Origin: Pseudomonas fluorescens
GTDB taxonomy: Bacteria; Pseudomonadota; Gammaproteobacteria; Pseudomonadales; Pseudomonadaceae
NCBI RefSeq assembly: GCF_001902145.1
Contig: NZ_MRST01000018.1
Location: 124,001-188,000 of the forward strand
Reading direction: 5' to 3'
DNA length: 64,000 nucleotides
In this document: in pieces, positions 1-64,000 of the stretch
Position numbering within the stretch: position 1 is the first letter of the stretch
Layout: each line of letters starts with the position of its first letter
Notes under the pieces: generated by a model
Databases searched by the model: none
The model's input: the letters and a program-made list of their open reading frames with translations, nothing else
Told to the model about the DNA's origin: nothing
Translations under genes and position numbers: made by a program

Positions 1-301
1 GCGTGGGAATTGTGACACTCATCGTCTGGAGCGATGTCGGACATATCGGGCTCTACGGCGGGGAAAATGCTCGAGGATGCCGAAGTTTACCCTTCCCTTC
101 AATGGTCAGATCGAGCGTCTGACTAATGGCCTTTTGCCTATTCCTCTGTAGGACATGATCCATATCAAAACTCGGCGAAAGAACCGCCGAACGGGCCGAA
201 AAAAGTCACCTCGCAGTTGCGAACGAATGCTATTTTTAAGCCCTTAGCTGTCATGACCAACGACGGTCCTGACCCCTGCCGCGAGCTAAAGGAAGCGCTC
301 A
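1..301. other. Left-edge region without a recognisable gene
   Basis: I see no convincing gene here. One frame stays open from the left edge to about position 151, but its translation resembles nothing I know and it has no visible start. The segment just before the DUF1652 gene contains AAGGA about 8 nt upstream of the ATG at 302. Confidence 0.4.
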
Positions 302-574
302 ATGAACAAGGTGGGCAACATGAACAAAGTGACATTCCCCAACGCCTGCCAGCTGATGCGCTGGCATTTTCACCCGATGGGCTTCGAGGGCAGCATGGAC
401 GCCCCCGGCAGCATGATCGCCCGCCTGTTCGACCGGGCCAGCGGCGAGACATTGATCGCCATCGCGGGGATCCCATGTGCAACGGTGATGAACGCGGCTG
501 ATGTGGAGCGCATCATCGAGGCAGTGGAAGATGAATTGGAGAGTTTCGTGCCGCCGGTTTCGTTGCGGGCCTGA
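302..574 (+). CDS. DUF1652 domain-containing protein
   Basis: A 90-aa protein that resembles the small DUF1652 family found mainly in Pseudomonas. The function of the family is not known to me. The visible family traits are the N-terminal segment with CQLMRWHFHPMGFEG, a middle part with DRASGETLIAIAGIP, and a C-terminal acidic helix ending near VEDELESF. There is no signal peptide or membrane segment, so it should be cytoplasmic. Two starts are possible: ATG at 302, with AAGGA about 8 nt before it, and ATG at 320 (MNKVTFPNA), with AAGG about 8 nt before it. The gene stands alone and is followed by a REP doublet. Confidence 0.75.
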   Translation: MNKVGNMNKVTFPNACQLMRWHFHPMGFEGSMDAPGSMIARLFDRASGETLIAIAGIPCATVMNAADVERIIEAVEDELESFVPPVSLRA

Positions 575-603
575 ATAGTATTGAAGGGGCCAGCCCCAGC
601 GCC

Positions 604-702
604 TGTAGGAGCGAGCTTGCTCGCGAAAAGCGTCAACGATAACGCGTGTTTCCTGGATAAACGCGGCGCTTATGGTTTTTCGCGAGCAAGCTCGCTCCTA
701 CA
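604..702. repeat. REP doublet (REPIN) no. 1
   Basis: Two REP sequences with the core GAGCGAGCTTGCTCGCGAA lie in inverted orientation at 604-627 and 679-702, enclosing about 50 bp. This is the usual REPIN layout in Pseudomonas fluorescens-group genomes. The inner spacer resembles, in opposite orientation, the spacer of the doublet at 4130-4229, so both belong to the same subfamily. Confidence 0.9.
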
Positions 703-751
703 GATATTGGGGCAAGCCCCCTGCCACATTCAGCTGTGTGTCAGCTGAAGG

Positions 752-3196
752 TCAGCGCTGATCATCAAAAAACGCTTTCCTGCCGTCCACCCGCTCAGAC
801 GCCCGGGGCACATTCACACCCTGGCCTTCCGGCTTTTCCACATACCAATAACAATGGCTGACCGCTCGAGTAATCCCCACATAGGCCAGTCGCAAGACTT
901 CGTCTCTCTGCGCGTTGTCATAAGGCTCGCTGTCGCCATCCTTACCCAGGCCCGCCATGCGATACACCTGGTTCTTGTACGGCGAGCTGGTGACATGCTG
1001 ACAATCGCCCAGCAAAAACACCGCATCCGCCTGCAACCCCTTGGCACTGTGATACGTGAGCTGTTTCAACCTGCGCGCCTGAGGCGGCAAGCTAGAATCC
1101 ACATTAACCACTGACTGAATATGTTCTTGAATCAATAACTTATCACTGCTTTTTCGATAAAGCATCAGGATCGAATCGCCCCGCTGATAATGCTCCAGCA
1201 ACCGCTGCCCCAGTGCCGCGTCGTCACGTTCCAACACCGTGACGGGCGCCAGCGCCTTGGGCTCGCCACTGGCCCTGGCCTTCTTGCCCGGGATGGCCGG
1301 CGCGCTGCGGACGATATGTTCGGCAGCGTCGATGATGTGCTGGTGGCTGCGGTAGTTCTCCCCCAGCATCACGCGGGTGGTGCTGGGCGAAACGAACTCC
1401 TTGTTGAACTCCATGAAGTACTTGGGCGAACTGCCGCGCCAGCCATAGATGGATTGCCAGTCGTCTCCCACGCACAGCAACGATGAGCGTTGCGCACCTC
1501 GTCCGACGTGCATGGCCGGCCCACGGGTGCGGATTTCCCGCAGGCTGGCGCGGATCCAGGACACGATCTGCGGCGATACGTCCTGGAATTCATCGATCAT
1601 CAGGTGCGACATCGGCCGCAACAACGGATCACTCAGCAGCTTGAGGTTCTCAGGGGTGTTTTCACCAAACAGGGAAAACATCCGGTTGTAGGTCATGATC
1701 GGCGGTGATTGTTCCAGTAGGTGATCTTCCAGCGCCTTCCAGAAAATGCTCAGGGCCTCGAAGAACAGCCGGTCCGGGTCGTCCTTGGCGAAGCTCATCT
1801 GGCCAACCGCCGTAGGTACATCCAAACCGAGGTTCTCGATAAACCCGGCCGCCATGACAAAACTGTCCAACAGGGGGGCTGAAGCGAGTTCACCTTTGAC
1901 CTTGTAATCAAAGCCCGGCCCGGCCGTGGCATCGCCACCCAGGCTGCTCAAAAGGCGCTTTGAAGATTCGTAATTATCCAGCCATATCAGCGGCTTATTG
2001 CAGAAAGCTTGAAACAGCGTGCGCTTCACCGCCCATTCAGCGCGCACCGAGAGTTTCGAGTTCGGCCGACTGATCTGAGGGTTTTCGCGCCCATCGAACC
2101 CCAGCACCACCCAGGCATCCAGCTCCGGGATGTAGCCGTGGCAATGAAATTGCGCGCCGTTGATTTCAAAGGTCTGACGGCTGGGTTCGATGCCCTTGAT
2201 CGGCCAGGCACCGGCGCGAAACCATAGGTCTTCGATCGCATCACAGAGTTCTTCATCGCGCTTGGCCGCCAACTCAGTCACGGCCATGCGCTTTTGCACA
2301 TCCGGGTGATCGCGCTCCAGCTCCTTGAGCTGAAGGCCATGGCGGGCCAAGGGCGCAATCAACTCGCGAAAACGCTGATGGCGGCCATACAAGCGGTGAT
2401 AACAAGCGTTCATCTGCTGCCGCTGGGCATCGCTGATACGCAGATCGAAGGCATTACTGTCGGCGTCGTCAAGACCACCACTGAGGTTCTCAAAGGCTTG
2501 CAGCCGTTCAAAGCCCGGCAGGCTGCGCACCATGGGCAGGATGCGCGAGTGAAAGGTGCGCACCACCGCCTGGGCTTCCTTGCTGCCAAGGGGTTGGCCC
2601 CACAAGCTGAGAATTTCCATGAGCTTGTTGATGAAGTCCTTGCGCGACTCGCGGGTGAACGTCACCACCGTCATGGAACTCAGTTCAAAGCCCAGGTAAT
2701 GGCTGAGCAGCAGGATGCGCAGGACCAAGGACGTCGACTTGCCGGCGCCGGCACCCGCAATCACCGAGGTCGAGGGGGTGTCGCTGAAGATCATCTTCCA
2801 TTGCGCCGCGCTTGGCTGCGCATGGGCTGGCAGCAGGCGCGCTACATCGGCCTTCATGCGCTTCTTCACCTCTGCGCTGAGCGGCAATCGCCAATCGTCG
2901 AACAGGCTGTCATCTATGCCTGGTGCGCGGTGCTCATCAGGGCGAAAGTCACGAATCAGCAGGACCTGGCGGCCCTCCTCGATGCCATCGGCCTTGCCCT
3001 CGCGGTAACCGTATTCAACGCCCGCCTCATGCCCACTGCGAAAGCCGTCGGCCTGGCCATGCAACCAGGAAAACCTGTGCTGCGCGCGCAAACGGGTGAG
3101 GCCATGGCCGAACAGGCGCGCGGCGAGCCGCTTCAACAGTGGCATTTCAGCCAAGGGGCGCAGTTCAGGGGGCAATTCAGGCTGTTGTTGCGACAC
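752..3196 (-). CDS. UvrD/Rep-family superfamily 1 helicase
   Basis: An ATP-dependent DNA helicase of superfamily 1, 814 aa. Walker A GAGAGKST lies near residues 148-155, Walker B in the form MIDEFQDVSP near 532, motif III/IV GDDWQSIYGWRGS near 585, and motif VI YVGITRAV near 780. The frame continues upstream, but I chose the GTG at 3196 because AGGAG sits 6 nt before it. An unusual feature lies ahead of the helicase core: residues 47-75 have a glycine at every fourth position (eight in a row), a GX3 repeat. The general layout, an N-terminal extension followed by a UvrD core, recalls helicase IV-like repair enzymes, but I cannot assign a named gene. It is transcribed alone and convergent with the DUF1652 gene. 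Confidence 0.9.
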   Translation of the reverse strand: MSQQQPELPPELRPLAEMPLLKRLAARLFGHGLTRLRAQHRFSWLHGQADGFRSGHEAGVEYGYREGKADGIEEGRQVLLIRDFRPDEHRAPGIDDSLFDDWRLPLSAEVKKRMKADVARLLPAHAQPSAAQWKMIFSDTPSTSVIAGAGAGKSTSLVLRILLLSHYLGFELSSMTVVTFTRESRKDFINKLMEILSLWGQPLGSKEAQAVVRTFHSRILPMVRSLPGFERLQAFENLSGGLDDADSNAFDLRISDAQRQQMNACYHRLYGRHQRFRELIAPLARHGLQLKELERDHPDVQKRMAVTELAAKRDEELCDAIEDLWFRAGAWPIKGIEPSRQTFEINGAQFHCHGYIPELDAWVVLGFDGRENPQISRPNSKLSVRAEWAVKRTLFQAFCNKPLIWLDNYESSKRLLSSLGGDATAGPGFDYKVKGELASAPLLDSFVMAAGFIENLGLDVPTAVGQMSFAKDDPDRLFFEALSIFWKALEDHLLEQSPPIMTYNRMFSLFGENTPENLKLLSDPLLRPMSHLMIDEFQDVSPQIVSWIRASLREIRTRGPAMHVGRGAQRSSLLCVGDDWQSIYGWRGSSPKYFMEFNKEFVSPSTTRVMLGENYRSHQHIIDAAEHIVRSAPAIPGKKARASGEPKALAPVTVLERDDAALGQRLLEHYQRGDSILMLYRKSSDKLLIQEHIQSVVNVDSSLPPQARRLKQLTYHSAKGLQADAVFLLGDCQHVTSSPYKNQVYRMAGLGKDGDSEPYDNAQRDEVLRLAYVGITRAVSHCYWYVEKPEGQGVNVPRASERVDGRKAFFDDQR

Positions 3197-3413
3197 GCGG
3201 ACTCCTGCGGTGAGCTTGTTTTGACCAGGTTGCCATGGTCGCCGGAAACGCCGCTCAGTTCCAGCCAAATGCTTTGCTGTCATGCAGTTAGGCGATGAAG
3301 TGAAAGTGAACACCAGGGTTAACCATCGAATAAATGGATAATAAACCGGCAGTTTTTACGCTTTTTCTCGATCATGCGCTGCCGGATGATGGGCCCATCA
3401 ACAGGAGACGATC

Positions 3414-4109
3414 ATGCTTGAACTTCGACCTTTCACCAGTCTGGGCGGCGCCCACCATGGCTGGCTTGACGCTCATCACCACTTTTCCTTTGCCGAATAC
3501 CACGACCCCCAGCGCATGCACTGGGGCAACCTGCGGGTGTGGAACGACGACATCATCGCCCCCGGCAGCGGCTTTCCCCAGCACCCTCATCGCGATATGG
3601 AAATCATCACCTACGTGCGCGAGGGGGCGATCAGCCATGCCGACAACCTGGGCAATAAAGGCCGCACCGAAGCCGGCGATGTGCAGGTAATGAGCGCGGG
3701 CACCGGCATTGCCCACAGCGAATACAACCTGGAGGCCACGCCGACCAAGATCTTCCAGATCTGGATCATCCCCAATGAAGCCGGCTTGCCACCGTCCTGG
3801 GGCGCCAAGCCGTTTCCGCAAGGCAACCGCGAGGGCTTTGTGACGCTGGCCAGCGGCAAGGCTGGCGACACTGAAAGCTTGCGGATTCGTGCGGATGCAC
3901 GTTTGGTGGCAGCTAACCTGAAAGCTGGAGAAAGCGCGGAGTACCGGCTGGACAGCGGCCGCCGGGCGTACCTGGTGCCAGCAACCGGCGTAATTGAGGT
4001 CAATGGTGTGCGGGCACAGGCGCGAGACGGTGTGGCGGTTGAGGATGAACAGGTATTGCGCGTGACCGCGATTGAGGACAGCGAGATCGTGCTGGTCGAC
4101 CTGGCCTGA
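3414..4109 (+). CDS. Pirin family protein (YhhW-like bicupin)
   Basis: A 231-aa bicupin of the pirin family. The N-terminal cupin carries the expected metal ligands: His57 and His59 in QHPHRDME, and His101 and Glu103 in GTGIAHSEYN. E. coli YhhW, a relative of this length, has quercetin 2,3-dioxygenase activity in vitro, but the natural substrate of most pirins is unknown. The C-terminal cupin (about residues 140-231) is degenerate, as usual. AGGAG lies about 6 nt before the ATG. The gene is single; downstream it faces phosphoglucomutase across a REP doublet. Confidence 0.92.
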   Translation: MLELRPFTSLGGAHHGWLDAHHHFSFAEYHDPQRMHWGNLRVWNDDIIAPGSGFPQHPHRDMEIITYVREGAISHADNLGNKGRTEAGDVQVMSAGTGIAHSEYNLEATPTKIFQIWIIPNEAGLPPSWGAKPFPQGNREGFVTLASGKAGDTESLRIRADARLVAANLKAGESAEYRLDSGRRAYLVPATGVIEVNGVRAQARDGVAVEDEQVLRVTAIEDSEIVLVDLA

Positions 4110-4129
4110 TCTCACACTCTAACGTGCCA

Positions 4130-4229
4130 TGTAGGAGCGAGCTTGCTCGCGAAGAACTCACCGGCGCCGCGTTCATTCAGGAAGCCCGCGTTATCGTTGA
4201 CGTTTTTCGCGAGCAAGCTCGCTCCTACA
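4130..4229. repeat. REP doublet (REPIN) no. 2
   Basis: Inverted REP copies at 4130-4153 and 4206-4229 lie between the convergent pirin and pgm genes. The roughly 50-bp inner part matches that of the 604-702 doublet when read on the opposite strand (shared CGTCAACGATAACGCG and AACGCGGCGC blocks). It may also act as an mRNA-stabilising or terminating hairpin for both genes. Confidence 0.9.
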
Positions 4230-4236
4230 GGGTCAG

Positions 4237-5880
4237 TTATTGGCTGATCGCGCCGTCTACCAACACCTGCGCCTCTTCCACCAGTTGCTTGAGGTGTTCT
4301 TCGCCAATAAAGCTCTCGGCGTAGATCTTGTAGATGTCTTCGGTGCCCGAGGGCCGTGCGGCAAACCAGCCGTTTTCGGTCATGACTTTCAAACCGCCAA
4401 TCGCCTGGTTGTTGCCCGGCGCATGGCTGAGGATCTGTTGAATGCTCTCCCCGGCCAATTGCGTGGACGTCACCTGCTCCGGTGACAGTTTGCCCAGCAG
4501 GGCTTTTTGCGCTGGAGTGGCCTTGGCATCGACGCGAATGGCGAACGGCTCACCCAAGGCATCGGTCAAGCCGCCGTAGATCTGGCTAGGGTCCTGGCCT
4601 TTGCGCGAGGTCATTTCGGCGGCCAGCAAGGCCGGGATCAGGCCGTCCTTGTCGGTGCTCCACACGCTGCCGTCCTTGCGCAGGAACGAGGCACCGGCAC
4701 TTTCTTCGCCGCCAAACCCCAGCGAACCGTCGAACAAGCCATCGGCAAACCATTTGAAGCCCACCGGCACTTCGTACAGGCGACGGCCGATGCGCGCCGC
4801 GACGCGGTCGATCAGGCCGCTGCTGACCACGGTCTTGCCCACGGCCGCATCGGCACGCCAGTCCGGGCGGTTCTGGAACAGATAGTCGATGGACACCGCC
4901 AGGTAGTTGTTGGGCGCCAGCAAACCACCGGAAGGCGTGACGATGCCGTGGCGGTCGTGGTCCGGGTCGCAGGAAAACGCAACGTCGAAACGTTCCTTGA
5001 GACCGATCAGGCTTTGCATGGCATAGCTGGAGGACGGGTCCATGCGAATCTGGCCGTCCCAGTCGACGCTCATGAAACGGAAGGTGGCGTCGACCTCGGT
5101 ATTCACCACGTCCAGGTTCAAGCGGTAGTGCTCGGCAATCGCCGACCAGTAGCGCACCCCTGCTCCGCCCAGCGGATCCACGCCCAAGCGCAGGTCGGCG
5201 CTGCGGATCGCGTCCATGTCGATCACATTGATCAGGTCGGCCACATAGCTGTTGAGGTAGTCATGACGATGGGTGGTGTCTGCCTTGAGCGCCTGGCCGT
5301 GAGTGATGCGCTTGACCCCGGCCAGCTTGTTGGCGAGCAGTTCGTTGGCCTTGGCTTCGATCCACTTGGTGACGTGAGTATCGGCTGGGCCACCGTTAGG
5401 CGGGTTGTACTTGTAGCCGCCACTTTGCGGCGGGTTGTGGGACGGTGTAATCACAATACCGTCCGCCAGGCCGCTGGTACGGCCACGGTTGTAGCAGATG
5501 ATGGCGTGGGAAATCGCCGGCGTCGGCGTGTACTCGTCGCCTTCGGCCAGCATCACGTGTACGCCGTTGGCCGCCAGTACTTCCAAGGCACTGGCGCCGG
5601 CTGGCGTCGACAATGCATGGGTATCCAGGCCGACAAACAATGGCCCGGTGATGCCCTGTGCTTCGCGGTACAGGCAGATCGCCTGGCTGATAGCCAGCAC
5701 ATGCCACTCGTTGAAACTCAGTTCGAACGAACTGCCACGATGCCCCGAGGTACCAAAAGCCACGCGCTGAGTGGAGATCGCTGCATCAGGCTGGCCGGTG
5801 TAATAGGCCGTGACCAGTCGCGGGATATCCACCAGCAACTGGGCTGGTGCCGGCTTGCCCGCAAAAGGACTGATAGTCAT
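4237..5880 (-). CDS. pgm: Phosphoglucomutase, alpha-D-glucose phosphate-specific
   Basis: Interconverts glucose 1-phosphate and glucose 6-phosphate in the cytoplasm, feeding glycogen, trehalose and cell-surface sugar synthesis. The protein is 547 aa, the normal length of this family. The active-site serine is Ser147 in the loop TPSHNP, the metal-binding loop is DPDHDRHG near residue 308, and the sugar-binding loop is GGEESAG near 393. A C-terminal phosphate-binding loop is visible as [12 protein letters not shown] lies 7 nt before the ATG. The gene is monocistronic by appearance and faces the pirin gene. Confidence 0.96.
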
Positions 5881-5983
5881 GCATAAACCTCGAAAAGAAG
5901 GACTCGGAAAAATGACAGTTTACTGAGACTTGGACTACTGCGCGACGGTATCGATCCGACGGCCTGAAGAGAAATTTCACGCA

Positions 5984-7387
5984 TTAATCAGTCTGCGCCT
6001 CCAGCAGCGACTGCGCCAGCGTATCCAGGGCTATGTCCAGGTTGGGATGGCCGCTGAAGGTATGGCTCAAGCGCATATGTTGGTGATGCAAACCACTGAG
6101 GCTGAACAGTTCGCCTGGGGCAATCACCACCTGCTGGGCAAGCATGCGCTGAAACACCAGGCGCATGTCCACCGGCGCCGTCGACTGCAACCAGAAACTC
6201 GCCCCGGCCACTGGCATGCGGTAATGCACAAGCCCTTGCATACGCGCATCCAAGCGGTGACTCATGGCGTGCGCCTGCTCATAGAGGCGCTGGCGCAGCG
6301 TCTGCAGGTGCTGGTCGAACCGACCGCTTTCGTACAGCCGCGCAATGGCGCGTTGACGAATGGCGGACAGTCGAAACGAACGCAGCAAGAATTGGCGCTG
6401 CAATTCACTGCTCATCTGCCGCGCCAGCAGGTAACCAAAGGGCGCCTCCGGGCCCAAAACCTTTTCGAACGAAGAAAACACGATCAGCCGCTCTGGGTTG
6501 ACCAGGCTGCGCAAGGCCGATCCGGGCGGCGCAAAGCTCAGGTCACCAAAGGTATCGTTCTCCAGCAACCAGCAGCCGTGCTGGCCGAGCAGACGCGCTA
6601 CGTGCAGCCGCTCGGGGTCGGTCATGGCGTTACCCGAGGGCATGCTGACCACGGATGAGAGCAGCACGAGGTGCACCGGTTCATGGCGCAGCAAGTGCTC
6701 CAATGTGGCCAAGTCCGGGCGACCGTCGGCACGCCAGGGCCATTCAATGATCCGCACGCCAGCGGCCTGTAGCAGGCGCAAGACCAGGTAATCGCAGGGC
6801 GATTCAACTACCACCACCGTGCCTTTAAGGCCCAGAGCGTCAATGAGGATCTCCAGGACGCCCTGAAGGTCGGCACCGATATACACCTCATCAGCTTGCC
6901 AACAATGGGTAGGCGACGCGGTATAACGGGCTGCCAATGCAGCACGCAACTCCCACACGCCACAAGGTTGCGACGGTTGCAGATGATGGGGATACCGGCG
7001 TACCAGTTGGCGCTCCAGCGCCAGCAACGCGCCATCGAGCGACCCCAACAGAGCCGGTTCATCATTGCTGAGCACAACCATCGCCGGGCGCCGGGCGGCT
7101 GTATACAACCGCTCAAGCAGGTCCGTACCCGCCATGATGGGCATAGTTGCGGCCACGGGCCAGGCGAAGTAGCCGGATTTGGCCACCGAGTACACTCGCC
7201 CTTCTTTTTCCAACAGCGAGTAAGCGTACTGAATCGTCGAGATCGACACGTTCAACCGCGTCGCCAACTGGCGCAGGGACGGTAGCTTGACCGGTGCTTC
7301 CCGGCTGACTTCATTGATCAGGTTGATCATGTAGCGATACACCGCCTGATAGGCAAAGTCTGCCTGTCGCTCTCCCCTCAGGTTCAT
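5984..7387 (-). CDS. MocR-type (GntR plus aminotransferase-like) transcriptional regulator
   Basis: A 467-aa chimeric regulator. Residues 1-75 form a GntR winged helix-turn-helix (LPSLRQLATRLNVSISTIQ), and the rest is a fold-type I aminotransferase-like domain. The presumed pyridoxal phosphate lysine is Lys306 or thereabouts in FSSFEKVLGPEAPFGY. Proteins of this class usually respond to PLP or an amine effector rather than catalyse transamination. The gene starts 36 nt after the stop of the unrecognised 474-aa gene on the same strand, so the two are likely cotranscribed and probably functionally linked. Confidence 0.88.
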   Translation of the reverse strand: MNLRGERQADFAYQAVYRYMINLINEVSREAPVKLPSLRQLATRLNVSISTIQYAYSLLEKEGRVYSVAKSGYFAWPVAATMPIMAGTDLLERLYTAARRPAMVVLSNDEPALLGSLDGALLALERQLVRRYPHHLQPSQPCGVWELRAALAARYTASPTHCWQADEVYIGADLQGVLEILIDALGLKGTVVVVESPCDYLVLRLLQAAGVRIIEWPWRADGRPDLATLEHLLRHEPVHLVLLSSVVSMPSGNAMTDPERLHVARLLGQHGCWLLENDTFGDLSFAPPGSALRSLVNPERLIVFSSFEKVLGPEAPFGYLLARQMSSELQRQFLLRSFRLSAIRQRAIARLYESGRFDQHLQTLRQRLYEQAHAMSHRLDARMQGLVHYRMPVAGASFWLQSTAPVDMRLVFQRMLAQQVVIAPGELFSLSGLHHQHMRLSHTFSGHPNLDIALDTLAQSLLEAQTD

Positions 7388-7423
7388 CGCTGATCACCCG
7401 CTTGCATAGGTGAATACACGCGA

Positions 7424-8848
7424 CTAGCGTCCCGACACTTGAGTGATACGAGCCTTGGACCGCGTGAAACGAGGTTGGCATACACGCGCACTGCGTTTGC
7501 CCGGCTGCGGGCATTTGCGGTACAGGTGCTGCAACAACGGCAGCGACAACCCACTGATATCCACCAGCCACTGGTGCAGCATGTCCGCGACGGGCTTGCC
7601 CTGCAGGGCCTTATGGAGCTCGGGGAGCGCAACCAGCATGCCGGGATGGCATTGACGCAAGTAACCCTCCAGACGTTCGCCATGCTGGACGAAGGGCGCG
7701 AACACCAGGCAGGTCAATTGGCTTTCGTCCAGGCCAGAGAACTCCTGAGCACAAGCTGTAGACAATAGCTGGCCCTGCAGAGCACACGCTTCGGTGATCA
7801 ACGCAACAGGCATCTGTCTTCGATGCAGGTAGTCCGCCGCCTGACGCAAGAACCCTTCGACGCCATGTTCGTAGGAGAGCTCGCGCAGGCACTGGGCCTG
7901 CAATCCCTGCAAATGCGCCATGAGCAAAGGGTTGGGGTAAGCAGGATGGCTGAAGTGGAACTCGAATGGGTCCCGCTTGTGGGCGAGAAATTGAGTGAGC
8001 AGTGGCGCTTGGGCAACGTCCACGTCGTCAAGCAAGTCGGCAATGCCGATATACGCCACATGACGGTGCCCGCCCCGGCCAGGACTCTCGGCGCCTGCGT
8101 AGTGCTCGCCATACAGGTGGCGGTAGCAACCGACACTCCATTCCTCCATGCGTGCAAACCATGCACTGAGCGACGATGGGTTACCGGGTGCAAATGTCAG
8201 GCCGGTTGCCAGGGCGCTTTTTTTCAGCCACGCGATATATTGGCTTTGCTTGCGCACCGAGTCGCCGCTGACCAGGGCATGCACACCGCCGTTCCAGGTG
8301 GCGACCCGCTGGTAGAAATCGCCGAGGGCCAAAAAAGTGTCGTTGCACAGGGTGGCGCGAATGTCGCCGGACGTCAGGTGCCCGATCATCAGCTTGTTGC
8401 GCCGGCTCACTTCACGCCCGGCACTGGCCGCAGGCCGTTGATGATTGAAGGGCAGCACTTCCTGGTTTTCCACCATCAACAGTTCCACCCGTGGGTCATC
8501 GTGGAAAAATAGCGCGCCGTAGCCGTGGTGCAGCGAATCGAGCGTGGTCTGAGTCATGCCCGCGTGCCGCAACGTGGCCACGCGCAAATGAAAAGACTTG
8601 GGTGCGCGCCCAGCGATGGTCAGTTGCGCAGCGCGCAGCATTGCCAAGGTGTAGCTGCTGACTGCGCCGCCGCCGTGCCCGATCAGTACTTTGTAATTCC
8701 CCACTTGCTCCATGCCACCGGCGGCCACCACGATTCGCTGGATCAGCAATTGAAGCACCGTACGTTCAGCACGGGTAAAGTGCCCCACTAAACGTTGCAA
8801 AACTTGCTGGTAAACATAGCTCATGGCTTGTTCGTGAATAGTGCTCAT
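7424..8848 (-). CDS. Conserved-looking protein of unknown function, 474 aa
   Basis: I do not recognise this protein. It is 474 aa with no signal peptide and no clear membrane segment. It has a His- and Trp-rich middle (for example HGYGALFFHDDPRVELL near residue 110) and a basic tail (about 445-474). The internal segment VENQEVLPFNHQRPAA and the phrase RRNKLMIGHLTSGDIRATL may be family motifs. Codon use matches the surrounding genes, and no competing frame is as plausible. The start at 8848 has only a weak AGG about 10 nt upstream; an alternative ATG lies at 8824. It is the first gene of a probable two-gene unit with the MocR regulator. Confidence 0.7.
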   Translation of the reverse strand: MSTIHEQAMSYVYQQVLQRLVGHFTRAERTVLQLLIQRIVVAAGGMEQVGNYKVLIGHGGGAVSSYTLAMLRAAQLTIAGRAPKSFHLRVATLRHAGMTQTTLDSLHHGYGALFFHDDPRVELLMVENQEVLPFNHQRPAASAGREVSRRNKLMIGHLTSGDIRATLCNDTFLALGDFYQRVATWNGGVHALVSGDSVRKQSQYIAWLKKSALATGLTFAPGNPSSLSAWFARMEEWSVGCYRHLYGEHYAGAESPGRGGHRHVAYIGIADLLDDVDVAQAPLLTQFLAHKRDPFEFHFSHPAYPNPLLMAHLQGLQAQCLRELSYEHGVEGFLRQAADYLHRRQMPVALITEACALQGQLLSTACAQEFSGLDESQLTCLVFAPFVQHGERLEGYLRQCHPGMLVALPELHKALQGKPVADMLHQWLVDISGLSLPLLQHLYRKCPQPGKRSARVCQPRFTRSKARITQVSGR

Positions 8849-9552
8849 CGTTCTACTACCTGAGTTGAAATATTAGTTTCGAGCAACTACCACACAGGAG
8901 CGCTCGACCTATTACACTTGTAGGCTTGTCATCCGTTGCGCAGCACAACATGGATTCAACATTAGCACTCTGCAACAAAAGTGCAGGTACAACCAAAAGA
9001 ACAGTCGATGACTATCCCAGGACAGAACCACGTAGCTGCGCGCCTTACAGCGCCAAAGACCGCCAGCCTTAGGAAGGCTCTGACAACGTCCTACACTGCT
9101 TTAACTAAGAAATTAGAGAAGCATCCGACAAATATTAATCATCCGCTCATCCTGGCCTCTTGCAAAACAACGGGGTGCACACTTTGTACTTTTCGAAAAA
9201 AAATCAGACCATCGTTAGTTCCGCAAGCGCGAGATGTTAATGCCCGGCATTCAATCATGGCTCAATCCTTGAGATGACAAAGAAGGCTCAATTATCGGCA
9301 CTCAAACAATGATTAACAGATACAGAACAGCGTCGAAAAGCAGTTCAGATGGCCCGCCAACCCAACTTGAATGACGCCCACACAGCAGCGCCGCACTGGA
9401 TTTCAGGGCGGCGTAGGGCAATAACGGTATTGTTTACGGGGCGCAGCGCTCCCGCGGCGGCTCAACCCCGGTGCGGGTTAAGCCCTGTCAAATGGCGCAT
9501 TTGCCTCATCAGCTCAGGCGCCGGAGTATTCATTTGCGAATACTCCTACAGC
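8849..9552. other. 704-bp intergenic region, low coding potential
   Basis: This region separates the leftward 474-aa gene from the 3' end of mexS. It is richer in AT than its neighbours between about 8850 and 9350, which suggests different ancestry or pure regulatory sequence. A 98-codon open frame on the plus strand at 8981-9277 lacks a good ribosome binding site and resembles nothing I know, so I do not call it a gene. The only clear structure is the hairpin at 9523-9546. Confidence 0.5.
9523..9546. terminator. Perfect 9-bp hairpin downstream of mexS
   Basis: GGAGTATTC and GAATACTCC form a perfect 9-bp stem around a 6-nt loop, 7 nt beyond the mexS stop. No T-run follows on either strand, so it is at best a weak or factor-assisted terminator or an mRNA-end stabiliser. 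Confidence 0.4.
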
Positions 9553-10575
9553 TCAAACAGCTTCAACCTGCAACGCCACCCGTTCGCGGCAAGGGCATTC
9601 ATCCATGTATCGGTGCGCTTCGACGAACTGACTGAACGGAAATACCGTAGTTTTCAGTGGGACAAGCACGCGGTCGGCTGTCAGCTGGTTGATATCGCGC
9701 AACGCACGCTGCAACGCCATATGGTCCTGAATAATGCCCAGCTCCGGCTTGCCGGTGAAGTTGCCGATACAGTGCACAAAGAACTGAATGTTCTTCTGGA
9801 ACGCCGCACAGGCCGGAAATGGCGTCTGGTTGCCACCTTGCAGGCCATACAGCACCAGGCTGCCACGCGGCGCCAGGACGTCACCGAGCAGCGACATCTG
9901 CGGGCCACCCAGGCCATCGAACACCACGTCGACGCCACGGTTGTCCGTGAACTTGTTGATCTGCATCAGCAGGTCTTGTTCTTCGGTAACGATGACCTTT
10001 TCCGCCCCGAGGGACAGCAGGTATTCGCGCTCAGCACTGTCTTTGGTGGCGGCAATCACCCGCACACCCAGGGCCTTGCCCAGTTGCACAAACGAAGGGC
10101 CGGAACAGTGGCTGGCGTCGGTGACCAAGGCAAACTGGCCGGGTTTGACCCGCGCCAGGTCCATGTAGGCAAAGTACGCGATGAGCAACGGCGTGTAGTG
10201 CACGCTGGCTTCAATCGGGCTCAAGACATCCGGGTAGCGGGTCAGGGCCGAACGGGGCAAGACGATCTGCTCGCCATACACCGGGTAATCATTGGGGCTC
10301 TCGGCCGGGAAACTGGCGACTTTATCGCCGACCGCCAAGTCATCCACGCCATCGCCTAAGGCAACCACAACCCCGGCCATTTCATGGCCCAGGCCAGAAG
10401 GCAGCCGTGCATGGGAAGACGCCAGGTTCTGGCGCCACAGAATGTCGTACCAACTGATGCCGATCGCGTCGACACGCACCTGCACTTCGCCCGGTGCGGG
10501 CTGCGCGGCCGCATGCTCTTCGCACTTGAGCACCTCGGCCGGACCAAACTTGTGAAAACGGATCGTGCGGGACAT
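9553..10575 (-). CDS. mexS: MexS-like medium-chain dehydrogenase/quinone oxidoreductase
   Basis: A 340-aa zinc-independent medium-chain oxidoreductase with the N terminus MSRTIRFHKFG and a GroES-like domain followed by a Rossmann domain (about residues 120-270). In P. aeruginosa, MexS lies divergent to mexT and loss of it activates MexT and the MexEF-OprN pump; it is thought to remove an electrophilic or redox signal. The same divergent arrangement is present here. I chose the ATG at 10575, which has GAGG 6 nt upstream, over an in-frame extension of 25 codons. A candidate MexT site lies 77 nt upstream of the start. The pump operon that would normally follow mexT is about 46 kb away. Confidence 0.85.
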   Translation of the reverse strand: MSRTIRFHKFGPAEVLKCEEHAAAQPAPGEVQVRVDAIGISWYDILWRQNLASSHARLPSGLGHEMAGVVVALGDGVDDLAVGDKVASFPAESPNDYPVYGEQIVLPRSALTRYPDVLSPIEASVHYTPLLIAYFAYMDLARVKPGQFALVTDASHCSGPSFVQLGKALGVRVIAATKDSAEREYLLSLGAEKVIVTEEQDLLMQINKFTDNRGVDVVFDGLGGPQMSLLGDVLAPRGSLVLYGLQGGNQTPFPACAAFQKNIQFFVHCIGNFTGKPELGIIQDHMALQRALRDINQLTADRVLVPLKTTVFPFSQFVEAHRYMDECPCRERVALQVEAV

Positions 10576-10652
10576 CGCAAACCTCGTCAAAGTAACCTCT
10601 AATGCCATGAACTTTATCTGGGCTTTGGGGGTAAGACCACCGGTCACCATTA

Positions 10653-10676
10653 ATAGTCGACATGCCTGTCATTGAT
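10653..10676 (-). promoter_or_regulatory. Candidate MexT binding site upstream of mexS
   Basis: Read on the minus strand the site is ATCA-N5-AGGCAT-N4-ACTAT. The MexT consensus, as I recall it, is ATCA-N5-GTCGAT-N4-ACYAT; the two outer blocks and all spacings match, while the centre matches poorly. It ends 77 nt before the mexS start codon, nearly the same distance as the matching site before mexE at 57840-57863. Confidence 0.55.
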
Positions 10677-10844
10677 TCCGCGAGTGAGGAACACACCTCA
10701 ACTATCGTAGGAAAAATCAATTAGCCGGTGCAGAGTACCAGCCTTTCCCCGTAAGATTCATGCCGGTCATCCTTCTGAATCGAACCTCAGGGGGTTGCTA
10801 CGTGACCGCTCACATCAAGTTTGCTGACTCTTCCAGGACACAAG

Positions 10845-11759
10845 ATGAACCGTAACGACCTGCGTCGTGTCGACCTTAACCTCTTGATCGTATTCGAAAC
10901 CTTGATGCATGAGCGCAGTGTGACCCGCGCCGCCGAGAAATTGTTCCTCGGCCAGCCGGCCATCAGCGCGGCGTTGTCGCGCCTGCGCGGGCTGTTCGAT
11001 GACCCCCTGTTCGTGCGCACCGGGCGCAGCATGGAGCCCTCGGCCCGCGCTGTGGAAATCTTCGCCCTGCTCTCCCCGGCCCTGGACTCGATCTCCACCG
11101 CCGTCAGCCGCGCCGCCGAATTCGACCCGGCCACCAGCACCGCCGTGTTTCGCATTGGCCTGTCCGACGACGTGGAATTCGCCCTGCTCCCGCAGCTGCT
11201 TAAACGCCTGCGCTCCGAAGCCCCCGGCATCGTGCTGGTGGTACGCCGCGTCAATTACATCCTGATGCCCAGCCTGCTTGCCTCCGGCGAAATCTCCATC
11301 GGCGTCAGCTACACCGCCGACCTGCCCGCCAACGCCAAGCGCAAGGTATTGCGCCGCAGCCTGCCCAAACTGCTGCGCGCCGACAGCGTGCCGGGCTCGC
11401 TGAGCCTGGATGACTTTTGCTCACGGCCCCATGCGCTTGTATCCTTTGCCGGTGACTTGAGCGGGTTTATCGATGAAGAGCTGGAAAAACTCGGCCGCAA
11501 GCGCCACGTTGTGCTCGCGGTGCCGCAGTTCAACGGCCTGGGTACGTTGCTGGCCGGTACGGACATTCTGGCCACCGTGCCGGATTATGCAGCTGAGGCG
11601 TTGACCTCGGCGGGTGGGTTGCGTGCAGAAGACCCGCCGTTGCCGGTGCGCTCGTTTGAGCTGCATATGGCGTGGCGGGGTTCGCAGGATAATGACCCGG
11701 GGGAGCGGTGGTTGAGGTCGCGGATTCAGATGTTTTTTGGGGACCCTGAGAGTCTTTAG
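10845..11759 (+). CDS. mexT: LysR-family activator MexT
   Basis: A 304-aa LysR regulator whose sequence agrees closely with what I recall of P. aeruginosa MexT, from MNRNDLRRVDLNLL at the N terminus through RAAEKLFLGQPAISAAL in the helix-turn-helix to RSRIQMFFGDPESL at the C terminus. MexT activates mexEF-oprN and mexS in response to thiol or electrophile stress. The start at 10845 has AGGA 7 nt upstream; a TTG eight codons earlier is in frame but less likely. Unlike in P. aeruginosa, mexE does not follow; an aldo/keto reductase remnant does. Confidence 0.9.
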   Translation: MNRNDLRRVDLNLLIVFETLMHERSVTRAAEKLFLGQPAISAALSRLRGLFDDPLFVRTGRSMEPSARAVEIFALLSPALDSISTAVSRAAEFDPATSTAVFRIGLSDDVEFALLPQLLKRLRSEAPGIVLVVRRVNYILMPSLLASGEISIGVSYTADLPANAKRKVLRRSLPKLLRADSVPGSLSLDDFCSRPHALVSFAGDLSGFIDEELEKLGRKRHVVLAVPQFNGLGTLLAGTDILATVPDYAAEALTSAGGLRAEDPPLPVRSFELHMAWRGSQDNDPGERWLRSRIQMFFGDPESL

Positions 11760-11846
11760 GTATCGTCGAGCAGACTGTTCATCTGATCATTTCTGCCTTC
11801 TCATAGACCATGGAGATCCATCCACTTTCAGTGGATTGGGCAGTCG

Positions 11847-12152
11847 TTTTACCAGGCTACTGAAGGCGAAGACGGCCGGGTGATTAACGTTGTTGAGCCG
11901 ATTGCTGGGGAACGAGGCGTGCCTATGGCGCAAGTTGCATTGGCATGGGTGTTAGCCAAGCGTGGCGCCTCAGCACCTATCGTTAGCGCTTCTAAGGCGC
12001 CCCAACCTGACGACGCAATCGCTGCGCTGGAGTTGGCATTGAGCGGCAAGGAAGTCAAACGCCTTGAAGCCCCATATGCACCCCATGCGGTGACTGGATT
12101 CTCCTTACACGGCGGTAAAAATAATCCCGCGGACCGAAAACTGACCCAGTAA
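11847..12152 (+). pseudogene. C-terminal remnant of an aldo/keto reductase
   Basis: The frame from about 11847 encodes the last ~100 residues of an aldo/keto reductase: the segment RVINVVEPIAGERGVPMAQVA, the NADP-binding APIVSASKAPQ, and the tail LEAPYAPHAVTGFS are typical. The catalytic Asp-Tyr-Lys-His part and the first two-thirds of the barrel are missing. A short piece in another frame from 11809 (MEIHPLS) may be a relic of the middle of the protein. The frame could be read from a GTG at 11880, but such a product would be inactive as a reductase. Confidence 0.75.
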
Positions 12153-12178
12153 CGGCTGTTCGGCTCCAGCGACCGGAC

Positions 12179-12203
12179 AAAAAAAGCGCCCTGAGGGGGC
12201 GCT
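12179..12203 (-). terminator. Intrinsic terminator of the molybdenum hydroxylase operon
   Basis: AGCGCCC and GGGCGCT form a 7-bp stem around a 5-nt loop. On the minus strand it is followed by seven T residues, so it terminates the leftward operon about 70 nt after its last frame at 12274. Confidence 0.8.
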
Positions 12204-12273
12204 AAAAGTTCATCTCTTTCCAAAGGAGCTCACAAAAAAGCTTCAGAGATGAATGCTGCTCGGTGCCTATGGA

Positions 12274-12573
12274 TCAGATAGCCTTCGTCAGCAAATTTAA
12301 CCTGCGCCAGAACTGGCTCTTGAATGCGAAGCGAGCCCCTCGTACACCTCCGAAGGTCGGCACGACGACGCGCTCAGGCGAGATCACACCCAGTAGATAG
12401 TGCAGACTGTCGCCACTGATCCAGGGCATGTCATCGAGAAAGATCGCAGCTGATGCCGCCTCCGCATGCTCGATCGCCTGTATGCTGCCTGCCAAGACAG
12501 GACCTATTTCCCGTACAGAAGCGATATGACGTATCACCCTTATTCGGGGTGGTGGTTCGGTTTCAGGAATCAT
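12274..12573 (-). pseudogene. Truncated MocA/MobA-like nucleotidyltransferase
   Basis: A 99-aa frame that resembles only the central part of MocA-type molybdenum cofactor cytidylyltransferases: AAIFLDDMPWISGDSL matches the family motif usually written LxGDMPWI, and RVVVPTFGGVRGARFAF follows as expected. The N-terminal GTP/CTP-binding loop (LAAGxSxRMG) and the C terminus are absent; full members are about 190-200 aa. It starts 7 nt after the moaA stop and ends before the operon terminator. It is probably a decayed gene, which would mean that cofactor cytidylation depends on another copy elsewhere. Confidence 0.7.
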
Positions 12574-12579
12574 GACGTT

Positions 12580-13560
12580 TTACCCACCGATGACTTTCAT
12601 GATCATGACGTCACCCGTGAAATGAGTCGTTTGTTTATCTATTAGGGCACGTCTCGACAATTCACGAATACGTGTCAACGCGAGGTCGCGCGGAAGTTCG
12701 AGGATGTCGCCCAAATAGTGGCTTTGGCTGGAGGAAAGACATCCATGCAGCCATCCGCTGGGACTCAGGCGCACGCGGTTACAGCTGCCGCAGAAGGGAG
12801 CGCTCGCGTTGGCGATCACGCCGAAGTAACCTCGTCCCGTTATATCGAATCGCATTGCCGTAGCGCTGGGTGCACTCGGTGCTGCATTGAACGAATGGTG
12901 CTGACCGATAAGCTCAAGAATCTCGGCCAAACCATAAAATTGCCGGCGAAAAGTTTCATCGTCACGCGCCAGGTGCCCCATGCGCATCAATTCGATGAAG
13001 CGCAATTCCATCCCCCGCGCCAGACAGTACTCAAGCAGGGGCAGGATCTGATCATGATTGTGCCCACGAAGCGGAACCATGTTGATCTTCACCTGCAAAC
13101 CGGCCGCCAAGGCCCGGTCAATGCCTTCCAGAACCGTGGCTAGATCCCCGCCGCGGGCGATGCGCAGGAAAGCCTCAGCATCCAGGGTGTCAAGTGAGAT
13201 ATTGATGCGCTTAACGCCGGCTTCCAGTATTAGCGGGAGCTTGCGCGACAGCAATTGTCCGTTGCTGGTCAGCGACACATCTTCGAAGCCGAGCCGTCGT
13301 ACTGCCTTCATGAAACCATCGAACAGAGGGCTGAGCAGAGGCTCGCCACCGGTAATCCTTAGACGCTCTAGTGGGTTTACCGTTTTCAGGTATTCCACTG
13401 CCAGTAGTAACTTGTCTAGCGGCAAGCTGTCGTCGCGAGCCTGCAGGCGTTTGCCATCAGCCACGCAATAGATGCAAGCGTAGTTGCATGCACTGGTCAG
13501 GCTAACGCGTAATTTGCCCAGACGACGTCCCTGCGCATCAACGATCGATTCAGAGGGCAT
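12580..13560 (-). CDS. moaA: GTP 3',8-cyclase MoaA (radical SAM)
   Basis: Performs the first step of molybdenum cofactor synthesis from GTP. In this 326-aa protein the radical SAM cluster cysteines are Cys25, Cys29 and Cys32 (CNYACIYC), and the second cluster is formed by CGSCNRVRLSPSGWLHGC in the last third. The C-terminal double glycine (MKVIGG), essential in known MoaA proteins, is present. The start at 13560 overlaps the xdhC stop by 11 nt; a start 5 codons earlier is possible. Its place inside a molybdenum hydroxylase operon suggests it is a dedicated extra copy that boosts cofactor supply. Confidence 0.93.
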   Translation of the reverse strand: MPSESIVDAQGRRLGKLRVSLTSACNYACIYCVADGKRLQARDDSLPLDKLLLAVEYLKTVNPLERLRITGGEPLLSPLFDGFMKAVRRLGFEDVSLTSNGQLLSRKLPLILEAGVKRINISLDTLDAEAFLRIARGGDLATVLEGIDRALAAGLQVKINMVPLRGHNHDQILPLLEYCLARGMELRFIELMRMGHLARDDETFRRQFYGLAEILELIGQHHSFNAAPSAPSATAMRFDITGRGYFGVIANASAPFCGSCNRVRLSPSGWLHGCLSSSQSHYLGDILELPRDLALTRIRELSRRALIDKQTTHFTGDVMIMKVIGG

Positions 13561-14533
13561 CGCGCGACCGCCCACGCTGGACTCGGATAATATCTGCCAT
13601 CACTGCCAGAGCGATCTCAGCAGGCGTCTTGCTGCCCAAAGACAGACCTATCGGCATGTGCAGTCGAGCAATTTGCTCGTCGCTTAATCCCCCGATGCGG
13701 CGCAGACGCTCCGCGCGCAGTTTAGAGGTTTGCAACGAACCCATGACGCCGATGTAAAAGGCCGAAGTGCATACAGCCTCCATCATTGCCAAGTCGTCGA
13801 TACGCGGATCATGAGTAAGGGCGACAACGGCGGTGGCTGCATGACATCCGCCAGCACTGATGAACAACGACGGCAAAATAGGTTTAACCTCTATACCTGG
13901 TAGCTCAACACCCTCAAAGACTTCCTCCCTGGGGTCGCAGAGGACGACTTCGAAACCAAGTGTGCGGGCAAATTCTGCGCATGCCACCGATACCGGCGAC
14001 ATGCCTGCGATGATCAGGCGTGCAGCCGGACCGATTCGCAGTTGTACGATTTCACGCTCAGTCAACTCGACCACCCGAGGACCTAGGCCATCATCGACCT
14101 CGAAGCGGGCTTCACCGCTGCTCAGGTTGACGCATCGCAGTAAATGGCGCTGCCCACGCAATATCGATTGCATGATCTCCAGCTGATCCAGTGTCGTCGA
14201 GTTGGCCGGCAGACGCTCGATCAGCACTTTCAATATGCCACCGCAAGGCAGCGTGATTCGCGAATCTTGTGGCCCGTCCTGCGCATCGCCGTAACGCACG
14301 ATCTGAATACGGTCCTCGAATTGGCCGTCCTGCAGGCGTTCGAGGAAGTTCTCCTCGACGCAGCCACCGGACAGCGAACCGACATGGCGTCCGTCGCTGC
14401 GGGCAGCCAGCCAGGAGCCGGGCCCCCGCGGCGATGATCCGAACGTGGCGAGCACTGTGCACAGCCAAACAGTTTCCCCATTCCGGGACCAGGTCAGTGC
14501 TTGCTCAATGACCTGCAAATCCAAGTGTTGCAT
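13550..14533 (-). CDS. XdhC family molybdenum cofactor insertion protein
   Basis: A 327-aa protein of the XdhC/CoxI family, which binds molybdopterin cofactor, helps its sulfuration and hands it to xanthine dehydrogenase-type enzymes. The N-terminal domain has GSSPRGPGSWLA and SLSGGCVEENFLERL; the C-terminal Rossmann domain has LIIAGMSPVSVACAEFA and ALTHDPRIDD. The ATG at 14533 begins 2 nt after the stop of the large subunit gene, and the gene overlaps moaA at its end, so all are translationally coupled. Confidence 0.92.
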   Translation of the reverse strand: MQHLDLQVIEQALTWSRNGETVWLCTVLATFGSSPRGPGSWLAARSDGRHVGSLSGGCVEENFLERLQDGQFEDRIQIVRYGDAQDGPQDSRITLPCGGILKVLIERLPANSTTLDQLEIMQSILRGQRHLLRCVNLSSGEARFEVDDGLGPRVVELTEREIVQLRIGPAARLIIAGMSPVSVACAEFARTLGFEVVLCDPREEVFEGVELPGIEVKPILPSLFISAGGCHAATAVVALTHDPRIDDLAMMEAVCTSAFYIGVMGSLQTSKLRAERLRRIGGLSDEQIARLHMPIGLSLGSKTPAEIALAVMADIIRVQRGRSRDAL

Positions 14534-14535
14534 GG

Positions 14536-16713
14536 TCAAACCGACAATTGATTGCTGATAGGCAGGCGCCGGATACGCTTGCCGGTTGCCGCTGCCAGTG
14601 CATTCACCAACGCTGGAGCGAGTGGCGCTACAGGCGGCTCACCGATACCGGTTGGAGGGTTTGCCGAAGGCACTATATGGACCTCAACCTTAGGCATGTC
14701 ATAGATGCGCAATGGCTCGTTATTGTGAAAGTTGGATTGATCAATCTTGCCTTCGGTGAAGGTAATTGCTTCGTGCATGGCCGCTGAAAGAGCAAAGCCA
14801 ATTGACCCCTCGACCTGTGCACGTATTACATCCGGATTGACCGCAATGCCGCACTCAACTGAGCAGACCACACGGTCCACTTTGAATTGACCATCGCTTT
14901 GCACCGTGACCTCGGCCACTTGGGCGACCACCGAACCAAAGGCTTCGTGAAGAGCGACACCGCGACCTCGGCGCTCACCCTGCTTGCCGGCTGCCAACGG
15001 CTTGTCCCAACCTGCCTTCAGTGCCACCAACTTAAGGGTTTCTATATGACGTGAATGCCCTTCAAGCATTGCAAGCCGCCAGGCCACTGGATCCTGCCCA
15101 GCCATCTGCGCGAGCTCGTCGAAGAAACACTCAGTGGAAAAGGCGTTATGGGAATGCCCTACTACCCGCCACCACTGTATGGGTACCGGGATATCGCTAG
15201 GGGTATGCAGGTCAACGCGCAGATTGGGGATTCGGTAAGGAAGCGTCGATCCTCCCTCCACTGAGGTGGAATCGATTCCATCCTTGATGAAGGCAGCAAA
15301 TGGTGATCCCGTGAACACGGATTGACCAACCAATCGGTGCTGCCAGGCGACCAGTTTACCTTGGTCATCCAGCCCTGCAGTCAGGCGATGATGGTACATA
15401 GGTCTGTAGTGGCCGGCCTGCATGTCGTCTTCGCGCAACCACACCAGTTTTACCGGGGCTTTTCCACCGATAGCTTTGACGATATGCGCATTTTCAACGA
15501 TGTAATCAGCATCTTTACTAGCCCGCCTGCCGAAACTGCCACCGGCGTAAAGGGTGTGGACCCGGACCTGCTCCGGCTCCAGGCCGAACACCTGCGCCAA
15601 CACTGACTGGATTTGTGTCTGCATCTGCGCGCCATGCCAGGTTTCGCAACCGTACTTAGTCAGGGCGACCACGCAGTTCATCGGTTCCATGGCCGAATGG
15701 GCAAGAAAGGGAAAGTCGTACTCCGCTTCCAGCGTACGTATGGCGCTCGCAAGACCGGTATCAACATCACCGTCGTTGCGCACGACCGTGCCCTCAGTTT
15801 TGGCTAACTCGCGGTAGCGTTGGAACAACTGCTCCGAACTCTGCTTGAAGGCGCTGCTCTCATCCCACTGGATCGTTACTGCGTCCCGCCCCTTCTTTGC
15901 GCTCCAGGTGTCTTTCGCCACAACAGCCACGCCGCTGGGGATCTGCACCACATGCACCACTCCGGGGATGGCCAGCGCCGCCTTGGCATCAAACGATTTC
16001 ACCTTGGCGCCAATGCGCGGCGGATGAGCAACCACAGCCGTAAGCATGCCTGGCAAGTGAATGTCCTGGGTGTAGATCGCCTTGCCATTGACCTTGTCAG
16101 CCGAATCTTTGCGAGCAAGATGCTGCCGACCAATCAATTTGAAATCACTGGGATCCTTGAGATTGACGTCTGTCGGCACCGGCTGCTCGGAGGCTAGTTT
16201 GGCCAGTTGACCAAATGTTGCCTGCTTACCTGACGCAGCATGCCGCACTACGCCCTCGTCCACTTCTATTTCCTGTGCCGGTACCTTCCACAGCCAAGCC
16301 GCGGCCGATACCAGCATGGCACGAGCAGTTGCGCCGGCCTTACGAAGCTGTTCCCAAGAGTTTGCGATAGAGCTGCTGCCACCGGTGCCTTGAATACCCA
16401 GTAGCGAATTGTTGTAGCGCGACTCAGCCGGGGCGCTTTCAACACGAACTTGCGCCCAGTCCGCATCCAACTCCTCTGCGACCAGAGTGGCCAGACCAGT
16501 GTAGGCACCTTGTCCCATCTCCAAGTGTTTGGAGATAACGGTGACGACATTGTCTTCGCCGATGCGCAGGAAGGCGTTGGGCTCGAACGTTCCCTCCTTG
16601 CCTGCGCGCGCGGTGCCCTCAGCCAGCGACCAAGGCAAATAGACGGCCAAAGTTAGGCCTGCCGTACCCTGGAGGAAACGGCGGCGACTTTCGTTCTCGA
16701 TAGACCGGATCAT
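14536..16713 (-). CDS. Molybdopterin-binding large subunit of a periplasmic aldehyde/isoquinoline oxidoreductase-type enzyme
   Basis: A 725-aa member of the xanthine oxidase family, of the single-chain IorB type. The N terminus carries a twin-arginine signal (RRRFLQGTAGLTLAVYLPW, about residues 10-28), so the folded enzyme is exported. The catalytic glutamate is near residue 692 in GIGEPPVAPLAPALV. The family hydroxylates N-heterocycles or oxidises aldehydes using water; the actual substrate cannot be read from the sequence. The ATG at 16713 has GAGG 8 nt upstream and is preferred over a TTG at 16734. It follows the 2Fe-2S subunit by 17 nt. Confidence 0.9.
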   Translation of the reverse strand: MIRSIENESRRRFLQGTAGLTLAVYLPWSLAEGTARAGKEGTFEPNAFLRIGEDNVVTVISKHLEMGQGAYTGLATLVAEELDADWAQVRVESAPAESRYNNSLLGIQGTGGSSSIANSWEQLRKAGATARAMLVSAAAWLWKVPAQEIEVDEGVVRHAASGKQATFGQLAKLASEQPVPTDVNLKDPSDFKLIGRQHLARKDSADKVNGKAIYTQDIHLPGMLTAVVAHPPRIGAKVKSFDAKAALAIPGVVHVVQIPSGVAVVAKDTWSAKKGRDAVTIQWDESSAFKQSSEQLFQRYRELAKTEGTVVRNDGDVDTGLASAIRTLEAEYDFPFLAHSAMEPMNCVVALTKYGCETWHGAQMQTQIQSVLAQVFGLEPEQVRVHTLYAGGSFGRRASKDADYIVENAHIVKAIGGKAPVKLVWLREDDMQAGHYRPMYHHRLTAGLDDQGKLVAWQHRLVGQSVFTGSPFAAFIKDGIDSTSVEGGSTLPYRIPNLRVDLHTPSDIPVPIQWWRVVGHSHNAFSTECFFDELAQMAGQDPVAWRLAMLEGHSRHIETLKLVALKAGWDKPLAAGKQGERRGRGVALHEAFGSVVAQVAEVTVQSDGQFKVDRVVCSVECGIAVNPDVIRAQVEGSIGFALSAAMHEAITFTEGKIDQSNFHNNEPLRIYDMPKVEVHIVPSANPPTGIGEPPVAPLAPALVNALAAATGKRIRRLPISNQLSV

Positions 16714-16730
16714 ATTTATTACCTCGGTGC

Positions 16731-17189
16731 TCAAGCCAGGGACTTGGCAGCATCATGGATGGCCGCGCGAATGCGTACATAGGTTGCGCAGCGACAGACG
16801 TTGCCACCCATTGTTCGATCAATGTCGGTATCTGAAGGCGAACGATTGGTTTGTAGCAACGCCACCGCACTCATGATCTGACCTGACTGGCAGTAACCAC
16901 ACTGCACTACGTCAAGCCGTTGCCAGGCTTCCTGGACCACCTTGCCTGTAGGCGTTTCGCCGACACCTTCGATAGTGACGATCTTGGCCTCGACTGCAGC
17001 CGAAACAGGGGTGACGCAAGAGCGCACGGGCTGGCCATTGAGGTGAACAGTGCAGGCCCCACACAGCGACATGCCGCAACCGAACTTGGTACCCGTAAGC
17101 TGCAAACTATCGCGTAGCACCCACAGCAGAGGCGTATCGGGAGCAACGTCGACACGCAGGTCCTTGTTATTGATATTAAGCGTGATCAT
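16731..17189 (-). CDS. 2Fe-2S small subunit of the molybdenum hydroxylase
   Basis: A 152-aa electron-transfer subunit of the IorA/CoxS type. The plant ferredoxin-like domain has Cys38, Cys43, Cys46 and Cys58; the C-terminal four-helix domain has Cys97, Cys100, Cys132 and Cys134 (CGYCQSGQ and NVCRCATY). It passes electrons from the molybdenum site to the dihaem cytochrome encoded just upstream. The start at 17189 has GGAGG 5 nt before the ATG. It has no signal of its own and presumably travels with the Tat-exported large subunit. Confidence 0.93.
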
Positions 17190-17333
17190 GAAATCCTCCG
17201 ACTCGTAGGCGTTCTGTTGGCTGGCGCTCTGCCAGCCTTGCGAAGCGTTTGCCCAAAGGCTGTTTAAAAGGCGAACGCTTGGCGCTCGCAAATTGCTCAC
17301 CCAACACTGCGTGGCAGTACATCGATAAGTTCT

Positions 17334-17951
17334 TCATTCGGGACAAGGCTGACCTGCCGCGCCCCAAACGGTCATATCCTGCACGTGCGTCTCGAAGTTG
17401 CCAGGTGGTGTGGAGCGACCTGGCCCAGGGACCCAGGCCCACGGAATAAAGCCCTTTATCTTGGCGTCATGGTGCAGGTGCTCGACTAAGCCCGCGGCAT
17501 CACGGCCCCCATTACGTTTGGGGTCACGCAGCTGTGTACAGATCTCGGCGCCGGTCTTTTCGAACCACTCGAACGCAACTGGGGCGAGCTGCCAGGGAAG
17601 CCCTACGTGCGGCGGCATATGGGGAGCAACGTTTGGTGTGTCCGAGCTCGCGTGACACGCCACGCAAGACACTGTTTCAGCGCCTATTCGCGAGTCCCCT
17701 GCGTGGATATTCATTCCGTGCGGGCGCGTCTTGTTCTCCCCGGAAATGGTCCACATTGGAATGTTGTTGGGGCCGACATGACAGTTGGCACAACGGGGGT
17801 GAGTCACAACAGCTTCTATGCGCTGCCAGGCCTTCAGGCCCTCAGCCTTGCTGACACTGCCTGCGGGGGGCATAGCGCTGCCCGTGCTGTCGGCCAGCAC
17901 AGTGCCCGCTATGGGCAAAGACAGTAATAATGCAATCAGTCCTATTTTCAT
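17334..17951 (-). CDS. Periplasmic dihaem cytochrome c-like protein
   Basis: A 205-aa secreted protein with an N-terminal Sec signal peptide (about residues 1-20, cleavage after VLA). Two haem c motifs are visible, CANCH near residue 55 and CVACH near residue 97. It is the first gene of the molybdenum hydroxylase operon and is the likely electron acceptor that links the enzyme to the respiratory chain. AAGGA lies about 9 nt before the ATG. Similar proteins next to iorAB-like genes are sometimes annotated as an isoquinoline 1-oxidoreductase subunit. Confidence 0.85.
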   Translation of the reverse strand: MKIGLIALLLSLPIAGTVLADSTGSAMPPAGSVSKAEGLKAWQRIEAVVTHPRCANCHVGPNNIPMWTISGENKTRPHGMNIHAGDSRIGAETVSCVACHASSDTPNVAPHMPPHVGLPWQLAPVAFEWFEKTGAEICTQLRDPKRNGGRDAAGLVEHLHHDAKIKGFIPWAWVPGPGRSTPPGNFETHVQDMTVWGAAGQPCPE

Positions 17952-18430
17952 TATAAAGGTCCTTCAGGCGAACTCACGGTGTTGGACAGGCGGCTGGTGG
18001 ATGTCTTTATTCAAAACATTCCAGGTTATCAGGGCGGTATCTTTGTGCCGCTCGCGTTTTGTCTGGTGAAAAGCAATAGCTAATACACAGCTCGAAATTT
18101 CTAATGGCGCAGTCACCAATGGGATGTCCAAGCAGATGCTTCAGAGTAGGTGAGCAACGAATTGACCGTTTGCACAAAAGACATGATTACTTGCCTGAAT
18201 AAACAGATTCGGCAAATAGGGAAGCGGGGAATGAACTATCTTGCGATGCTGGACGTACACACGACACCAGTCGCGGCATGGCTGGCATCTTGTGGGCTGG
18301 GCTACAATTGAGAGCTTCTTGCCTGATTCTTGGATTTTCTTTCCTAAAAAGATGGAAATTTCAGGGGGCTACAACTTCCGACGGCACGTGCTGCTACCCT
18401 TTCCCTTTTAGCTAGCTCAGGAAATAACGA
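17952..18430. other. Divergent promoter region between the cytochrome operon and araC-type gene
   Basis: This 479-bp segment holds the promoters of the leftward molybdenum hydroxylase operon and the rightward AraC gene. I see no gene. The 9-mer GGGCTACAA occurs twice near 18298 and 18366, about 70 bp apart in the same direction, and could be a regulator half-site. No clear sigma-70 promoter stands out. Confidence 0.5.
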
Positions 18431-19357
18431 ATGCAGGGCGAACAGGGATCTAAAAACACAAATGTCCCTCAGACAGCGGAGTTGTCCGCCGCAATTCAGC
18501 GTTTTGCCAGCACTGACGGCGATTTCAGTACTGAACTTCCCGCGCTCACGATGCATCGTCGTCATGGCGTTAGCGAGCCGATGCCTTGCATCTATAACTT
18601 AGGGATAGGCGTCATTACCCAGGGCTATAAACAAATCATGATCGGCGACAAGGTGCACAATTACGGGCCCGGCCAATTGATGCTGTCGACCTTCGACATG
18701 CCAGTGACTGCCCATGTCACGCGGGCATCTCGCAGCGAACCACTGCTGGGTATGATGCTGAAGCTGGACATTCGCCAGATCGCGCAAGTGGCCTATGAGA
18801 TGGAGTTGCCATCTTCGCCCGAGACCGCCTATGAGCCGATCTCTGTCCACAAGCTGGAGCCTGCTTTGCTCGATGCATTTTTGCGATTAGTACGGCTACT
18901 GGATGAGCCGCAATTGGTAAGCCCACTTGCACCACTGCTTCAGCAAGAAATCATCGTCCGTTTGTTAGCTGGCCCCCAAGGATCCCAACTTCGCCACATC
19001 ATTGCCGATGGCACTCCGCGCCAGCGAATGGCCCAAACGCTCTCCTGGCTTAGGAAAAATTTTAAACAAGCCTTGAATCTAGATGACCTTGCTGCACACG
19101 CGCACATGACGCCGTCGACGTTTCGACAGCATTTTCGCGACATCACCGGCATGAGTCCTCTACAGTTCCAAAAGCAAATGCGCTTGCAAGAGGCTCGGCA
19201 ATTGATGCTGAACCAGGCTTTCGACGCAGGCGAGGCCAGTAATCTTGTCGGTTACGAAAGCGCCTCCCAATTCAGCCGTGAATATAAGCGACTGTTTGGT
19301 GCCCCCCCTTCACGTGATATTCGTCGGATGCGTCTTGAGACGGATGCGTCTGAGTAA
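18431..19357 (+). CDS. AraC-family transcriptional regulator
   Basis: A 308-aa regulator with an N-terminal AraC-type ligand domain (about residues 30-190, including IYNLGIGVITQGYKQ, typical of the group with Pfam AraC_N) and two C-terminal helix-turn-helix motifs (LDDLAAHAHMTPSTFRQHF and EASNLVGYESASQFSREY). AGGA lies about 10 nt before the ATG. It is divergent from the molybdenum hydroxylase operon and is its most likely regulator, perhaps responding to an aldehyde or alcohol substrate. Confidence 0.9.
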   Translation: MQGEQGSKNTNVPQTAELSAAIQRFASTDGDFSTELPALTMHRRHGVSEPMPCIYNLGIGVITQGYKQIMIGDKVHNYGPGQLMLSTFDMPVTAHVTRASRSEPLLGMMLKLDIRQIAQVAYEMELPSSPETAYEPISVHKLEPALLDAFLRLVRLLDEPQLVSPLAPLLQQEIIVRLLAGPQGSQLRHIIADGTPRQRMAQTLSWLRKNFKQALNLDDLAAHAHMTPSTFRQHFRDITGMSPLQFQKQMRLQEARQLMLNQAFDAGEASNLVGYESASQFSREYKRLFGAPPSRDIRRMRLETDASE

Positions 19358-19471
19358 AGAATTCCTTGTACCCACCTATACGCGGCGAACGAAAACGCCT
19401 ATGTGGGTCGCTGAGAACATAACTTTTGAAACCACCTTTGATACATGGCGCTTGTCAACGAGGGATCACGC

Positions 19472-20722
19472 ATGAGCACATCGGCGTCTGTTACCAAGGC
19501 TCTTCACCATCATCTGCGACGGATGTCTGGTCGCGATCCGCAGGAAGCGCACCGTGTTGCTTCGTCTCTCGAATTACTATTCGACCTGACCTTCGCGACC
19601 TGCTTCGCGTTCGCGGCTACCCAGCTTGCACATGCTTTAGCAGGGGGCCACTACTCCACCGCATTAATCGGATTCGGGTTCGCGAGCTTTTGTATCTGTT
19701 GGGCATGGACCAATTTCTCGTGGTTTGCATCAGCCTACGATACTGATGATTGGATTTTCCGCATTGCGACTATGGTGCAAATGGCTGGTGTGCTGGTACT
19801 TGCGATCGGTTTGCCACGTCTGTTCTCTTCGTTAGAGGAGGGCCAGTATTTGGATGCTTCAGTCATGGTACTGGGCTACGTGATCATGCGCGTTGCGATG
19901 ATATTCCAGTGGTTGCGCGCAGCGAAACAGGACCCTTCAAGGCGCCGCGCCTGCATCACTTATGCTGTCTCAATCGCGGTTGCGCAACTCGGCTGGATGG
20001 CACTTTTCTTTTTTCCTCTTTCAATCGACGTCACTATCACGCTGTTTTTTTTGTGGTTTCTAGTGGAGTTTGCCGGTCCGATATTCGCGGAACGCAGGGA
20101 CGGCGGTACACCTTGGCACGCAGAGCATATTTCAGAGCGCTACAGCCTGTTCGCAATTATCGCGCTGGGCGAAGGATTGGTGGGGACAGTGGCGGCCCTG
20201 TCTGCCGAGATGGAGCATGTGGGCTGGACGTGGGCAACGGCACTGGCCTGCATTGCAGGTGTCGGGATCACGTTTGGAATGTGGTGGGTATATTCCATTC
20301 TGCCGTCGGCTAACGTGTTGCATGCGTATCGCTCACGCGCTTTCGTATGGAGTTATGGGCAAATACTGATTATTGCCGCGATTGTTGCGACCGGGGCGGG
20401 ACTGCACGTCGCGGCGAATTTTATCGAGAACAAAGCCCACATTGGAGTGCTACCGGCTCTGCTCGCCACAGCTATTCCGCTGGCGATGTTTCTTGGGTTG
20501 ATCTACGCGCTTCATTATTTTCTGGTGCGCCGCTTCGACCTGCTGCATGTATGGCTTTTACTAGCGACCGTCGCGGTCATCGCGATTGCGATCGGCTCGG
20601 CTATGTTGGGCATGAGTATCGTAGTGTGCCTGGTCGTACTCATGTTTGCGCCGATCATTACAGTAGTGGGTTACGAGGTTCTAGGGCATCGTCATCAGGG
20701 AGAAATGCTCAGTGTCCGTTGA
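19472..20722 (+). CDS. LtrA-like (low temperature requirement A) membrane protein
   Basis: A 416-aa polytopic inner-membrane protein of the LtrA family, with roughly 10-12 hydrophobic segments. Family marks are LELLFDLTFATCFAFAATQL near the N terminus and HISERYSLFAIIALGEGLVG in the middle. The biochemical role of LtrA proteins is not established; the name comes from a Listeria cold-growth mutant. I chose the ATG at 19472, with GAGG about 8 nt upstream, rather than the ATG at 19445. It follows the AraC gene by 114 nt in the same direction but is probably a separate unit. Confidence 0.85.
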   Translation: MSTSASVTKALHHHLRRMSGRDPQEAHRVASSLELLFDLTFATCFAFAATQLAHALAGGHYSTALIGFGFASFCICWAWTNFSWFASAYDTDDWIFRIATMVQMAGVLVLAIGLPRLFSSLEEGQYLDASVMVLGYVIMRVAMIFQWLRAAKQDPSRRRACITYAVSIAVAQLGWMALFFFPLSIDVTITLFFLWFLVEFAGPIFAERRDGGTPWHAEHISERYSLFAIIALGEGLVGTVAALSAEMEHVGWTWATALACIAGVGITFGMWWVYSILPSANVLHAYRSRAFVWSYGQILIIAAIVATGAGLHVAANFIENKAHIGVLPALLATAIPLAMFLGLIYALHYFLVRRFDLLHVWLLLATVAVIAIAIGSAMLGMSIVVCLVVLMFAPIITVVGYEVLGHRHQGEMLSVR

Positions 20723-20737
20723 GCGACCAGCGCCACC

Positions 20738-20760
20738 ATCACGAGCAAGCTCCCACTTCA
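20738..20760. repeat. Single REP-like sequence
   Basis: CACGAGCAAGCTCCCACTTCA resembles half of the GCGGGAGCAAGCTCCCTCGC-type Pseudomonas REP. It lies between the convergent LtrA and FadR-type genes and has no inverted partner nearby. Confidence 0.5.
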
Positions 20761-20777
20761 GACTGCGGTGAAGGTTA

Positions 20778-21488
20778 TTACGCCGTCAACTCAATCACGC
20801 CTCGGATCCGCTGCTGCATATTGATCAAATGCAACCGCATCGAAGCCCGCGCCGCTTCCGCATCGCGCCGCGCCAACGCCGCGTAGATCTGCTCCCGCTC
20901 ACGCATCACCAACGCCCGGTTTTCACCCGTCACAGCCGGCCCGGCCCTTTGCACTACCGCGATCAACGTATTGCCCACATGGGCCATGGCGTCGATGAAG
21001 AAACTGTTGCCGGTGCACTGGGCGATCTGCAGATGGAATTCGAAATCGACCCGAGCGCGTTGGTCTTCTGTTGCGTCACGCGCATTCGCCGTGTCGAGCG
21101 CTTCACGCATCGCCAGCAACTGCTCTGGCGTGGCGCGCTGCGCGGCGATGCCGGCCGCTTCCACTTCCAGGCTCAGGCGCAGCTCGATGACGGCCAGAGC
21201 GTCGTAGGCGCCGCCCTTGACGTGCTTGCTGCCCTGGAAATCACCTGGGCGGGCGGTGTCGACCACGAAGGTGCCGATGCCGTGACGGGTTTCGACCAAG
21301 CCTTCGGCCTGGAGCCGCGACATGGCTTCGCGCACGACTGTTCGGCTGACGCCGCGTTCCTTGATGATAACTTGCTCGGTGGGTAACTTGCTGCCTGCGG
21401 GCAACTCGCCGGCCAGTATCTGCTGCGTCAGGTCGACCACCATCTGCTGCGTCATGCTCAGGCGTCGATCGGGTGTGACACGGTCCAT
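20778..21488 (-). CDS. FadR-subfamily GntR transcriptional regulator A
   Basis: A 236-aa regulator with an N-terminal GntR winged helix (KLPTEQVIIKERGVSRTVVR, about residues 40-60) and a C-terminal helical FCD ligand domain with the metal-binding pattern (DFEFHLQIA, then RMREREQIY and the final RLHLINMQQ). Members of this group often sense sugar acids or other carboxylates. It is divergent from a paralogue at 21586; both share the phrases RLQAEGLVETRHG / RLQAAGLVETRHG. AGG lies 4 nt before the ATG. Confidence 0.92.
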   Translation of the reverse strand: MDRVTPDRRLSMTQQMVVDLTQQILAGELPAGSKLPTEQVIIKERGVSRTVVREAMSRLQAEGLVETRHGIGTFVVDTARPGDFQGSKHVKGGAYDALAVIELRLSLEVEAAGIAAQRATPEQLLAMREALDTANARDATEDQRARVDFEFHLQIAQCTGNSFFIDAMAHVGNTLIAVVQRAGPAVTGENRALVMREREQIYAALARRDAEAARASMRLHLINMQQRIRGVIELTA

Positions 21489-21512
21489 TGCACCTATCCA
21501 TTAAAGCCAGAC

Positions 21513-21569
21513 GATCACGGCATTATAGCCGCGACCTTGCGCTAAAACTCACTATAATGCCCGTTGATC
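21513..21569. promoter_or_regulatory. Symmetric divergent promoter region of the two FadR-type genes
   Basis: Perfect -10 boxes TATAAT occur in both directions: 21522-21527 for the leftward gene and 21553-21558 for the rightward one. They are part of an imperfect inverted repeat, GATCACGGCATTATAG facing CTATAATGCCCGTTGATC, so the two promoters are back to back with overlapping -35 regions. A GATCA element follows each -10 box and may be an operator half-site. Confidence 0.6.
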
Positions 21570-21585
21570 ACACTAGAGCACGACG

Positions 21586-22329
21586 ATGACGGATCAAGCG
21601 TTATCTCCACTGAACAAGCCACGCCGCCTCGCTGAAACACTGGTCGACCGCTTTGCCCAGCGCATGCGCGACGGCATCCTCAAGCGCGGCGAAAAGCTCC
21701 CCGCCGAAGTGCATATCATGGAGGCCGAAGGTGTCAGTCGTTCGGTGGTGCGTGAAGCGCTGTCGCGTTTGCAAGCGGCAGGGCTGGTGGAGACGCGCCA
21801 TGGCGTCGGCACTTTTGTGCTGGACATGCCGGCGCCGGAAGGTTTTACCCTCGGGCCGGCGACCATTGCCACGTTGTCGGATGTGCTCAATCTGTTGGAG
21901 TTTCGCCTGAGCCTGGAAGTCCAGGCAGCGGGCATGGCGGCCCAACACGCAACGCCTGTAGCCCTGGCCGAGCTGGCCCAGGCGCTGGAGGCGCTGCTGC
22001 AAGGGCCGGAAAAATCCGGCACCACCATCAATGCCGATTTCCAGTTCCATCTGAAAATCGCCAAGGCCGCCGGCAATTACTACCTGATCGACATCATGAA
22101 GCACTTGGGCACGAAGCTGATCCCGCGTACCCGCATGAACTCCGCCTATTCCGGGCAAAGTGACCGCAGTGCTTACTTGCAGGGGATTAATGCCGAACAC
22201 CAGCAGATCTTCGACGCCATCGCCAGCGGCAATGTCGACGCGGCGCGGGCGGCCATGTACCTGCATTTGAGCAATAGCCGCATGCGCCTGTGTGAAACGC
22301 AACAACGCCAGGCGTTCTACAACGAGTAG
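21586..22329 (+). CDS. FadR-subfamily GntR transcriptional regulator B
   Basis: A 247-aa paralogue of the regulator at 20778-21488, with a GntR winged helix (KLPAEVHIMEAEGVSRSVVR) and a C-terminal FCD domain (DFQFHLKIAKAAGN, MYLHLSNSRMR). It ends 3 nt before the stop of the convergent KdgM-like gene. Its position at the 3' end of the ABC/enolase/porin operon suggests that one or both paralogues regulate that operon. The ribosome binding site is weak. Confidence 0.92.
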   Translation: MTDQALSPLNKPRRLAETLVDRFAQRMRDGILKRGEKLPAEVHIMEAEGVSRSVVREALSRLQAAGLVETRHGVGTFVLDMPAPEGFTLGPATIATLSDVLNLLEFRLSLEVQAAGMAAQHATPVALAELAQALEALLQGPEKSGTTINADFQFHLKIAKAAGNYYLIDIMKHLGTKLIPRTRMNSAYSGQSDRSAYLQGINAEHQQIFDAIASGNVDAARAAMYLHLSNSRMRLCETQQRQAFYNE

Positions 22330-22332
22330 GGC

Positions 22333-23055
22333 TTAGAAGAAGCTGTATTTAACACCGATCCGCAGCCGCAACTGGCGATCACTGTCGACCGAATTGACTT
22401 TAATATCACCGACTTCAAAGAATGGCGCCCAGCGTTTATCCCACTGGTATTTGACCACGGCATTCTGTTCATAGTCGTCGGTACCGCCGTCATAGCGAAT
22501 ATAGTCGGCATCAAAGTAAGTCAGTTGATATTCATAGGCCCACGGTCCTTGAGGACCATAGTTGATATAAACATCGTAACGGTTGACCGCTTGGTCGTCT
22601 TGACCATTATGCGGCACGTCACGGTCGATCTTGTCGCGGTCCAGCTTGGCTGAATCATGACGGTAGCGACCGGCGATGCTCAAATCTTTGGTCACGCGGT
22701 AACCCAGGCGCAGGCCCATTTTATACGTGGTGGACTCCTCATCGCTGTCCAGGGCCAGCGAAGGCGTCAGCGTCCAGCGGTCATTGATCTTGTGCTGGTA
22801 GTTGATGGTGAATTCATGACCGCTGCCGACAGTATTGTCGAAGGCAACGTCTTGCCGGTCACCGGCGGTCTTGTATTTGAGTTCACCTTCCAGGCCCACA
22901 CCGTTGTCCAGGCGAATACCAAACTTGGCACGGTCGGCGTGCATGCGAGATTTTTCCGCATATTGATGGCGTACGTTGATATAGCCCGTATCAGCCTGGG
23001 CAACAACCGATGTTAACAACCAAGCGACAGAAAGTACCACGAGTGTCTTTTTCAT
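22333..23055 (-). CDS. KdgM-like oligosaccharide-specific outer-membrane porin
   Basis: A 240-aa outer-membrane beta-barrel with a signal peptide (cleavage near residue 21, after AQA). It has the alternating strands of the KdgM family, the basic residues expected inside the pore (HQYAEKSRMHADRAKFGIRL) and the C-terminal aromatic end (RLRIGVKYSFF). KdgM of plant-associated enterobacteria lets acidic oligosaccharides such as oligogalacturonides pass; other family members take other acidic sugars. The start at 23055 is favoured over an in-frame ATG at 23100 because it begins the signal peptide. It lies 129 nt after the last ABC gene on the same strand. Confidence 0.88.
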   Translation of the reverse strand: MKKTLVVLSVAWLLTSVVAQADTGYINVRHQYAEKSRMHADRAKFGIRLDNGVGLEGELKYKTAGDRQDVAFDNTVGSGHEFTINYQHKINDRWTLTPSLALDSDEESTTYKMGLRLGYRVTKDLSIAGRYRHDSAKLDRDKIDRDVPHNGQDDQAVNRYDVYINYGPQGPWAYEYQLTYFDADYIRYDGGTDDYEQNAVVKYQWDKRWAPFFEVGDIKVNSVDSDRQLRLRIGVKYSFF

Positions 23056-23184
23056 GTTTTTATTCTTGTTAGTTGAATGGTTAGTTGGGTTAAACGCCAA
23101 ATCACAGGCGAGCGCGTGCGCGGCATTGAAACCTGTGGTTCAACGTCTCCTACGGATTAAAACAAGTGCAACGAATGAGTGATC

Positions 23185-23952
23185 TCAGACAGCGATAGGT
23201 ATTCGTTGTATGTCCCGGCTGGCCTGCACCAGCAAACGGGTGTACGCATGGGTGGCGCCGTCGTTCGCCAAGAGATGACTGTCGAGCGTCTCCACCACCC
23301 TGCCCTGCTGCATCACCGCCAGCCGATCGCACAGATGCGCAACCACCGCCAGGTCGTGGGTGACCATCAGGTAGGTCAACCCCTCTTGACGGCGCAAGTC
23401 GGCCAGCAGGTTGAGGATTTCCGCCTGCACCGAGACGTCCAGTGCCGAGGTCGGCTCGTCCAGCAACAGCACCCGGGGGCGCAGGATCAGCGCGCGGGCA
23501 ATCGCCACGCGCTGGCGTTGGCCCCCAGACAATTGATGCGGATAACGAAAGCGAAAGCTGTCGTTCAAGCCGACCTTGCGCAGGATCTCGCTGACCTTCT
23601 GCCCACGCCCGTCGATGCCGTGGATGCGCAGTGGCTCCTGCAACGCAGCGTCGATGGTGTAGCGCGGATGCAGCGAGGCATACGGGTCCTGGAAAACCAT
23701 CTGCACGGTGCGGTAGTGGTCCAGCGGCAGCTTGCGCGTCACCGCCTGACCCGCGACGTGCAACCGTCCCGTCCAGTGCTGGTACTGCCCCGCCAGGCAA
23801 CGCAGCACGGTGGTCTTGCCCGAGCCGGACTCCCCCACCAGGCCAAATGCCTCGCCTTCGCCGACGCTCAAGTCGACGTCGTGCAGTACCGCGTTCAGTG
23901 CCGCGCCAGTGCCAAAGCTGAGGTTCAGCCCGGCGATTTCGATCATGCTCAT
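23185..23952 (-). CDS. Peptide/nickel-type ABC transporter ATP-binding protein (second, DppF-like)
   Basis: A 255-aa ABC ATPase. Walker A is GESGSGKTT at about residues 40-48, the signature LSGGQRQR is near 144, and Walker B with the D-loop is LLLDEPTSALD near 165. It pairs with the ATPase encoded just upstream to power the import complex. I chose the ATG at 23952, with GGAG about 7 nt upstream; the ATG at 23946 is also possible. The gap to the preceding gene is 10 nt. Confidence 0.92.
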   Translation of the reverse strand: MSMIEIAGLNLSFGTGAALNAVLHDVDLSVGEGEAFGLVGESGSGKTTVLRCLAGQYQHWTGRLHVAGQAVTRKLPLDHYRTVQMVFQDPYASLHPRYTIDAALQEPLRIHGIDGRGQKVSEILRKVGLNDSFRFRYPHQLSGGQRQRVAIARALILRPRVLLLDEPTSALDVSVQAEILNLLADLRRQEGLTYLMVTHDLAVVAHLCDRLAVMQQGRVVETLDSHLLANDGATHAYTRLLVQASRDIQRIPIAV

Positions 23953-23962
23953 GACAGGCTCC

Positions 23963-24802
23963 TCAAGCATTCAACCAATGGGGGTCACGCTGCAACACCG
24001 GCAGCGTGGCGCGCGGATGGTCCAGGCTCGGCAATGCGGCCAGCAGCCCTTGGGTGTAAGGATGAACGGCGTTGTCCAGGTCGCCGGCGGCTATCGACTC
24101 GACCACACGGCCGGCGTACATCACCAGCACGCGGTCGCAGAAATGCCGCACCAGGTTCAGATCGTGACTGATGAAAATCAGCCCTAGATCACGCTCGCTG
24201 ACCAGCTCTTCGAGCACGTTGAGCACCTGCCGGCGCACCGACACGTCCAGCGCCGAGGTAGGCTCGTCGGCGATGATCACCTGGGGATCGGTGATGACCA
24301 TCATGGCGATCATGATGCGCTGGCCCATGCCGCCCGAGACTTCGTGGGGGTACAGGTCATAGACCCGCCGGGGGTCGCGAATGTGGACCTTGGCGAGCAT
24401 GTCCAGCGCACGCTCGCGGGCCTCGCGATGGGGCACCTTGTGATGGGCCAGGTACGCCTCGGCAATTTGTTCACCCACGCGCACCACCGGGTTCAGCGAG
24501 TATTTCGGGTCTTGCATGATCATCGACATGCGCGCGCCGCGAATCGCCTGGATCTGCTTTTCGCTCGCCTTTAGCAAGTCGATGTCGGCGAAGCGCAGGG
24601 TCTTGGCGGTGACCGTCGCCGTCGATGGGTGCAGACGTAGCAGGCTGCGCCCGACGGTGGATTTGCCCGAGCCGGACTCGCCGACAATAGCGAGTTTTTC
24701 CCGCCCCAGGGTGAACGACACATCACGCACCGCCAGGGAAGTTTTGCCGGCATTGCGAAACGCCACGCACAGGTCCTGTACCGCAAGTTTGATATCAGTC
24801 AT
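23963..24802 (-). CDS. Peptide/nickel-type ABC transporter ATP-binding protein (first, DppD-like)
   Basis: A 279-aa ABC ATPase with Walker A GESGSGKST at residues 41-49, signature VSGGMGQRIMIA near 152 and Walker B VIIADEPTSALD near 175. The signature has Gly where Gln is more common (SGGMGQR rather than SGGMQQR). GAGGAG lies 6 nt before the ATG, and the gene starts 10 nt after the permease gene. Confidence 0.92.
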   Translation of the reverse strand: MTDIKLAVQDLCVAFRNAGKTSLAVRDVSFTLGREKLAIVGESGSGKSTVGRSLLRLHPSTATVTAKTLRFADIDLLKASEKQIQAIRGARMSMIMQDPKYSLNPVVRVGEQIAEAYLAHHKVPHREARERALDMLAKVHIRDPRRVYDLYPHEVSGGMGQRIMIAMMVITDPQVIIADEPTSALDVSVRRQVLNVLEELVSERDLGLIFISHDLNLVRHFCDRVLVMYAGRVVESIAAGDLDNAVHPYTQGLLAALPSLDHPRATLPVLQRDPHWLNA

Positions 24803-24812
24803 GGGCTGCTCC

Positions 24813-25721
24813 TCAGGATTGGCTGCGTGGGTCGAGGACGTCGCGCAAGCCGTCGCCCAACAGGTTGAAGGCCAGGCTGACCAGCATGATCGCCGCCCCC
24901 GGCGCTGCCACCAGCCACCAGCTTTCGAGCATGTAGCGCCGTCCGGTGGAGATCATCGCGCCCCATTCCGGCAGCGGCGCCTGGGCGCCAAGACCGAGAA
25001 AGCCCAGGGCGGCAGCAGTGAGGATGATGCTCGCCATGTTCATGGTCAGGCGGATGATCACCGACGACAGGCACATCGGGATGATGTGGCGCAGGATGAT
25101 GCGGGTACTCGACGCGCCCTGGAGCTGCACCGCGACGACGAAGTCAGCGTTGCGCAGCGGTAGGGTTTCGGCGCGGGCAAGCCGGGCAATCGGCGGCCAG
25201 GCCGTCAGCGCAATGGCGATTACCGCGTGTTCCAGGCCCGGGCCGAGGGCGGCGATGAAGGCCAGCGCCAACACCAGGCTGGGGAACGAGATGAAGATGT
25301 CGGTGATGCGCATGAACAGGCTGTCGACCCAGCCGCCGAAGTAGCCGGAGACGGTCCCGACCAACAGGCCGATGGGCCCGACAATCACCGTCACCAGCAG
25401 GACGATGTACAGCGTGATCCGCGAGCCATACACCAGCCGGGCGAAGACATCGCGACCGTATTCGTCCGTGCCGAACCAATGCGCGCCGCTCGGCGCCTGC
25501 AACGCGCCAGCAAGGTTTTGCAGCAGCGGGTCGTGACCGGCGATCCACGGTGCAAAGATTGCGACCAACATCAGGGTCACGACGACGATCAAGCCGGCGA
25601 ACGTCATCGGGTTGCGCAACAGGAAACGCAGCAGGCGCAGGGTGCTGGCCGTCATCGCCGCGAAACTTGAATCAGGCAGCGCAGCGGCGCCGGCCGCGTT
25701 GGAAGCCAGGGGCAGGGTCAT
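24813..25721 (-). CDS. Peptide/nickel-type ABC transporter permease (DppC-like)
   Basis: A 302-aa inner-membrane permease with six predicted helices. The N-terminal segment before the first helix matches the OppC_N type, and the EAA loop reads ARLARAETLPLRNADFVVA. The conserved HWFGTDEYGRDVFARLVYG is present in the first periplasmic loop. Its ATG overlaps the stop of the preceding permease gene by 1 nt (TAATG), so translation is coupled. Confidence 0.92.
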   Translation of the reverse strand: MTLPLASNAAGAAALPDSSFAAMTASTLRLLRFLLRNPMTFAGLIVVVTLMLVAIFAPWIAGHDPLLQNLAGALQAPSGAHWFGTDEYGRDVFARLVYGSRITLYIVLLVTVIVGPIGLLVGTVSGYFGGWVDSLFMRITDIFISFPSLVLALAFIAALGPGLEHAVIAIALTAWPPIARLARAETLPLRNADFVVAVQLQGASSTRIILRHIIPMCLSSVIIRLTMNMASIILTAAALGFLGLGAQAPLPEWGAMISTGRRYMLESWWLVAAPGAAIMLVSLAFNLLGDGLRDVLDPRSQS

Positions 25722-26758
25722 TAGCGAGTCCTCGGGTCGAAGATCTTGTACAACGCATCGCTGATCAGGTTCAGCGTCACGAAGATAAGGCCGATCAGCA
25801 GCACGCAAGCCATCACCGCGTTCATGTCGCCAAGCAACAGACTGCTCGTCAGGTATTGGCCGAAGCCGGGCCAGGCGAACACGGTTTCAATCAGCACCGC
25901 GCCTTCCAGTAACCCGCCGTAGGCCAGCGCGACGATGGTCAGCAATTGCACGCGGATGTTGCCGAAGGCGTGGCCCCAGACAATCTTGCGTTGGGACAGG
26001 CCCTTGACCCGGGCGGTGATGATGTACTCCTGGGACAGTTGTTCGAGCATGAAGCTGCGGGTCATGCGACTGATGTAGGCGACCGAGTTGAAACTGAGGA
26101 TCACCGCCGGCAGCAGGATGTGGCGCAGCGCGCTGCGAAAGGCTTGCCAATCGCCGGACCAGGCGGTATCGATCAACAGCAGGCCAGTGTGGCTCGGGAT
26201 CAGCCCGTCATAGGCCAGGCCGATCCGTCCGACGCCGCCGGCCCAGCCCAGCCAGGCGTAGAACACCAGGAAGGCCATCATGCCTATCCAGAAAATCGGC
26301 GTGGAGTAACCGAACAAGGTGATCAGCCGCGCGACATGATCACCGGCACGGCCCTGATGCGTCGCCGCGTAGACACCGAGCGGCAAGCCCGCCAGCACGC
26401 CGAACAGAATGGCCAGTGTGGCCAGTTCCAAGGTAGCCGGAAAGACTCGGGCAATGTCGGTGATGACCGGGTTGCCGGTCAACAACGCCATGCCGAAATC
26501 ACCGTGCAACAGGTCGCCGAGGTAGATCGCAAACTGTATCCACAGCGGTTTGTCCAGGCCCAACTCTGTGTACACCTGGGCGTAGGCCGAGGCGTCGGCG
26601 TCCGGGCCGACGATGGCCAGCACCGGGTCCAGGGGCATGACTCGCCCGATGAAAAACGTCAGCAGCAACAACCCCAGCAGCGTCACCGCCACCGAACCGC
26701 TGCGCCGGGTCGCCGAAGCGGCCCGGTTGGTCCAGATTGAAAAAGATGCAGTCGACAT
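25721..26758 (-). CDS. Peptide/nickel-type ABC transporter permease (DppB-like)
   Basis: A 345-aa inner-membrane permease of the DppB/OppB type, with an N-terminal helix, the motif LGLDKPLWIQFAIYLGDLLH and the coupling loop ITARVKGLSQRKIVWGHAF. The ATG at 26758 has AGGA 6 nt upstream; an ATG two codons earlier is also possible. It lies 34 nt downstream of the substrate-binding protein gene. Confidence 0.92.
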   Translation of the reverse strand: MSTASFSIWTNRAASATRRSGSVAVTLLGLLLLTFFIGRVMPLDPVLAIVGPDADASAYAQVYTELGLDKPLWIQFAIYLGDLLHGDFGMALLTGNPVITDIARVFPATLELATLAILFGVLAGLPLGVYAATHQGRAGDHVARLITLFGYSTPIFWIGMMAFLVFYAWLGWAGGVGRIGLAYDGLIPSHTGLLLIDTAWSGDWQAFRSALRHILLPAVILSFNSVAYISRMTRSFMLEQLSQEYIITARVKGLSQRKIVWGHAFGNIRVQLLTIVALAYGGLLEGAVLIETVFAWPGFGQYLTSSLLLGDMNAVMACVLLIGLIFVTLNLISDALYKIFDPRTR

Positions 26759-26792
26759 GTTCATTCCTGCCTTGGCCGGATGGCCGTCGATT

Positions 26793-28415
26793 TCAGCGCT
26801 GCTTGTAGACGTCGCGAAGACGCGTGGTAGCGGCGGTATGCCCGATGTAGTTGCGCACGTCGGCGTGGATCACTACTTCGTCCACCATCTGTGAGACCGG
26901 CATGATCGCCCCGGCCTGTTGGTCGTAGAGGGTCTGGATTTGCGCGTAGATTTCCCGCTGGCGCTCGGGGTCACGCTCGCGCTCGGCTTGCTCGATCAGC
27001 TGATTGAGCTGCGGGTTGAAGAACGAGGTGCGCCAGCCCTGGAAATTGCTCAGCTTGGCCTCGGTGCGGTTGTCCGGGTTGTACACCAGGGCGCGCAGGC
27101 TCGAATGCGGATGACGCTCCGCCCCGCCGCCGCCACGACCGACGAGGATGTCGAATTGACGGTCGCGCATCGCCCCGTAGATCTGGTTGCCGGTGCCGGT
27201 GATGATCGTTGCCTGTATCCCCGCCTGGGCCAGCGTCGCTTGCAGGCTGGTGGCGATGTTGATAAACGGCGGATCGGTCAAGGAACGGATGGTCACCTTG
27301 AAGCCTTCGGCATGTCCGGCCGCCGCCAGCAGGCGCTTGGCCTCGGCCACATCCAGGCGATAGCCCGGATCGTCCAGGCGTGCTGGCAGCCCCAGCTGCA
27401 AGGGCCGTTGGTTGATCACGCCATAGTGCGGCATCACCACGTCGTTGATGCCCTGGTAGTCGATCAGCAAACGGATGGCCTGGCGCACGCGAATGTCTTG
27501 GAACAGCGGCTGCTGCATGCTCATCGCCACGTAGTACAGCGTGCCGCGGGCGATGCTCTGGATCCGCACCTCTTCGACCTTGCCCAGCGCCTTGATGTCA
27601 GTGGCAGCCATGCCGCGAGCGACGTCCAGGTCGCCGCGCTCGACCATCAGCCGCAGTGCCTGGGACTCGGTCATGTTGCGCATGATCACCCGGCGCAACT
27701 TCGGCGCGCCGCGCCAATAGTCGTCGTTGCGACTCATAAGAATCACGTCGTTGGCGCGCCAGATGTCGAGCTTGAAGGCACCGGATCCAGCGGTATGCGT
27801 CGCCAGCCACGCCGCGCCCTGATCGTCGCCGACCTGATGCTGCAGGGCCACCGAACGATCAACGATGAAAGCACTGGGCGAGGTTGCCAGGGTGTTGAGC
27901 ACCAGCAGCGGGTCGGTGCTGCGCGGCAACTCCATGACAAAGGTGTGCGGCCCTTCGGCGCGCATCAGTTTGACGACATTGTCGGCGGTAAAACCGTAGG
28001 CTTTCCAGGTGGAAGCCAGGGCGCGGTTGAGCGTGACCACGCGCTGCAACGACCAAGCGACATCTTGCGCGGTCAGTGGCGCGCCGGAATGAAAACGGAC
28101 GTCGTCGCGCAATTGGAAGGTCAGGCGCATCCGGTCGGGGCTGACGTCCCAGCTTTTGGCAAGGGCGGGAACCAGCGTGTCCGGCTGCGCCGCGTCCTGC
28201 TCAAGGAGCATGTCGTAGACGTTGGCGTTGACTTCGGCAACCTCCAGCCCCGTCGCAGCGGCCGGGTCCAGGGACAACAGGTTGATCATGCTCATGCCCA
28301 CCACCAATTGGTCGGCGGGCGTTTCGCCTTGAGCCAGGCTGACGGGCACCTGCACTGCGCACAGGGCCACGATGACACACAGCCGCCTGGTCAGGCGCTT
28401 GGGCCAGAAATTCAT
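26793..28415 (-). CDS. ABC transporter substrate-binding protein, SBP family 5
   Basis: A 540-aa periplasmic binding protein with a signal peptide (cleavage near residue 29). It has the family 5 phrases LVPALAKSWDVSPD, FQLRDDVRFHSGAPLTAQDV and VRQAIRLLIDYQGI. This family was named for peptides and nickel, but several members bind oligosaccharides; the enolase-type enzyme and KdgM porin of the same operon favour an acidic sugar here. AAAGGA lies 7 nt before the ATG. Confidence 0.9.
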   Translation of the reverse strand: MNFWPKRLTRRLCVIVALCAVQVPVSLAQGETPADQLVVGMSMINLLSLDPAAATGLEVAEVNANVYDMLLEQDAAQPDTLVPALAKSWDVSPDRMRLTFQLRDDVRFHSGAPLTAQDVAWSLQRVVTLNRALASTWKAYGFTADNVVKLMRAEGPHTFVMELPRSTDPLLVLNTLATSPSAFIVDRSVALQHQVGDDQGAAWLATHTAGSGAFKLDIWRANDVILMSRNDDYWRGAPKLRRVIMRNMTESQALRLMVERGDLDVARGMAATDIKALGKVEEVRIQSIARGTLYYVAMSMQQPLFQDIRVRQAIRLLIDYQGINDVVMPHYGVINQRPLQLGLPARLDDPGYRLDVAEAKRLLAAAGHAEGFKVTIRSLTDPPFINIATSLQATLAQAGIQATIITGTGNQIYGAMRDRQFDILVGRGGGGAERHPHSSLRALVYNPDNRTEAKLSNFQGWRTSFFNPQLNQLIEQAERERDPERQREIYAQIQTLYDQQAGAIMPVSQMVDEVVIHADVRNYIGHTAATTRLRDVYKQR

Positions 28416-28486
28416 GGTTCAGTCCTTTCTTATATTTATAAAGACTTGTCGCCTGGGCAATCACCCGCCTCAGGCGTGGAACAGGA

Positions 28487-29641
28487 TCAATGTCGCGACA
28501 GAATGTTGGCCTCGATATACGCGAAGTTGATGTCCTCGCCCAACCCCGGCCGATCGGACAGGTGCACATAACCGTCGGCGTCCATGGGGTCGACGATACT
28601 GTTGAGGTGCGCGGGCACTTCTTCATAGTCGAGGAACGGGTGCAGCAAGCCGCGCTCATACCAGCGGCAATTGCTGATCGCCCCGACCACCGCCAGGTTC
28701 GCCGCGCCATTGCCATGCACCTCGCAATCCATGCCGAACGACTCGGCCAGGTGCGCCACTTTCAGGCACGGCCCGATGCCGCCGACCCCGGCCACACCCG
28801 CGCGCAGGATGTCACAGGACTTCTGCGTCACCCAACTGGCGCGGCTATGAAACTTACCGGCGATGCTCTCCGGGCCCAGCACCGGAATGTCCAGGTTGGC
28901 GGCCAGCCAGGCATACGACTCCGCCGAATCTTCCATCATGGGTTCTTCGAACCAGGCGAAATTCAGCTTCTGCAGCGCCTTGCCAATGGTCAGCGCGTCC
29001 ATGCGGCTGTACCAGTGATAACCGTCGAGCATCAGCGCGATATCCGGCCCCACCGCCTCACGCACGGCGGCGCAGGCGTGGATGTCCATTTGCGGATTTG
29101 GGGCGAAGGGGATCGGCGGCATCCAGGTGTGCAACTTGATGGCCTTGTAGCCGCGCTGCACCAGCTTTTCGGCGAACTGGCCGTACTCATCCGGCGTCGA
29201 CAACCCACCCGGCAAATCATCGCCGCACATCGTCGAGCCATACGCAGGGACCTTGTCGCGATAACCGCCAATCAATTTATGCACCGGCAAGTTGAACTTG
29301 CGCCCGGCCAGGTCCCACAAGGCTTGCTCCACCAGCGCCAGCGCCCGATCAGTGAACTGCCCGGCGCTGCCGCGCTGCCAGTGCGCAAGGTCTTGCCAGA
29401 TGCTTTCACGGTCCATCGGGTTGCGGCCGATCAGGACCTTGCGAACGAACGATTCGATGATGTGTGGACGAATCAATTCAGGCGTACCGAAGGCATAACC
29501 CTCGGAGCCATCGTCGCAGCTGATTCGCAGCAGGGCCATCTTGATCATGACCTCATCGCCCGGATGGGCGTGACCGGCGCTGTCTTGGGCACGGCGCGAA
29601 GGTGTGGAAAAAACTTCGACGTGAACGCCTGTGATTCTCAT
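28487..29641 (-). CDS. Mandelate racemase/enolase superfamily sugar-acid dehydratase or racemase
   Basis: A 384-aa enolase-superfamily enzyme of the mandelate racemase subgroup. Likely metal ligands are Asp206 (LMLDGYHW), Glu232 or Glu233 (FEEPMM) and Glu258 (GPESIAG). Likely acid/base residues are Lys169 and His171 (KLHTW) on one side and the Asp277-His309 pair (CDILRAG, CEVHGNG) on the other. The substrate is not identifiable by eye; relatives dehydrate aldonic or aldaric acids. It is the first gene of the operon, with an operator and a good promoter directly upstream. Confidence 0.85.
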   Translation of the reverse strand: MRITGVHVEVFSTPSRRAQDSAGHAHPGDEVMIKMALLRISCDDGSEGYAFGTPELIRPHIIESFVRKVLIGRNPMDRESIWQDLAHWQRGSAGQFTDRALALVEQALWDLAGRKFNLPVHKLIGGYRDKVPAYGSTMCGDDLPGGLSTPDEYGQFAEKLVQRGYKAIKLHTWMPPIPFAPNPQMDIHACAAVREAVGPDIALMLDGYHWYSRMDALTIGKALQKLNFAWFEEPMMEDSAESYAWLAANLDIPVLGPESIAGKFHSRASWVTQKSCDILRAGVAGVGGIGPCLKVAHLAESFGMDCEVHGNGAANLAVVGAISNCRWYERGLLHPFLDYEEVPAHLNSIVDPMDADGYVHLSDRPGLGEDINFAYIEANILSRH

Positions 29642-29667
29642 AGAGGGAGGACCTTGTTGTTATTTAT

Positions 29668-29685
29668 TTGTATGTCGTCATACAA
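29668..29685. promoter_or_regulatory. Palindromic operator of the enolase/ABC/porin operon
   Basis: TTGTATGTCGTCATACAA is a near-perfect 18-bp palindrome (8 of 9 half-site positions match). It lies just downstream of the -10 box at 29694-29699, covering the expected transcription start, which is the classical position for repression. The sequence type fits FadR-subfamily regulators, two of which are encoded at the other end of the operon. Confidence 0.7.
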
Positions 29686-29693
29686 CGTAGAGG

Positions 29694-29723
29694 ATTATTC
29701 TGACGTTTGGCGCTGGCTGTCAA
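29694..29723 (-). promoter_or_regulatory. Sigma-70 promoter of the enolase/ABC/porin operon
   Basis: On the minus strand, TTGACA (29723-29718) is followed after 18 bp by AATAAT (29699-29694). The -35 box is a perfect consensus. Transcription would start near 29687, within or beside the palindromic operator, about 45 nt before the ATG. Confidence 0.65.
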
Positions 29724-29950
29724 CCAGAAAATTCAATAAAAATGAGAGGAATCGGGATTTACTTTAAGCACGGCTCAATTTTCTTGATCAGGCCTTAGAA
29801 TGTCGTCATACCACTCATGTGAAAAGTAATACGACTGCCCGCAGGAAGGCCGAGCCGGCAGACTGATCGACAAAACGGTTCGCCTGGCTCAGTGTGCCGG
29901 CAGCGATGCTGCCGACATGTCAACAGGTTCCGCGCAGGGTGCGCGTGTTC

Positions 29951-29977
29951 GTTGAGCACCTGGGAAAAGTGCTCAAC
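29951..29977. repeat. Perfect 9-bp inverted repeat before a LysR gene
   Basis: GTTGAGCAC and GTGCTCAAC are separated by 9 nt and end 63 nt before the ATG of the LysR regulator. It could be an autoregulatory site or an RNA hairpin in its leader. Confidence 0.5.
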
Positions 29978-30040
29978 AATAAACCCAGCTAACCAGACGA
30001 CCTTATGCGCCAACACCCCCATAACGAATCCAGGTGCAAC

Positions 30041-30904
30041 ATGATCAGAGAGTTGAAAACATTTATCTGCGTTACGCAGCGGGGCACGTTTGCAGCGGCT
30101 GGCCAGCAGGTTGGGCTGACGCAGTCTGCCGTCAGCGCCCAGATCAAAAGCCTTGAGGACACATTGGGCGTCAAACTGTTTGATCGTACCGGACGCTCAG
30201 CCACGCTTAACTCAGCAGGGCAACGTGCCATTCCCCTGGCCGAGGAAATCCTGCGGCTTTTCGGTCGAATGGGTGCCGCAGACAGCGGTAATGATTTCCA
30301 CGGAACCCTGCGAATCGGCGCGATTGGCACGGTTCAGACCGGGATCCTGCCGCAGGCGCTGGTGGCCTTGAAATCACAGGCGCCTTTCATCGAAACAAAC
30401 CTTGTACCAGGTGTGTCTTTGAACCTGCTCAGCCAAGTGGACGCTGGCGAGTTGGACCTGGCCATCATGATCAAGCCACCGTTTTCCCTACCCAAGGATC
30501 TGCATGCCGAAGTCATCGCGCGCGAGGCTTTCGTATTGATCACGTCCAAAGAGGTGGTGGGTGACGACCCGCTGGCGATTCTGGCGGAACACCCCTTTGT
30601 GCGGTATGACCGAGTCTCATTTGGCGGGCGATTGGTCACCCAGTTTCTCAAGCAGCAAAAAATCCATGTACACCAGGCACTGGAGCTGGATGAACTGGAT
30701 GCCATTGTAAAAATGGTACGCAGTGGCCTGGGTGTTTCACTGGTGCCCAAGGCGGGTCTATGGCTTGAACATGCGGAGGACGTCAGGGTGATGGAGTTGC
30801 GCAAGCTTACGTTTTTCAGGGAAATCGTACTGGTCTCAAAATATCGGCAAAAGCATTCGCCTCTGTTCAACATCTTCCGGACCTGCGTCCTTAATGCGGT
30901 GTGA
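30041..30904 (+). CDS. LysR-family transcriptional regulator
   Basis: A 287-aa LysR protein with the helix-turn-helix near residues 18-40 (TFAAAGQQVGLTQSAVSAQI) and an effector domain from about residue 90. The ATG at 30041 has AGG 6 nt upstream. It precedes the VOC and 5-oxoprolinase genes on the same strand and is a candidate regulator of them; it also lies beside the enolase-type operon, so either assignment is possible. Confidence 0.9.
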   Translation: MIRELKTFICVTQRGTFAAAGQQVGLTQSAVSAQIKSLEDTLGVKLFDRTGRSATLNSAGQRAIPLAEEILRLFGRMGAADSGNDFHGTLRIGAIGTVQTGILPQALVALKSQAPFIETNLVPGVSLNLLSQVDAGELDLAIMIKPPFSLPKDLHAEVIAREAFVLITSKEVVGDDPLAILAEHPFVRYDRVSFGGRLVTQFLKQQKIHVHQALELDELDAIVKMVRSGLGVSLVPKAGLWLEHAEDVRVMELRKLTFFREIVLVSKYRQKHSPLFNIFRTCVLNAV

Positions 30905-31133
30905 TGCCTTCTAAAGCATGCCGGCAATGGAGAAATCAATCGCGATACCGCCAGCTTTTCAGCCTCCATACGAACCAACGTGGTGCAGCGCGAACGACAA
31001 TGGTGCAAAAGCCTGTGTGACCACCTTAATCATCGAAATTATTCATGCTCAGGACACAGGATTTCCGCTTTTCCCCACCGTATTTCCGGATAAGAATTGA
31101 CTCAGGTCAAAACAAATCAATAGGAAACCACCC

Positions 31134-31559
31134 GTGAGCCTCTCCCCTTTCCATCTGGCAATTCCCGTCTACGATCTGGCTACCACACGTCACTTCTACG
31201 GTGAAGTGTTCGGTCTTTCCGAAGGTCGCTCAAGCGAGCAGTGGGTAGACTTCGATTTCTACGGCCATCAACTGGTCATCCACGAACATCCCAAGACTGC
31301 TTCGCAGGAAAGCGTGCACAGCAACCCGGTAGACGGCCACGACGTACCGGTTCCGCACTTCGGCATCATCCTGGAATGGGCGCAATGGGAAGCCCTGGCC
31401 GAGCGCTTGAAAGCGCGCGCAACCAAGTTTGTGATCGAACCCTACATCCGCTTTAAAGGCCAGGTCGGCGAGCAGGCCACCATGTTTCTGTTCGATCCGT
31501 GCGGCAATGCGCTGGAGTTCAAGGCGTTCAAGGATATGAGTCAGCTGTTCGCCAAGTAA
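31134..31559 (+). CDS. VOC (glyoxalase/dioxygenase) family protein
   Basis: A 141-aa vicinal oxygen chelate protein. Metal-binding residues are suggested by the His in [10 protein letters not shown], the His in [10 protein letters not shown] and the Glu in GNALEFKAF. The segment [13 protein letters not shown] is typical of dioxygenase-like VOC proteins with unknown substrates. The start is a GTG with AGGA about 8 nt upstream. It precedes the 5-oxoprolinase genes by 160 nt. Confidence 0.88.
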
Positions 31560-31719
31560 TACGATGTTAATGCGACCGTCGCCATTAGAGCGGCGGCGCA
31601 CTATCAAGCCGTGAAGCCTTGCTGTGTTGCGCCGGATACCTGTGAAAGCCCGCGCTTTCTCTGTCGCGCTGCACGCGTCTGGCCGATGCTTAGCCTGCCG
31701 CATGAGGATAGAGAACACT

Positions 31720-32499
31720 ATGTCCGACCTCAGTCGCATTTTGGATGAGCCGCCAAGAGCGTCTCTCTCCAGCGTTAAATGGCACTTCGAGCCGTGCGGT
31801 GATCGCTGCGTGATCCTGATATTTGGCAGCGTATTTTCCATTGACCTCAACCGCCAGGCCGCCTCGGTCGGCAGCCAATTACGTGCCCTGGGCGCTCTAG
31901 GCCAACTGCCGGGCGTCACAGATGTTGTATCCGCGATGGTGACAGTCGGCGTTCATTACTCTCCTGAGTCAGTTGCCAGCCTTTTCCCAGGTGTGTCCCC
32001 TTACGAATCGATCTGCACACTTGTGACCGAACGTCTTGGGGATTCGCACAGCGCAGTCACAACGATCAGCACCCGCCTCGACATTCCGGTGTGCTACGAC
32101 CTTGAATTCGCCCCGGACCTTGAAGACATCGCGAAGGCCTGCGGCATGACCGCCAACGAGGTCATCGCCGCACACACAGCAGACTGGCTGGATGTGTTGA
32201 TGGTTGGCTTCGCGCCGGGCCATCCCTACATCGGCATGCATGACAGCGCCCTGTCGCTGCCGCGTCGCGCGACACCACGCACGCTTGTCAAGCAAGGCAG
32301 CATCGGCATCGCCAACCGACAAAGTGTGATTTACCCGGCTGACCTTCCCGGCGGTTGGAACTTGATAGGGCGTACACCGCTGCCCATGTTTTCCCCCTCG
32401 AGTGAGCCGCCGTGTCTTTTACAGGGCGGCGACCAGATTCGATTTGTCCCCGTTACCCGCCATGAGTTTGTTCTGTTGGCTCGGGAGAACACGAAGTGA
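31720..32499 (+). CDS. pxpB: 5-oxoprolinase subunit PxpB (KipI-like)
   Basis: One of three subunits of the ATP-dependent prokaryotic 5-oxoprolinase, which opens 5-oxoproline (pyroglutamate) to glutamate. The 259-aa protein has the family motifs MVGFAPGHPYIGMHD, PRRATPRTLVKQGSIGI and YPADLPGGWNLIGRTP. I chose the ATG at 31720; in-frame sequence continues upstream without a better ribosome binding site. Its stop overlaps the GTG start of pxpC by 4 nt. Confidence 0.92.
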   Translation: MSDLSRILDEPPRASLSSVKWHFEPCGDRCVILIFGSVFSIDLNRQAASVGSQLRALGALGQLPGVTDVVSAMVTVGVHYSPESVASLFPGVSPYESICTLVTERLGDSHSAVTTISTRLDIPVCYDLEFAPDLEDIAKACGMTANEVIAAHTADWLDVLMVGFAPGHPYIGMHDSALSLPRRATPRTLVKQGSIGIANRQSVIYPADLPGGWNLIGRTPLPMFSPSSEPPCLLQGGDQIRFVPVTRHEFVLLARENTK

Positions 32500-33437
32500 C
32501 CATCAAGGTAATCAAACCCGGCATGCTTTCAACCTTCCAGGACACCGGGCGGCATGGGTTCCAGCATTGGGGCGTACCCGTGACCGGCGCGATGGATGAG
32601 GATGCGCACGCCCTGTGCAACCTCCTGGTCGGCAATCCTCGTACCTTCAGCACCTTGGAAATGACCCTCCAAGGCCCGACGCTGTACTTTCAGGCCAAAG
32701 CGGTGATTGCGCTCGCCGGCGCGGACCTCGGCGCCGAGCTGGATGCGATTGCGCTCAAGCCCGGCGTGGCAGCCCTGGTGTCTCCAGGCAGTACCTTGAG
32801 TTTCGGCAAACGGCGACAGGGCGCCCGCAGTTACCTCGCGGTGGGCGGCGGTTTTTTGCTGCAACCACTGATGAACAGCACCAGCACTTATTCCCGAGGC
32901 GGGTTCGGTGGGCTGCGCGGCCGCGCGCTGCAAACCGGGGATTTGATCCCCATCTGCTCATCGTTTGCCAACCCGCCACGCTTGAGCCCCCGCTCCAACT
33001 TTGGGCTGTATGAAGCAGTTGCCTGCGAACCGATCAGAGTGATCGCGGGACGGGAATGGAAGGACTTTTGCGCGGAGTCCCAAGAGCACTTCTTGAACCA
33101 TGACTACACCTTGAGCGGTGACTCGGACCGTATGGGTTACCGGCTGGACGGCACGCCCCTGACGCTGTCTTCGCCCAAAGAGCTGCTATCGGAAAGTGTC
33201 ACGTTCGGCACCGTCCAGGTGCCCTCCAGCGGCAAGCCGTTGATCTTGATGGCCGACCGACAAACGACCGGTGGCTACCCACGGATTGCCCAAGTGGCCA
33301 GTGTCGATCTACCCAGGCTGGCGCAATTGCTGCCGGGCGATCAGTTGCGATTCTCTCTGATAGATTTGAGCGCCGCCGAAGCCTTGCTGCTCACCCGCGC
33401 TCGCACGCTCAAAGCGATGGAGGCCTTCAATGCCTGA
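32496..33437 (+). CDS. pxpC: 5-oxoprolinase subunit PxpC (KipA-like, biotin-dependent carboxyltransferase fold)
   Basis: A 313-aa KipA-like subunit that works with PxpB and PxpA. Family marks are MLSTFQDTGRHGFQHWGVPV at the N terminus, RSYLAVGGGF in the middle, SDRMGYRLDG and the end segment DRQTTGGYPRIAQV. It starts with GTG inside the pxpB stop and overlaps pxpA by 8 nt, so the three subunits are translationally coupled. Confidence 0.93.
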   Translation: MTIKVIKPGMLSTFQDTGRHGFQHWGVPVTGAMDEDAHALCNLLVGNPRTFSTLEMTLQGPTLYFQAKAVIALAGADLGAELDAIALKPGVAALVSPGSTLSFGKRRQGARSYLAVGGGFLLQPLMNSTSTYSRGGFGGLRGRALQTGDLIPICSSFANPPRLSPRSNFGLYEAVACEPIRVIAGREWKDFCAESQEHFLNHDYTLSGDSDRMGYRLDGTPLTLSSPKELLSESVTFGTVQVPSSGKPLILMADRQTTGGYPRIAQVASVDLPRLAQLLPGDQLRFSLIDLSAAEALLLTRARTLKAMEAFNA

Positions 33438-34200
33438 AATAGATTTCAACAGCGACCTTGGCGAAGGCTTCAGCATTTATCGCGCGGGCGACGATGCGGC
33501 GATTCTTCCACACCTCACCTCAGCCAATATCGCCTGCGGGTTTCACGCTGGGGATTCGCGCTCCATGCGCTCGACCGTGGCGTTGGCCGCACAGTTGGGT
33601 GTGGCAATCGGCGCCCATCCTGGCTTTGACGACCTGCAAGGTTTCGGCCGTCGGATGATGATGCTGTCCGAAGATGAAGTGTATGAACTCATCGTTTACC
33701 AAGTCGGTGCGTTGCTGGGCTTTACCAAAGCGGCCAATGTCGAACTGCGCCACGTCAAACCCCATGGTGCGCTTTACAATTTCGCGGCGGTGCATCGCCC
33801 CACTGCCGATGCAATCTGCCGAGCAGTAAAAGACATTGATCCGAGCCTGATTCTTTTCGGCTTGTCGGGAAGTGCCCTGGTAACCGCCGCCCAAGCCTGT
33901 GGTTTGACCGTAGCACAGGAAGTGTTTGCCGATCGCAGCTACCAGGAGGATGGAACACTGACGCCACGCAGCCAGCCTGGCGCAATGATCGAAAACCTCC
34001 ACGAGGCCATCGACCAAGTCATGAACATGCTGCATTTAGGCGAAGTGCGCACCACCCAAGGGAACTGGGTACCGGTGACGGCACACACGCTTTGCCTACA
34101 CGGCGACCAGCCCGGCGCTGCAGCGTTTGCCAGTGCGATCAGGCAAGCCCTGCTCAACGAAGGCATCACCATTCAAAAACCCGCACGTGCGCGTACTTAA
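33430..34200 (+). CDS. pxpA: 5-oxoprolinase subunit PxpA (LamB/YcsF family)
   Basis: The 256-aa hydrolase-like subunit that, in known systems, acts on 5-oxoproline together with PxpBC. The N-terminal DFNSDLGEGFSIY, the metal-site-like ANIACGFHAGD, HPGFDDLQGFGRR and VKPHGALYN are all typical. It is the last of the three overlapping pxp genes; the transporter gene begins 238 nt later. Confidence 0.95.
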   Translation: MPEIDFNSDLGEGFSIYRAGDDAAILPHLTSANIACGFHAGDSRSMRSTVALAAQLGVAIGAHPGFDDLQGFGRRMMMLSEDEVYELIVYQVGALLGFTKAANVELRHVKPHGALYNFAAVHRPTADAICRAVKDIDPSLILFGLSGSALVTAAQACGLTVAQEVFADRSYQEDGTLTPRSQPGAMIENLHEAIDQVMNMLHLGEVRTTQGNWVPVTAHTLCLHGDQPGAAAFASAIRQALLNEGITIQKPARART

Positions 34201-34241
34201 TGACACCCACAACGTTTACTCATAATAAAAAGGAAACAACC

Positions 34242-34283
34242 ATGCCTCGTGAATCAACCCCCTCGTTTAACTGCCGAGCTTAA
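34242..34283 (+). CDS. Possible 13-aa leader peptide
   Basis: An AGGAA sequence 6 nt before an ATG opens a 13-codon frame, MPRESTPSFNCRA. The strong ribosome binding site suggests that it is translated. It could be a leader of the transporter gene that starts at 34439, or the start of a gene cut short by deletion. No repeated regulatory codons are visible. Confidence 0.4.
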   Translation: MPRESTPSFNCRA

Positions 34284-34438
34284 AACCTCGTCTGAGAGCT
34301 GAATAGTCAATGACGGATGCGTCTGGGCGCCTGAATGCCCGGATGAACTGTGCACTGTCGGTTTTCGGTACGTCACTTTCAAGGCAGGACCCTCTGCCAC
34401 TTAACTCTTTTGGCCATTGGCCAGAGTGGAAGGTATTT

Positions 34439-35785
34439 ATGTCTCGTGTTCTCTCTGAAAATACGCACTCGTCGCACATCGACGTCGAGGCACACACCAC
34501 CGGAGGCACAACGCAGTCAGCCGTGATTGCCAAGCGCGCAGCCATGGCATCGGCTACCGGCACCGCTGTTGAATACTATGAGTTCAGTATCTACGGCTAT
34601 ATGGCGACCATCATCGCGCCTTTGTTCTTTCCCGGTGATAACCCTGCCGCCGCCCTCCTCGCTACGTTGGCGGTGTTCGGTATTGCCTTTGTCATCCGCC
34701 CGATAGGCGGCGTGCTGCTCGGCCGCCTTGCTGATCGTATCGGTCGACGTCGAGTGCTGCTCAGCACCGTGATCGGGATGGGAACCGCCACCGCTCTCAT
34801 AGGGGTGCTTCCGACCACCGCCCAGATCGGCCTGGCCGCGCCTATCCTGCTGGTACTGTTGCGACTGTCCCAAGGCTTCTTCGCCGGTGGCGAAGTGGTA
34901 GGCGCCGCGGCATTTGTGGCTGAGTCATCTCCAAACGGCCGACGGGGGTTCTTTGGTTCATTCACACCGCTGGGCGTTGCCGTGGGTGGCGCCACCGGCG
35001 CGATTGTCTGCGGTATCACCACCGGGTTGCTCAGTGCCGAGCAATTGCAGGCATGGGGCTGGCGTATCCCGTTCTTCCTGTCCATCCCGCTGGTTATATT
35101 TTCGTTTTACATGCGGCATAACGTTGAAGAAACGCCGGAATTCAAAGCCTTCCTGGAGAAGGAAAAGCCACCTGCAGCACCGGTCAAAGAGGTGTTCAGC
35201 AAAAACCTTCCGGCGCTGCTCAGGGTCATCGTATTCGCGTCTGCGCAGAATGCGGGTTACTTCATCGGGATGGTGTTCATGAACATCTATCTCACCACCT
35301 ACCTGCACTTCGACAAATCCAAAGTCTACTGGGTGATTGCAGTGATCAGCCTGTGCATGGCGGCGATGATGCCCTTCTGGGGTGGTTTGTCAGACCGTAT
35401 CGGTCGCAGGAAGGCGCTGAGCATCGGCTTCCTGGGCTACGCCATTCTGGTGATTCCCATGATGATCCTGATGGACAGCGGCAGTCTCTGGATCGCTGCA
35501 CTGGCGATGTTTGTCGCCACCTTGCCCATGCCAATCGTGCAATCGGTGGGCTACCCCACTTATGCCGAGCAATTTCCGACACGTGTGCGCTACACGGCCA
35601 TGGCGATCAGCATCAACCTGGGCGCCATCCTGGGCGGCGGGGTCACCCCCTACGTGGTCACCTCGATTATCACCAAGACCGGCAATTTACTGGTACCGGG
35701 CTATTTCATGGCGGGTGCTGCGGTGTGCGCATTGCTAGCGATTCTCACGCTGCGTGAAACGTCCAAGGGCAACCTCCTTAGATAG
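34439..35785 (+). CDS. MHS-family (metabolite:H+ symporter) MFS transporter
   Basis: A 448-aa inner-membrane transporter of the ProP/ShiA/KgtP type. The signature GTAVEYYEFSIYGYMATIIA precedes the first helix, and the loops GRLADRIGRRRVLL and GGLSDRIGRRKAL are the paired MFS motifs. MHS members carry carboxylates or compatible solutes. Placed after the 5-oxoprolinase genes, it may import 5-oxoproline or a related acid. The start at 34439 has AAGG 5 nt upstream. Confidence 0.9.
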   Translation: MSRVLSENTHSSHIDVEAHTTGGTTQSAVIAKRAAMASATGTAVEYYEFSIYGYMATIIAPLFFPGDNPAAALLATLAVFGIAFVIRPIGGVLLGRLADRIGRRRVLLSTVIGMGTATALIGVLPTTAQIGLAAPILLVLLRLSQGFFAGGEVVGAAAFVAESSPNGRRGFFGSFTPLGVAVGGATGAIVCGITTGLLSAEQLQAWGWRIPFFLSIPLVIFSFYMRHNVEETPEFKAFLEKEKPPAAPVKEVFSKNLPALLRVIVFASAQNAGYFIGMVFMNIYLTTYLHFDKSKVYWVIAVISLCMAAMMPFWGGLSDRIGRRKALSIGFLGYAILVIPMMILMDSGSLWIAALAMFVATLPMPIVQSVGYPTYAEQFPTRVRYTAMAISINLGAILGGGVTPYVVTSIITKTGNLLVPGYFMAGAAVCALLAILTLRETSKGNLLR

Positions 35786-35832
35786 GTCGACGCTACGTTA
35801 AGCCCCCAACCCAGGCATAAGGTTGCAGCAGC

Positions 35833-35994
35833 ATGGACATTGAAAAAGTAAAAGAACTGGCCAAGTTGATCGAAGGAGCGGGCCTGGCGGAGATCGATCT
35901 CAAAGAAGGCAACAATCGGGTTCGCCTTCGTCGTGACCGTAAACCTGCCGCACAAGCTCCTGCGGGGGTACCGCATAAGTGGGCGTCTGGTTAA
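35833..35994 (+). CDS. Truncated AccB-like biotin carboxyl carrier N-terminal segment
   Basis: A 53-aa frame, MDIEKVKELAKLIEGAGLAE, continuing to a basic stretch RVRLRRDRKPAAQAPA. It matches the N-terminal helix and linker start of AccB-type biotin carboxyl carrier proteins, but ends before any biotinyl domain (no MKM motif follows). In several Proteobacteria accB/accC-like genes accompany pxpABC, so this looks like the stub left by loss of such genes. A strong terminator follows at 36027. Confidence 0.7.
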   Translation: MDIEKVKELAKLIEGAGLAEIDLKEGNNRVRLRRDRKPAAQAPAGVPHKWASG

Positions 35995-36026
35995 CTACGG
36001 AAAATAAGTGATGTAGGCGTAAATGA

Positions 36027-36054
36027 AAACGGGCGCCTTAATAGGCGCCCGTTT
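36027..36054. terminator. Bidirectional intrinsic terminator
   Basis: AAACGGGCGCC and GGCGCCCGTTT form a perfect 11-bp stem with a 6-nt loop. A short T-run follows on both strands. It ends the pxp operon on the plus strand and the Gly-rich gene on the minus strand. Confidence 0.88.
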
Positions 36055-36086
36055 AGTCTAGGGTTACGTGCTGCGAGTTAAGCTGA

Positions 36087-36560
36087 TCAGTGCGATTTCT
36101 TTGATACTGCTGTCCCTGCATTGCTCAACCCTTTGGAGTTGTGCTCCCCTGGTGTCGAGGCCGAAATTGCAGTGGCTTTGGACACGCCGCGAGTATCTTT
36201 GGAGTGGGCGATGCCTGACGTCGTTGCGCCATGACCGCGCTCACCATTGCGATCATTGCCGTAGTGGTTTGCGCTTTCCCCACGGTCGCGAACAGCCTTC
36301 CCGGCATGATCGCTGTTCAGCCCATTACCGCGGCCGTTACTGTTAGCACTGCCGTGATCTGAACCGCTGTGACCACCACCTGTACCGCCGCCGTGGCCGC
36401 CGCCATTACCACCTCCGTTACCACCACCACCACCACCACCACCACCGTCCTTCGCATAGGCGGAGTTCATGATAGAGACGTCAGCAGGAAGTAATGGGGC
36501 CGCTGCAAGCATCAGGGCGCATGACATGACAGCAACAAGATTTTTGTTCTTTAAAAGCAT
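36087..36560 (-). CDS. Secreted glycine-rich protein of unknown function
   Basis: A 157-aa protein with a Sec signal peptide (residues 1-36, cleavage after SAYA). The mature part begins with a run of nine glycines and GGGN/GGGH/GGGT repeats to about residue 65, followed by a hydrophilic region rich in Ser, Asn, His and Gly with alternating acidic and basic residues. I know no enzymatic fold of this kind; it is probably an extracellular or periplasmic disordered protein. GGAAG lies 5 nt before the ATG at 36560. The polyglycine codon run (CCACCA repeats on the plus strand) could vary in length by slippage. Confidence 0.8.
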   Translation of the reverse strand: MLLKNKNLVAVMSCALMLAAAPLLPADVSIMNSAYAKDGGGGGGGGGNGGGNGGGHGGGTGGGHSGSDHGSANSNGRGNGLNSDHAGKAVRDRGESANHYGNDRNGERGHGATTSGIAHSKDTRGVSKATAISASTPGEHNSKGLSNAGTAVSKKSH

Positions 36561-36700
36561 GATTGCTTCCGTAAGGTTAATATCACACAGGTTAGGACGC
36601 ATTTTCCCCCAGACAGTTCAAGCCTTGCGACAGACGGAATGCGGTGCGCACAGACCCAATTAACACACCGCCAGAAAAAACCGCAGTCGCCATTCAGGCA

Positions 36701-36850
36701 TTAACCAAAAACCCCGTTGAGCACTTCGTAAATGAGCCCGGCTGCTAGCGCGACGAGTATCAAGTCGGTACCCGCCTGCTGCCATTCGTATCCATCATAA
36801 TGCGGCAGCCTGCCGATCAATCGACCATCCAGCTTTTTCGCGATGCACAT
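36701..36850 (-). CDS. Possible 49-aa single-span membrane protein
   Basis: A short frame encoding 49 aa with a polar N-terminal half (MCIAKKLDGRLIGRLPHYDG) and one hydrophobic helix (DLILVALAAGLIYEVL). Codon use is compatible with the genes nearby. The ribosome binding site is weak, and I know no family for it. It lies alone between the Gly-rich protein gene and the LysR gene, all on the minus strand. Confidence 0.45.
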   Translation of the reverse strand: MCIAKKLDGRLIGRLPHYDGYEWQQAGTDLILVALAAGLIYEVLNGVFG

Positions 36851-36895
36851 CTTGCACCAGCCCGTTTGGGTGCGGAGTCAGCCTACGAGCGAAGG

Positions 36896-37813
36896 TTAGT
36901 GCGCTGTGAACCAGTTGGGGTGTAGCACAGGAAAATCTTCCTTCAGCCAATCCACAAATGCGTCGACCTGAGGCGCAAGATGCGTTCTGCTTGGATAAAG
37001 CACGGAAACCAGGCGAGGCTTTGGACGAAATGCTCTGAGCACTTCAACCAGTTCTCCACTTGCGAGGAATGTCTCAACGGTAATTCCAGGAGCTTGAACA
37101 ATGCCGAAGCCTGCAACACCGCATTGAACGTAGGCATTGGACTCATTCACGGTGATTCCACCATGAGGCGCATGTGGACGATCTTCGCCGTCTACGGAGA
37201 AGTGCCAAGGCAGCGGTCTGTTATTTTGGCCGGAAAGGAAGCTGACACATCGGTGGTCTATTAGATCTTGTAGGGTTATGGGTGCCCCGCAGGCTTGGAG
37301 ATAACCTGGAGACGCACAGGTCACCATGGTGGCGGTGCCAATTTCTCTAGCCACCATGCTTGAATCCGGGAGGTCACCAATTCGCAATACACAGTCGATG
37401 CCCTCGGCTACAAGATCTACCGTACGGTCGGTCACGCCTAGCGCAAGTTCGATGTCGGGAAATGCCTCGGTAAATCTCCTAAGGCTTCCCATGAAGCTGT
37501 GCTGGGAAAATGCAGTGGGGATGTCAATTCGAAGCCGCCCTCGCAACGTCGATCCACTACGGTCGAACATGGAAGTGGTTTCTGCGATGGTTGCCAAAAT
37601 CTCTTTGACACGTTCGTAAAACCGCTCGCCCTCAGCAGTCAGTTTTACTTTACGCGTAGTGCGTTGGAACAGACGGACACCCAGCGAGGCTTCCAAATCC
37701 TGAATGGTGCGTGTGACGTGCGGGCGTCCGGCCTGCATTGCCTCAGCGACTTTGGTGAAGCTCCCCAACTCAGCTAGCTTGGCGAATACTTGCATCGACT
37801 GTAGAAGCTCCAT
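36896..37813 (-). CDS. LysR-family transcriptional regulator
   Basis: A 305-aa LysR protein of the group near AaeR/DmlR: the N terminus MELLQSMQVFAKLAELGSFT, helix-turn-helix VAEAMQAGRPHVTRTIQDLE, and an effector domain from about residue 90 ending near 300. It is divergent from the alcohol dehydrogenase gene at 37980, its likely target. Confidence 0.9.
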   Translation of the reverse strand: MELLQSMQVFAKLAELGSFTKVAEAMQAGRPHVTRTIQDLEASLGVRLFQRTTRKVKLTAEGERFYERVKEILATIAETTSMFDRSGSTLRGRLRIDIPTAFSQHSFMGSLRRFTEAFPDIELALGVTDRTVDLVAEGIDCVLRIGDLPDSSMVAREIGTATMVTCASPGYLQACGAPITLQDLIDHRCVSFLSGQNNRPLPWHFSVDGEDRPHAPHGGITVNESNAYVQCGVAGFGIVQAPGITVETFLASGELVEVLRAFRPKPRLVSVLYPSRTHLAPQVDAFVDWLKEDFPVLHPNWFTAH

Positions 37814-37979
37814 AAGTACCTTCTCGGGAAGCGTGTTAACTGAATGATTGTTGCTGATCAGGATAACAATCTTGTTGGCTTCTGCACATTTATCTAGAGG
37901 CGCGAAACCTCAACAATGTCCTCAGCGTAAACAGAGGAGCTTTCCTCCCCTGCACATTCAAAATTGTTGGAGACAGAAA

Positions 37980-38996
37980 ATGAAAGCGTGGCTTCTGAAA
38001 GATTTCGGCTTGGATAATCTGGTGCAGGGCGAAACGGAAACCCCCGTGCCTCAAGCTGGTGAACTGCTGGTTAAAGTAGGCGCTGTATCACTCAATTTCC
38101 GGGACAAGGCCATCGTTGACGGCATCTATGAGCCTCACATGGTGCCCAAGCCGCTGATCCCCGTCAGCGATGCGGCGGGGACTGTCGTGGCAGTGGGCGA
38201 TGGTGTCAGCCGCTTTGCTATCGGAGATCGGGTCAACTCACACCTCTACTCACGCTGGTTGGACGGCATGCCTGGGCCAGATGAACCCAACTACTGCTTC
38301 GGCTCGCCATTGCCTGGCGGTCTGGCGCAATACATGATCATCCATGAAGACAGCGCAGTACGTGCCCCCGACAATATGTCAGATGAGGAAGCAGCGACAC
38401 TTCCAATTGCTGCTCTGACGGCGTGGTATGCGCTTGTCGATTATGGCCAGATCGAGGCCGGCCAAACCGTTTTGGTTCAGGGATCTGGAGGGGTTTCTGT
38501 TTTTGCAGCGCAAATTGCTACGGCTTTGGGAGCCCAGGTTATCGTCACCTCCAGCCGTGATGACAATCTGGAAGCTGTAAAAAAGCTGGGCGCTGTTGCT
38601 GGCGTGAATTATCGCACTACCCCTGAGTGGGCAGAGGAAGTTCTGAAGCTCACTGACGGCAAGGGAGTGGATCTCCTGCTGGATGTGGCAGGCGGTGACG
38701 GCATCAATCAATCGATTGCTGCAACAAAAGCGGGTGGGCGTATCGCACAGATCGGCTTTCTGACAGGCCAAACCTCCGCTCTGAACCTGATGCCTATGAT
38801 TTTCCGACAAACAACGATTCGCGGCATAGCCGTTGCTCCACGCTCGTCATTTGACCGAATGAACGAATTCTTGAATGAGCACAAGATTCGCCCGGTAATC
38901 GACCACGTGTATCCATTCGATCAAGCACGCCAAGCGTACGAACATTTGGCCAGAGGCGCCTTTGGTAAGGTAGTAATCAAAATCGCGCAGGATTAA
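37980..38996 (+). CDS. NAD(P)-dependent alcohol dehydrogenase / quinone oxidoreductase-like (MDR family)
   Basis: A 338-aa medium-chain oxidoreductase. It has the GroES-like domain (VSLNFRDKAIVDGIY) and a nucleotide-binding segment VLVQGSGGVSVFAAQIA near residue 165. The zinc-binding cysteines of classical alcohol dehydrogenases are absent, so it probably acts as a reductase of quinones or enones. GGAG lies 7 nt before the ATG at 37980. It is divergent from a LysR gene. Confidence 0.9.
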   Translation: MKAWLLKDFGLDNLVQGETETPVPQAGELLVKVGAVSLNFRDKAIVDGIYEPHMVPKPLIPVSDAAGTVVAVGDGVSRFAIGDRVNSHLYSRWLDGMPGPDEPNYCFGSPLPGGLAQYMIIHEDSAVRAPDNMSDEEAATLPIAALTAWYALVDYGQIEAGQTVLVQGSGGVSVFAAQIATALGAQVIVTSSRDDNLEAVKKLGAVAGVNYRTTPEWAEEVLKLTDGKGVDLLLDVAGGDGINQSIAATKAGGRIAQIGFLTGQTSALNLMPMIFRQTTIRGIAVAPRSSFDRMNEFLNEHKIRPVIDHVYPFDQARQAYEHLARGAFGKVVIKIAQD

Positions 38997-39074
38997 GCCA
39001 CTTGGAGTTACGCCGCAAATTTGCGCATTGAAATATGCGCGGTCAGATGTCCACCCAATTCAGGGCGGCAGGGT

Positions 39075-39893
39075 TCACCCGGTAAGGCAGCTCGCCTGGA
39101 AATCGGCAATCTGTTGCCACATCACGATGGGGTTGGAATACATTGGGAAATGTCCGCAATCAGGAATGGGCGCTAGGCGGACCCCCTCCGCCTGGATATG
39201 CGAGAGATAGGACAATGAAGCGTTCTGTTCGCCGTACATGAACATCCTTGGGCATTTCAACCCGAGGAATTTGCCCATCAGATCGGCGTTATCGGAGAGA
39301 TCGACCATCGACTGAAAAATCCCCCGCACCGCACCGGCACGCACCTTGTGCCGCAAGCTCTCGCAATACAGCGCGCTGGCATAGGCCGGGGCGTGTCGGA
39401 CACGTTCGATGAAGGCCGAAAAAAACGCCTCGGGATCGCTGCTCGGATAGTCGACGACCTGCCGGCTGAGGAAGCAGTCTTCCGGAGCGATATTGCCCTC
39501 GATATCGACGAAGCTGAGCACCCGATCCGGAAACTGATGGGCCAGCATCAATGCAGTCAGTCCGCCCATGGAATGGCCGACCAGATGAAAGCGCTCGATG
39601 CCGAAATGCGCCAGTACCTGTAATGCCGTCTGCAGCAGAAAGGCAATGGAGATCCTGGAAAGATCATCGCACTGGCTTTCACCACAACCCGGTGCGTCGA
39701 ACGCCACAAAAGGGTGACCGGAGAATGCGGGCTGCTGCACGATGTCGGCATAATCCTCCTTGGTCGAACCAAAACCGTGCAGGAACACGATCGGCGCAAA
39801 GACGCCATCGCGATGGATGGCGGCCACGTTCAGTTGGACACCCTCCACTGTCAGAGGGAGTTGCACATGAGTGAACGTTTCTGGAGAAGACAC
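39075..39893 (-). CDS. Alpha/beta hydrolase
   Basis: A 272-aa alpha/beta hydrolase fold protein. The oxyanion-hole motif is FLHGFGSTKEDY, the nucleophile is Ser108 in GHSMGG, and the catalytic His is near 248 in PDCGHFPMYSNP. The substrate is unknown; C-C hydrolases, esterases and lactonases all look like this. I chose the GTG at 39893, with AGGAG 8 nt upstream. It lies downstream of a LysR gene on the same strand, at the edge of the RraA cluster. Confidence 0.9.
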   Translation of the reverse strand: MSSPETFTHVQLPLTVEGVQLNVAAIHRDGVFAPIVFLHGFGSTKEDYADIVQQPAFSGHPFVAFDAPGCGESQCDDLSRISIAFLLQTALQVLAHFGIERFHLVGHSMGGLTALMLAHQFPDRVLSFVDIEGNIAPEDCFLSRQVVDYPSSDPEAFFSAFIERVRHAPAYASALYCESLRHKVRAGAVRGIFQSMVDLSDNADLMGKFLGLKCPRMFMYGEQNASLSYLSHIQAEGVRLAPIPDCGHFPMYSNPIVMWQQIADFQASCLTG

Positions 39894-40052
39894 GTTGTTG
39901 ACTCCTTGAACGCAAAGGTAGCGCCGAACCTGGGTTGCCGGCAGCCGGGCTCGCAATTTCAAGGAAATCGAGCCTTCTGTAAATTCCTAATGCGGGAAGG
40001 CTTTCATACGCCAAACCTATCACTCCTGTTCACGCACAGGGCCTTGGTCGAC

Positions 40053-40946
40053 TCACACACGGGACTGGAGCCGGGTGACCAGTTCCTGCACCAGCGGGTT
40101 GGGCCGATCAGCATTCCAGGCCACCGCTGTGGTCACGACATTGACCTTCTGGCTCAGCGCTCGAAATACCACATTGTCCGGCGCCAGTTTTTTCAGCGAC
40201 ACCGGTACCAGTGCGATACCCTGGCCGCAGCTGACAAAGGCAATTTGCGAGGCGACCGAGCGCACTTCATGCAGCACGCGCGGGGAAAAACCGCTGGCGC
40301 GGCAGGTCGCGATCAGATTGTCAAAGTAGACCGGGCTGACCTTTCGGGAAAACATCACTAAGGGTTCAGTGGCCAGGCTGGACAGGCTGATTCGCCTGCG
40401 CGCAGCCAAGGAGTGATCGCTGGGCAGGGCCACAACCAGGCGGTCCTGAGTCAGCGGCAGTGATTTGATCGAGCCCCCCAGATCACCGTCCAGCCGGGCT
40501 AAGGCCAGATCGATATCTCCGGCTTCCAGCGCCGGGACGGCTTCGACGCTATCAATCTCCCGCACGGACACAGTGAGGTGCGGGTAATCACTTTTCAATT
40601 GCTCGATCAAATCGGGCAAGACATCAAACATGGCCGTAGAAATCGCGCCGATGGTCAACATCCCGGACTGCCCCGCCACCGCCTCCTCCACGGCGAGTTC
40701 CAGCCGCTCCAATTGGTCCGCGAACTTGCGCACGGCCGGCAGAATCGCCGCCCCCACCGGGGTCAGCTTCGCACCACGTCGCGAGCGATCAAACAGCTTG
40801 ACCTTGAGCGCCTGCTCCAGCACCTGGATCTGCTCGCTCAGCGGTGGCTGGGACATGCCCAGACGCTTGGCCGCTCGGCCGAAATTCTGTTCTTCGGCCA
40901 CCGCCAGGAACAACCAGAGATGACGAATCAGTCGAAAATTGATCAT
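40053..40946 (-). CDS. LysR-family transcriptional regulator
   Basis: A 297-aa LysR protein of the CbbR/BenM-like branch (HLWLFLAVAEEQNFGRAAKR and LGMSQPPLSEQIQVLEQAL). It is divergent from the first RraA-fold gene, 105 bp away, and also precedes the alpha/beta hydrolase on its own strand, so it is positioned to control both sides. Confidence 0.92.
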   Translation of the reverse strand: MINFRLIRHLWLFLAVAEEQNFGRAAKRLGMSQPPLSEQIQVLEQALKVKLFDRSRRGAKLTPVGAAILPAVRKFADQLERLELAVEEAVAGQSGMLTIGAISTAMFDVLPDLIEQLKSDYPHLTVSVREIDSVEAVPALEAGDIDLALARLDGDLGGSIKSLPLTQDRLVVALPSDHSLAARRRISLSSLATEPLVMFSRKVSPVYFDNLIATCRASGFSPRVLHEVRSVASQIAFVSCGQGIALVPVSLKKLAPDNVVFRALSQKVNVVTTAVAWNADRPNPLVQELVTRLQSRV

Positions 40947-41051
40947 GATTAATCCATAGGCTTAGCGTATCTAACGCATCTGTGATTAGTAATATACCTA
41001 TCAAACCGTCTCACTGACACTGGGCGCCTTCGTCACCACCTGGGCTTTCCC

Positions 41052-41720
41052 ATGATCAATAAGAGTTTGCTGGATCGCTTGGCGGCGCTGGATACCAACA
41101 CGGTCTCCGATGCGCTCGACTTCCTCGGCTTGCCGGGTGCCACCGTTGGGTTGCGCCCGTTGTGGAACTGCCCAAAGATTGTCGGCCGCGCCAGCACCGT
41201 ACTGCTGGCTCCTAAATCCGACAACGTCCCCACTGTGCACCTGATTACCCCCGTGGTGGAACAGATCGACAGCGATGATCGTGTGCTGGTGATCGCCGGT
41301 GGAATTGAAGGCATCTCCTGCTGGGGCGACATCCTCGCCAATGCAGCAGCCAGCAAGAAAGTACGCGGCACGGTAATCGACGGTTTCAGCCGCGACATCG
41401 ACGGCAGCGAGTCGATTGACTACCCGGTTTATGGCCGCGGCGTGACCATGATCAGTGCCCGCAATCGGGTGGTGCAGATCGATGCCGCCGTAACCATCAA
41501 CGTGGCAGGCGTCGACGTCAGCGAGAACGACTATGTCATCGCCGATACCTGCGGCACCGTGTTCGTGCCCTCAGCCTATATCGAGAAAGTGCTCGACCTT
41601 GGCGAGCGTATTGCCCACCGCCAGGACGGCATGGTCGAGGCTGTTCGCAGCGGTCGCTCAGTCGCCGAAGTGATGCATGACGCCCAATTCGAAGCGATCC
41701 ACGTGGAGCTCGCGCCCTGA
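41052..41720 (+). CDS. RraA-fold aldolase-like protein 1 (HMG/CHA aldolase family)
   Basis: A 222-aa member of the RraA-like fold family that includes the metal-dependent 4-hydroxy-4-methyl-2-oxoglutarate/4-carboxy-4-hydroxy-2-oxoadipate aldolases. The (D/E)-X20-R-D signature is present as Asp93 and Arg114-Asp115 (CWGDILANAAAS, TVIDGFSRDIDG). In the characterised aldolases the Arg binds the pyruvate moiety and the Asp residues hold the metal and water. It lacks the usual tail seen in protein 3 (ARDLLGYHTLQRK); a relic of that tail follows in another frame. It is divergent from a LysR gene. Confidence 0.88.
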   Translation: MINKSLLDRLAALDTNTVSDALDFLGLPGATVGLRPLWNCPKIVGRASTVLLAPKSDNVPTVHLITPVVEQIDSDDRVLVIAGGIEGISCWGDILANAAASKKVRGTVIDGFSRDIDGSESIDYPVYGRGVTMISARNRVVQIDAAVTINVAGVDVSENDYVIADTCGTVFVPSAYIEKVLDLGERIAHRQDGMVEAVRSGRSVAEVMHDAQFEAIHVELAP

Positions 41721-41791
41721 TCAGCCAAGGCAAAACCCTTAAAGAAGCCCGGGCCGCACTGGGTTACCACAACCTGCAGAGGAAAGTCTGA
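41717..41791 (+). pseudogene. Relic C terminus of an RraA-fold protein
   Basis: In the frame two steps from the preceding gene, the sequence reads LISQGKTLKEARAALGYHNL followed by QRKV and a stop. This matches the C terminus of the RraA-fold protein at 46324-46986 (LIAEGNSLREARDLLGYHTL, QRKP). No start precedes it, so it is the 3' end of a lost or recombined RraA-type gene. Confidence 0.8.
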
Positions 41792-41856
41792 TGACCACGC
41801 TCCCCCTCCCACTGGATGTTCATGCGCGGGTAACTGAGTGGAGAACCCGCGCATGA
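41791..41856 (+). CDS. 21-codon frame linking the RraA relic to the aminotransferase gene
   Basis: The ATG overlaps the relic stop (TGATG) and the frame ends in an ATGA overlap with the aminotransferase start. The peptide would be MTTLPLPLDVHARVTEWRTRA. Such double coupling suggests the fused ends of a deleted gene, or a short coupling cistron. It resembles no family I know. Confidence 0.35.
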   Translation: MTTLPLPLDVHARVTEWRTRA

Positions 41857-43067
41857 GCGCCGATATCCAGCGCCTGAACCAGCGTCTGGCCAGTGCGCAG
41901 CCGTCCGCGACTTACCGAATCATGGATCGGGTAGCAGAGCGCCGGGCGCAAGGCGCGAAGATTATTTCGCTATGCGCCGGCGAGCCCGATTTCGATACGC
42001 CCAAGCATGTACGCGAAGCGGCCATTATTGCCATTGAACACGGGCACACCCGCTACACCCAGGTCGCCGGTGCACGTTCACTGCGAGAAGCGGTGGCGGC
42101 CAAGTTCCGCCGTGAAAACGGCCTGGACGTTGCCTGGCAAGACACCGTCATCTGCAACGGTGGCAAGCAGGTGATCTACAACGCCTTGGCCGCGACCCTC
42201 AATGAGGGCGACGAAGTCATCGTGCCGGCGCCGTACTGGGTCAGCTACCCGGAGATGGTGGAACTGTGTGGTGGTGAAGCCCGAATCGTTACCTGCGAGG
42301 CCGACACCGGTTTCAAGTTGACGCCCTCGGTTCTGGCCGCAGCGATCACACCGCAGACCCGCTGGTTGATCCTCAATTCGCCGGCCAACCCGACCGGCGC
42401 GGTGTACAGCCAGGAAGAACTACACGCCCTGGCTGAGGTGTTGCTGGCTCACCCTCACGTGTTGATTTTGGCCGACGACATCTACGAGCACCTGATCTTC
42501 GACGATCAAGCGTTCTACACCCTGGCCCAGGTTGAACCACGACTGGCCCCGCGCACCCTGACCATGAACGGCGTTTCCAAAGCCTACGCCATGACCGGCT
42601 GGCGCATCGGTTTCGCCACCGGGCCGCGCTGGCTGCTGGACGCTATGGAGAAGCTCCAGGGCCAGCAAACTTCAGGAGCCTGCTCCATCTCCCAACAAGC
42701 AGCACTGGCCGCGCTGACCGGCCCGAAGGATTTCATTCACCTAAGCCGCGCCGCGTTCCAGGGGCGCCGCGACATGATGGTCGCGTTGCTCAATGCCACG
42801 CCGGGTCTGGCATGTGCCAGCCCCGGCGGCGCGTTTTACGCGTTTGCCTCCTGCGCCGGCCTGATGGGGCGCAGCTCGCCTGCAGGACGGCGGTTGCTCA
42901 CCGATGAGGACGTCGCCCACGCCTTGCTCGACGAAGCGAACGTTGCGGTGGTCCACGGCAGCGCGTTCGGCCTCGGCCCTTACCTTCGCATCGCCTACGC
43001 CCTGGATGATGCTTCCTTGCGCCAGGCCTGCGAGGCAATCCGGCGTTTTTGTGAGGCCTTGCGCTGA
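41853..43067 (+). CDS. Class I aminotransferase (aspartate aminotransferase-like)
   Basis: A 404-aa fold-type I aminotransferase of the bacterial AspAT subgroup. Pyridoxal phosphate should bind Lys243 in NGVSKAYAMTGWRIGF; the Asn in NSPANPTGAVYS, the Asp in ILADDIYEHL and the Arg near 374 in PYLRIAYALDD are the other expected contacts. It moves an amino group between an amino acid and 2-oxoglutarate or oxaloacetate. Beside aldolase-like proteins, its likely job is to make a 2-oxo acid from a 4-hydroxy amino acid. I chose the ATG at 41853; a GTG at 41838 is also in frame. Confidence 0.92.
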   Translation: MSADIQRLNQRLASAQPSATYRIMDRVAERRAQGAKIISLCAGEPDFDTPKHVREAAIIAIEHGHTRYTQVAGARSLREAVAAKFRRENGLDVAWQDTVICNGGKQVIYNALAATLNEGDEVIVPAPYWVSYPEMVELCGGEARIVTCEADTGFKLTPSVLAAAITPQTRWLILNSPANPTGAVYSQEELHALAEVLLAHPHVLILADDIYEHLIFDDQAFYTLAQVEPRLAPRTLTMNGVSKAYAMTGWRIGFATGPRWLLDAMEKLQGQQTSGACSISQQAALAALTGPKDFIHLSRAAFQGRRDMMVALLNATPGLACASPGGAFYAFASCAGLMGRSSPAGRRLLTDEDVAHALLDEANVAVVHGSAFGLGPYLRIAYALDDASLRQACEAIRRFCEALR

Positions 43068-43130
43068 CCGGGCCGGACGAACAGACTCGGCGAATCGGCA
43101 TCCAATCACTTCCAACGGTTCTGACTGCAC

Positions 43131-44027
43131 ATGATTACCTTCAAACAACTGGAAGCGATCTATTGGATCGTCGAACTGGGCAATTTCGAGTCGGCGGCCA
43201 TGAAGCTGAACATGTCCCAGTCAGCCATCTCCAAGCGTATCCAGGAACTGGAGGAAGTGTTCGACATGCCCATCTTCGACCGTTCCAGGCGCAGCGCCCG
43301 GCTCACCGAGAAAGGCGCCGAGCTGTTCGAGGAAGCGTCGCAGATCCTGCGCCAGCGCGACTATCTGCTTGAGCGCATCAGCGCCAAGGAAGTGCTGGTC
43401 AGGCGCTTTCGTATCGGCGTGACCGAACTGACCGCCATCACCTGGTTGCCGGCGCTGATCGAAGCCATTCGCAGCGCCTACCCGAAAGTGGTGCTGGAAC
43501 CTTCGGTGGAGCTCAGCACTGAACTGGTGGCCAAGCTGGAGAACGATCAGCTCGACCTGATCATCGTGCCCGACATTTTCGCCGACGCACGTTTTGTCAG
43601 CACCGCACTCAGTTCGGTGGAGAACGCCTGGATGTGCGCGCCCTCGCTGTATCAGGGCGGCGCCAGCGTGAACATGCAGACCCTGTCGTCGTACACCGTG
43701 CTCACCCAGGGCGGCAGTTCCGGGACGGGCTTGATTTACGATCGCTGGCTCGCCCAGAACGACGTACGCCTTAACCGTACCCTCAAGAGCAACTACCTGA
43801 TCGCCCAACTGGGCCTGACCCTCTCCGGCGTGGGCATCAGCTATTTGCCGCGCCAATGCCTCTCGCCGCTGGTCGACCAGGGGCGGTTGCAGGTGATCGA
43901 AACCGAACCTGCGTTGCCGCCGATCCACTACATCGCCGCACACCGTGCCGATCGGCTTCAGGGCTTGAGCGTCGAGGTCGCGCGCCTGGCCGCCGAGCTG
44001 TGTGATTTCAGCAAGATGGTCTGGTGA
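43131..44027 (+). CDS. LysR-family transcriptional regulator
   Basis: A 298-aa LysR protein (ITFKQLEAIYWIVELGNFES, helix-turn-helix AAMKLNMSQSAISKRIQELE). It lies between the aminotransferase gene (63 nt upstream) and the second RraA-fold gene (123 nt downstream), all on the plus strand, and probably regulates one or both. Confidence 0.92.
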   Translation: MITFKQLEAIYWIVELGNFESAAMKLNMSQSAISKRIQELEEVFDMPIFDRSRRSARLTEKGAELFEEASQILRQRDYLLERISAKEVLVRRFRIGVTELTAITWLPALIEAIRSAYPKVVLEPSVELSTELVAKLENDQLDLIIVPDIFADARFVSTALSSVENAWMCAPSLYQGGASVNMQTLSSYTVLTQGGSSGTGLIYDRWLAQNDVRLNRTLKSNYLIAQLGLTLSGVGISYLPRQCLSPLVDQGRLQVIETEPALPPIHYIAAHRADRLQGLSVEVARLAAELCDFSKMVW

Positions 44028-44150
44028 TCCCGCGCTCAAAAGAAGAAAAAAAGTGATGGGATTGCATAGATAAATATCGCTAATCCTGGTCAACGACCTT
44101 TCTTAAGATGCGCTTATCGCCCGCCAGGGTTATTTGTAAGTGAGGTCGCC

Positions 44151-44816
44151 ATGTCATTGCCCGGTTCACGCATCCACCCTTCTCCACCCCAAGCCCCGAG
44201 CTCGCTGCTGGATGCATTCCGGTCCGTGGTCACGCCCCATATCAGCGACAACCTGGGACGCCACATCGGGGCCCGGGGCCTGACGCGCTACAACCTCACC
44301 GGCAAGCTGGTAGGCACTGCGCTCACGGTAAAAACCCGCCCTGGCGACAACCTGTACATCTACAAGGCATTGACCCTGATCGAACCGGGCCATGTGCTGG
44401 TGATCGACGCCCAGGGAGATGACACCAACGCCGTGATCGGCGAACTGATCAAGCTCTACGCGCAGCAACGCGGCTGTGTCGGCTTCGTCGTCGACGGCGC
44501 CATTCGCGACGTCGCCAGCTTCCAGGACACCCCCTGCTATGCGCGCAGCGTGGTGCATTGCGGCCCCTACAAGAGCGGCCCCGGCGAGATCAACGTGCCG
44601 GTCTCGATCGGCGGGATGATCGTCAACCCCGGCGACATCCTGGTCGGCGACGAAGATGGCCTGGTGGCGTTCGCTCCAGACGTCGCCGAGGAGCTCCTGC
44701 GCAAGGCCCACGAACACGACGCCCATGAACAGGAAGTCAAAGCCGAAATCGCCACCGGGGCGATCGATCAGTCCTGGTTGGACAGGGTGCTGGAAAAAGC
44801 CGGGCTGGCGAACTGA
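44151..44816 (+). CDS. RraA-fold aldolase-like protein 2 (4-carboxy-4-hydroxy-2-oxoadipate aldolase type)
   Basis: A 221-aa RraA-like protein, the one of the three most like the known CHA/HMG aldolases. Its signature is Glu98 with Arg119-Asp120 (AVIGELIKLYAQQRG, VVDGAIRDVASF), again an (E)-X20-R-D pattern. The C-terminal helices (EEVKAEI-type heptads) form the usual trimer contacts. GAGG lies 5 nt before the ATG. It is followed after 87 nt by an MFS transporter. Confidence 0.9.
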   Translation: MSLPGSRIHPSPPQAPSSLLDAFRSVVTPHISDNLGRHIGARGLTRYNLTGKLVGTALTVKTRPGDNLYIYKALTLIEPGHVLVIDAQGDDTNAVIGELIKLYAQQRGCVGFVVDGAIRDVASFQDTPCYARSVVHCGPYKSGPGEINVPVSIGGMIVNPGDILVGDEDGLVAFAPDVAEELLRKAHEHDAHEQEVKAEIATGAIDQSWLDRVLEKAGLAN

Positions 44817-44903
44817 CGCCCGGTTTACCGGTGCGCTGGCAATGCCCCCATCCGCACCACGAAACGCTTGACCAGACAACCGATAAAAACAAGGTCCGCT
44901 TCC

Positions 44904-46256
44904 ATGTCCATGCCCGAAGTCTTGAAGCCTGCGGTGCGCAGCAGATACCGCTGGGTCGTTGCCACGCTGATTTTCCTGATCTACACCATTGCCGCCGCCG
45001 ATCGCGCCAACCTTGGCGTGGCGCTGCCTTTCATCCGTAAAGAATTCGAGATGAGCAACGCCGAAGCGGGTGGCTTGATGAGCCTGTTCCTGCTGGCTTA
45101 TGCCATGGCGCAGATTCCCTCCGGTTTTGCCTTTGGACGGTTTGGCGTCAGCAAGATTCTTCCGGGGGCGATGATCCTGACCTCCGCGATGACCGGACTG
45201 GTCGGCACCGCCGGCTCGTTGCTGGCGTTGAAACTGTATCGCCTGGGCCTCGGCCTGGCCGAAGGTCCGTTGCCGATCAGCATGACGACCACCATCAACA
45301 ACTGGTTCCCACCACGGGAAAAAGGCACGGCGTCGGGCATCTTCCTGTCTGCCGTCAAATTCGGCCCGGTGATCGTGCCGCCACTCTGCGCGGTGATCAT
45401 TTCGGTCTGGGGCTGGCGAGAGATTTTCTACTTCTTCGCCATACCGGGCATCGTCCTCGCCGTGGTCTGGTACTTCATGGTGGCGGACCATCCGTCGCGC
45501 AGTCGCTTCGTCAACGAAGCCGAACTCAACTACATCGCCGACGACCAACCCGTCGCCCAGGCCGCCGAGGCCGCCGAGGCTGTACGACCAGCGGAACCGC
45601 CGGCGTGGGTCAAGAAACTCGATCGGTTCATTCGCTCCCGTGAAGTGGTTGCCCTTGAAACCAACCGGCAAGTGTTCAAGTCGTGGAATATCTGGGGCTG
45701 CGCCACCAGCTATTGCTTCCAGCTCGGTGTCTCGAGCGTGCTGCTGGCCTGGATTCCGACCTACCTGATGACCGTCAAACAGTTCTCGATCATGAACATG
45801 GGGCTGGTGTCTGCCGCGCCGTGGGTGGGCGCCGTGCTGGGCAACCTGCTCGGCGGCCTCTGCTCGGACCGGTTGATGGGCGGTCGGCGCAAACCCGGCA
45901 TGCTCCTGTCGGCCCTGGGTACCTCGGTGATGATGTACCTGCTGATCAACTCCCCCGCAGAGCCCCTGCCCTATGGGCTGCTGCTGATGCTGACCGGGGT
46001 GGTCCTCAGCCTCGGGTTTTCCTCCTACATGGTTTACCCGATGGGCCTCACCACCAAGAAAACGTTCCCCATTTCCAACGCCGTGGTGAACATGATCGGG
46101 CAGCTGGGCGCGGCCGCGACGCCGTTCATTACCGGCCTGTTGCTGGACAACTATGGCTGGAACTACGTGTTCGCCTGGCTGGCGATCGGCTCGTTCATCA
46201 GCTTCATCATCCTGCTGACCATCGCCGAGCCAAGGCCCGCTGCCCGTGCCGATTGA
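44904..46256 (+). CDS. MFS transporter, anion:cation symporter type (GudP/HppK-like)
   Basis: A 450-aa inner-membrane transporter of 12 helices. The N-terminal RYRWVVATLIFLIYTIAAAD and the next RANLGVALPFI are typical of the ACS family that carries hexuronates, glucarate, phthalate or tartrate. It has a long central loop after helix 6 (about residues 205-260) with acidic and basic residues. It sits between two RraA-fold genes and is the natural candidate for uptake of their substrate. The start at 44904 has AAGG 9 nt upstream. Confidence 0.9.
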   Translation: MSMPEVLKPAVRSRYRWVVATLIFLIYTIAAADRANLGVALPFIRKEFEMSNAEAGGLMSLFLLAYAMAQIPSGFAFGRFGVSKILPGAMILTSAMTGLVGTAGSLLALKLYRLGLGLAEGPLPISMTTTINNWFPPREKGTASGIFLSAVKFGPVIVPPLCAVIISVWGWREIFYFFAIPGIVLAVVWYFMVADHPSRSRFVNEAELNYIADDQPVAQAAEAAEAVRPAEPPAWVKKLDRFIRSREVVALETNRQVFKSWNIWGCATSYCFQLGVSSVLLAWIPTYLMTVKQFSIMNMGLVSAAPWVGAVLGNLLGGLCSDRLMGGRRKPGMLLSALGTSVMMYLLINSPAEPLPYGLLLMLTGVVLSLGFSSYMVYPMGLTTKKTFPISNAVVNMIGQLGAAATPFITGLLLDNYGWNYVFAWLAIGSFISFIILLTIAEPRPAARAD

Positions 46257-46323
46257 CTCTGCCAAAAACCACCCGTGCGCAGCGCCTTGAGCTGCGCTGA
46301 TCTGAAGAACAAGAGGAATATCT

Positions 46324-46986
46324 ATGTCACCCGAAGACCAGGAACTGGTTGCCCTGTTTGAAGGCCTGGATACGCCTGGCGTGTCCGACGCGCTGGACAA
46401 ACTCGATCTGCCCGGGCAATGCCTGGGGGTCATGCCGCTGGATAACTACCGTCAGGTGGTGGTCGGCCCGGCGTTCACCGTGCGCTACGTCAGTGCCAGT
46501 TGCCCACCGGGAACGGTCGGTGACTTCATTGATGATGTTGCCGAAGGCGATGTCGTGGTCATCGACAATGACGGGCGCACCGACTGCACGGTCTGGGGCG
46601 ACATCATGACCCAATATGCCGGCAGCAAACGCATCGCCGCGACGGTGATCGATGGCGTGTGCCGGGACGTCAGCAAGGCATTGGGCGACGGGTATCCGCT
46701 GTTCAGCAAAGGCCGGTTCATGCGCACCGGCAAAGACCGGGTCGAAGTCGCCTCGGTCAATCAACCGGTCTCCATCGGCCAGGCCCGGGTCTGCGCCAGG
46801 GACATCGTGGTCGCCGACGCCAATGGCGTGGTGATCGTTCCTCGAGACAGGGCCCGCGAGGTGGCAGCATGTGCCCGCTCGATTGAAACGGTGGAAAGCC
46901 GTATTCGTGAACTGATCGCCGAGGGCAATTCCCTCAGGGAAGCCAGGGATCTGTTGGGCTACCACACCCTGCAACGCAAACCCTGA
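46324..46986 (+). CDS. RraA-fold aldolase-like protein 3
   Basis: A 220-aa RraA-like protein closer to protein 1 than to protein 2: both have WGDI and the signature residues at the same numbers, Asp93 and Arg114-Asp115. Its C terminus (SLREARDLLGYHTLQRKP) is matched by the relic at 41717-41791. A good GAGGAA ribosome binding site precedes the ATG. It is the last gene of the cluster, followed by a hairpin at 47127. Confidence 0.88.
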   Translation: MSPEDQELVALFEGLDTPGVSDALDKLDLPGQCLGVMPLDNYRQVVVGPAFTVRYVSASCPPGTVGDFIDDVAEGDVVVIDNDGRTDCTVWGDIMTQYAGSKRIAATVIDGVCRDVSKALGDGYPLFSKGRFMRTGKDRVEVASVNQPVSIGQARVCARDIVVADANGVVIVPRDRAREVAACARSIETVESRIRELIAEGNSLREARDLLGYHTLQRKP

Positions 46987-47126
46987 TCGTCCCGTGCGCT
47001 GATAGCCGTTTCTCTTGCCCTCACAGCCTGCCCACGACAGTGCAATGTGATGATGTTAGTGCCAAAAACGCGCGGCCCCTGGTCGAAAATGGCCTGAGGC
47101 ATCTGACAATGCTTGCCGCAGGCCGT

Positions 47127-47154
47127 ACCTGTTTGGCTACATTGCCAAACAGGT
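47127..47154. terminator. Hairpin between convergent RraA-3 and TonB-receptor genes
   Basis: ACCTGTTTGGC and GCCAAACAGGT form a perfect 11-bp stem with a 6-nt loop. There is no T-run on either strand, but the position between two convergent genes fits a shared transcription end. Confidence 0.6.
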
Positions 47155-47174
47155 GATTGGGCTTAGCGAGTGGT

Positions 47175-49565
47175 TCAGAAGTTGTACCGGAACGACGTCA
47201 TGAAGTTGCGCGGGGCGCCATACATGCCGTCGTAGTAGACCATCGAGTAGTATTCACGATCGAACAGGTTGTTGACGTTGAGCGAGGCGCTGAGGTTTTT
47301 GGTGATGTCGTAACGGGCCATCAGGTTGGTGACCGCGTAGCTGCCCTGCTCGTAGTAGCGCAGGTCTTCGCCTATCTTCGACTGCCAGTTCACGCCACCG
47401 CCGACGGTGATCTTGTCCAGCACGCCGGGCAGGCGATACGAGGTGAAGGTCTTGAGCATGTGGCGCGGCGCGTTGGTGACAATGCGCGCGTCTTCGGCGT
47501 TGGTGGTGACGCTGTAGGCGTAGCCCGCAGACGCTTGCCAGCCTTGCGCCAGTTCGCCGTTCAGCTCCAGCTCGACGCCCTTGGTCTCGGTGCTTTGCTC
47601 CAGGCGATAGGCTTGGGTGTCAGACATCCATACCGCGAGGTTGTCCTGCTCAAGCTTGAACAGGGCCAGGCTGGTGTTGAGTTTCTCGTCGAAAAATGTG
47701 CCTTTGACCCCCACCTCGTAGCCTTTGCCTTCGGTCGGTGCGAGCGACTTGTTGTTGATGTCGCGAACGTAGGACGCCTGCGGGTTGAAGATCTTGGTGT
47801 AACTGGCGTACAGCGACCAGTTGTCATCCAGGTCGTAAACCACACCGGCGTAGGGCGTGAAAATACCGGTTTCCCGTTCCTTCACAGTGCTCGCTTCACC
47901 GCCGTAGGGTTTGGTGTCGGTGTCACGCTTCCAGTCGGTCAGGCGACCGCCGAGGGTGAAGGTCAGGTCATCGGTGACGTGAAAGCGCGAGGTCAGGTAA
48001 GTGCCCAGCTGCTTCTCTTCCATGCGGCCCTTGCTCACGACCGGCGTGGCCGGTTTCGGCGAGTTGCCGTCCCAGTGGTTGATGTCCGGAACGTTGAAGC
48101 TGTAGTCGCGCAGCCAGTCGCCGTAGCTCGGCGTGGACTCTTTGTAGTGGGTCGCGGTCACACCGAGGATCAACTCATGCTCGCGACCGAACAACGAAAA
48201 CGGACCGGTGAGGTAGGCGTCGATGTTGTCCTGGCGCGGCGTGCCGGACCAGCGTACGGGCAGCAGGCCGGTGCCGGAACCGGTGGCCTGGTCGAGGGTG
48301 CCGGTGGCCACGGCATAGAGTTGGTCGAACTTGTTCTCGGTGTGGCCGTATTCGATCTTGCCGCTCCAGCCGTTATCGAACTGATGTTCGACGGAGGTGA
48401 AGAAGTTGGTTTGATCGTGGTCGTTATAAGACCAGTCCGGCGAGGTGTTGAGCGAGCGACGTACGTGGGATTTTTCGCCGTTGCTGAAGTACGACGGATA
48501 GCCGCCCCGCATGGGCGAGTCGACCTGGGTTTTCTGATAGCTGAAACCGACGGTCAGCAGGGTGGCCTCGCTGAGGTCGAATTCTGTGATGCCGTAGACC
48601 AGTTGCGAGTCCTGCTTGAAGCGATCAACCCACGAACCTTGGGTCTTGTAATCGACGACCAACCGGCCACGCACGTTGCCGGATTCGGTCAGCGGGCCGG
48701 AAACGTCCATGCCGGTGCCGTAGCGATTCCAGTTGCCGGCCTCGCCAGTCACGCTGGCCTGGGCTTGGGCGGTCGGACGCTTGCGGATCAGGTTGATGGT
48801 CGCCGATGGATTGCCCAGGCCGCTGATCAGGCCGGTGGCACCCCGCACGACTTCCACGCGGTCGTACATCGCGGTGCTTTGGGTATAGTTGTCCAGACGC
48901 GTCGAGGTGGGTACGCCGTCGACTTCGAAGTTCTGGATCTGCGAGCCGCGCGACCAGTAAGTGTCGTTCTCGGTGCCCATGCCGTTGCGGGTCACGGTGA
49001 TACCGGCGGTGGCGTCGAGCACGTCGGTCAGGTTGGTCAGCTTCTGGTCATCCAGACGCTGACGGGTCAATACGGTGACCGACTGCGGCGTTTCCCGCGG
49101 CGTCAGGTTCAGACGCGTCGAGCTGCTGGACGAGTAAGTGGTGTACAGCCCGGTACCTTCGGTCTGCGAGCCCGGCGCCTTGCCGGAAATCGATATCGCG
49201 CCCAACTCCAGTGCGCTTGCCGCGCCTGGCTGCAACTGATAGCTCCGCTCGCCGGTCTGCACCACCGTCAACTCACTGCCGGCCAACAAGGTCTGCAGTG
49301 CCTGGTCCACGGTATAGCTACCGTGCAGCGCCGGGCCTGTCTTGCCGGCGATCAGTGCGGCATTGCCCGCCAGGTAGATCCCGGCTTGGACCGAAAGCTG
49401 GTTGAGTTGGTCGGCCAGGGCGCCGGCGGGCAGGTCGAAGCGCTGCTCGCTCGTCTGTGCAGCGGCTGTCGCGAACGACGCTACGCTCAGGCTAGCCGGT
49501 AGGGCCAGGGCCAGGGTGATGGTCAACGCCAAGGAGTGTGGTGAGTTACGCAGGCATGAAGGCAT
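47175..49565 (-). CDS. TonB-dependent siderophore receptor with signalling (STN) domain
   Basis: A 796-aa outer-membrane receptor. After a signal peptide (about 1-36) comes the STN domain (about 42-115) used for surface signalling, a TonB-box-like region near 125 (LELGAISIS), the plug domain (about 150-260, with RGATGLISGLGNPSATINL) and the 22-strand barrel ending in aromatic Phe (FMTSFRYNF). The family takes up ferric siderophores, mostly hydroxamate or pyoverdine types; the ligand is not predictable here. It belongs with the FecR and FecI genes upstream. No siderophore synthesis gene is in the window, so it may use a xenosiderophore. Confidence 0.95.
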   Translation of the reverse strand: MPSCLRNSPHSLALTITLALALPASLSVASFATAAAQTSEQRFDLPAGALADQLNQLSVQAGIYLAGNAALIAGKTGPALHGSYTVDQALQTLLAGSELTVVQTGERSYQLQPGAASALELGAISISGKAPGSQTEGTGLYTTYSSSSSTRLNLTPRETPQSVTVLTRQRLDDQKLTNLTDVLDATAGITVTRNGMGTENDTYWSRGSQIQNFEVDGVPTSTRLDNYTQSTAMYDRVEVVRGATGLISGLGNPSATINLIRKRPTAQAQASVTGEAGNWNRYGTGMDVSGPLTESGNVRGRLVVDYKTQGSWVDRFKQDSQLVYGITEFDLSEATLLTVGFSYQKTQVDSPMRGGYPSYFSNGEKSHVRRSLNTSPDWSYNDHDQTNFFTSVEHQFDNGWSGKIEYGHTENKFDQLYAVATGTLDQATGSGTGLLPVRWSGTPRQDNIDAYLTGPFSLFGREHELILGVTATHYKESTPSYGDWLRDYSFNVPDINHWDGNSPKPATPVVSKGRMEEKQLGTYLTSRFHVTDDLTFTLGGRLTDWKRDTDTKPYGGEASTVKERETGIFTPYAGVVYDLDDNWSLYASYTKIFNPQASYVRDINNKSLAPTEGKGYEVGVKGTFFDEKLNTSLALFKLEQDNLAVWMSDTQAYRLEQSTETKGVELELNGELAQGWQASAGYAYSVTTNAEDARIVTNAPRHMLKTFTSYRLPGVLDKITVGGGVNWQSKIGEDLRYYEQGSYAVTNLMARYDITKNLSASLNVNNLFDREYYSMVYYDGMYGAPRNFMTSFRYNF

Positions 49566-49655
49566 AAACAGTTCCGGTCGAAGGAGGCATTAAGCCGTTG
49601 TCCTTCTCTAATTCGAATGAACATGCAAAACCGGAAGCACGGGAGTGAAAAAATA

Positions 49656-50621
49656 TCAGCGCGCAACCACCGTGACCCACCAGGCAAATCGCCGCTCGAT
49701 GCGCACGGGCAGCACGCGCTCGAGCATGGCCAGTACCTGGTCGGTATCCGCCAACGGGAAGATACCCATCACCCGCAGATTGGCAACCTGCGGGTCGATC
49801 CCCAGATGGCCATGGCGATAGCTGGCCAACTCATCGATAAAATCTGCCAAGCGCATATCGTCCGCCATCAACACCCCTTTCATCCAGGCTTCGCGCCCAG
49901 GCTGGGCGCGTTGCGTAGAGGACAGGCTCTGGCGGTCGAAGGTAAGCCCCTGCCCTGCTGGCACGATGCGGGCTTCATGGGTGTCGCCACAGCTCGCCTG
50001 CACGCTGCCTTCGTACACGTTGAGTAACGTGCGACCACCCTGCTCTCGTACGCTGAAGCGCGTGCCGATGGGGCGTAGACGTCCTTGCGGGGTGTCGACC
50101 ACGAAAGGCCGCCGGTCGTTGCCGGTACTGATCAGGATTTCGCCGCTGTAAAGTTTCAACTCGCGTTGATCGACGCTGAAATTCACATCCAGCGCCGTGC
50201 CGCTGTTGAGCCAAAGGCGCGTGCCATCGGCCAAACGCTGCTCACCCAGTGGCGTGGTACCGGTGTAAAAATCGGTGGTCCAGCGCTCTGGCAACCAACG
50301 CTGTTGCCAACTGCCCCAGCCCAGGAGTGCGCCCCCCATCAGCACCGACAAGCCGCGCAAGGCCTGGCGGCGCGAGCGCTGGGAATGGCGCAGGGTCTCC
50401 AGCGTTTGGTTGGCGCCCGCAACATCGTCCTGCAACGGTGCAAAGCGCTGCCCCACCCGTGCGACATAGCTCCAGGCCAGGCGATTGAGTTCACTGTGGG
50501 CATGCCATTGACGCCAGGCCTCCTGCAGCGGCAAGGCATTGGGCTCGGCGCTCAGGCGGGCGAACCAGTCGGCGGCTTGTTGCAAGGTGGCATGGTCCAG
50601 GCCGCCAGGGCGGGTGCTCAT
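49656..50621 (-). CDS. FecR-type anti-sigma/sigma regulator
   Basis: A 321-aa inner-membrane regulator. The N-terminal cytoplasmic part with a DUF4880-like ADWFARLSAEP segment is followed by one membrane helix (about residues 90-110, LSVLMGGALLGWGS) and a periplasmic FecR domain (LADGTRLWLNSGTALDV, VDTPQGRLRPIGTRFSV). It relays the receptor signal to the sigma factor. Its ATG overlaps the sigma factor stop (ATGA). Confidence 0.93.
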   Translation of the reverse strand: MSTRPGGLDHATLQQAADWFARLSAEPNALPLQEAWRQWHAHSELNRLAWSYVARVGQRFAPLQDDVAGANQTLETLRHSQRSRRQALRGLSVLMGGALLGWGSWQQRWLPERWTTDFYTGTTPLGEQRLADGTRLWLNSGTALDVNFSVDQRELKLYSGEILISTGNDRRPFVVDTPQGRLRPIGTRFSVREQGGRTLLNVYEGSVQASCGDTHEARIVPAGQGLTFDRQSLSSTQRAQPGREAWMKGVLMADDMRLADFIDELASYRHGHLGIDPQVANLRVMGIFPLADTDQVLAMLERVLPVRIERRFAWWVTVVAR

Positions 50622-51154
50622 GACAGCACTCCGTCCAGCTCGGCTTCCAGTACCAGGCACTTGAACATCGCCTGTTGGATGTATTTGGTGACGGTGCGCT
50701 CGCTCACGCCAATGCGCAGCGCAATCTCGCGATAGCTCAAACCTTCGATCTGGGCCAGACAAAACGCCTCTGACACCTTGATCGGCAGGCCATCTAGCAT
50801 TGCCTGCAAGTGCACGAGCGCTTCAAGCACCAAGGCGCGGTGTTCTTCAGACGGTGCGCACGCCTCAGGCCGACTCGCCAATACCTCAAGCCAGGCTTGC
50901 TCCACCTGCTTGCGCCGAAAGAAGTCCACACACACGTTGCGAGAAAGCGTGCTCAGGTACGCGCGCGCATGCATCTCGCTGTCAAACTCACGCGGGTGGC
51001 CCAACAAGCGCACAAACACATCATGGGCCAGTTCGGCGGCATCACTGACATTGCCGAGTTTTCTCGCCAGCCAACGCTGTATCCAGCCGTGATGGGCGAC
51101 ATACAAGCTGCCAACGCTATACGGCGCAACAGTGGGCTCAGGTAGATAAGGCAT
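50618..51154 (-). CDS. FecI-type ECF sigma factor
   Basis: A 178-aa ECF sigma-70 factor of the iron-starvation group. Region 2 has AAELAHDVFVRLLGHPREFD and ARAYLSTLSRNVCVDFFRRK; region 4 has SYREIALRIGVSERTVTKYI. It should drive the receptor gene at 47175-49565 when the ferric ligand is bound. A possible Fur site overlaps its promoter region. Confidence 0.95.
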   Translation of the reverse strand: MPYLPEPTVAPYSVGSLYVAHHGWIQRWLARKLGNVSDAAELAHDVFVRLLGHPREFDSEMHARAYLSTLSRNVCVDFFRRKQVEQAWLEVLASRPEACAPSEEHRALVLEALVHLQAMLDGLPIKVSEAFCLAQIEGLSYREIALRIGVSERTVTKYIQQAMFKCLVLEAELDGVLS

Positions 51155-51165
51155 CGAAAATGCTT

Positions 51166-51184
51166 ACGAATAGGAATTGTTACC
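51166..51184 (-). promoter_or_regulatory. Possible Fur box upstream of the FecI-type gene
   Basis: On the minus strand the sequence GGTAACAATTCCTATTCGT lies about 12 nt before the start codon. It matches the 19-bp Fur consensus at only about half of the positions, but resembles Fur sites seen before other Pseudomonas fecI-like genes. Confidence 0.35.
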
Positions 51185-51224
51185 AATAGTAATAGGGAAA
51201 GATTCACACCACAACAGGAGCCGG

Positions 51225-52067
51225 ATGGCGCCAGGCTTGAATCCGGACCTGCACAGGCCTACCCTGCACGCGTCGAACAATCACCCAGTACGTCAAGGAC
51301 GACTTCAAATGTGGGATGGCAGCGTTACCTTTGGCGATTCATGGGCCGGCTACATTGGCCGCGCGGATCAAAACACTGCTCACTCCCATGTCGCCATCCA
51401 GCTGTGCATCGGCGTAGGCCAACCTGCCAGCGTGGAGCTGCCCGGAAGGGTACTCCGTGCGGCCGGTGTGATCATCGGCCCCAACGTCGAACACCGTGCC
51501 GTGGCCGAGAGTCATCCGGTCGCATTCCTGTATGTCAGCCCCGACACGGTACTGGGCCGCGCGCTCAATGCCTTGCTGCAAGACGATGGCATCGCCCTGG
51601 CCAGTGAAGAACTGCTGGAATGCTTTCGCCGCAGCACCTCCCTGTCGCACTTTGTCGACGCCCTCTCACGTGTGCTGGCCATTACCCCGCCAATCGACCA
51701 TAGGCTTCACAAAGCCTTGAATATTTTGCGCCTGGACCGCGACGGCCCAGGTTGCGTCAGTCGCGCTGCCCAGGCGGTGGGGTTGTCCAGCCCGCGCTTG
51801 CGCTGCGTCGCCACCCACCAGATGGGTGTTTCCCTCTCACAGTGGATCATCTGGAACAAATTGGAACGGGCCTCCAAATCCCTCGCCGGGGGGGCGACGT
51901 TATCGGACGCCGCCGCCGACGGCGGTTTCTCCGACCAGGCGCACCTGGCCCGCATGATGCGCCGCATGATTGGCATGACGCCGCGCACCGCGGCCGAGGT
52001 TTTGCGCAAGGCAAGCGTTTCGTTCAAGACGCGCCGATATCAAAACGCCAATATCGATCGCATCTGA
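51225..52067 (+). CDS. AraC-family transcriptional regulator
   Basis: A 280-aa AraC-type protein. The N-terminal cupin-like part (about residues 28-120) is short; the DNA-binding part has two helix-turn-helices (SRAAQAVGLSSPRLRCVATH and SDAAADGGFSDQAHLARMMR). The ATG at 51225 has AGGAG 4-5 nt upstream. It precedes the EmrA/EmrB/TolC-like genes by 199 nt in the same direction and may control them. Confidence 0.85.
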   Translation: MAPGLNPDLHRPTLHASNNHPVRQGRLQMWDGSVTFGDSWAGYIGRADQNTAHSHVAIQLCIGVGQPASVELPGRVLRAAGVIIGPNVEHRAVAESHPVAFLYVSPDTVLGRALNALLQDDGIALASEELLECFRRSTSLSHFVDALSRVLAITPPIDHRLHKALNILRLDRDGPGCVSRAAQAVGLSSPRLRCVATHQMGVSLSQWIIWNKLERASKSLAGGATLSDAAADGGFSDQAHLARMMRRMIGMTPRTAAEVLRKASVSFKTRRYQNANIDRI

Positions 52068-52266
52068 TTCGCGACAACGTCAAGCCTCTCCAGCAGACCA
52101 CCTCAGTGCCACCGAAAGTGAATGAAAAGTGTTCGCCCGGGCGCCCGTGTCTGCGAATCGGCAAGCTGGTCGAAAGTGCCCAGCCCACGGTGGGTCGCCC
52201 TGTGCGGGAGGTTCACAGCGTTTCTGGGCCTGCTTGACCTCAACGCGCATCGACAGGGAGTACCAC

Positions 52267-53334
52267 ATGACCAAAGGCAAGTTGATAAAACTGACGCTGT
52301 GCGGCGTCGTGGTCGGCGGGTTGCTGATACTGGGCTGGCAGCGCTGGCAGTATTCCAGCACCTACGTAAGTACCGACAACGCCGAACTCGACGGAGTGAT
52401 CATCCCGGTACGGGCCAAGCTTTCGGGCGTGGTGAGCAGTGTGCCGGTGGTAGACAACGTCACGGTACAAAGCGGCGACCTGCTGTTTCAGATCCGCGAC
52501 AACGAGTACCGCTACCAGTTGCAGCAGCGCGAAGCACAGTGGCATGCGCTGCTCGCCGCCGCCGGGCGCGCAGGCGTTCCGGGGGCGCTGGACAGCCAGG
52601 TGCTCGGCGCGGTGGCCATGCGCGAGGCTGCGAAAGCGGCCCTGGCGCAATCGAGTGCCAACCTTGAGCAAGCGCGCAACGACTATCAGCGTGCCCGTCG
52701 CCTCGGCGCCCAAGGCGTGCTGAGCACCCAGGACCTGGAAGTGGCCAAGGCGCGTTTCGACGCCCTCAGCCATGCCCAGGAGGCGGCACGCAGCAACGCC
52801 CAGGCCGCCGCCCAAAGCACCTTGGCCAACAAGGCCGAACTCAAGGTACAGGACTATCGGATCGCGGCTGCGCAAGCTGAGCTGGAACAATCCAGGATCC
52901 AGCTCGACGACACCCGCCAGACCGCGCCGGTGCGCAGCATTGTCTCGAAAAAAGAGGTGGAGCCCGGCCAGTTTGTGGTCGCCGGCCAAAAGCTCATGAG
53001 CCTGATCGCCACCGAGCCGCTGTGGATTACCGCCAACTTCAAGGAGACCCAGGTGGGCCGCGTGCGTGTCGGCCAGAACGCCCGCGTCACCGTGGATGCC
53101 TTCCCCGGGCACGCCTTTGACGGCGTCGTCGAAAGCCTGGCACCGGCCACCGGGGCGAAGTTCTCATTGCTGCCCCAGGAGAATGCCACGGGCAACTTCA
53201 CCAAGGTGGTGCAGCGCGTGCAGGTGCGCATCGCGCTCAACGATGTGCCGGATGACTACAAGTCGCTGTTGAGGCCGGGCATGAGTGCGTTTGTCGAAGT
53301 GGCCGCACCTGACGACGCCGGCCAGACGCTATGA
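52267..53334 (+). CDS. EmrA/HlyD-type membrane fusion protein
   Basis: A 355-aa periplasmic adaptor with one N-terminal membrane helix (about residues 8-26), a lipoyl-like domain (TDNAELDGVIIPVRAKLSGV), a long coiled coil (about 105-215) and a second lipoyl/beta-barrel part (VEPGQFVVAGQKLMSLI, WITANFKETQVGRVRVGQ). It links the inner-membrane pump to the outer-membrane channel. GGGAG lies 6 nt before the ATG. The gene overlaps the next by 4 nt. Confidence 0.92.
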   Translation: MTKGKLIKLTLCGVVVGGLLILGWQRWQYSSTYVSTDNAELDGVIIPVRAKLSGVVSSVPVVDNVTVQSGDLLFQIRDNEYRYQLQQREAQWHALLAAAGRAGVPGALDSQVLGAVAMREAAKAALAQSSANLEQARNDYQRARRLGAQGVLSTQDLEVAKARFDALSHAQEAARSNAQAAAQSTLANKAELKVQDYRIAAAQAELEQSRIQLDDTRQTAPVRSIVSKKEVEPGQFVVAGQKLMSLIATEPLWITANFKETQVGRVRVGQNARVTVDAFPGHAFDGVVESLAPATGAKFSLLPQENATGNFTKVVQRVQVRIALNDVPDDYKSLLRPGMSAFVEVAAPDDAGQTL

Positions 53335-54848
53335 GGTCGCCCTACCTGATCGCGTTTACCGTCACGCTGGTCTCGATGATGGAGTTGCTCGATGTCACCA
53401 TCGTCAACGTAGCGATTCCCAGCCTGATGGGCACCTACGGTGCGTCGGTCGATGAAATCTCCTGGGTCTCCACCGGTTATGTGGTGGCCAACGTGGTGAT
53501 TCTGCCGGTCAGTGGCTGGCTGTCGGCGTGGTTCGGCCGGCGGACTTATTACCTGGTCTCTACTGCGCTGTTCGTACTGGCCTCGTTGGGTTGCGCGATG
53601 TCTGCCGAGCTCTGGCAACTGGTCGCGTTCCGGGTGCTGCAAGGTCTGGCGGGCGGCGGTTTGCTGGGGATTTCCCAGGCAATCATCTACGACGTGTTCC
53701 CCAAGGAAAAAGTCAGCAGCGGCATGGCGCTGTACGGCGTGGGCGTGATGATGGGGCCGACCCTGGGCCCGACGGTCGGCGGCTACCTGATCGACACGTT
53801 GTCGTGGCATTGGATCTTCTTGATCAACGTGCCGATCGGTGCCGTGGCCTTGTTGCTGTGTTGGCTGTGTATCAATGACTCGCCCAACGAACAAAAGCCT
53901 TCCAGCGTCGACTACAGCGGCTTCTGCTTGCTGGCCCTGGGCGTGGGCAGCCTGCAGATCCTGCTGGAGCGCGGTGAACACTGGGACTGGATGGCGTCCA
54001 ACTGGACCGTGGCCTGCCTGTTGCTCAGCAGCTTCAGCCTGGTGGGGTTCTTCTGGTGGGAGCGGCGTGTGGCCAACCCGATCGTCAACGTCGCTTTGTT
54101 CCAGAACCGCGAGTTCCTGATGGGGTGCATCTGTGCGTTTTGCGTGGGCTTCGGGCTGTACAGCACCTTGTTCATGGTGCCGCTGTTCTTGCAGACCTTG
54201 CTGGCGCAGAGCGCTTACCAGAGCGGGCTGGTGATATTCCCTGGGGCCGTGGCCAGCGCCATCAGCACCTTGGTGATCGGCAAGCTGTCCCAGGAAAACA
54301 AGATCGACGAGCGCGTGTTCGTCACCCTGGGCATCGTCATGTACTGCTATGCGATGTTCCTGCACACCCAGTTCACCCTCGACAGTAACCCGGACACGCT
54401 GTACTGGCCCTTGGTGATCCGCGGCCTGGGCCTGGGCATGATCTTCGTGCCGCTGACCAACCTGGCAATGCGCCGCCTGCCGCTGACCTTGATCTCCGGT
54501 GCTTCGGGCGTACTCAACCTGATGCGCCAGTTGGGGGGCAGCGTTGGCATCGCCATCGCAGCCACCCTGCTCACACGGTTCTCTTGGGAACGCTACCGCC
54601 TGCTTTGCGAACATGTCACCGAATCGGGCCTGGTCGCCAGCGGCTGGGGCGGTGTGGAAACCGACCCGCTGTTTCTTTCCCTGGGCCTGGCAAGCCATCA
54701 GCAGGCCCTGGCCCTGATGCCTTATCTGCAAGCGCGCGAGCAAGGGCAAATGCTGGCGTTCAGCATGTTGTTCGGCACCTTGGGAGCGGTAATGGCCATC
54801 GGTATTCCCATGGTGCTGATGATGCGCAGAAGCCACGTCAGTCGATAA
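53331..54848 (+). CDS. EmrB-type DHA2 drug:H+ antiporter (14 TM MFS)
   Basis: A 505-aa inner-membrane pump of the DHA2 family with 14 helices. The first helix carries LDVTIVNVAIPSLMG, followed by WVSTGYVVANVVILPVSGWL and FGRRTYY; GVGVMMGPTLGPTVGGYLI is the motif C of drug exporters. It forms a tripartite pump with the adaptor upstream (ATGA overlap) and the outer-membrane protein downstream (22 nt gap). Confidence 0.94.
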   Translation: MRSPYLIAFTVTLVSMMELLDVTIVNVAIPSLMGTYGASVDEISWVSTGYVVANVVILPVSGWLSAWFGRRTYYLVSTALFVLASLGCAMSAELWQLVAFRVLQGLAGGGLLGISQAIIYDVFPKEKVSSGMALYGVGVMMGPTLGPTVGGYLIDTLSWHWIFLINVPIGAVALLLCWLCINDSPNEQKPSSVDYSGFCLLALGVGSLQILLERGEHWDWMASNWTVACLLLSSFSLVGFFWWERRVANPIVNVALFQNREFLMGCICAFCVGFGLYSTLFMVPLFLQTLLAQSAYQSGLVIFPGAVASAISTLVIGKLSQENKIDERVFVTLGIVMYCYAMFLHTQFTLDSNPDTLYWPLVIRGLGLGMIFVPLTNLAMRRLPLTLISGASGVLNLMRQLGGSVGIAIAATLLTRFSWERYRLLCEHVTESGLVASGWGGVETDPLFLSLGLASHQQALALMPYLQAREQGQMLAFSMLFGTLGAVMAIGIPMVLMMRRSHVSR

Positions 54849-54870
54849 ATATTTCAGTGGAGCACACCCC

Positions 54871-56214
54871 TTGCGTATTCCAGGCCCGCATCTAGACACC
54901 ACCACCCTGCTCATGCCCCTGTATTGGCTGGCACTCGCCTGCGCGCCCACCCAGGTATCGGCAGATGACTTGTATCACCTGTACCAGAAGGCGCTGACCC
55001 ACGACATGCAGTTCGCCGCCGCACAGGCCCAGCAATTAGCCACGGCGGAAAAGGAACCGCAAAGCCGTGCCAACCTGTTGCCGGACCTGTCTGTCACCGG
55101 CGGCGCGGCCTGGGTCGATGCCGACGACTCTTCGGACTATCATCGCAATCGCAATAACACCAATGCCTACGCCGTGGTCCTCACACAGCCGCTGCTGCGT
55201 TGGCAGAATGTGATCGCCCACGACCAAAGCAAACTGTTGATCAGCGCCAGTGAACTGCACACCGAGCAAGCCCGCCAAACGCTGATGCTGCGCGTCGCCC
55301 GTGCTTATTTCGACGTGCTGCTCAACCAGGAACTGTTGAACACCCGCACGCAACAGCTGCAAACCCTGCGCGAGAGCCAGGCACGCAGCCAGCGACTGCT
55401 GGCCGACGGCGCCACCACCGCTAACGCGCTCGCCCAGGTACAGGCCAAGTACGACCAGGCATTCGCCGAACAGGTGGCCGCCCGTGGTGCACTGGACATT
55501 GCCAACGAAACACTCACCCAATTGACGGCCGCACAGGCGGGCTCGTGGTCCGGCAAAGAGCCGCAGTTCAGTGCCCCGGTACCTGCGGCCATCGATGAAT
55601 GGGCCACGACCGCGCAACAAGGCAACCTCGCCGTGCAGGCGGCGCAGATTGCCCAGCGCCTGGCCGAAATGGACATCGACAAGGAACGGGCCGGGCATTT
55701 GCCGACCCTTGATCTGATCGCCGCCCATGGCCGCTTCGCCTCTGTCGGCGGTGATGTCTACGACGTGACGTTGCCGGAAAATCGCTATAACCAGACCGTG
55801 GTCGGAGTCAAACTGAGCGTTCCACTCTACAGCGGTGGCCGCACCAGCAGTCGCGTGCGCCAAGCCCATGCACTGCAAAGCAAGGCGGCGGACGAAGTCG
55901 AGGATGCACGCCGCACCGCCGGGCTGAAGGCACGTCAGGCCTACCTGCAAGTCACCAACGGCATGAGCCAATACCAGGCCCTCAAGCAGGCCTTGAACTC
56001 CAGCCAGATCAACCTTGCCGCCGTGACCCACGGCTTCGAAGCCGGCTCGCGTATCAACACTGATGTACTGGACGCCCAACAGAAAGTCACTGATACCCAG
56101 CAACGCCTGGCCCAACAGCGCTATGCGATCCTGATGGCGCAGTTGAACCTGCTGGCATCGACCGGCAACCTGAGCGACGCGCGCCTGCGTGATGTCAGCC
56201 GTGCACTGAACTGA
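54871..56214 (+). CDS. TolC-family outer-membrane channel protein
   Basis: A 447-aa TolC-type protein with a signal peptide (cleavage near residue 30, or a lipobox LALAC) and the two long alpha-helical hairpins of the family (about 35-200 and 230-430, with repeats such as LMLRVARAYFDVLLNQELL and VGVKLSVPLYSGGRTSSRV). It starts with TTG, with GGAG about 8 nt upstream. It provides the outer-membrane exit of the EmrAB-like pump. Confidence 0.9.
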   Translation: MRIPGPHLDTTTLLMPLYWLALACAPTQVSADDLYHLYQKALTHDMQFAAAQAQQLATAEKEPQSRANLLPDLSVTGGAAWVDADDSSDYHRNRNNTNAYAVVLTQPLLRWQNVIAHDQSKLLISASELHTEQARQTLMLRVARAYFDVLLNQELLNTRTQQLQTLRESQARSQRLLADGATTANALAQVQAKYDQAFAEQVAARGALDIANETLTQLTAAQAGSWSGKEPQFSAPVPAAIDEWATTAQQGNLAVQAAQIAQRLAEMDIDKERAGHLPTLDLIAAHGRFASVGGDVYDVTLPENRYNQTVVGVKLSVPLYSGGRTSSRVRQAHALQSKAADEVEDARRTAGLKARQAYLQVTNGMSQYQALKQALNSSQINLAAVTHGFEAGSRINTDVLDAQQKVTDTQQRLAQQRYAILMAQLNLLASTGNLSDARLRDVSRALN

Positions 56215-56298
56215 GGCGCGGATCAAAGCGCTGACATTCACCCAACAGAGGGGCTAAGTTGGATTAAGCTTGGGCATCTCAAAAATGGAACACTGCCC

Positions 56299-57195
56299 AT
56301 GTTCGACCTCAACGAACTCTTCCTGTACGCCAAGGTGGTCGAGCACGGCGGCTTTGCGGCGGCGGGTCGCGCGCTGAACCTGCCAAAATCGACCTTGAGC
56401 CGCAGAGTCAGCCAGCTTGAAGCCAGGCTGGGGGCACGGCTGATACAGCGCTCGACGCGCCAGTTCCAGGTCACCGATATCGGCCAGGCCTATTACCGAC
56501 ATTGCGTGGCGATGATTGCCGAAGCCGAGTCGGCCGAAGATGTGATTGCCTTCAACAAATCAGAGCCGCGCGGCGTGATCCGCTTGAGCTGCACCACCGC
56601 ACTGCTCAACTACTGGGTGGCGCCGATGCTCGCCCAATTCATGGCGCAATGCACCAGCGTCGAACTGAATGTGAAAAGCTTCAACCGCAAGGTCGACATC
56701 ATCAGCGAAGGCTATGACATGGCCTTGAACCTGTGTTTTCCGCCGCTGGAAAGCAGTGAACTGGTCATGAAGGTGCTGGCTAAAAGTCCTCAGGTGCTGG
56801 TAGCAAGCGCGGCTTTTGTGCAGGACGCGCCCCTGCCCCTGCTACCTGCCGACCTTGCAGGGCTGGCGACGATCCATTGGGGCAACCCGTTGCTTCAGTA
56901 CCTGTGGGATCTGACCGGGCCGGACGGCGCGACGGCCCAGGTCACGCACACGCCACGCCTGGTCAGCGATGACATGTCCACCCTGAAAAACGCGGCACTG
57001 GCGGGCGTGGGCATCGCCAACCTGCCGCGGATGGTGGTGCAAGATGAGCTGGCCGATGGACGCCTGATCGTCTTGTTGCCCGAATGGCAACCCACTGAAG
57101 GCGTGATCACCGCCGTGTTCCCCTCCAGACGCGGGCTCATGCCGTCGGTGCGCTCCTTGATCGACTTTCTGGGCGATGCGTTTGATGCGCCGTGA
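56299..57195 (+). CDS. LysR-family transcriptional regulator
   Basis: A 298-aa LysR protein of the DmlR-like branch (MFDLNELFLYAKVVEHGGFA, helix-turn-helix AGRALNLPKSTLSRRVSQLE). It lies 84 nt after the TolC-like gene on the same strand and may regulate that pump. It is next to mexE but is not MexT-like; the MexT homologue is at 10845-11759. Confidence 0.9.
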   Translation: MFDLNELFLYAKVVEHGGFAAAGRALNLPKSTLSRRVSQLEARLGARLIQRSTRQFQVTDIGQAYYRHCVAMIAEAESAEDVIAFNKSEPRGVIRLSCTTALLNYWVAPMLAQFMAQCTSVELNVKSFNRKVDIISEGYDMALNLCFPPLESSELVMKVLAKSPQVLVASAAFVQDAPLPLLPADLAGLATIHWGNPLLQYLWDLTGPDGATAQVTHTPRLVSDDMSTLKNAALAGVGIANLPRMVVQDELADGRLIVLLPEWQPTEGVITAVFPSRRGLMPSVRSLIDFLGDAFDAP

Positions 57196-57217
57196 TTCCC
57201 CACGCCGTGCTGTTAGA

Positions 57218-57737
57218 GCATAGGTATCTACACAACTCTGTAGCGTTCAACGGTAACCACGATGCGAAGCGAGCGGCTCTTGATCTTGATCTTAGGCGCC
57301 CCGTTAAACCACGCTGGCCGGAATTCGACAGGGATTTGGGGGGTAAACCGGCAGGGATGCCGGTTTAGCCGCCCCGCGCCATGGATGGCGCGTGGCGGCG
57401 GCCCCCCAAATCACTGGCGGATTACGGGCACACCGAGCCTAAGCGAGGTGCCGAGTGGTGGGGCAAGAGCGTTTTGCTTACTTTTGCGCTGTTCAAAAGT
57501 GAGCCGCCGTCAGGGCGGAACCCTAAGTGGCCGTTACCGCAGGAATGGATATGTACTCGGTATAACCGTGTCGGCTGTCAGGCCGCCATCGCAGCGATGC
57601 GGCGACCCGACAAGCCAGCTCCCACAGTTTGATCGTGGCGTGTCAGGTAGATAAGCGTTGGCCGTCGGGGCCGTCGCGGGAGCAAGCTCCCTCGCCACAA
57701 GTTCGGCGTCATACCAAAGTTGTGTAGATACCTATGC
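57218..57737. repeat. 520-bp non-coding element bounded by 20-bp inverted repeats
   Basis: GCATAGGTATCTACACAACT at 57218-57237 and its exact reverse complement at 57718-57737 enclose 480 bp. Inside are hairpins at 57345-57366 (AAACCGGCA/TGCCGGTTT) and 57375-57392 (CGCGCCAT/ATGGCGCG), and a REP of the GCGGGAGCAAGCTCCCTCGC type at 57676-57699. No transposase is encoded. It looks like a composite repeat of Pseudomonas fluorescens-group genomes, possibly a non-autonomous mobile element. It fills most of the gap between the LysR gene and mexE. Confidence 0.75.
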
Positions 57738-57839
57738 TGCTAGAGGTCCTTGCACCCTCAGCAACAGTCTTTTGTCATCACTCCCATTGATAGCTCCCTA
57801 ACAAAACCCCCATGCTAGAGGGCTGACTCCGCGCTTATA

Positions 57840-57863
57840 TCATTCCGAATGATAGTTACCTTT
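57840..57863 (+). promoter_or_regulatory. Candidate MexT binding site upstream of mexE
   Basis: ATCA-TTCCG-AATGAT-AGTT-ACCTT fits the MexT consensus architecture ATCA-N5-GTCGAT-N4-ACYAT in the outer blocks (4/4 and 4/5), in GAT at the end of the centre, and in all spacings. It contains a palindrome ATCATTCCGAATGAT. It ends 75 nt before the mexE ATG, as the mexS site does relative to mexS (77 nt). Confidence 0.6.
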
Positions 57864-57938
57864 GCTTCATTCGATTCGTGACCTAGCACCTCCCCGCGCA
57901 TGATCCGCCCATCTCAAATACATTGGCGGATGCACTTC

Positions 57939-59180
57939 ATGGAACAGTCACTCAAACATTTGCGCTTCCCTTTGGCGATATTGGCCGTGGTGGTGATGAG
58001 CGCGTGCGGCAAGACCCCGGAACAAGCGGCCGCCATGCCTCCTGCCAAGGTCAGCGTGGCCAAGGTGCTGGAACAACCGGTCAACGAGTGGGACGAGTTC
58101 ACCGGGCGCCTTGAAGCGCCTGAAACCGTGCAGATTCGTCCGCGGGTGTCCGGGCAGATTGACCAGGTGGCGTTCACCGAAGGCGCGCTGGTGAAGAAAG
58201 GCGACCTGCTGTTCCAGATCGACCCTCGCCCATTCCAGGCCGAAGTGCGTCGCCTCGAAGCCCAACTTGCCCAGACCAAAGCCGCTGCCACCCGCAGTGA
58301 AAACGAAGCGCAACGTGGCGAGCGTCTGCGCCAGAGCAACGCGATATCCGCCGAACTGGCCGACTCGCGCACCACCGCCGCCCAGGAAGCCCGTGCTGCC
58401 ATGGCCGGGATCCAGGCGCAGTTGGACCTGGCCAGGCTGAACCTGAGTTTCACCCGCGTGACGTCGCCCATCAGTGGCCGCGTCAGCCGTGCCGAAATCA
58501 CCGCCGGCAACCTGGTGACCGCCGATACCACTGCGCTCACCAGCGTGGTCTCCACCGACAAGGTCTACGCCTACTTCGACGCCGATGAGCGTGTATTCCT
58601 CAAGTACACCGCTCTGGCCCGGGAAGGCCGCCGTGGCGCAACCACCCCGGTATACCTGGGCCTGTCCAACGAAACCGGCAACCCGCACCTGGGCCAGATG
58701 AACTTCGTCGACAACCAGGTCAACCCGGCCACCGGCACCATCCGTGGCCGTGCGGTGTTCGACAACAGCAAAGGCGAATACACCCCTGGCCTGTATGCGC
58801 GCTTGAAGCTGGTCGGCAGCGGTACCTATTCCGCCGTGTTGATCAACGACGAAGCCGTCGGCACCGACCTGGGCAAGAAATTCGTGCTGGTGATGGACGG
58901 CGACAAGCCGGCTTATCGCGCGGTGGAACTGGGGCCCAAAATCGAAGGCTTGCGTATCGTGCGCAGCGGCCTGACCAAGGACGACACCGTGATCGTCAAG
59001 GGCCTGCAGCGAGCACGCCCAGGCTCACCGGTCGCGCCGGAAACCATCCCGATGGCCAGCAAGGAAACCCTCGCCGCCTTGGCCCAACAACGACAAGCGC
59101 TTGAAGCCAGCAACCTGGAGCAAGTGGCGCCGGAAAAACCCGCGCCCAAGCTCGCAAGCGTCGCGACTCCACGCGGTTAA
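57939..59180 (+). CDS. mexE: RND efflux adaptor MexE
   Basis: A 413-aa periplasmic adaptor lipoprotein; it starts MEQSLKHLRFPL, as I recall for P. aeruginosa MexE, and has a lipobox MSAC near residue 22. The lipoyl domain reads VSGQIDQVAFTEGALVKKGD, the hairpin RQSNAISAELADSRTTAAQE, and the barrel ITAGNLVTADTTALTSVV. MexEF-OprN exports chloramphenicol, fluoroquinolones and quorum-sensing precursors in P. aeruginosa. ATG at 57939 is preferred over an in-frame ATG at 57930. mexF starts 15 nt after its stop. Confidence 0.93.
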   Translation: MEQSLKHLRFPLAILAVVVMSACGKTPEQAAAMPPAKVSVAKVLEQPVNEWDEFTGRLEAPETVQIRPRVSGQIDQVAFTEGALVKKGDLLFQIDPRPFQAEVRRLEAQLAQTKAAATRSENEAQRGERLRQSNAISAELADSRTTAAQEARAAMAGIQAQLDLARLNLSFTRVTSPISGRVSRAEITAGNLVTADTTALTSVVSTDKVYAYFDADERVFLKYTALAREGRRGATTPVYLGLSNETGNPHLGQMNFVDNQVNPATGTIRGRAVFDNSKGEYTPGLYARLKLVGSGTYSAVLINDEAVGTDLGKKFVLVMDGDKPAYRAVELGPKIEGLRIVRSGLTKDDTVIVKGLQRARPGSPVAPETIPMASKETLAALAQQRQALEASNLEQVAPEKPAPKLASVATPRG

Positions 59181-59195
59181 GGGATACGACTCAAG

Positions 59196-62100
59196 ATGAA
59201 TTTTTCCAAGTTCTTCATTTCACGGCCGATCTTCGCAGCGGTGCTGTCGCTGTTGATCCTGATCGCCGGCGCAATCTCGCTGTTCCAACTGCCGATCAGC
59301 GAATACCCGGAAGTGGTGCCGCCGACCGTGGTAGTGCGCGCCAACTTCCCGGGCGCCAACCCCAAAGTCATCGGTGAAACCGTGGCCGCGCCGCTGGAGC
59401 AAGCCATCACCGGTGTCGAGAACATGCTGTACATGTCCTCGCAGTCCACCGCCGACGGCAAGCTGACCCTTACCATCACCTTCGCCCTGGGCACCGACCT
59501 GGACAACGCGCAGGTGCAGGTGCAAAACCGTGTGACACGCACCCAGCCCAAGCTGCCGGAGGAAGTGACGCGCATCGGTATTACCGTGGACAAGGCCTCC
59601 CCCGACCTGACCATGGTGGTGCACTTGACCTCCCCGGATCAGCGCTACGACATGTTGTACCTGTCCAACTACGCGATCCTCAATATCAAGGATGAGCTGG
59701 CCCGCCTTGGCGGCGTTGGTGACGTGCAGCTGTTCGGCATGGGCGACTACTCGTTGCGGGTCTGGCTCGACCCGAACAAAACCGCTTCGCGCAACCTAAC
59801 GGCGACCGATGTGGTCACGGCGATCCGCGAGCAGAACCGCCAGGTGGCAGCCGGTGCCCTGGGCGCCCAACCTGCGCCGAGTGACACCAGCTTCCAGTTG
59901 TCGGTCAATACCCAAGGCCGCCTGGTCACCGAGGAAGAGTTCGAGAACATTGTGGTTCGCGCCGGTGCCAACGGTGAAATCACGCGCCTCAAAGACATCG
60001 CTCGGGTCGAGCTGGGCTCCAGCCAATACGCGCTGCGCTCGCTGATCGATAACCAGCCTGCCGTTGCGATTCCGATTTTCCAGCGTCCCGGCTCCAATGC
60101 CATCGACATCTCCAACGATGTGCGCAGCAAGATGGCCGAGCTGAAAAAGAGCTTCCCAGCGGGCATGGATTACCGCATCGCCTATGACCCGACCATCTTT
60201 GTACGCGGTTCCATCGAAGCGGTGGTGCACACGCTGTTCGAAGCACTGATCCTCGTGGTGCTGGTGGTGATCCTGTTCCTGCAGACCTGGCGCGCCTCGA
60301 TCATCCCCTTGGTGGCGGTGCCGGTATCGTTGATCGGTACATTTGCGGTGATGCACCTGTTCGGGTTCTCACTCAATGCCCTGTCATTGTTCGGCCTGGT
60401 GTTGGCCATCGGTATCGTCGTGGACGACGCCATCGTGGTGGTGGAGAACGTCGAGCGTAATATCGAGCTGGGCCTGGAACCCTTCCCGGCGACCGAAAAA
60501 GCCATGAGTGAGGTGACCGGCCCGATCATCGCCACGGCGCTGGTGCTGTGTGCGGTGTTCATTCCGGCCGCCTTCATCAGCGGCTTGACCGGGCAGTTCT
60601 ATAAGCAGTTCGCCTTGACCATCGCGATTTCAACCGTGATCTCGGCGTTCAACTCCCTGACCCTGTCCCCTGCCCTGGCCGCTGTGTTGCTGCGCGGTCA
60701 CGACGCGCCGAAGGACCGTTTCTCGAAGTTCCTCGACAAGATCTTCGGTGGCTGGCTGTTCCGTCCCTTCAACCGCTTTTTCGAAAAAGCCAGCCATGGC
60801 TATGTAGGCACCGTACGCCGAGTGATTCGCGGCAGCGGTATCGCCTTGTTCGTATACGCTGGCTTGATGGTGCTGACGTTCTTCGGCTTTGCCCACACGC
60901 CGACCGGTTTCGTACCGGCCCAGGACAAGCAATACCTGGTGGCCTTCGCTCAACTGCCCGACGCCGCGAGCCTGGACCGCACCGAAAACGTGATGAAGCG
61001 CATGTCGGAGATCGCCCTGAAACAACCCGGCGTGGAAGCTGCGATTGCCTTCCCGGGCCTGTCGATCAACGGGTTCACCAACAGCCCGAACAGCGGCATC
61101 GTGTTCGTGACCTTGAAGCCCTTTGACGAGCGTAAAGACCCGAGCATGTCCGCCGGGGCAATTGCCGGTGCACTGAACGGCCAATACGCCAATATCGAAG
61201 AAGCCTACATGGCGATCTTCCCGCCGCCGCCGGTACAAGGCCTGGGCACCATCGGCGGCTTCCGACTGCAGATCGAAGACCGTGGCAACCTCGGCTATGA
61301 CGAGCTGTATAAAGAAGTGCAGAACGTGATTGCCAAGAGTCACAGCGTGCCTGAACTGTTCGGCCTGTTCACCAGCTACACCGTGAACGTGCCGCAAGTC
61401 GACGCCGCCATCGACCGCGAAAAAGCCAAGACCCACGGCGTGGCGATCAGCGACATCTTCGACACCCTGCAGGTCTACCTGGGCTCGTTGTATGCCAACG
61501 ACTTCAACCGCTTCGGGCGTACCTACCAGGTCAACGTGCAGGCCGAGCAACAGTTCCGCCAGGACTCCGACCAGATCGGCCAGTTGAAAGTACGCAACAA
61601 CAAAGGCGAGATGATCCCGCTGGCGACCTTTATCAAGGTCAGCGACACCTCGGGCCCGGATCGCGTGATGCACTACAACGGCTTCATCACCGCAGAAATC
61701 AACGGCAACGCCGCACCGGGCTACAGCTCTGGCCAGGCCCAGGCCGCGATTGAAAAACTGCTCAAGGATGAACTGCCCAACGGCATGACCTACGAGTGGA
61801 CCGACCTGACGTATCAGCAAATCCTCTCGGGCAATACCGCGCTGTTCGTGTTCCCGCTCTGCGTGCTGCTGGCGTTCCTGGTACTCGCCGCCCAATACGA
61901 AAGCTGGAGCCTGCCACTGGCGGTAATCCTGATCGTACCGATGACGCTGCTGTCAGCCATTACCGGGGTGATCATCTCGGGCGGCGACAACAACATCTTC
62001 ACCCAGATCGGCCTGATCGTACTGGTGGGCCTGGCGTGCAAGAACGCGATTCTGATCGTCGAGTTCGCCAAGGATAAACAGCAGGAAGGCCTCGACCCGC

Positions 62101-62375
62101 TCGCCGCGGTACTGGAAGCCTGCCGCCTGCGTCTGCGGCCGATCCTGATGACCTCCTTCGCGTTCATCATGGGTGTGGTGCCACTGGTGCTCTCCAGCGG
62201 TGCCGGTGCCGAGATGCGCCATGCCATGGGCGTGGCGGTGTTCTCCGGGATGATCGGTGTGACCTTCTTCGGTCTGTTGCTGACACCAGTGTTCTACGTA
62301 CTGATCCGTCGCTATGTCGAGCGCAGTGAAGCGCGCAAAGCGGCCAAGGCCTTGAAGCTGGAGACACAGCAATGA
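59196..62375 (+). CDS. mexF: RND efflux transporter MexF
   Basis: A 1059-aa inner-membrane proton/drug antiporter of the HAE1 RND family with 12 helices and two large periplasmic loops. The proton-relay residues are Asp410-Asp411 (GIVVDDAIVVVENVE) in helix 4 and Lys949 (GLACKNAILIVEFAK) in helix 10. The N terminus NFSKFFISRPIFAAVLSLL is typical of MexF. It works with MexE and OprN; the stop overlaps oprN by 4 nt. Confidence 0.96.
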   Translation: MNFSKFFISRPIFAAVLSLLILIAGAISLFQLPISEYPEVVPPTVVVRANFPGANPKVIGETVAAPLEQAITGVENMLYMSSQSTADGKLTLTITFALGTDLDNAQVQVQNRVTRTQPKLPEEVTRIGITVDKASPDLTMVVHLTSPDQRYDMLYLSNYAILNIKDELARLGGVGDVQLFGMGDYSLRVWLDPNKTASRNLTATDVVTAIREQNRQVAAGALGAQPAPSDTSFQLSVNTQGRLVTEEEFENIVVRAGANGEITRLKDIARVELGSSQYALRSLIDNQPAVAIPIFQRPGSNAIDISNDVRSKMAELKKSFPAGMDYRIAYDPTIFVRGSIEAVVHTLFEALILVVLVVILFLQTWRASIIPLVAVPVSLIGTFAVMHLFGFSLNALSLFGLVLAIGIVVDDAIVVVENVERNIELGLEPFPATEKAMSEVTGPIIATALVLCAVFIPAAFISGLTGQFYKQFALTIAISTVISAFNSLTLSPALAAVLLRGHDAPKDRFSKFLDKIFGGWLFRPFNRFFEKASHGYVGTVRRVIRGSGIALFVYAGLMVLTFFGFAHTPTGFVPAQDKQYLVAFAQLPDAASLDRTENVMKRMSEIALKQPGVEAAIAFPGLSINGFTNSPNSGIVFVTLKPFDERKDPSMSAGAIAGALNGQYANIEEAYMAIFPPPPVQGLGTIGGFRLQIEDRGNLGYDELYKEVQNVIAKSHSVPELFGLFTSYTVNVPQVDAAIDREKAKTHGVAISDIFDTLQVYLGSLYANDFNRFGRTYQVNVQAEQQFRQDSDQIGQLKVRNNKGEMIPLATFIKVSDTSGPDRVMHYNGFITAEINGNAAPGYSSGQAQAAIEKLLKDELPNGMTYEWTDLTYQQILSGNTALFVFPLCVLLAFLVLAAQYESWSLPLAVILIVPMTLLSAITGVIISGGDNNIFTQIGLIVLVGLACKNAILIVEFAKDKQQEGLDPLAAVLEACRLRLRPILMTSFAFIMGVVPLVLSSGAGAEMRHAMGVAVFSGMIGVTFFGLLLTPVFYVLIRRYVERSEARKAAKALKLETQQ

Positions 62376-63787
62376 GTGTGAAAGTATTCCTGCCGAGCCT
62401 GTTGGTGCTGGCGCTCGCCGCCTGCGCCGTAGGCCCGGACTACAAGACCCAGCAACTGGAGGCGGCCAATATCACGGCCGCCGCCGACACCAAGAGCTAC
62501 GACCATGCCAAATACGAAGGTATCTGGTGGCAGCAGTTCGAGGATCCGACCCTCAACCAACTGGTCACCCAGTCCCTGAGCGGCAACCGTGACCTGCGCG
62601 TAGCCTTTGCCCGCCTGCGGGCGGCACGGGCCATCCGTGATGATGCGGCCAACGACATCATGCCGGTGGTCACCTCCCGCGCCAGCAGCGATGTGGGCAA
62701 GGGCCAGATTCCCGGCCAGACCACCAGACGCGTCAACAGCGAGCGCTACGACCTGGGCCTGGACATGGCCTGGGAAGTGGATTTGTTCGGGCGCATCCGC
62801 CGCAACCTGGAAGCCAGCGACGCCGACCAACAGGTGGCCGAAGCCGACCTGTACCAACTGCAAGTCACCATGATTGCCGAGTTGGTAGATGCCTACGGCC
62901 AACTGCGCGGGGCGCAACTGCGTGAACGCATCGCCCTCGACAACCTGAAGAACCAGCAGGAATCTCGCACCATCACCGTCAGCCTGCGCGATGCCGGCGT
63001 GGGCGATCAGCTCGACGTGGAACGTGCCGACGCGCGCCTGGCGGCGGTGGAAGCCAGCGTGCCGCAACTGCAGGCCGAACAAGTGCGCGAGCGCAACCGC
63101 ATCGCCACCCTCCTCGGCCAGCGCCCGGACAAGCTGAGCGTTGACCTGAGCCCCAAAGACCTGCCGGCAATCGCCAAGGCGTTGCCGATTGGCGACCCGG
63201 GCCAACTGCTGCAACGACGCCCGGACATCCTCAGCGCCGAACGCAAACTGGCCGCCGCCACCGCACGTATCGGCGTGGCCAAGGCCGACCTGTTCCCACG
63301 GGTGAGCCTCAGCGGTTTCCTCGGCTTCACCGCCGGGCGCGGCTCGCAGATCGGCTCGGCCGCAGCGAATGCCTGGTCCCTGGGCCCGAGCATTACCTGG
63401 GCCGCGTTCGATCTGGGCAGCGTGCGTGCGCGGTTGCGCGGTGCGAATGCCGAGGCCGACGGCGCCCTGGCAACCTACGAGCAGCAAGTGCTGCTGGCCC
63501 TGGAAGAGTCCGAGAATGCCTTCAGCGACTACGGCAAGCGCCAGCAACGTTTGGTCTCGCTGATCCGCCAAAGCGAATCCAGCCGCGCCGCCGCCGACCT
63601 CGCGGCGATCCGCTACCGCGAAGGCACCGTGGACTTCCTGGTGCTGCTCGACGCCCAGCGCGAACGCCTGGCCGCCGAAGATTCCCAGGCGCAGGCCGAA
63701 GTGGACCTGTATCGCGGGATAGTGGCGATCTACAAGGCGCTGGGTGGTGGCTGGCAGCCGGATACGGTGGTTGCCAGCAGCAAGTGA
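62372..63787 (+). CDS. oprN: RND outer-membrane factor OprN (NodT family)
   Basis: A 471-aa outer-membrane channel lipoprotein of the NodT family, with a lipobox LAAC near residue 17 (CAVGPDY follows). Family marks are WWQQFEDPTLNQLV, YDLGLDMAWEVDLFGRIRRN and LLQRRPDILSAERKLAAATA. It completes the MexEF-OprN pump. A strong terminator follows. Confidence 0.94.
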   Translation: MSVKVFLPSLLVLALAACAVGPDYKTQQLEAANITAAADTKSYDHAKYEGIWWQQFEDPTLNQLVTQSLSGNRDLRVAFARLRAARAIRDDAANDIMPVVTSRASSDVGKGQIPGQTTRRVNSERYDLGLDMAWEVDLFGRIRRNLEASDADQQVAEADLYQLQVTMIAELVDAYGQLRGAQLRERIALDNLKNQQESRTITVSLRDAGVGDQLDVERADARLAAVEASVPQLQAEQVRERNRIATLLGQRPDKLSVDLSPKDLPAIAKALPIGDPGQLLQRRPDILSAERKLAAATARIGVAKADLFPRVSLSGFLGFTAGRGSQIGSAAANAWSLGPSITWAAFDLGSVRARLRGANAEADGALATYEQQVLLALEESENAFSDYGKRQQRLVSLIRQSESSRAAADLAAIRYREGTVDFLVLLDAQRERLAAEDSQAQAEVDLYRGIVAIYKALGGGWQPDTVVASSK

Positions 63788-63828
63788 GGTAAAGAGCTCC
63801 TTTGGTTGGTCGCATCCAGCCAATTTTT

Positions 63829-63863
63829 AGCCCTGCGGTCCATTCGGTCGCGGGGCTTTTTTT
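63829..63863 (+). terminator. Intrinsic terminator of mexEF-oprN
   Basis: AGCCCTGCG and CGCGGGGCT pair (one mismatch) around a loop and are followed by a run of seven or more T residues. It lies about 40 nt after the oprN stop. Confidence 0.88.
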
Positions 63864-63926
63864 GCCCTGCCATTAGCGGATCAATCAATGGTGCCGCCCT
63901 TGTGGTTCATTCAAACAGAACTTTTT

Positions 63927-64000
63927 TCATAACACCAAGTGCTCTTGCACATAGGCCTTGAACGCCTGGTCACGTGCCGCCTGATGCGTGGGCGCTCGCT
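63927..64000 (-). CDS. C-terminal end of an unidentified gene cut by the window edge
   Basis: Reading left from the window edge, a frame without stops ends RAPTHQAARDQAFKAYVQEH followed by LVL and a TGA at 63927-63929. The composition looks like a real protein end rather than noise. Too little is present to name it. Confidence 0.5.
   Translation of the reverse strand, partial: RAPTHQAARDQAFKAYVQEHLVL

Follow-up and report, generated by a model that had tools for sequence, protein, structure and literature searches.

Conserved boxes before mexE and mexS, very probably recognised by a distant MexT, share one promoter layout in Pseudomonas

MexT activates the pump genes mexEF-oprN and, in Pseudomonas aeruginosa, also mexS, and loss of mexS raises mexEF-oprN (PMC12607905 and PMC7697342). 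ChIP-seq has been reported for that species (PMC6610081). In P. poae MexT controls mexEF-oprN with mexT 300 kb away, and the same source describes the nod box of mexS as found in P. poae but as not identified in P. aeruginosa (PMC11432991). For P. putida KT2440, where the genes are also far apart, earlier work is cited for MexT stimulating mexEF-oprN (PMC7697342). Does MexT exert such control in a P. fluorescens genome where regulator and pump are separated by 46 kb and, if so, through what sequence? The window, i.e., the whole stretch of 64,000 nucleotides that was analysed, contains the following genes.

9553–10575, minus strand: mexS, for a quinone-oxidoreductase / zinc-alcohol-dehydrogenase-like protein, divergent from mexT and named by its place beside it
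10845–11759, plus strand: mexT, for a full-length LysR-type regulator of 304 aa, scoring 385 bits against the solved MexT domain 6l33
56299–57195, plus strand: a LysR gene directly upstream of mexE, ending about 640 bp before the mexE box
57939–59180, plus strand: mexE, RND pump periplasmic adaptor (NCBIfam NF045904, 742 bits, cut-off 714)
59196–62375, plus strand: mexF, RND permease (subfamily model)
62372–63787, plus strand: oprN, outer-membrane channel (subfamily model)

The pump is mexEF-oprN by its mexE equivalog, which is above the curated cut-off and is followed by mexF and oprN in that order, and the regulator, 83% identical to 6l33 over 209 aa and divergent from mexS, is the orthologue of P. 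aeruginosa MexT. Every NCBIfam match of the mexS protein was under its cut-off. The start codons taken were the ATG at 57939 for mexE (MEQSL...) and that at 10575 on the minus strand for mexS (MSRTI...), longer frames existing for these genes. The sites upstream of them with which this work is concerned are three.

57839–57862, plus strand: proximal MexT-type box of mexE, ATCATTCCGAATGAT-AGTT-ACCTT, its first 15 bp matching ATYA-N7-YGAT
57777–57791, plus strand: distal second mexE box, ATCACTCCCATTGAT, also ATYA-N7-YGAT, starting 62 bp upstream of the proximal box
10653–10676, minus strand: MexT-type box of mexS, ATCAATGACAGGCAT-GTCG-ACTAT, with GCAT in place of YGAT as the second half-site

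An earlier note, made from the letters of the window, had placed boxes at 57840–57863 and at 10653–10676 on the minus strand, 75 and 77 nt from the respective ATGs. Both sequences are indeed present, in full ATCATTCCGAATGATAGTTACCTT at 57839–57862 (plus) and ATCAATGACAGGCATGTCGACTAT at 10653–10676 (minus); the position and the 77 nt gap given for mexS were right, and those for mexE carried a 1-bp slip, the gap measured there being 76 nt. Counted from where the box begins, the ATG is 100 nt away at mexE and 101 nt away at mexS; 47 kb lie between the two boxes. The note had the proximal box of the mexE promoter and passed over the second one at 57777–57791. The consensus it gives, ATCA-N5-GTCGAT-N4-ACYAT, has to be set aside for these two sites, neither of which fits even with up to three mismatches allowed; the GTCGAT centre is absent from both, and the flanks ATCA...ACYWT are retained at both. 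Two other descriptions were used instead, namely the core ATYA-N7-YGAT, which is the MexT nod-box consensus as quoted in PMC11432991, and a 24-bp form, ATCA-N9-AT-N4-ACYWT, derived here from the mexE and mexS sites. The core is found in the mexE promoter at 57839 and 57777. Due to its GCAT second half the mexS site fails the core and is classed as a MexT-like variant site, not a standard nod box. T-N11-A, expected of a LysR recognition site, can be read in the mexE and in the mexS box (T2, A14).

How much weight can the likeness of the two boxes to each other bear? The loose pattern from which the note started, ATCA-N15-AC[CT][AT]T, has five matches in the 64 kb against 0.93 expected, a number that none of 100 shuffles reached; three of the five sit away from the mexE and mexS boxes, and so the loose pattern by itself singles out nothing. 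When mexS promoters are scored with a weight matrix made from the mexE boxes, the mexS site comes top in 68 of 94; however, 312 of 1000 shuffles of the window's own mexS promoter equal or beat that site, and therefore the mexS box could not have been recognised by its resemblance to the mexE box alone. The raw resemblance of the two is weak and not significant. Since the loose pattern matches five places in the 64 kb, the boxes have few bases in common and detection of the mexS site by a mexE matrix is not significant, one might take the match for a coincidence. What does go beyond chance is conservation, position and the whole-genome pattern count. Conservation tied to position across 99 genomes, and equal spacing to a -10-like element at both promoters, make coincidence scarcely credible. 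A sequence-only model, R1, built from 32 boxes with the mexE and mexS window sites among its training set, has those two as its best matches in the window (mexE best) and the distal mexE box as its third.

The genomes sampled were 99 from Pseudomonas, this one included, mexE and mexT each being matched in all 99; the best mexE match per genome was used, five genomes with extra mexE-like matches contributing their best only. ATYA-N7-YGAT is present 97–112 bp upstream of mexE in 97 of the 99 (for G001, which has two overlapping cores, that at -101 was used), and the remaining two promoters, of G041 and G063, have one-base variants of the core. The 24-bp form occurs there with no mismatch in 80 genomes, one in 12, two in five and three in two, as against 979 control windows from the same mexE promoters, among which none was free of mismatches and five had one. 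Distance between regulator and pump leaves the core in place: it is there in 20 of the 21 genomes whose mexT is less than 1 kb from mexE, in 19 of 20 at 1–10 kb, in 29 of 29 at 10–150 kb, in all 13 with mexT on the same contig but further off or in some other arrangement, and in all 16 with the two genes on different contigs, which, the assemblies being drafts, does not imply distance. The distal box is a less general feature. Exactly 62 bp upstream of the proximal box it is found strictly in 29, and with at most one mismatch in 34, of the 96 mexE promoters that reach that far, matches at each of the other offsets from -110 to -21 numbering two at most.

Would the regulator next door not be a more natural owner of the mexE box? 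The LysR gene at 56299–57195 is the nearest one, is of the right type and is on the mexE strand, and on its position it could be held to control the pump. Its occurrence is hard to reconcile with that, as a close relative (E 1e-120) is present in only three of the 99 genomes, this one included, versus the box core in 97, and of the other two carriers, G032 has it about 500 kb away from mexE and G027 on a different contig. On this distribution the adjacent gene was rejected as the true regulator, a role that it is exceedingly unlikely to have, and it is probably a recent arrival in the mexT–mexE interval. Where mexT and mexE share a contig, in 70 of 83 cases the two are on the same strand, with mexT upstream and no more than 150 kb from mexE, and an ancestral mexT–mexE pair may have been separated by insertions. 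Control of the pump by the distant MexT, as the earlier note proposed, is supported by the 97 of 99 cores and by their retention at every mexT–mexE distance.

For mexS, regions upstream of mexT were taken from 98 of the 99 genomes, G076 being omitted for its incomplete mexT, and 94 of these gave a recognisable mexS start. In the other four, G068, G085, G022 and G050 (L252, L255, L257 and L263), none was recognised by the threshold used beside mexT within about 500 bp. The 24-bp form is present at -98 to -112 in 93 of the 94 promoters, 74 times without a mismatch and 19 times with one, G075 being the one promoter of the 94 without such a box. The note had named poor conservation in orthologous promoters as what would tell against it, and by this figure, together with that for the mexE core, its proposal came through that check. 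At named loci, which are the best 80 MexT relatives listed, the mexS box is free of mismatches in 78 and has a single one in two. The column consensus of the mexS promoters, GGCATG, gives GCAT as the second half-site in contrast to YGAT of the published consensus, and strict ATYA-N7-YGAT on the mexS strand is found in none of the 94. No second box is seen at mexS in the conserved columns of the aligned promoters. In G052 the mexT match (L272) begins at query residue 33 and the mexS box is intact, a possible natural mexT lesion or an assembly error.

Other contigs of the genome encode two paralogues of MexT with identities to it of 69% and 58%, and their DNA-binding domains agree with that of MexT at 51 and 49 residues among the first 70. 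Regulators so alike in the same genome could bind the same DNA, and the question arises of whether one of them, and not MexT, occupies or shares one or both boxes. However, the closer paralogue is matched at E 1e-145 in 58 of the 99 genomes, versus MexT at E 1e-140 in all 99, and in the 41 genomes with no closer-paralogue match the boxes persist: 40 of the 41 have the strict mexE core, and of the 40 whose mexS start was recognised, 39 carry the mexS box with one mismatch or none. In addition, ATYA-N7-YGAT is absent from the 350 bp upstream of either paralogue, and it is MexT that published work names (PMC11432991, PMC7697342 and PMC12607905). A paralogue as universal binder is weakened by its distribution and by box retention where the closer one has no match, and participation of either at the boxes is quite improbable. 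To judge from these comparisons of sequence, both boxes are very probably MexT recognition sites through which the distant MexT drives the pump and mexS.

Beyond the boxes themselves, the two promoters have further elements at matching distances.

57870–57879, plus strand: conserved TTCGATTCGT, +31 to +40 from the start of the mexE box, by column conservation in 97 promoters
57899–57904, plus strand: -10-like hexamer CATGAT of mexE (consensus of relatives CATAAT), +60 from the box start
10611–10616, minus strand: -10-like hexamer TAAAGT of mexS, +60 from the box start

When mexE promoters are aligned on the box, a block is kept up to +40 and ends in TTCGATTCGT, a candidate LysR activation site or -35 region. 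Among offsets 45–79, offset 60 has the top mean match to TATAAT both at mexE (3.31 of 6 in 97 promoters, which are related sequences and not independent) and at mexS (3.99 of 6 in 74 anchored promoters). Given the -10-like hexamer at +60, and a start assumed to be about 12 bp after that hexamer begins, the box core would be centred near -65. LysR activators usually bind near -65. A search for a sigma-70 consensus promoter in 57195–57945 gave none, which is uninformative either way as shuffles average just 0.4.

Are these two promoters all that MexT has in this genome? In its 5.97 Mb the 24-bp form has nine matches, both boxes included, versus one for a reversed control, and three of the nine are at the expected distance before genes, those at mexE, at mexS and on contig C22.

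C22:519370–519393: third box, 108 bp before the gene of a 106-aa protein
G000:C22:518968–519285: small exported protein of 106 aa (MKRQLLATVL..., signal-like start)

The C22 site is also inside a 183-codon frame that runs on into the small-protein gene (the locus as a whole, G000:C22:518968–519393, is L291 and L302). The six other matches were rejected, five being in stop-free frames of at least 150 codons and the sixth (L290) having short downstream frames only. Relatives of the small protein at E 1e-8 are found in 62 of the 99 genomes, and in their promoters (best match per genome, a weaker second copy in G090 being omitted) ATYA-N7-YGAT is present at -106 to -110 strictly in 61 and with one mismatch in the other, and the 24-bp form with no mismatch in 57, one in four and two in one. 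The long consensus given in the note is matched exactly in eight of the 62. No Pfam or NCBIfam family is above cut-off for the protein, and a limited check did not find it among MexT targets in the portions of the literature covered. From its promoter this small exported protein is likely a MexT target that had not been assigned before. In the genome as a whole model R1 lists the mexE site, the C22 site, a site in an alcohol-dehydrogenase frame and, fourth at E 4.4, the mexS site, with E-values of 0.23 to 4.4 when 150 of 2414 first-look candidates were scored, and so is weak by itself; the third of these, C27:100650, was rejected as a further site due to its place inside that frame. Elsewhere pattern matches and controls number 7 versus 2 in G017 and 11 versus 1 in G084. 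In the latter four more boxes (L362, L374, L375 and L376) are 101–106 bp before small candidate genes, the repeat protein of L376, with its box at -106, matching the PtrA N-terminal model above cut-off. The G084 boxes suggest what may be a larger regulon of small proteins.

For this strain we infer binding by its MexT, a transcription start, an oligomer geometry and feedback that would work together as follows. MexT (10845–11759), as a LysR-type activator, would recognise both 24-bp elements, and an oligomer of it, bound at the box with its centre some 65 bp upstream of the transcription start, would touch the conserved -35 region, the putative activation site, and bring RNA polymerase to a weak promoter, the -10 of which begins a fixed 60 bp from the start of the box. 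MexT being diffusible, mexS beside mexT and mexEF-oprN 46 kb away would therefore answer to one signal. With mexS raised by MexT, and its product damping MexT activity, a negative feedback loop would be set around the pump. The fixed spacing of box and promoter, along with similar short leaders, would account for the equal box-to-ATG distances at mexE and mexS, and the other putative sites have the same layout as those two. A wider reading, of a genus-wide core MexT regulon with one blueprint (box about 100–110 bp before the start codon and -10 at +60), the small exported protein as its third conserved target and the GCAT variant half-site of mexS tuning the feedback arm apart from the pump, is one towards which we lean with some reserve. 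Since the pump operator is intact genus-wide whatever the distance to mexT, linkage of regulator and pump would be unnecessary for control. The layout is usable for predicting MexT targets.

How do the known systems compare? P. aeruginosa, as represented by G222, has a MexT domain identical to 6l33 at 208 of 209 residues. Its genes are orthologous to those here, with the mexE core at -102 and the mexS box, ATCACTGACAGGCATAGCCATTAT, at -114 with one mismatch to the 24-bp form; in a PAO1 mexT knockout mexS (PA2491) goes down, the log2 values being -6.3 for mexE, -2.2 for mexS and -3.8 for pyeR (PMC12607905). In contrast to the arrangement here, mexT adjoins mexE there, the mexE site has AAAAT in place of ACYWT and thus two mismatches to the 24-bp form, and the sequence at -62 does not fit a distal box. 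In G222 the 24-bp pattern has seven matches versus none for controls, all seven within stop-free frames of at least 150 codons, such frames being common in GC-rich DNA. With start codons chosen by the analyst, one of the seven precedes a small lipoprotein-like frame by 102 bp, another an ArsR gene by 105 bp and a third a 39-codon frame by 110 bp. The ArsR gene is likely pyeR, which is known to be the ArsR gene PA4354 (PMC7950407). For the small exported protein there is no clear homologue in this one P. aeruginosa genome, the best E being 0.285.

The motif from MexT ChIP-seq in P. syringae, ATN11AT, is a 15-bp core with AT at each end, as in both boxes here, but it is shorter and looser and is common to 11 regulators (PMC11957545). 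In P. putida KT2440 regulator and pump are unlinked, as here, and altered mexS raises mexEF-oprN (PMC7697342). A further close system is P. poae PMA22, in which mexT and mexS are together, mexEF-oprN is distant and nod boxes are reported in both promoters, though the distance is 300 kb instead of 46 kb and MexT also runs the safracin gene cluster there (PMC11432991); at a locus of P. poae DSM 14936 (L076) the mexS box is identical to that of the window. MexT control of an unlinked mexEF-oprN is thus already reported, in P. poae (PMC11432991) and P. putida (PMC7697342). What is added here is a common promoter layout, a candidate third target and a defined, conserved mexS site, the counterpart of the one that a paper cited above calls not identified in P. 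aeruginosa (PMC11432991).
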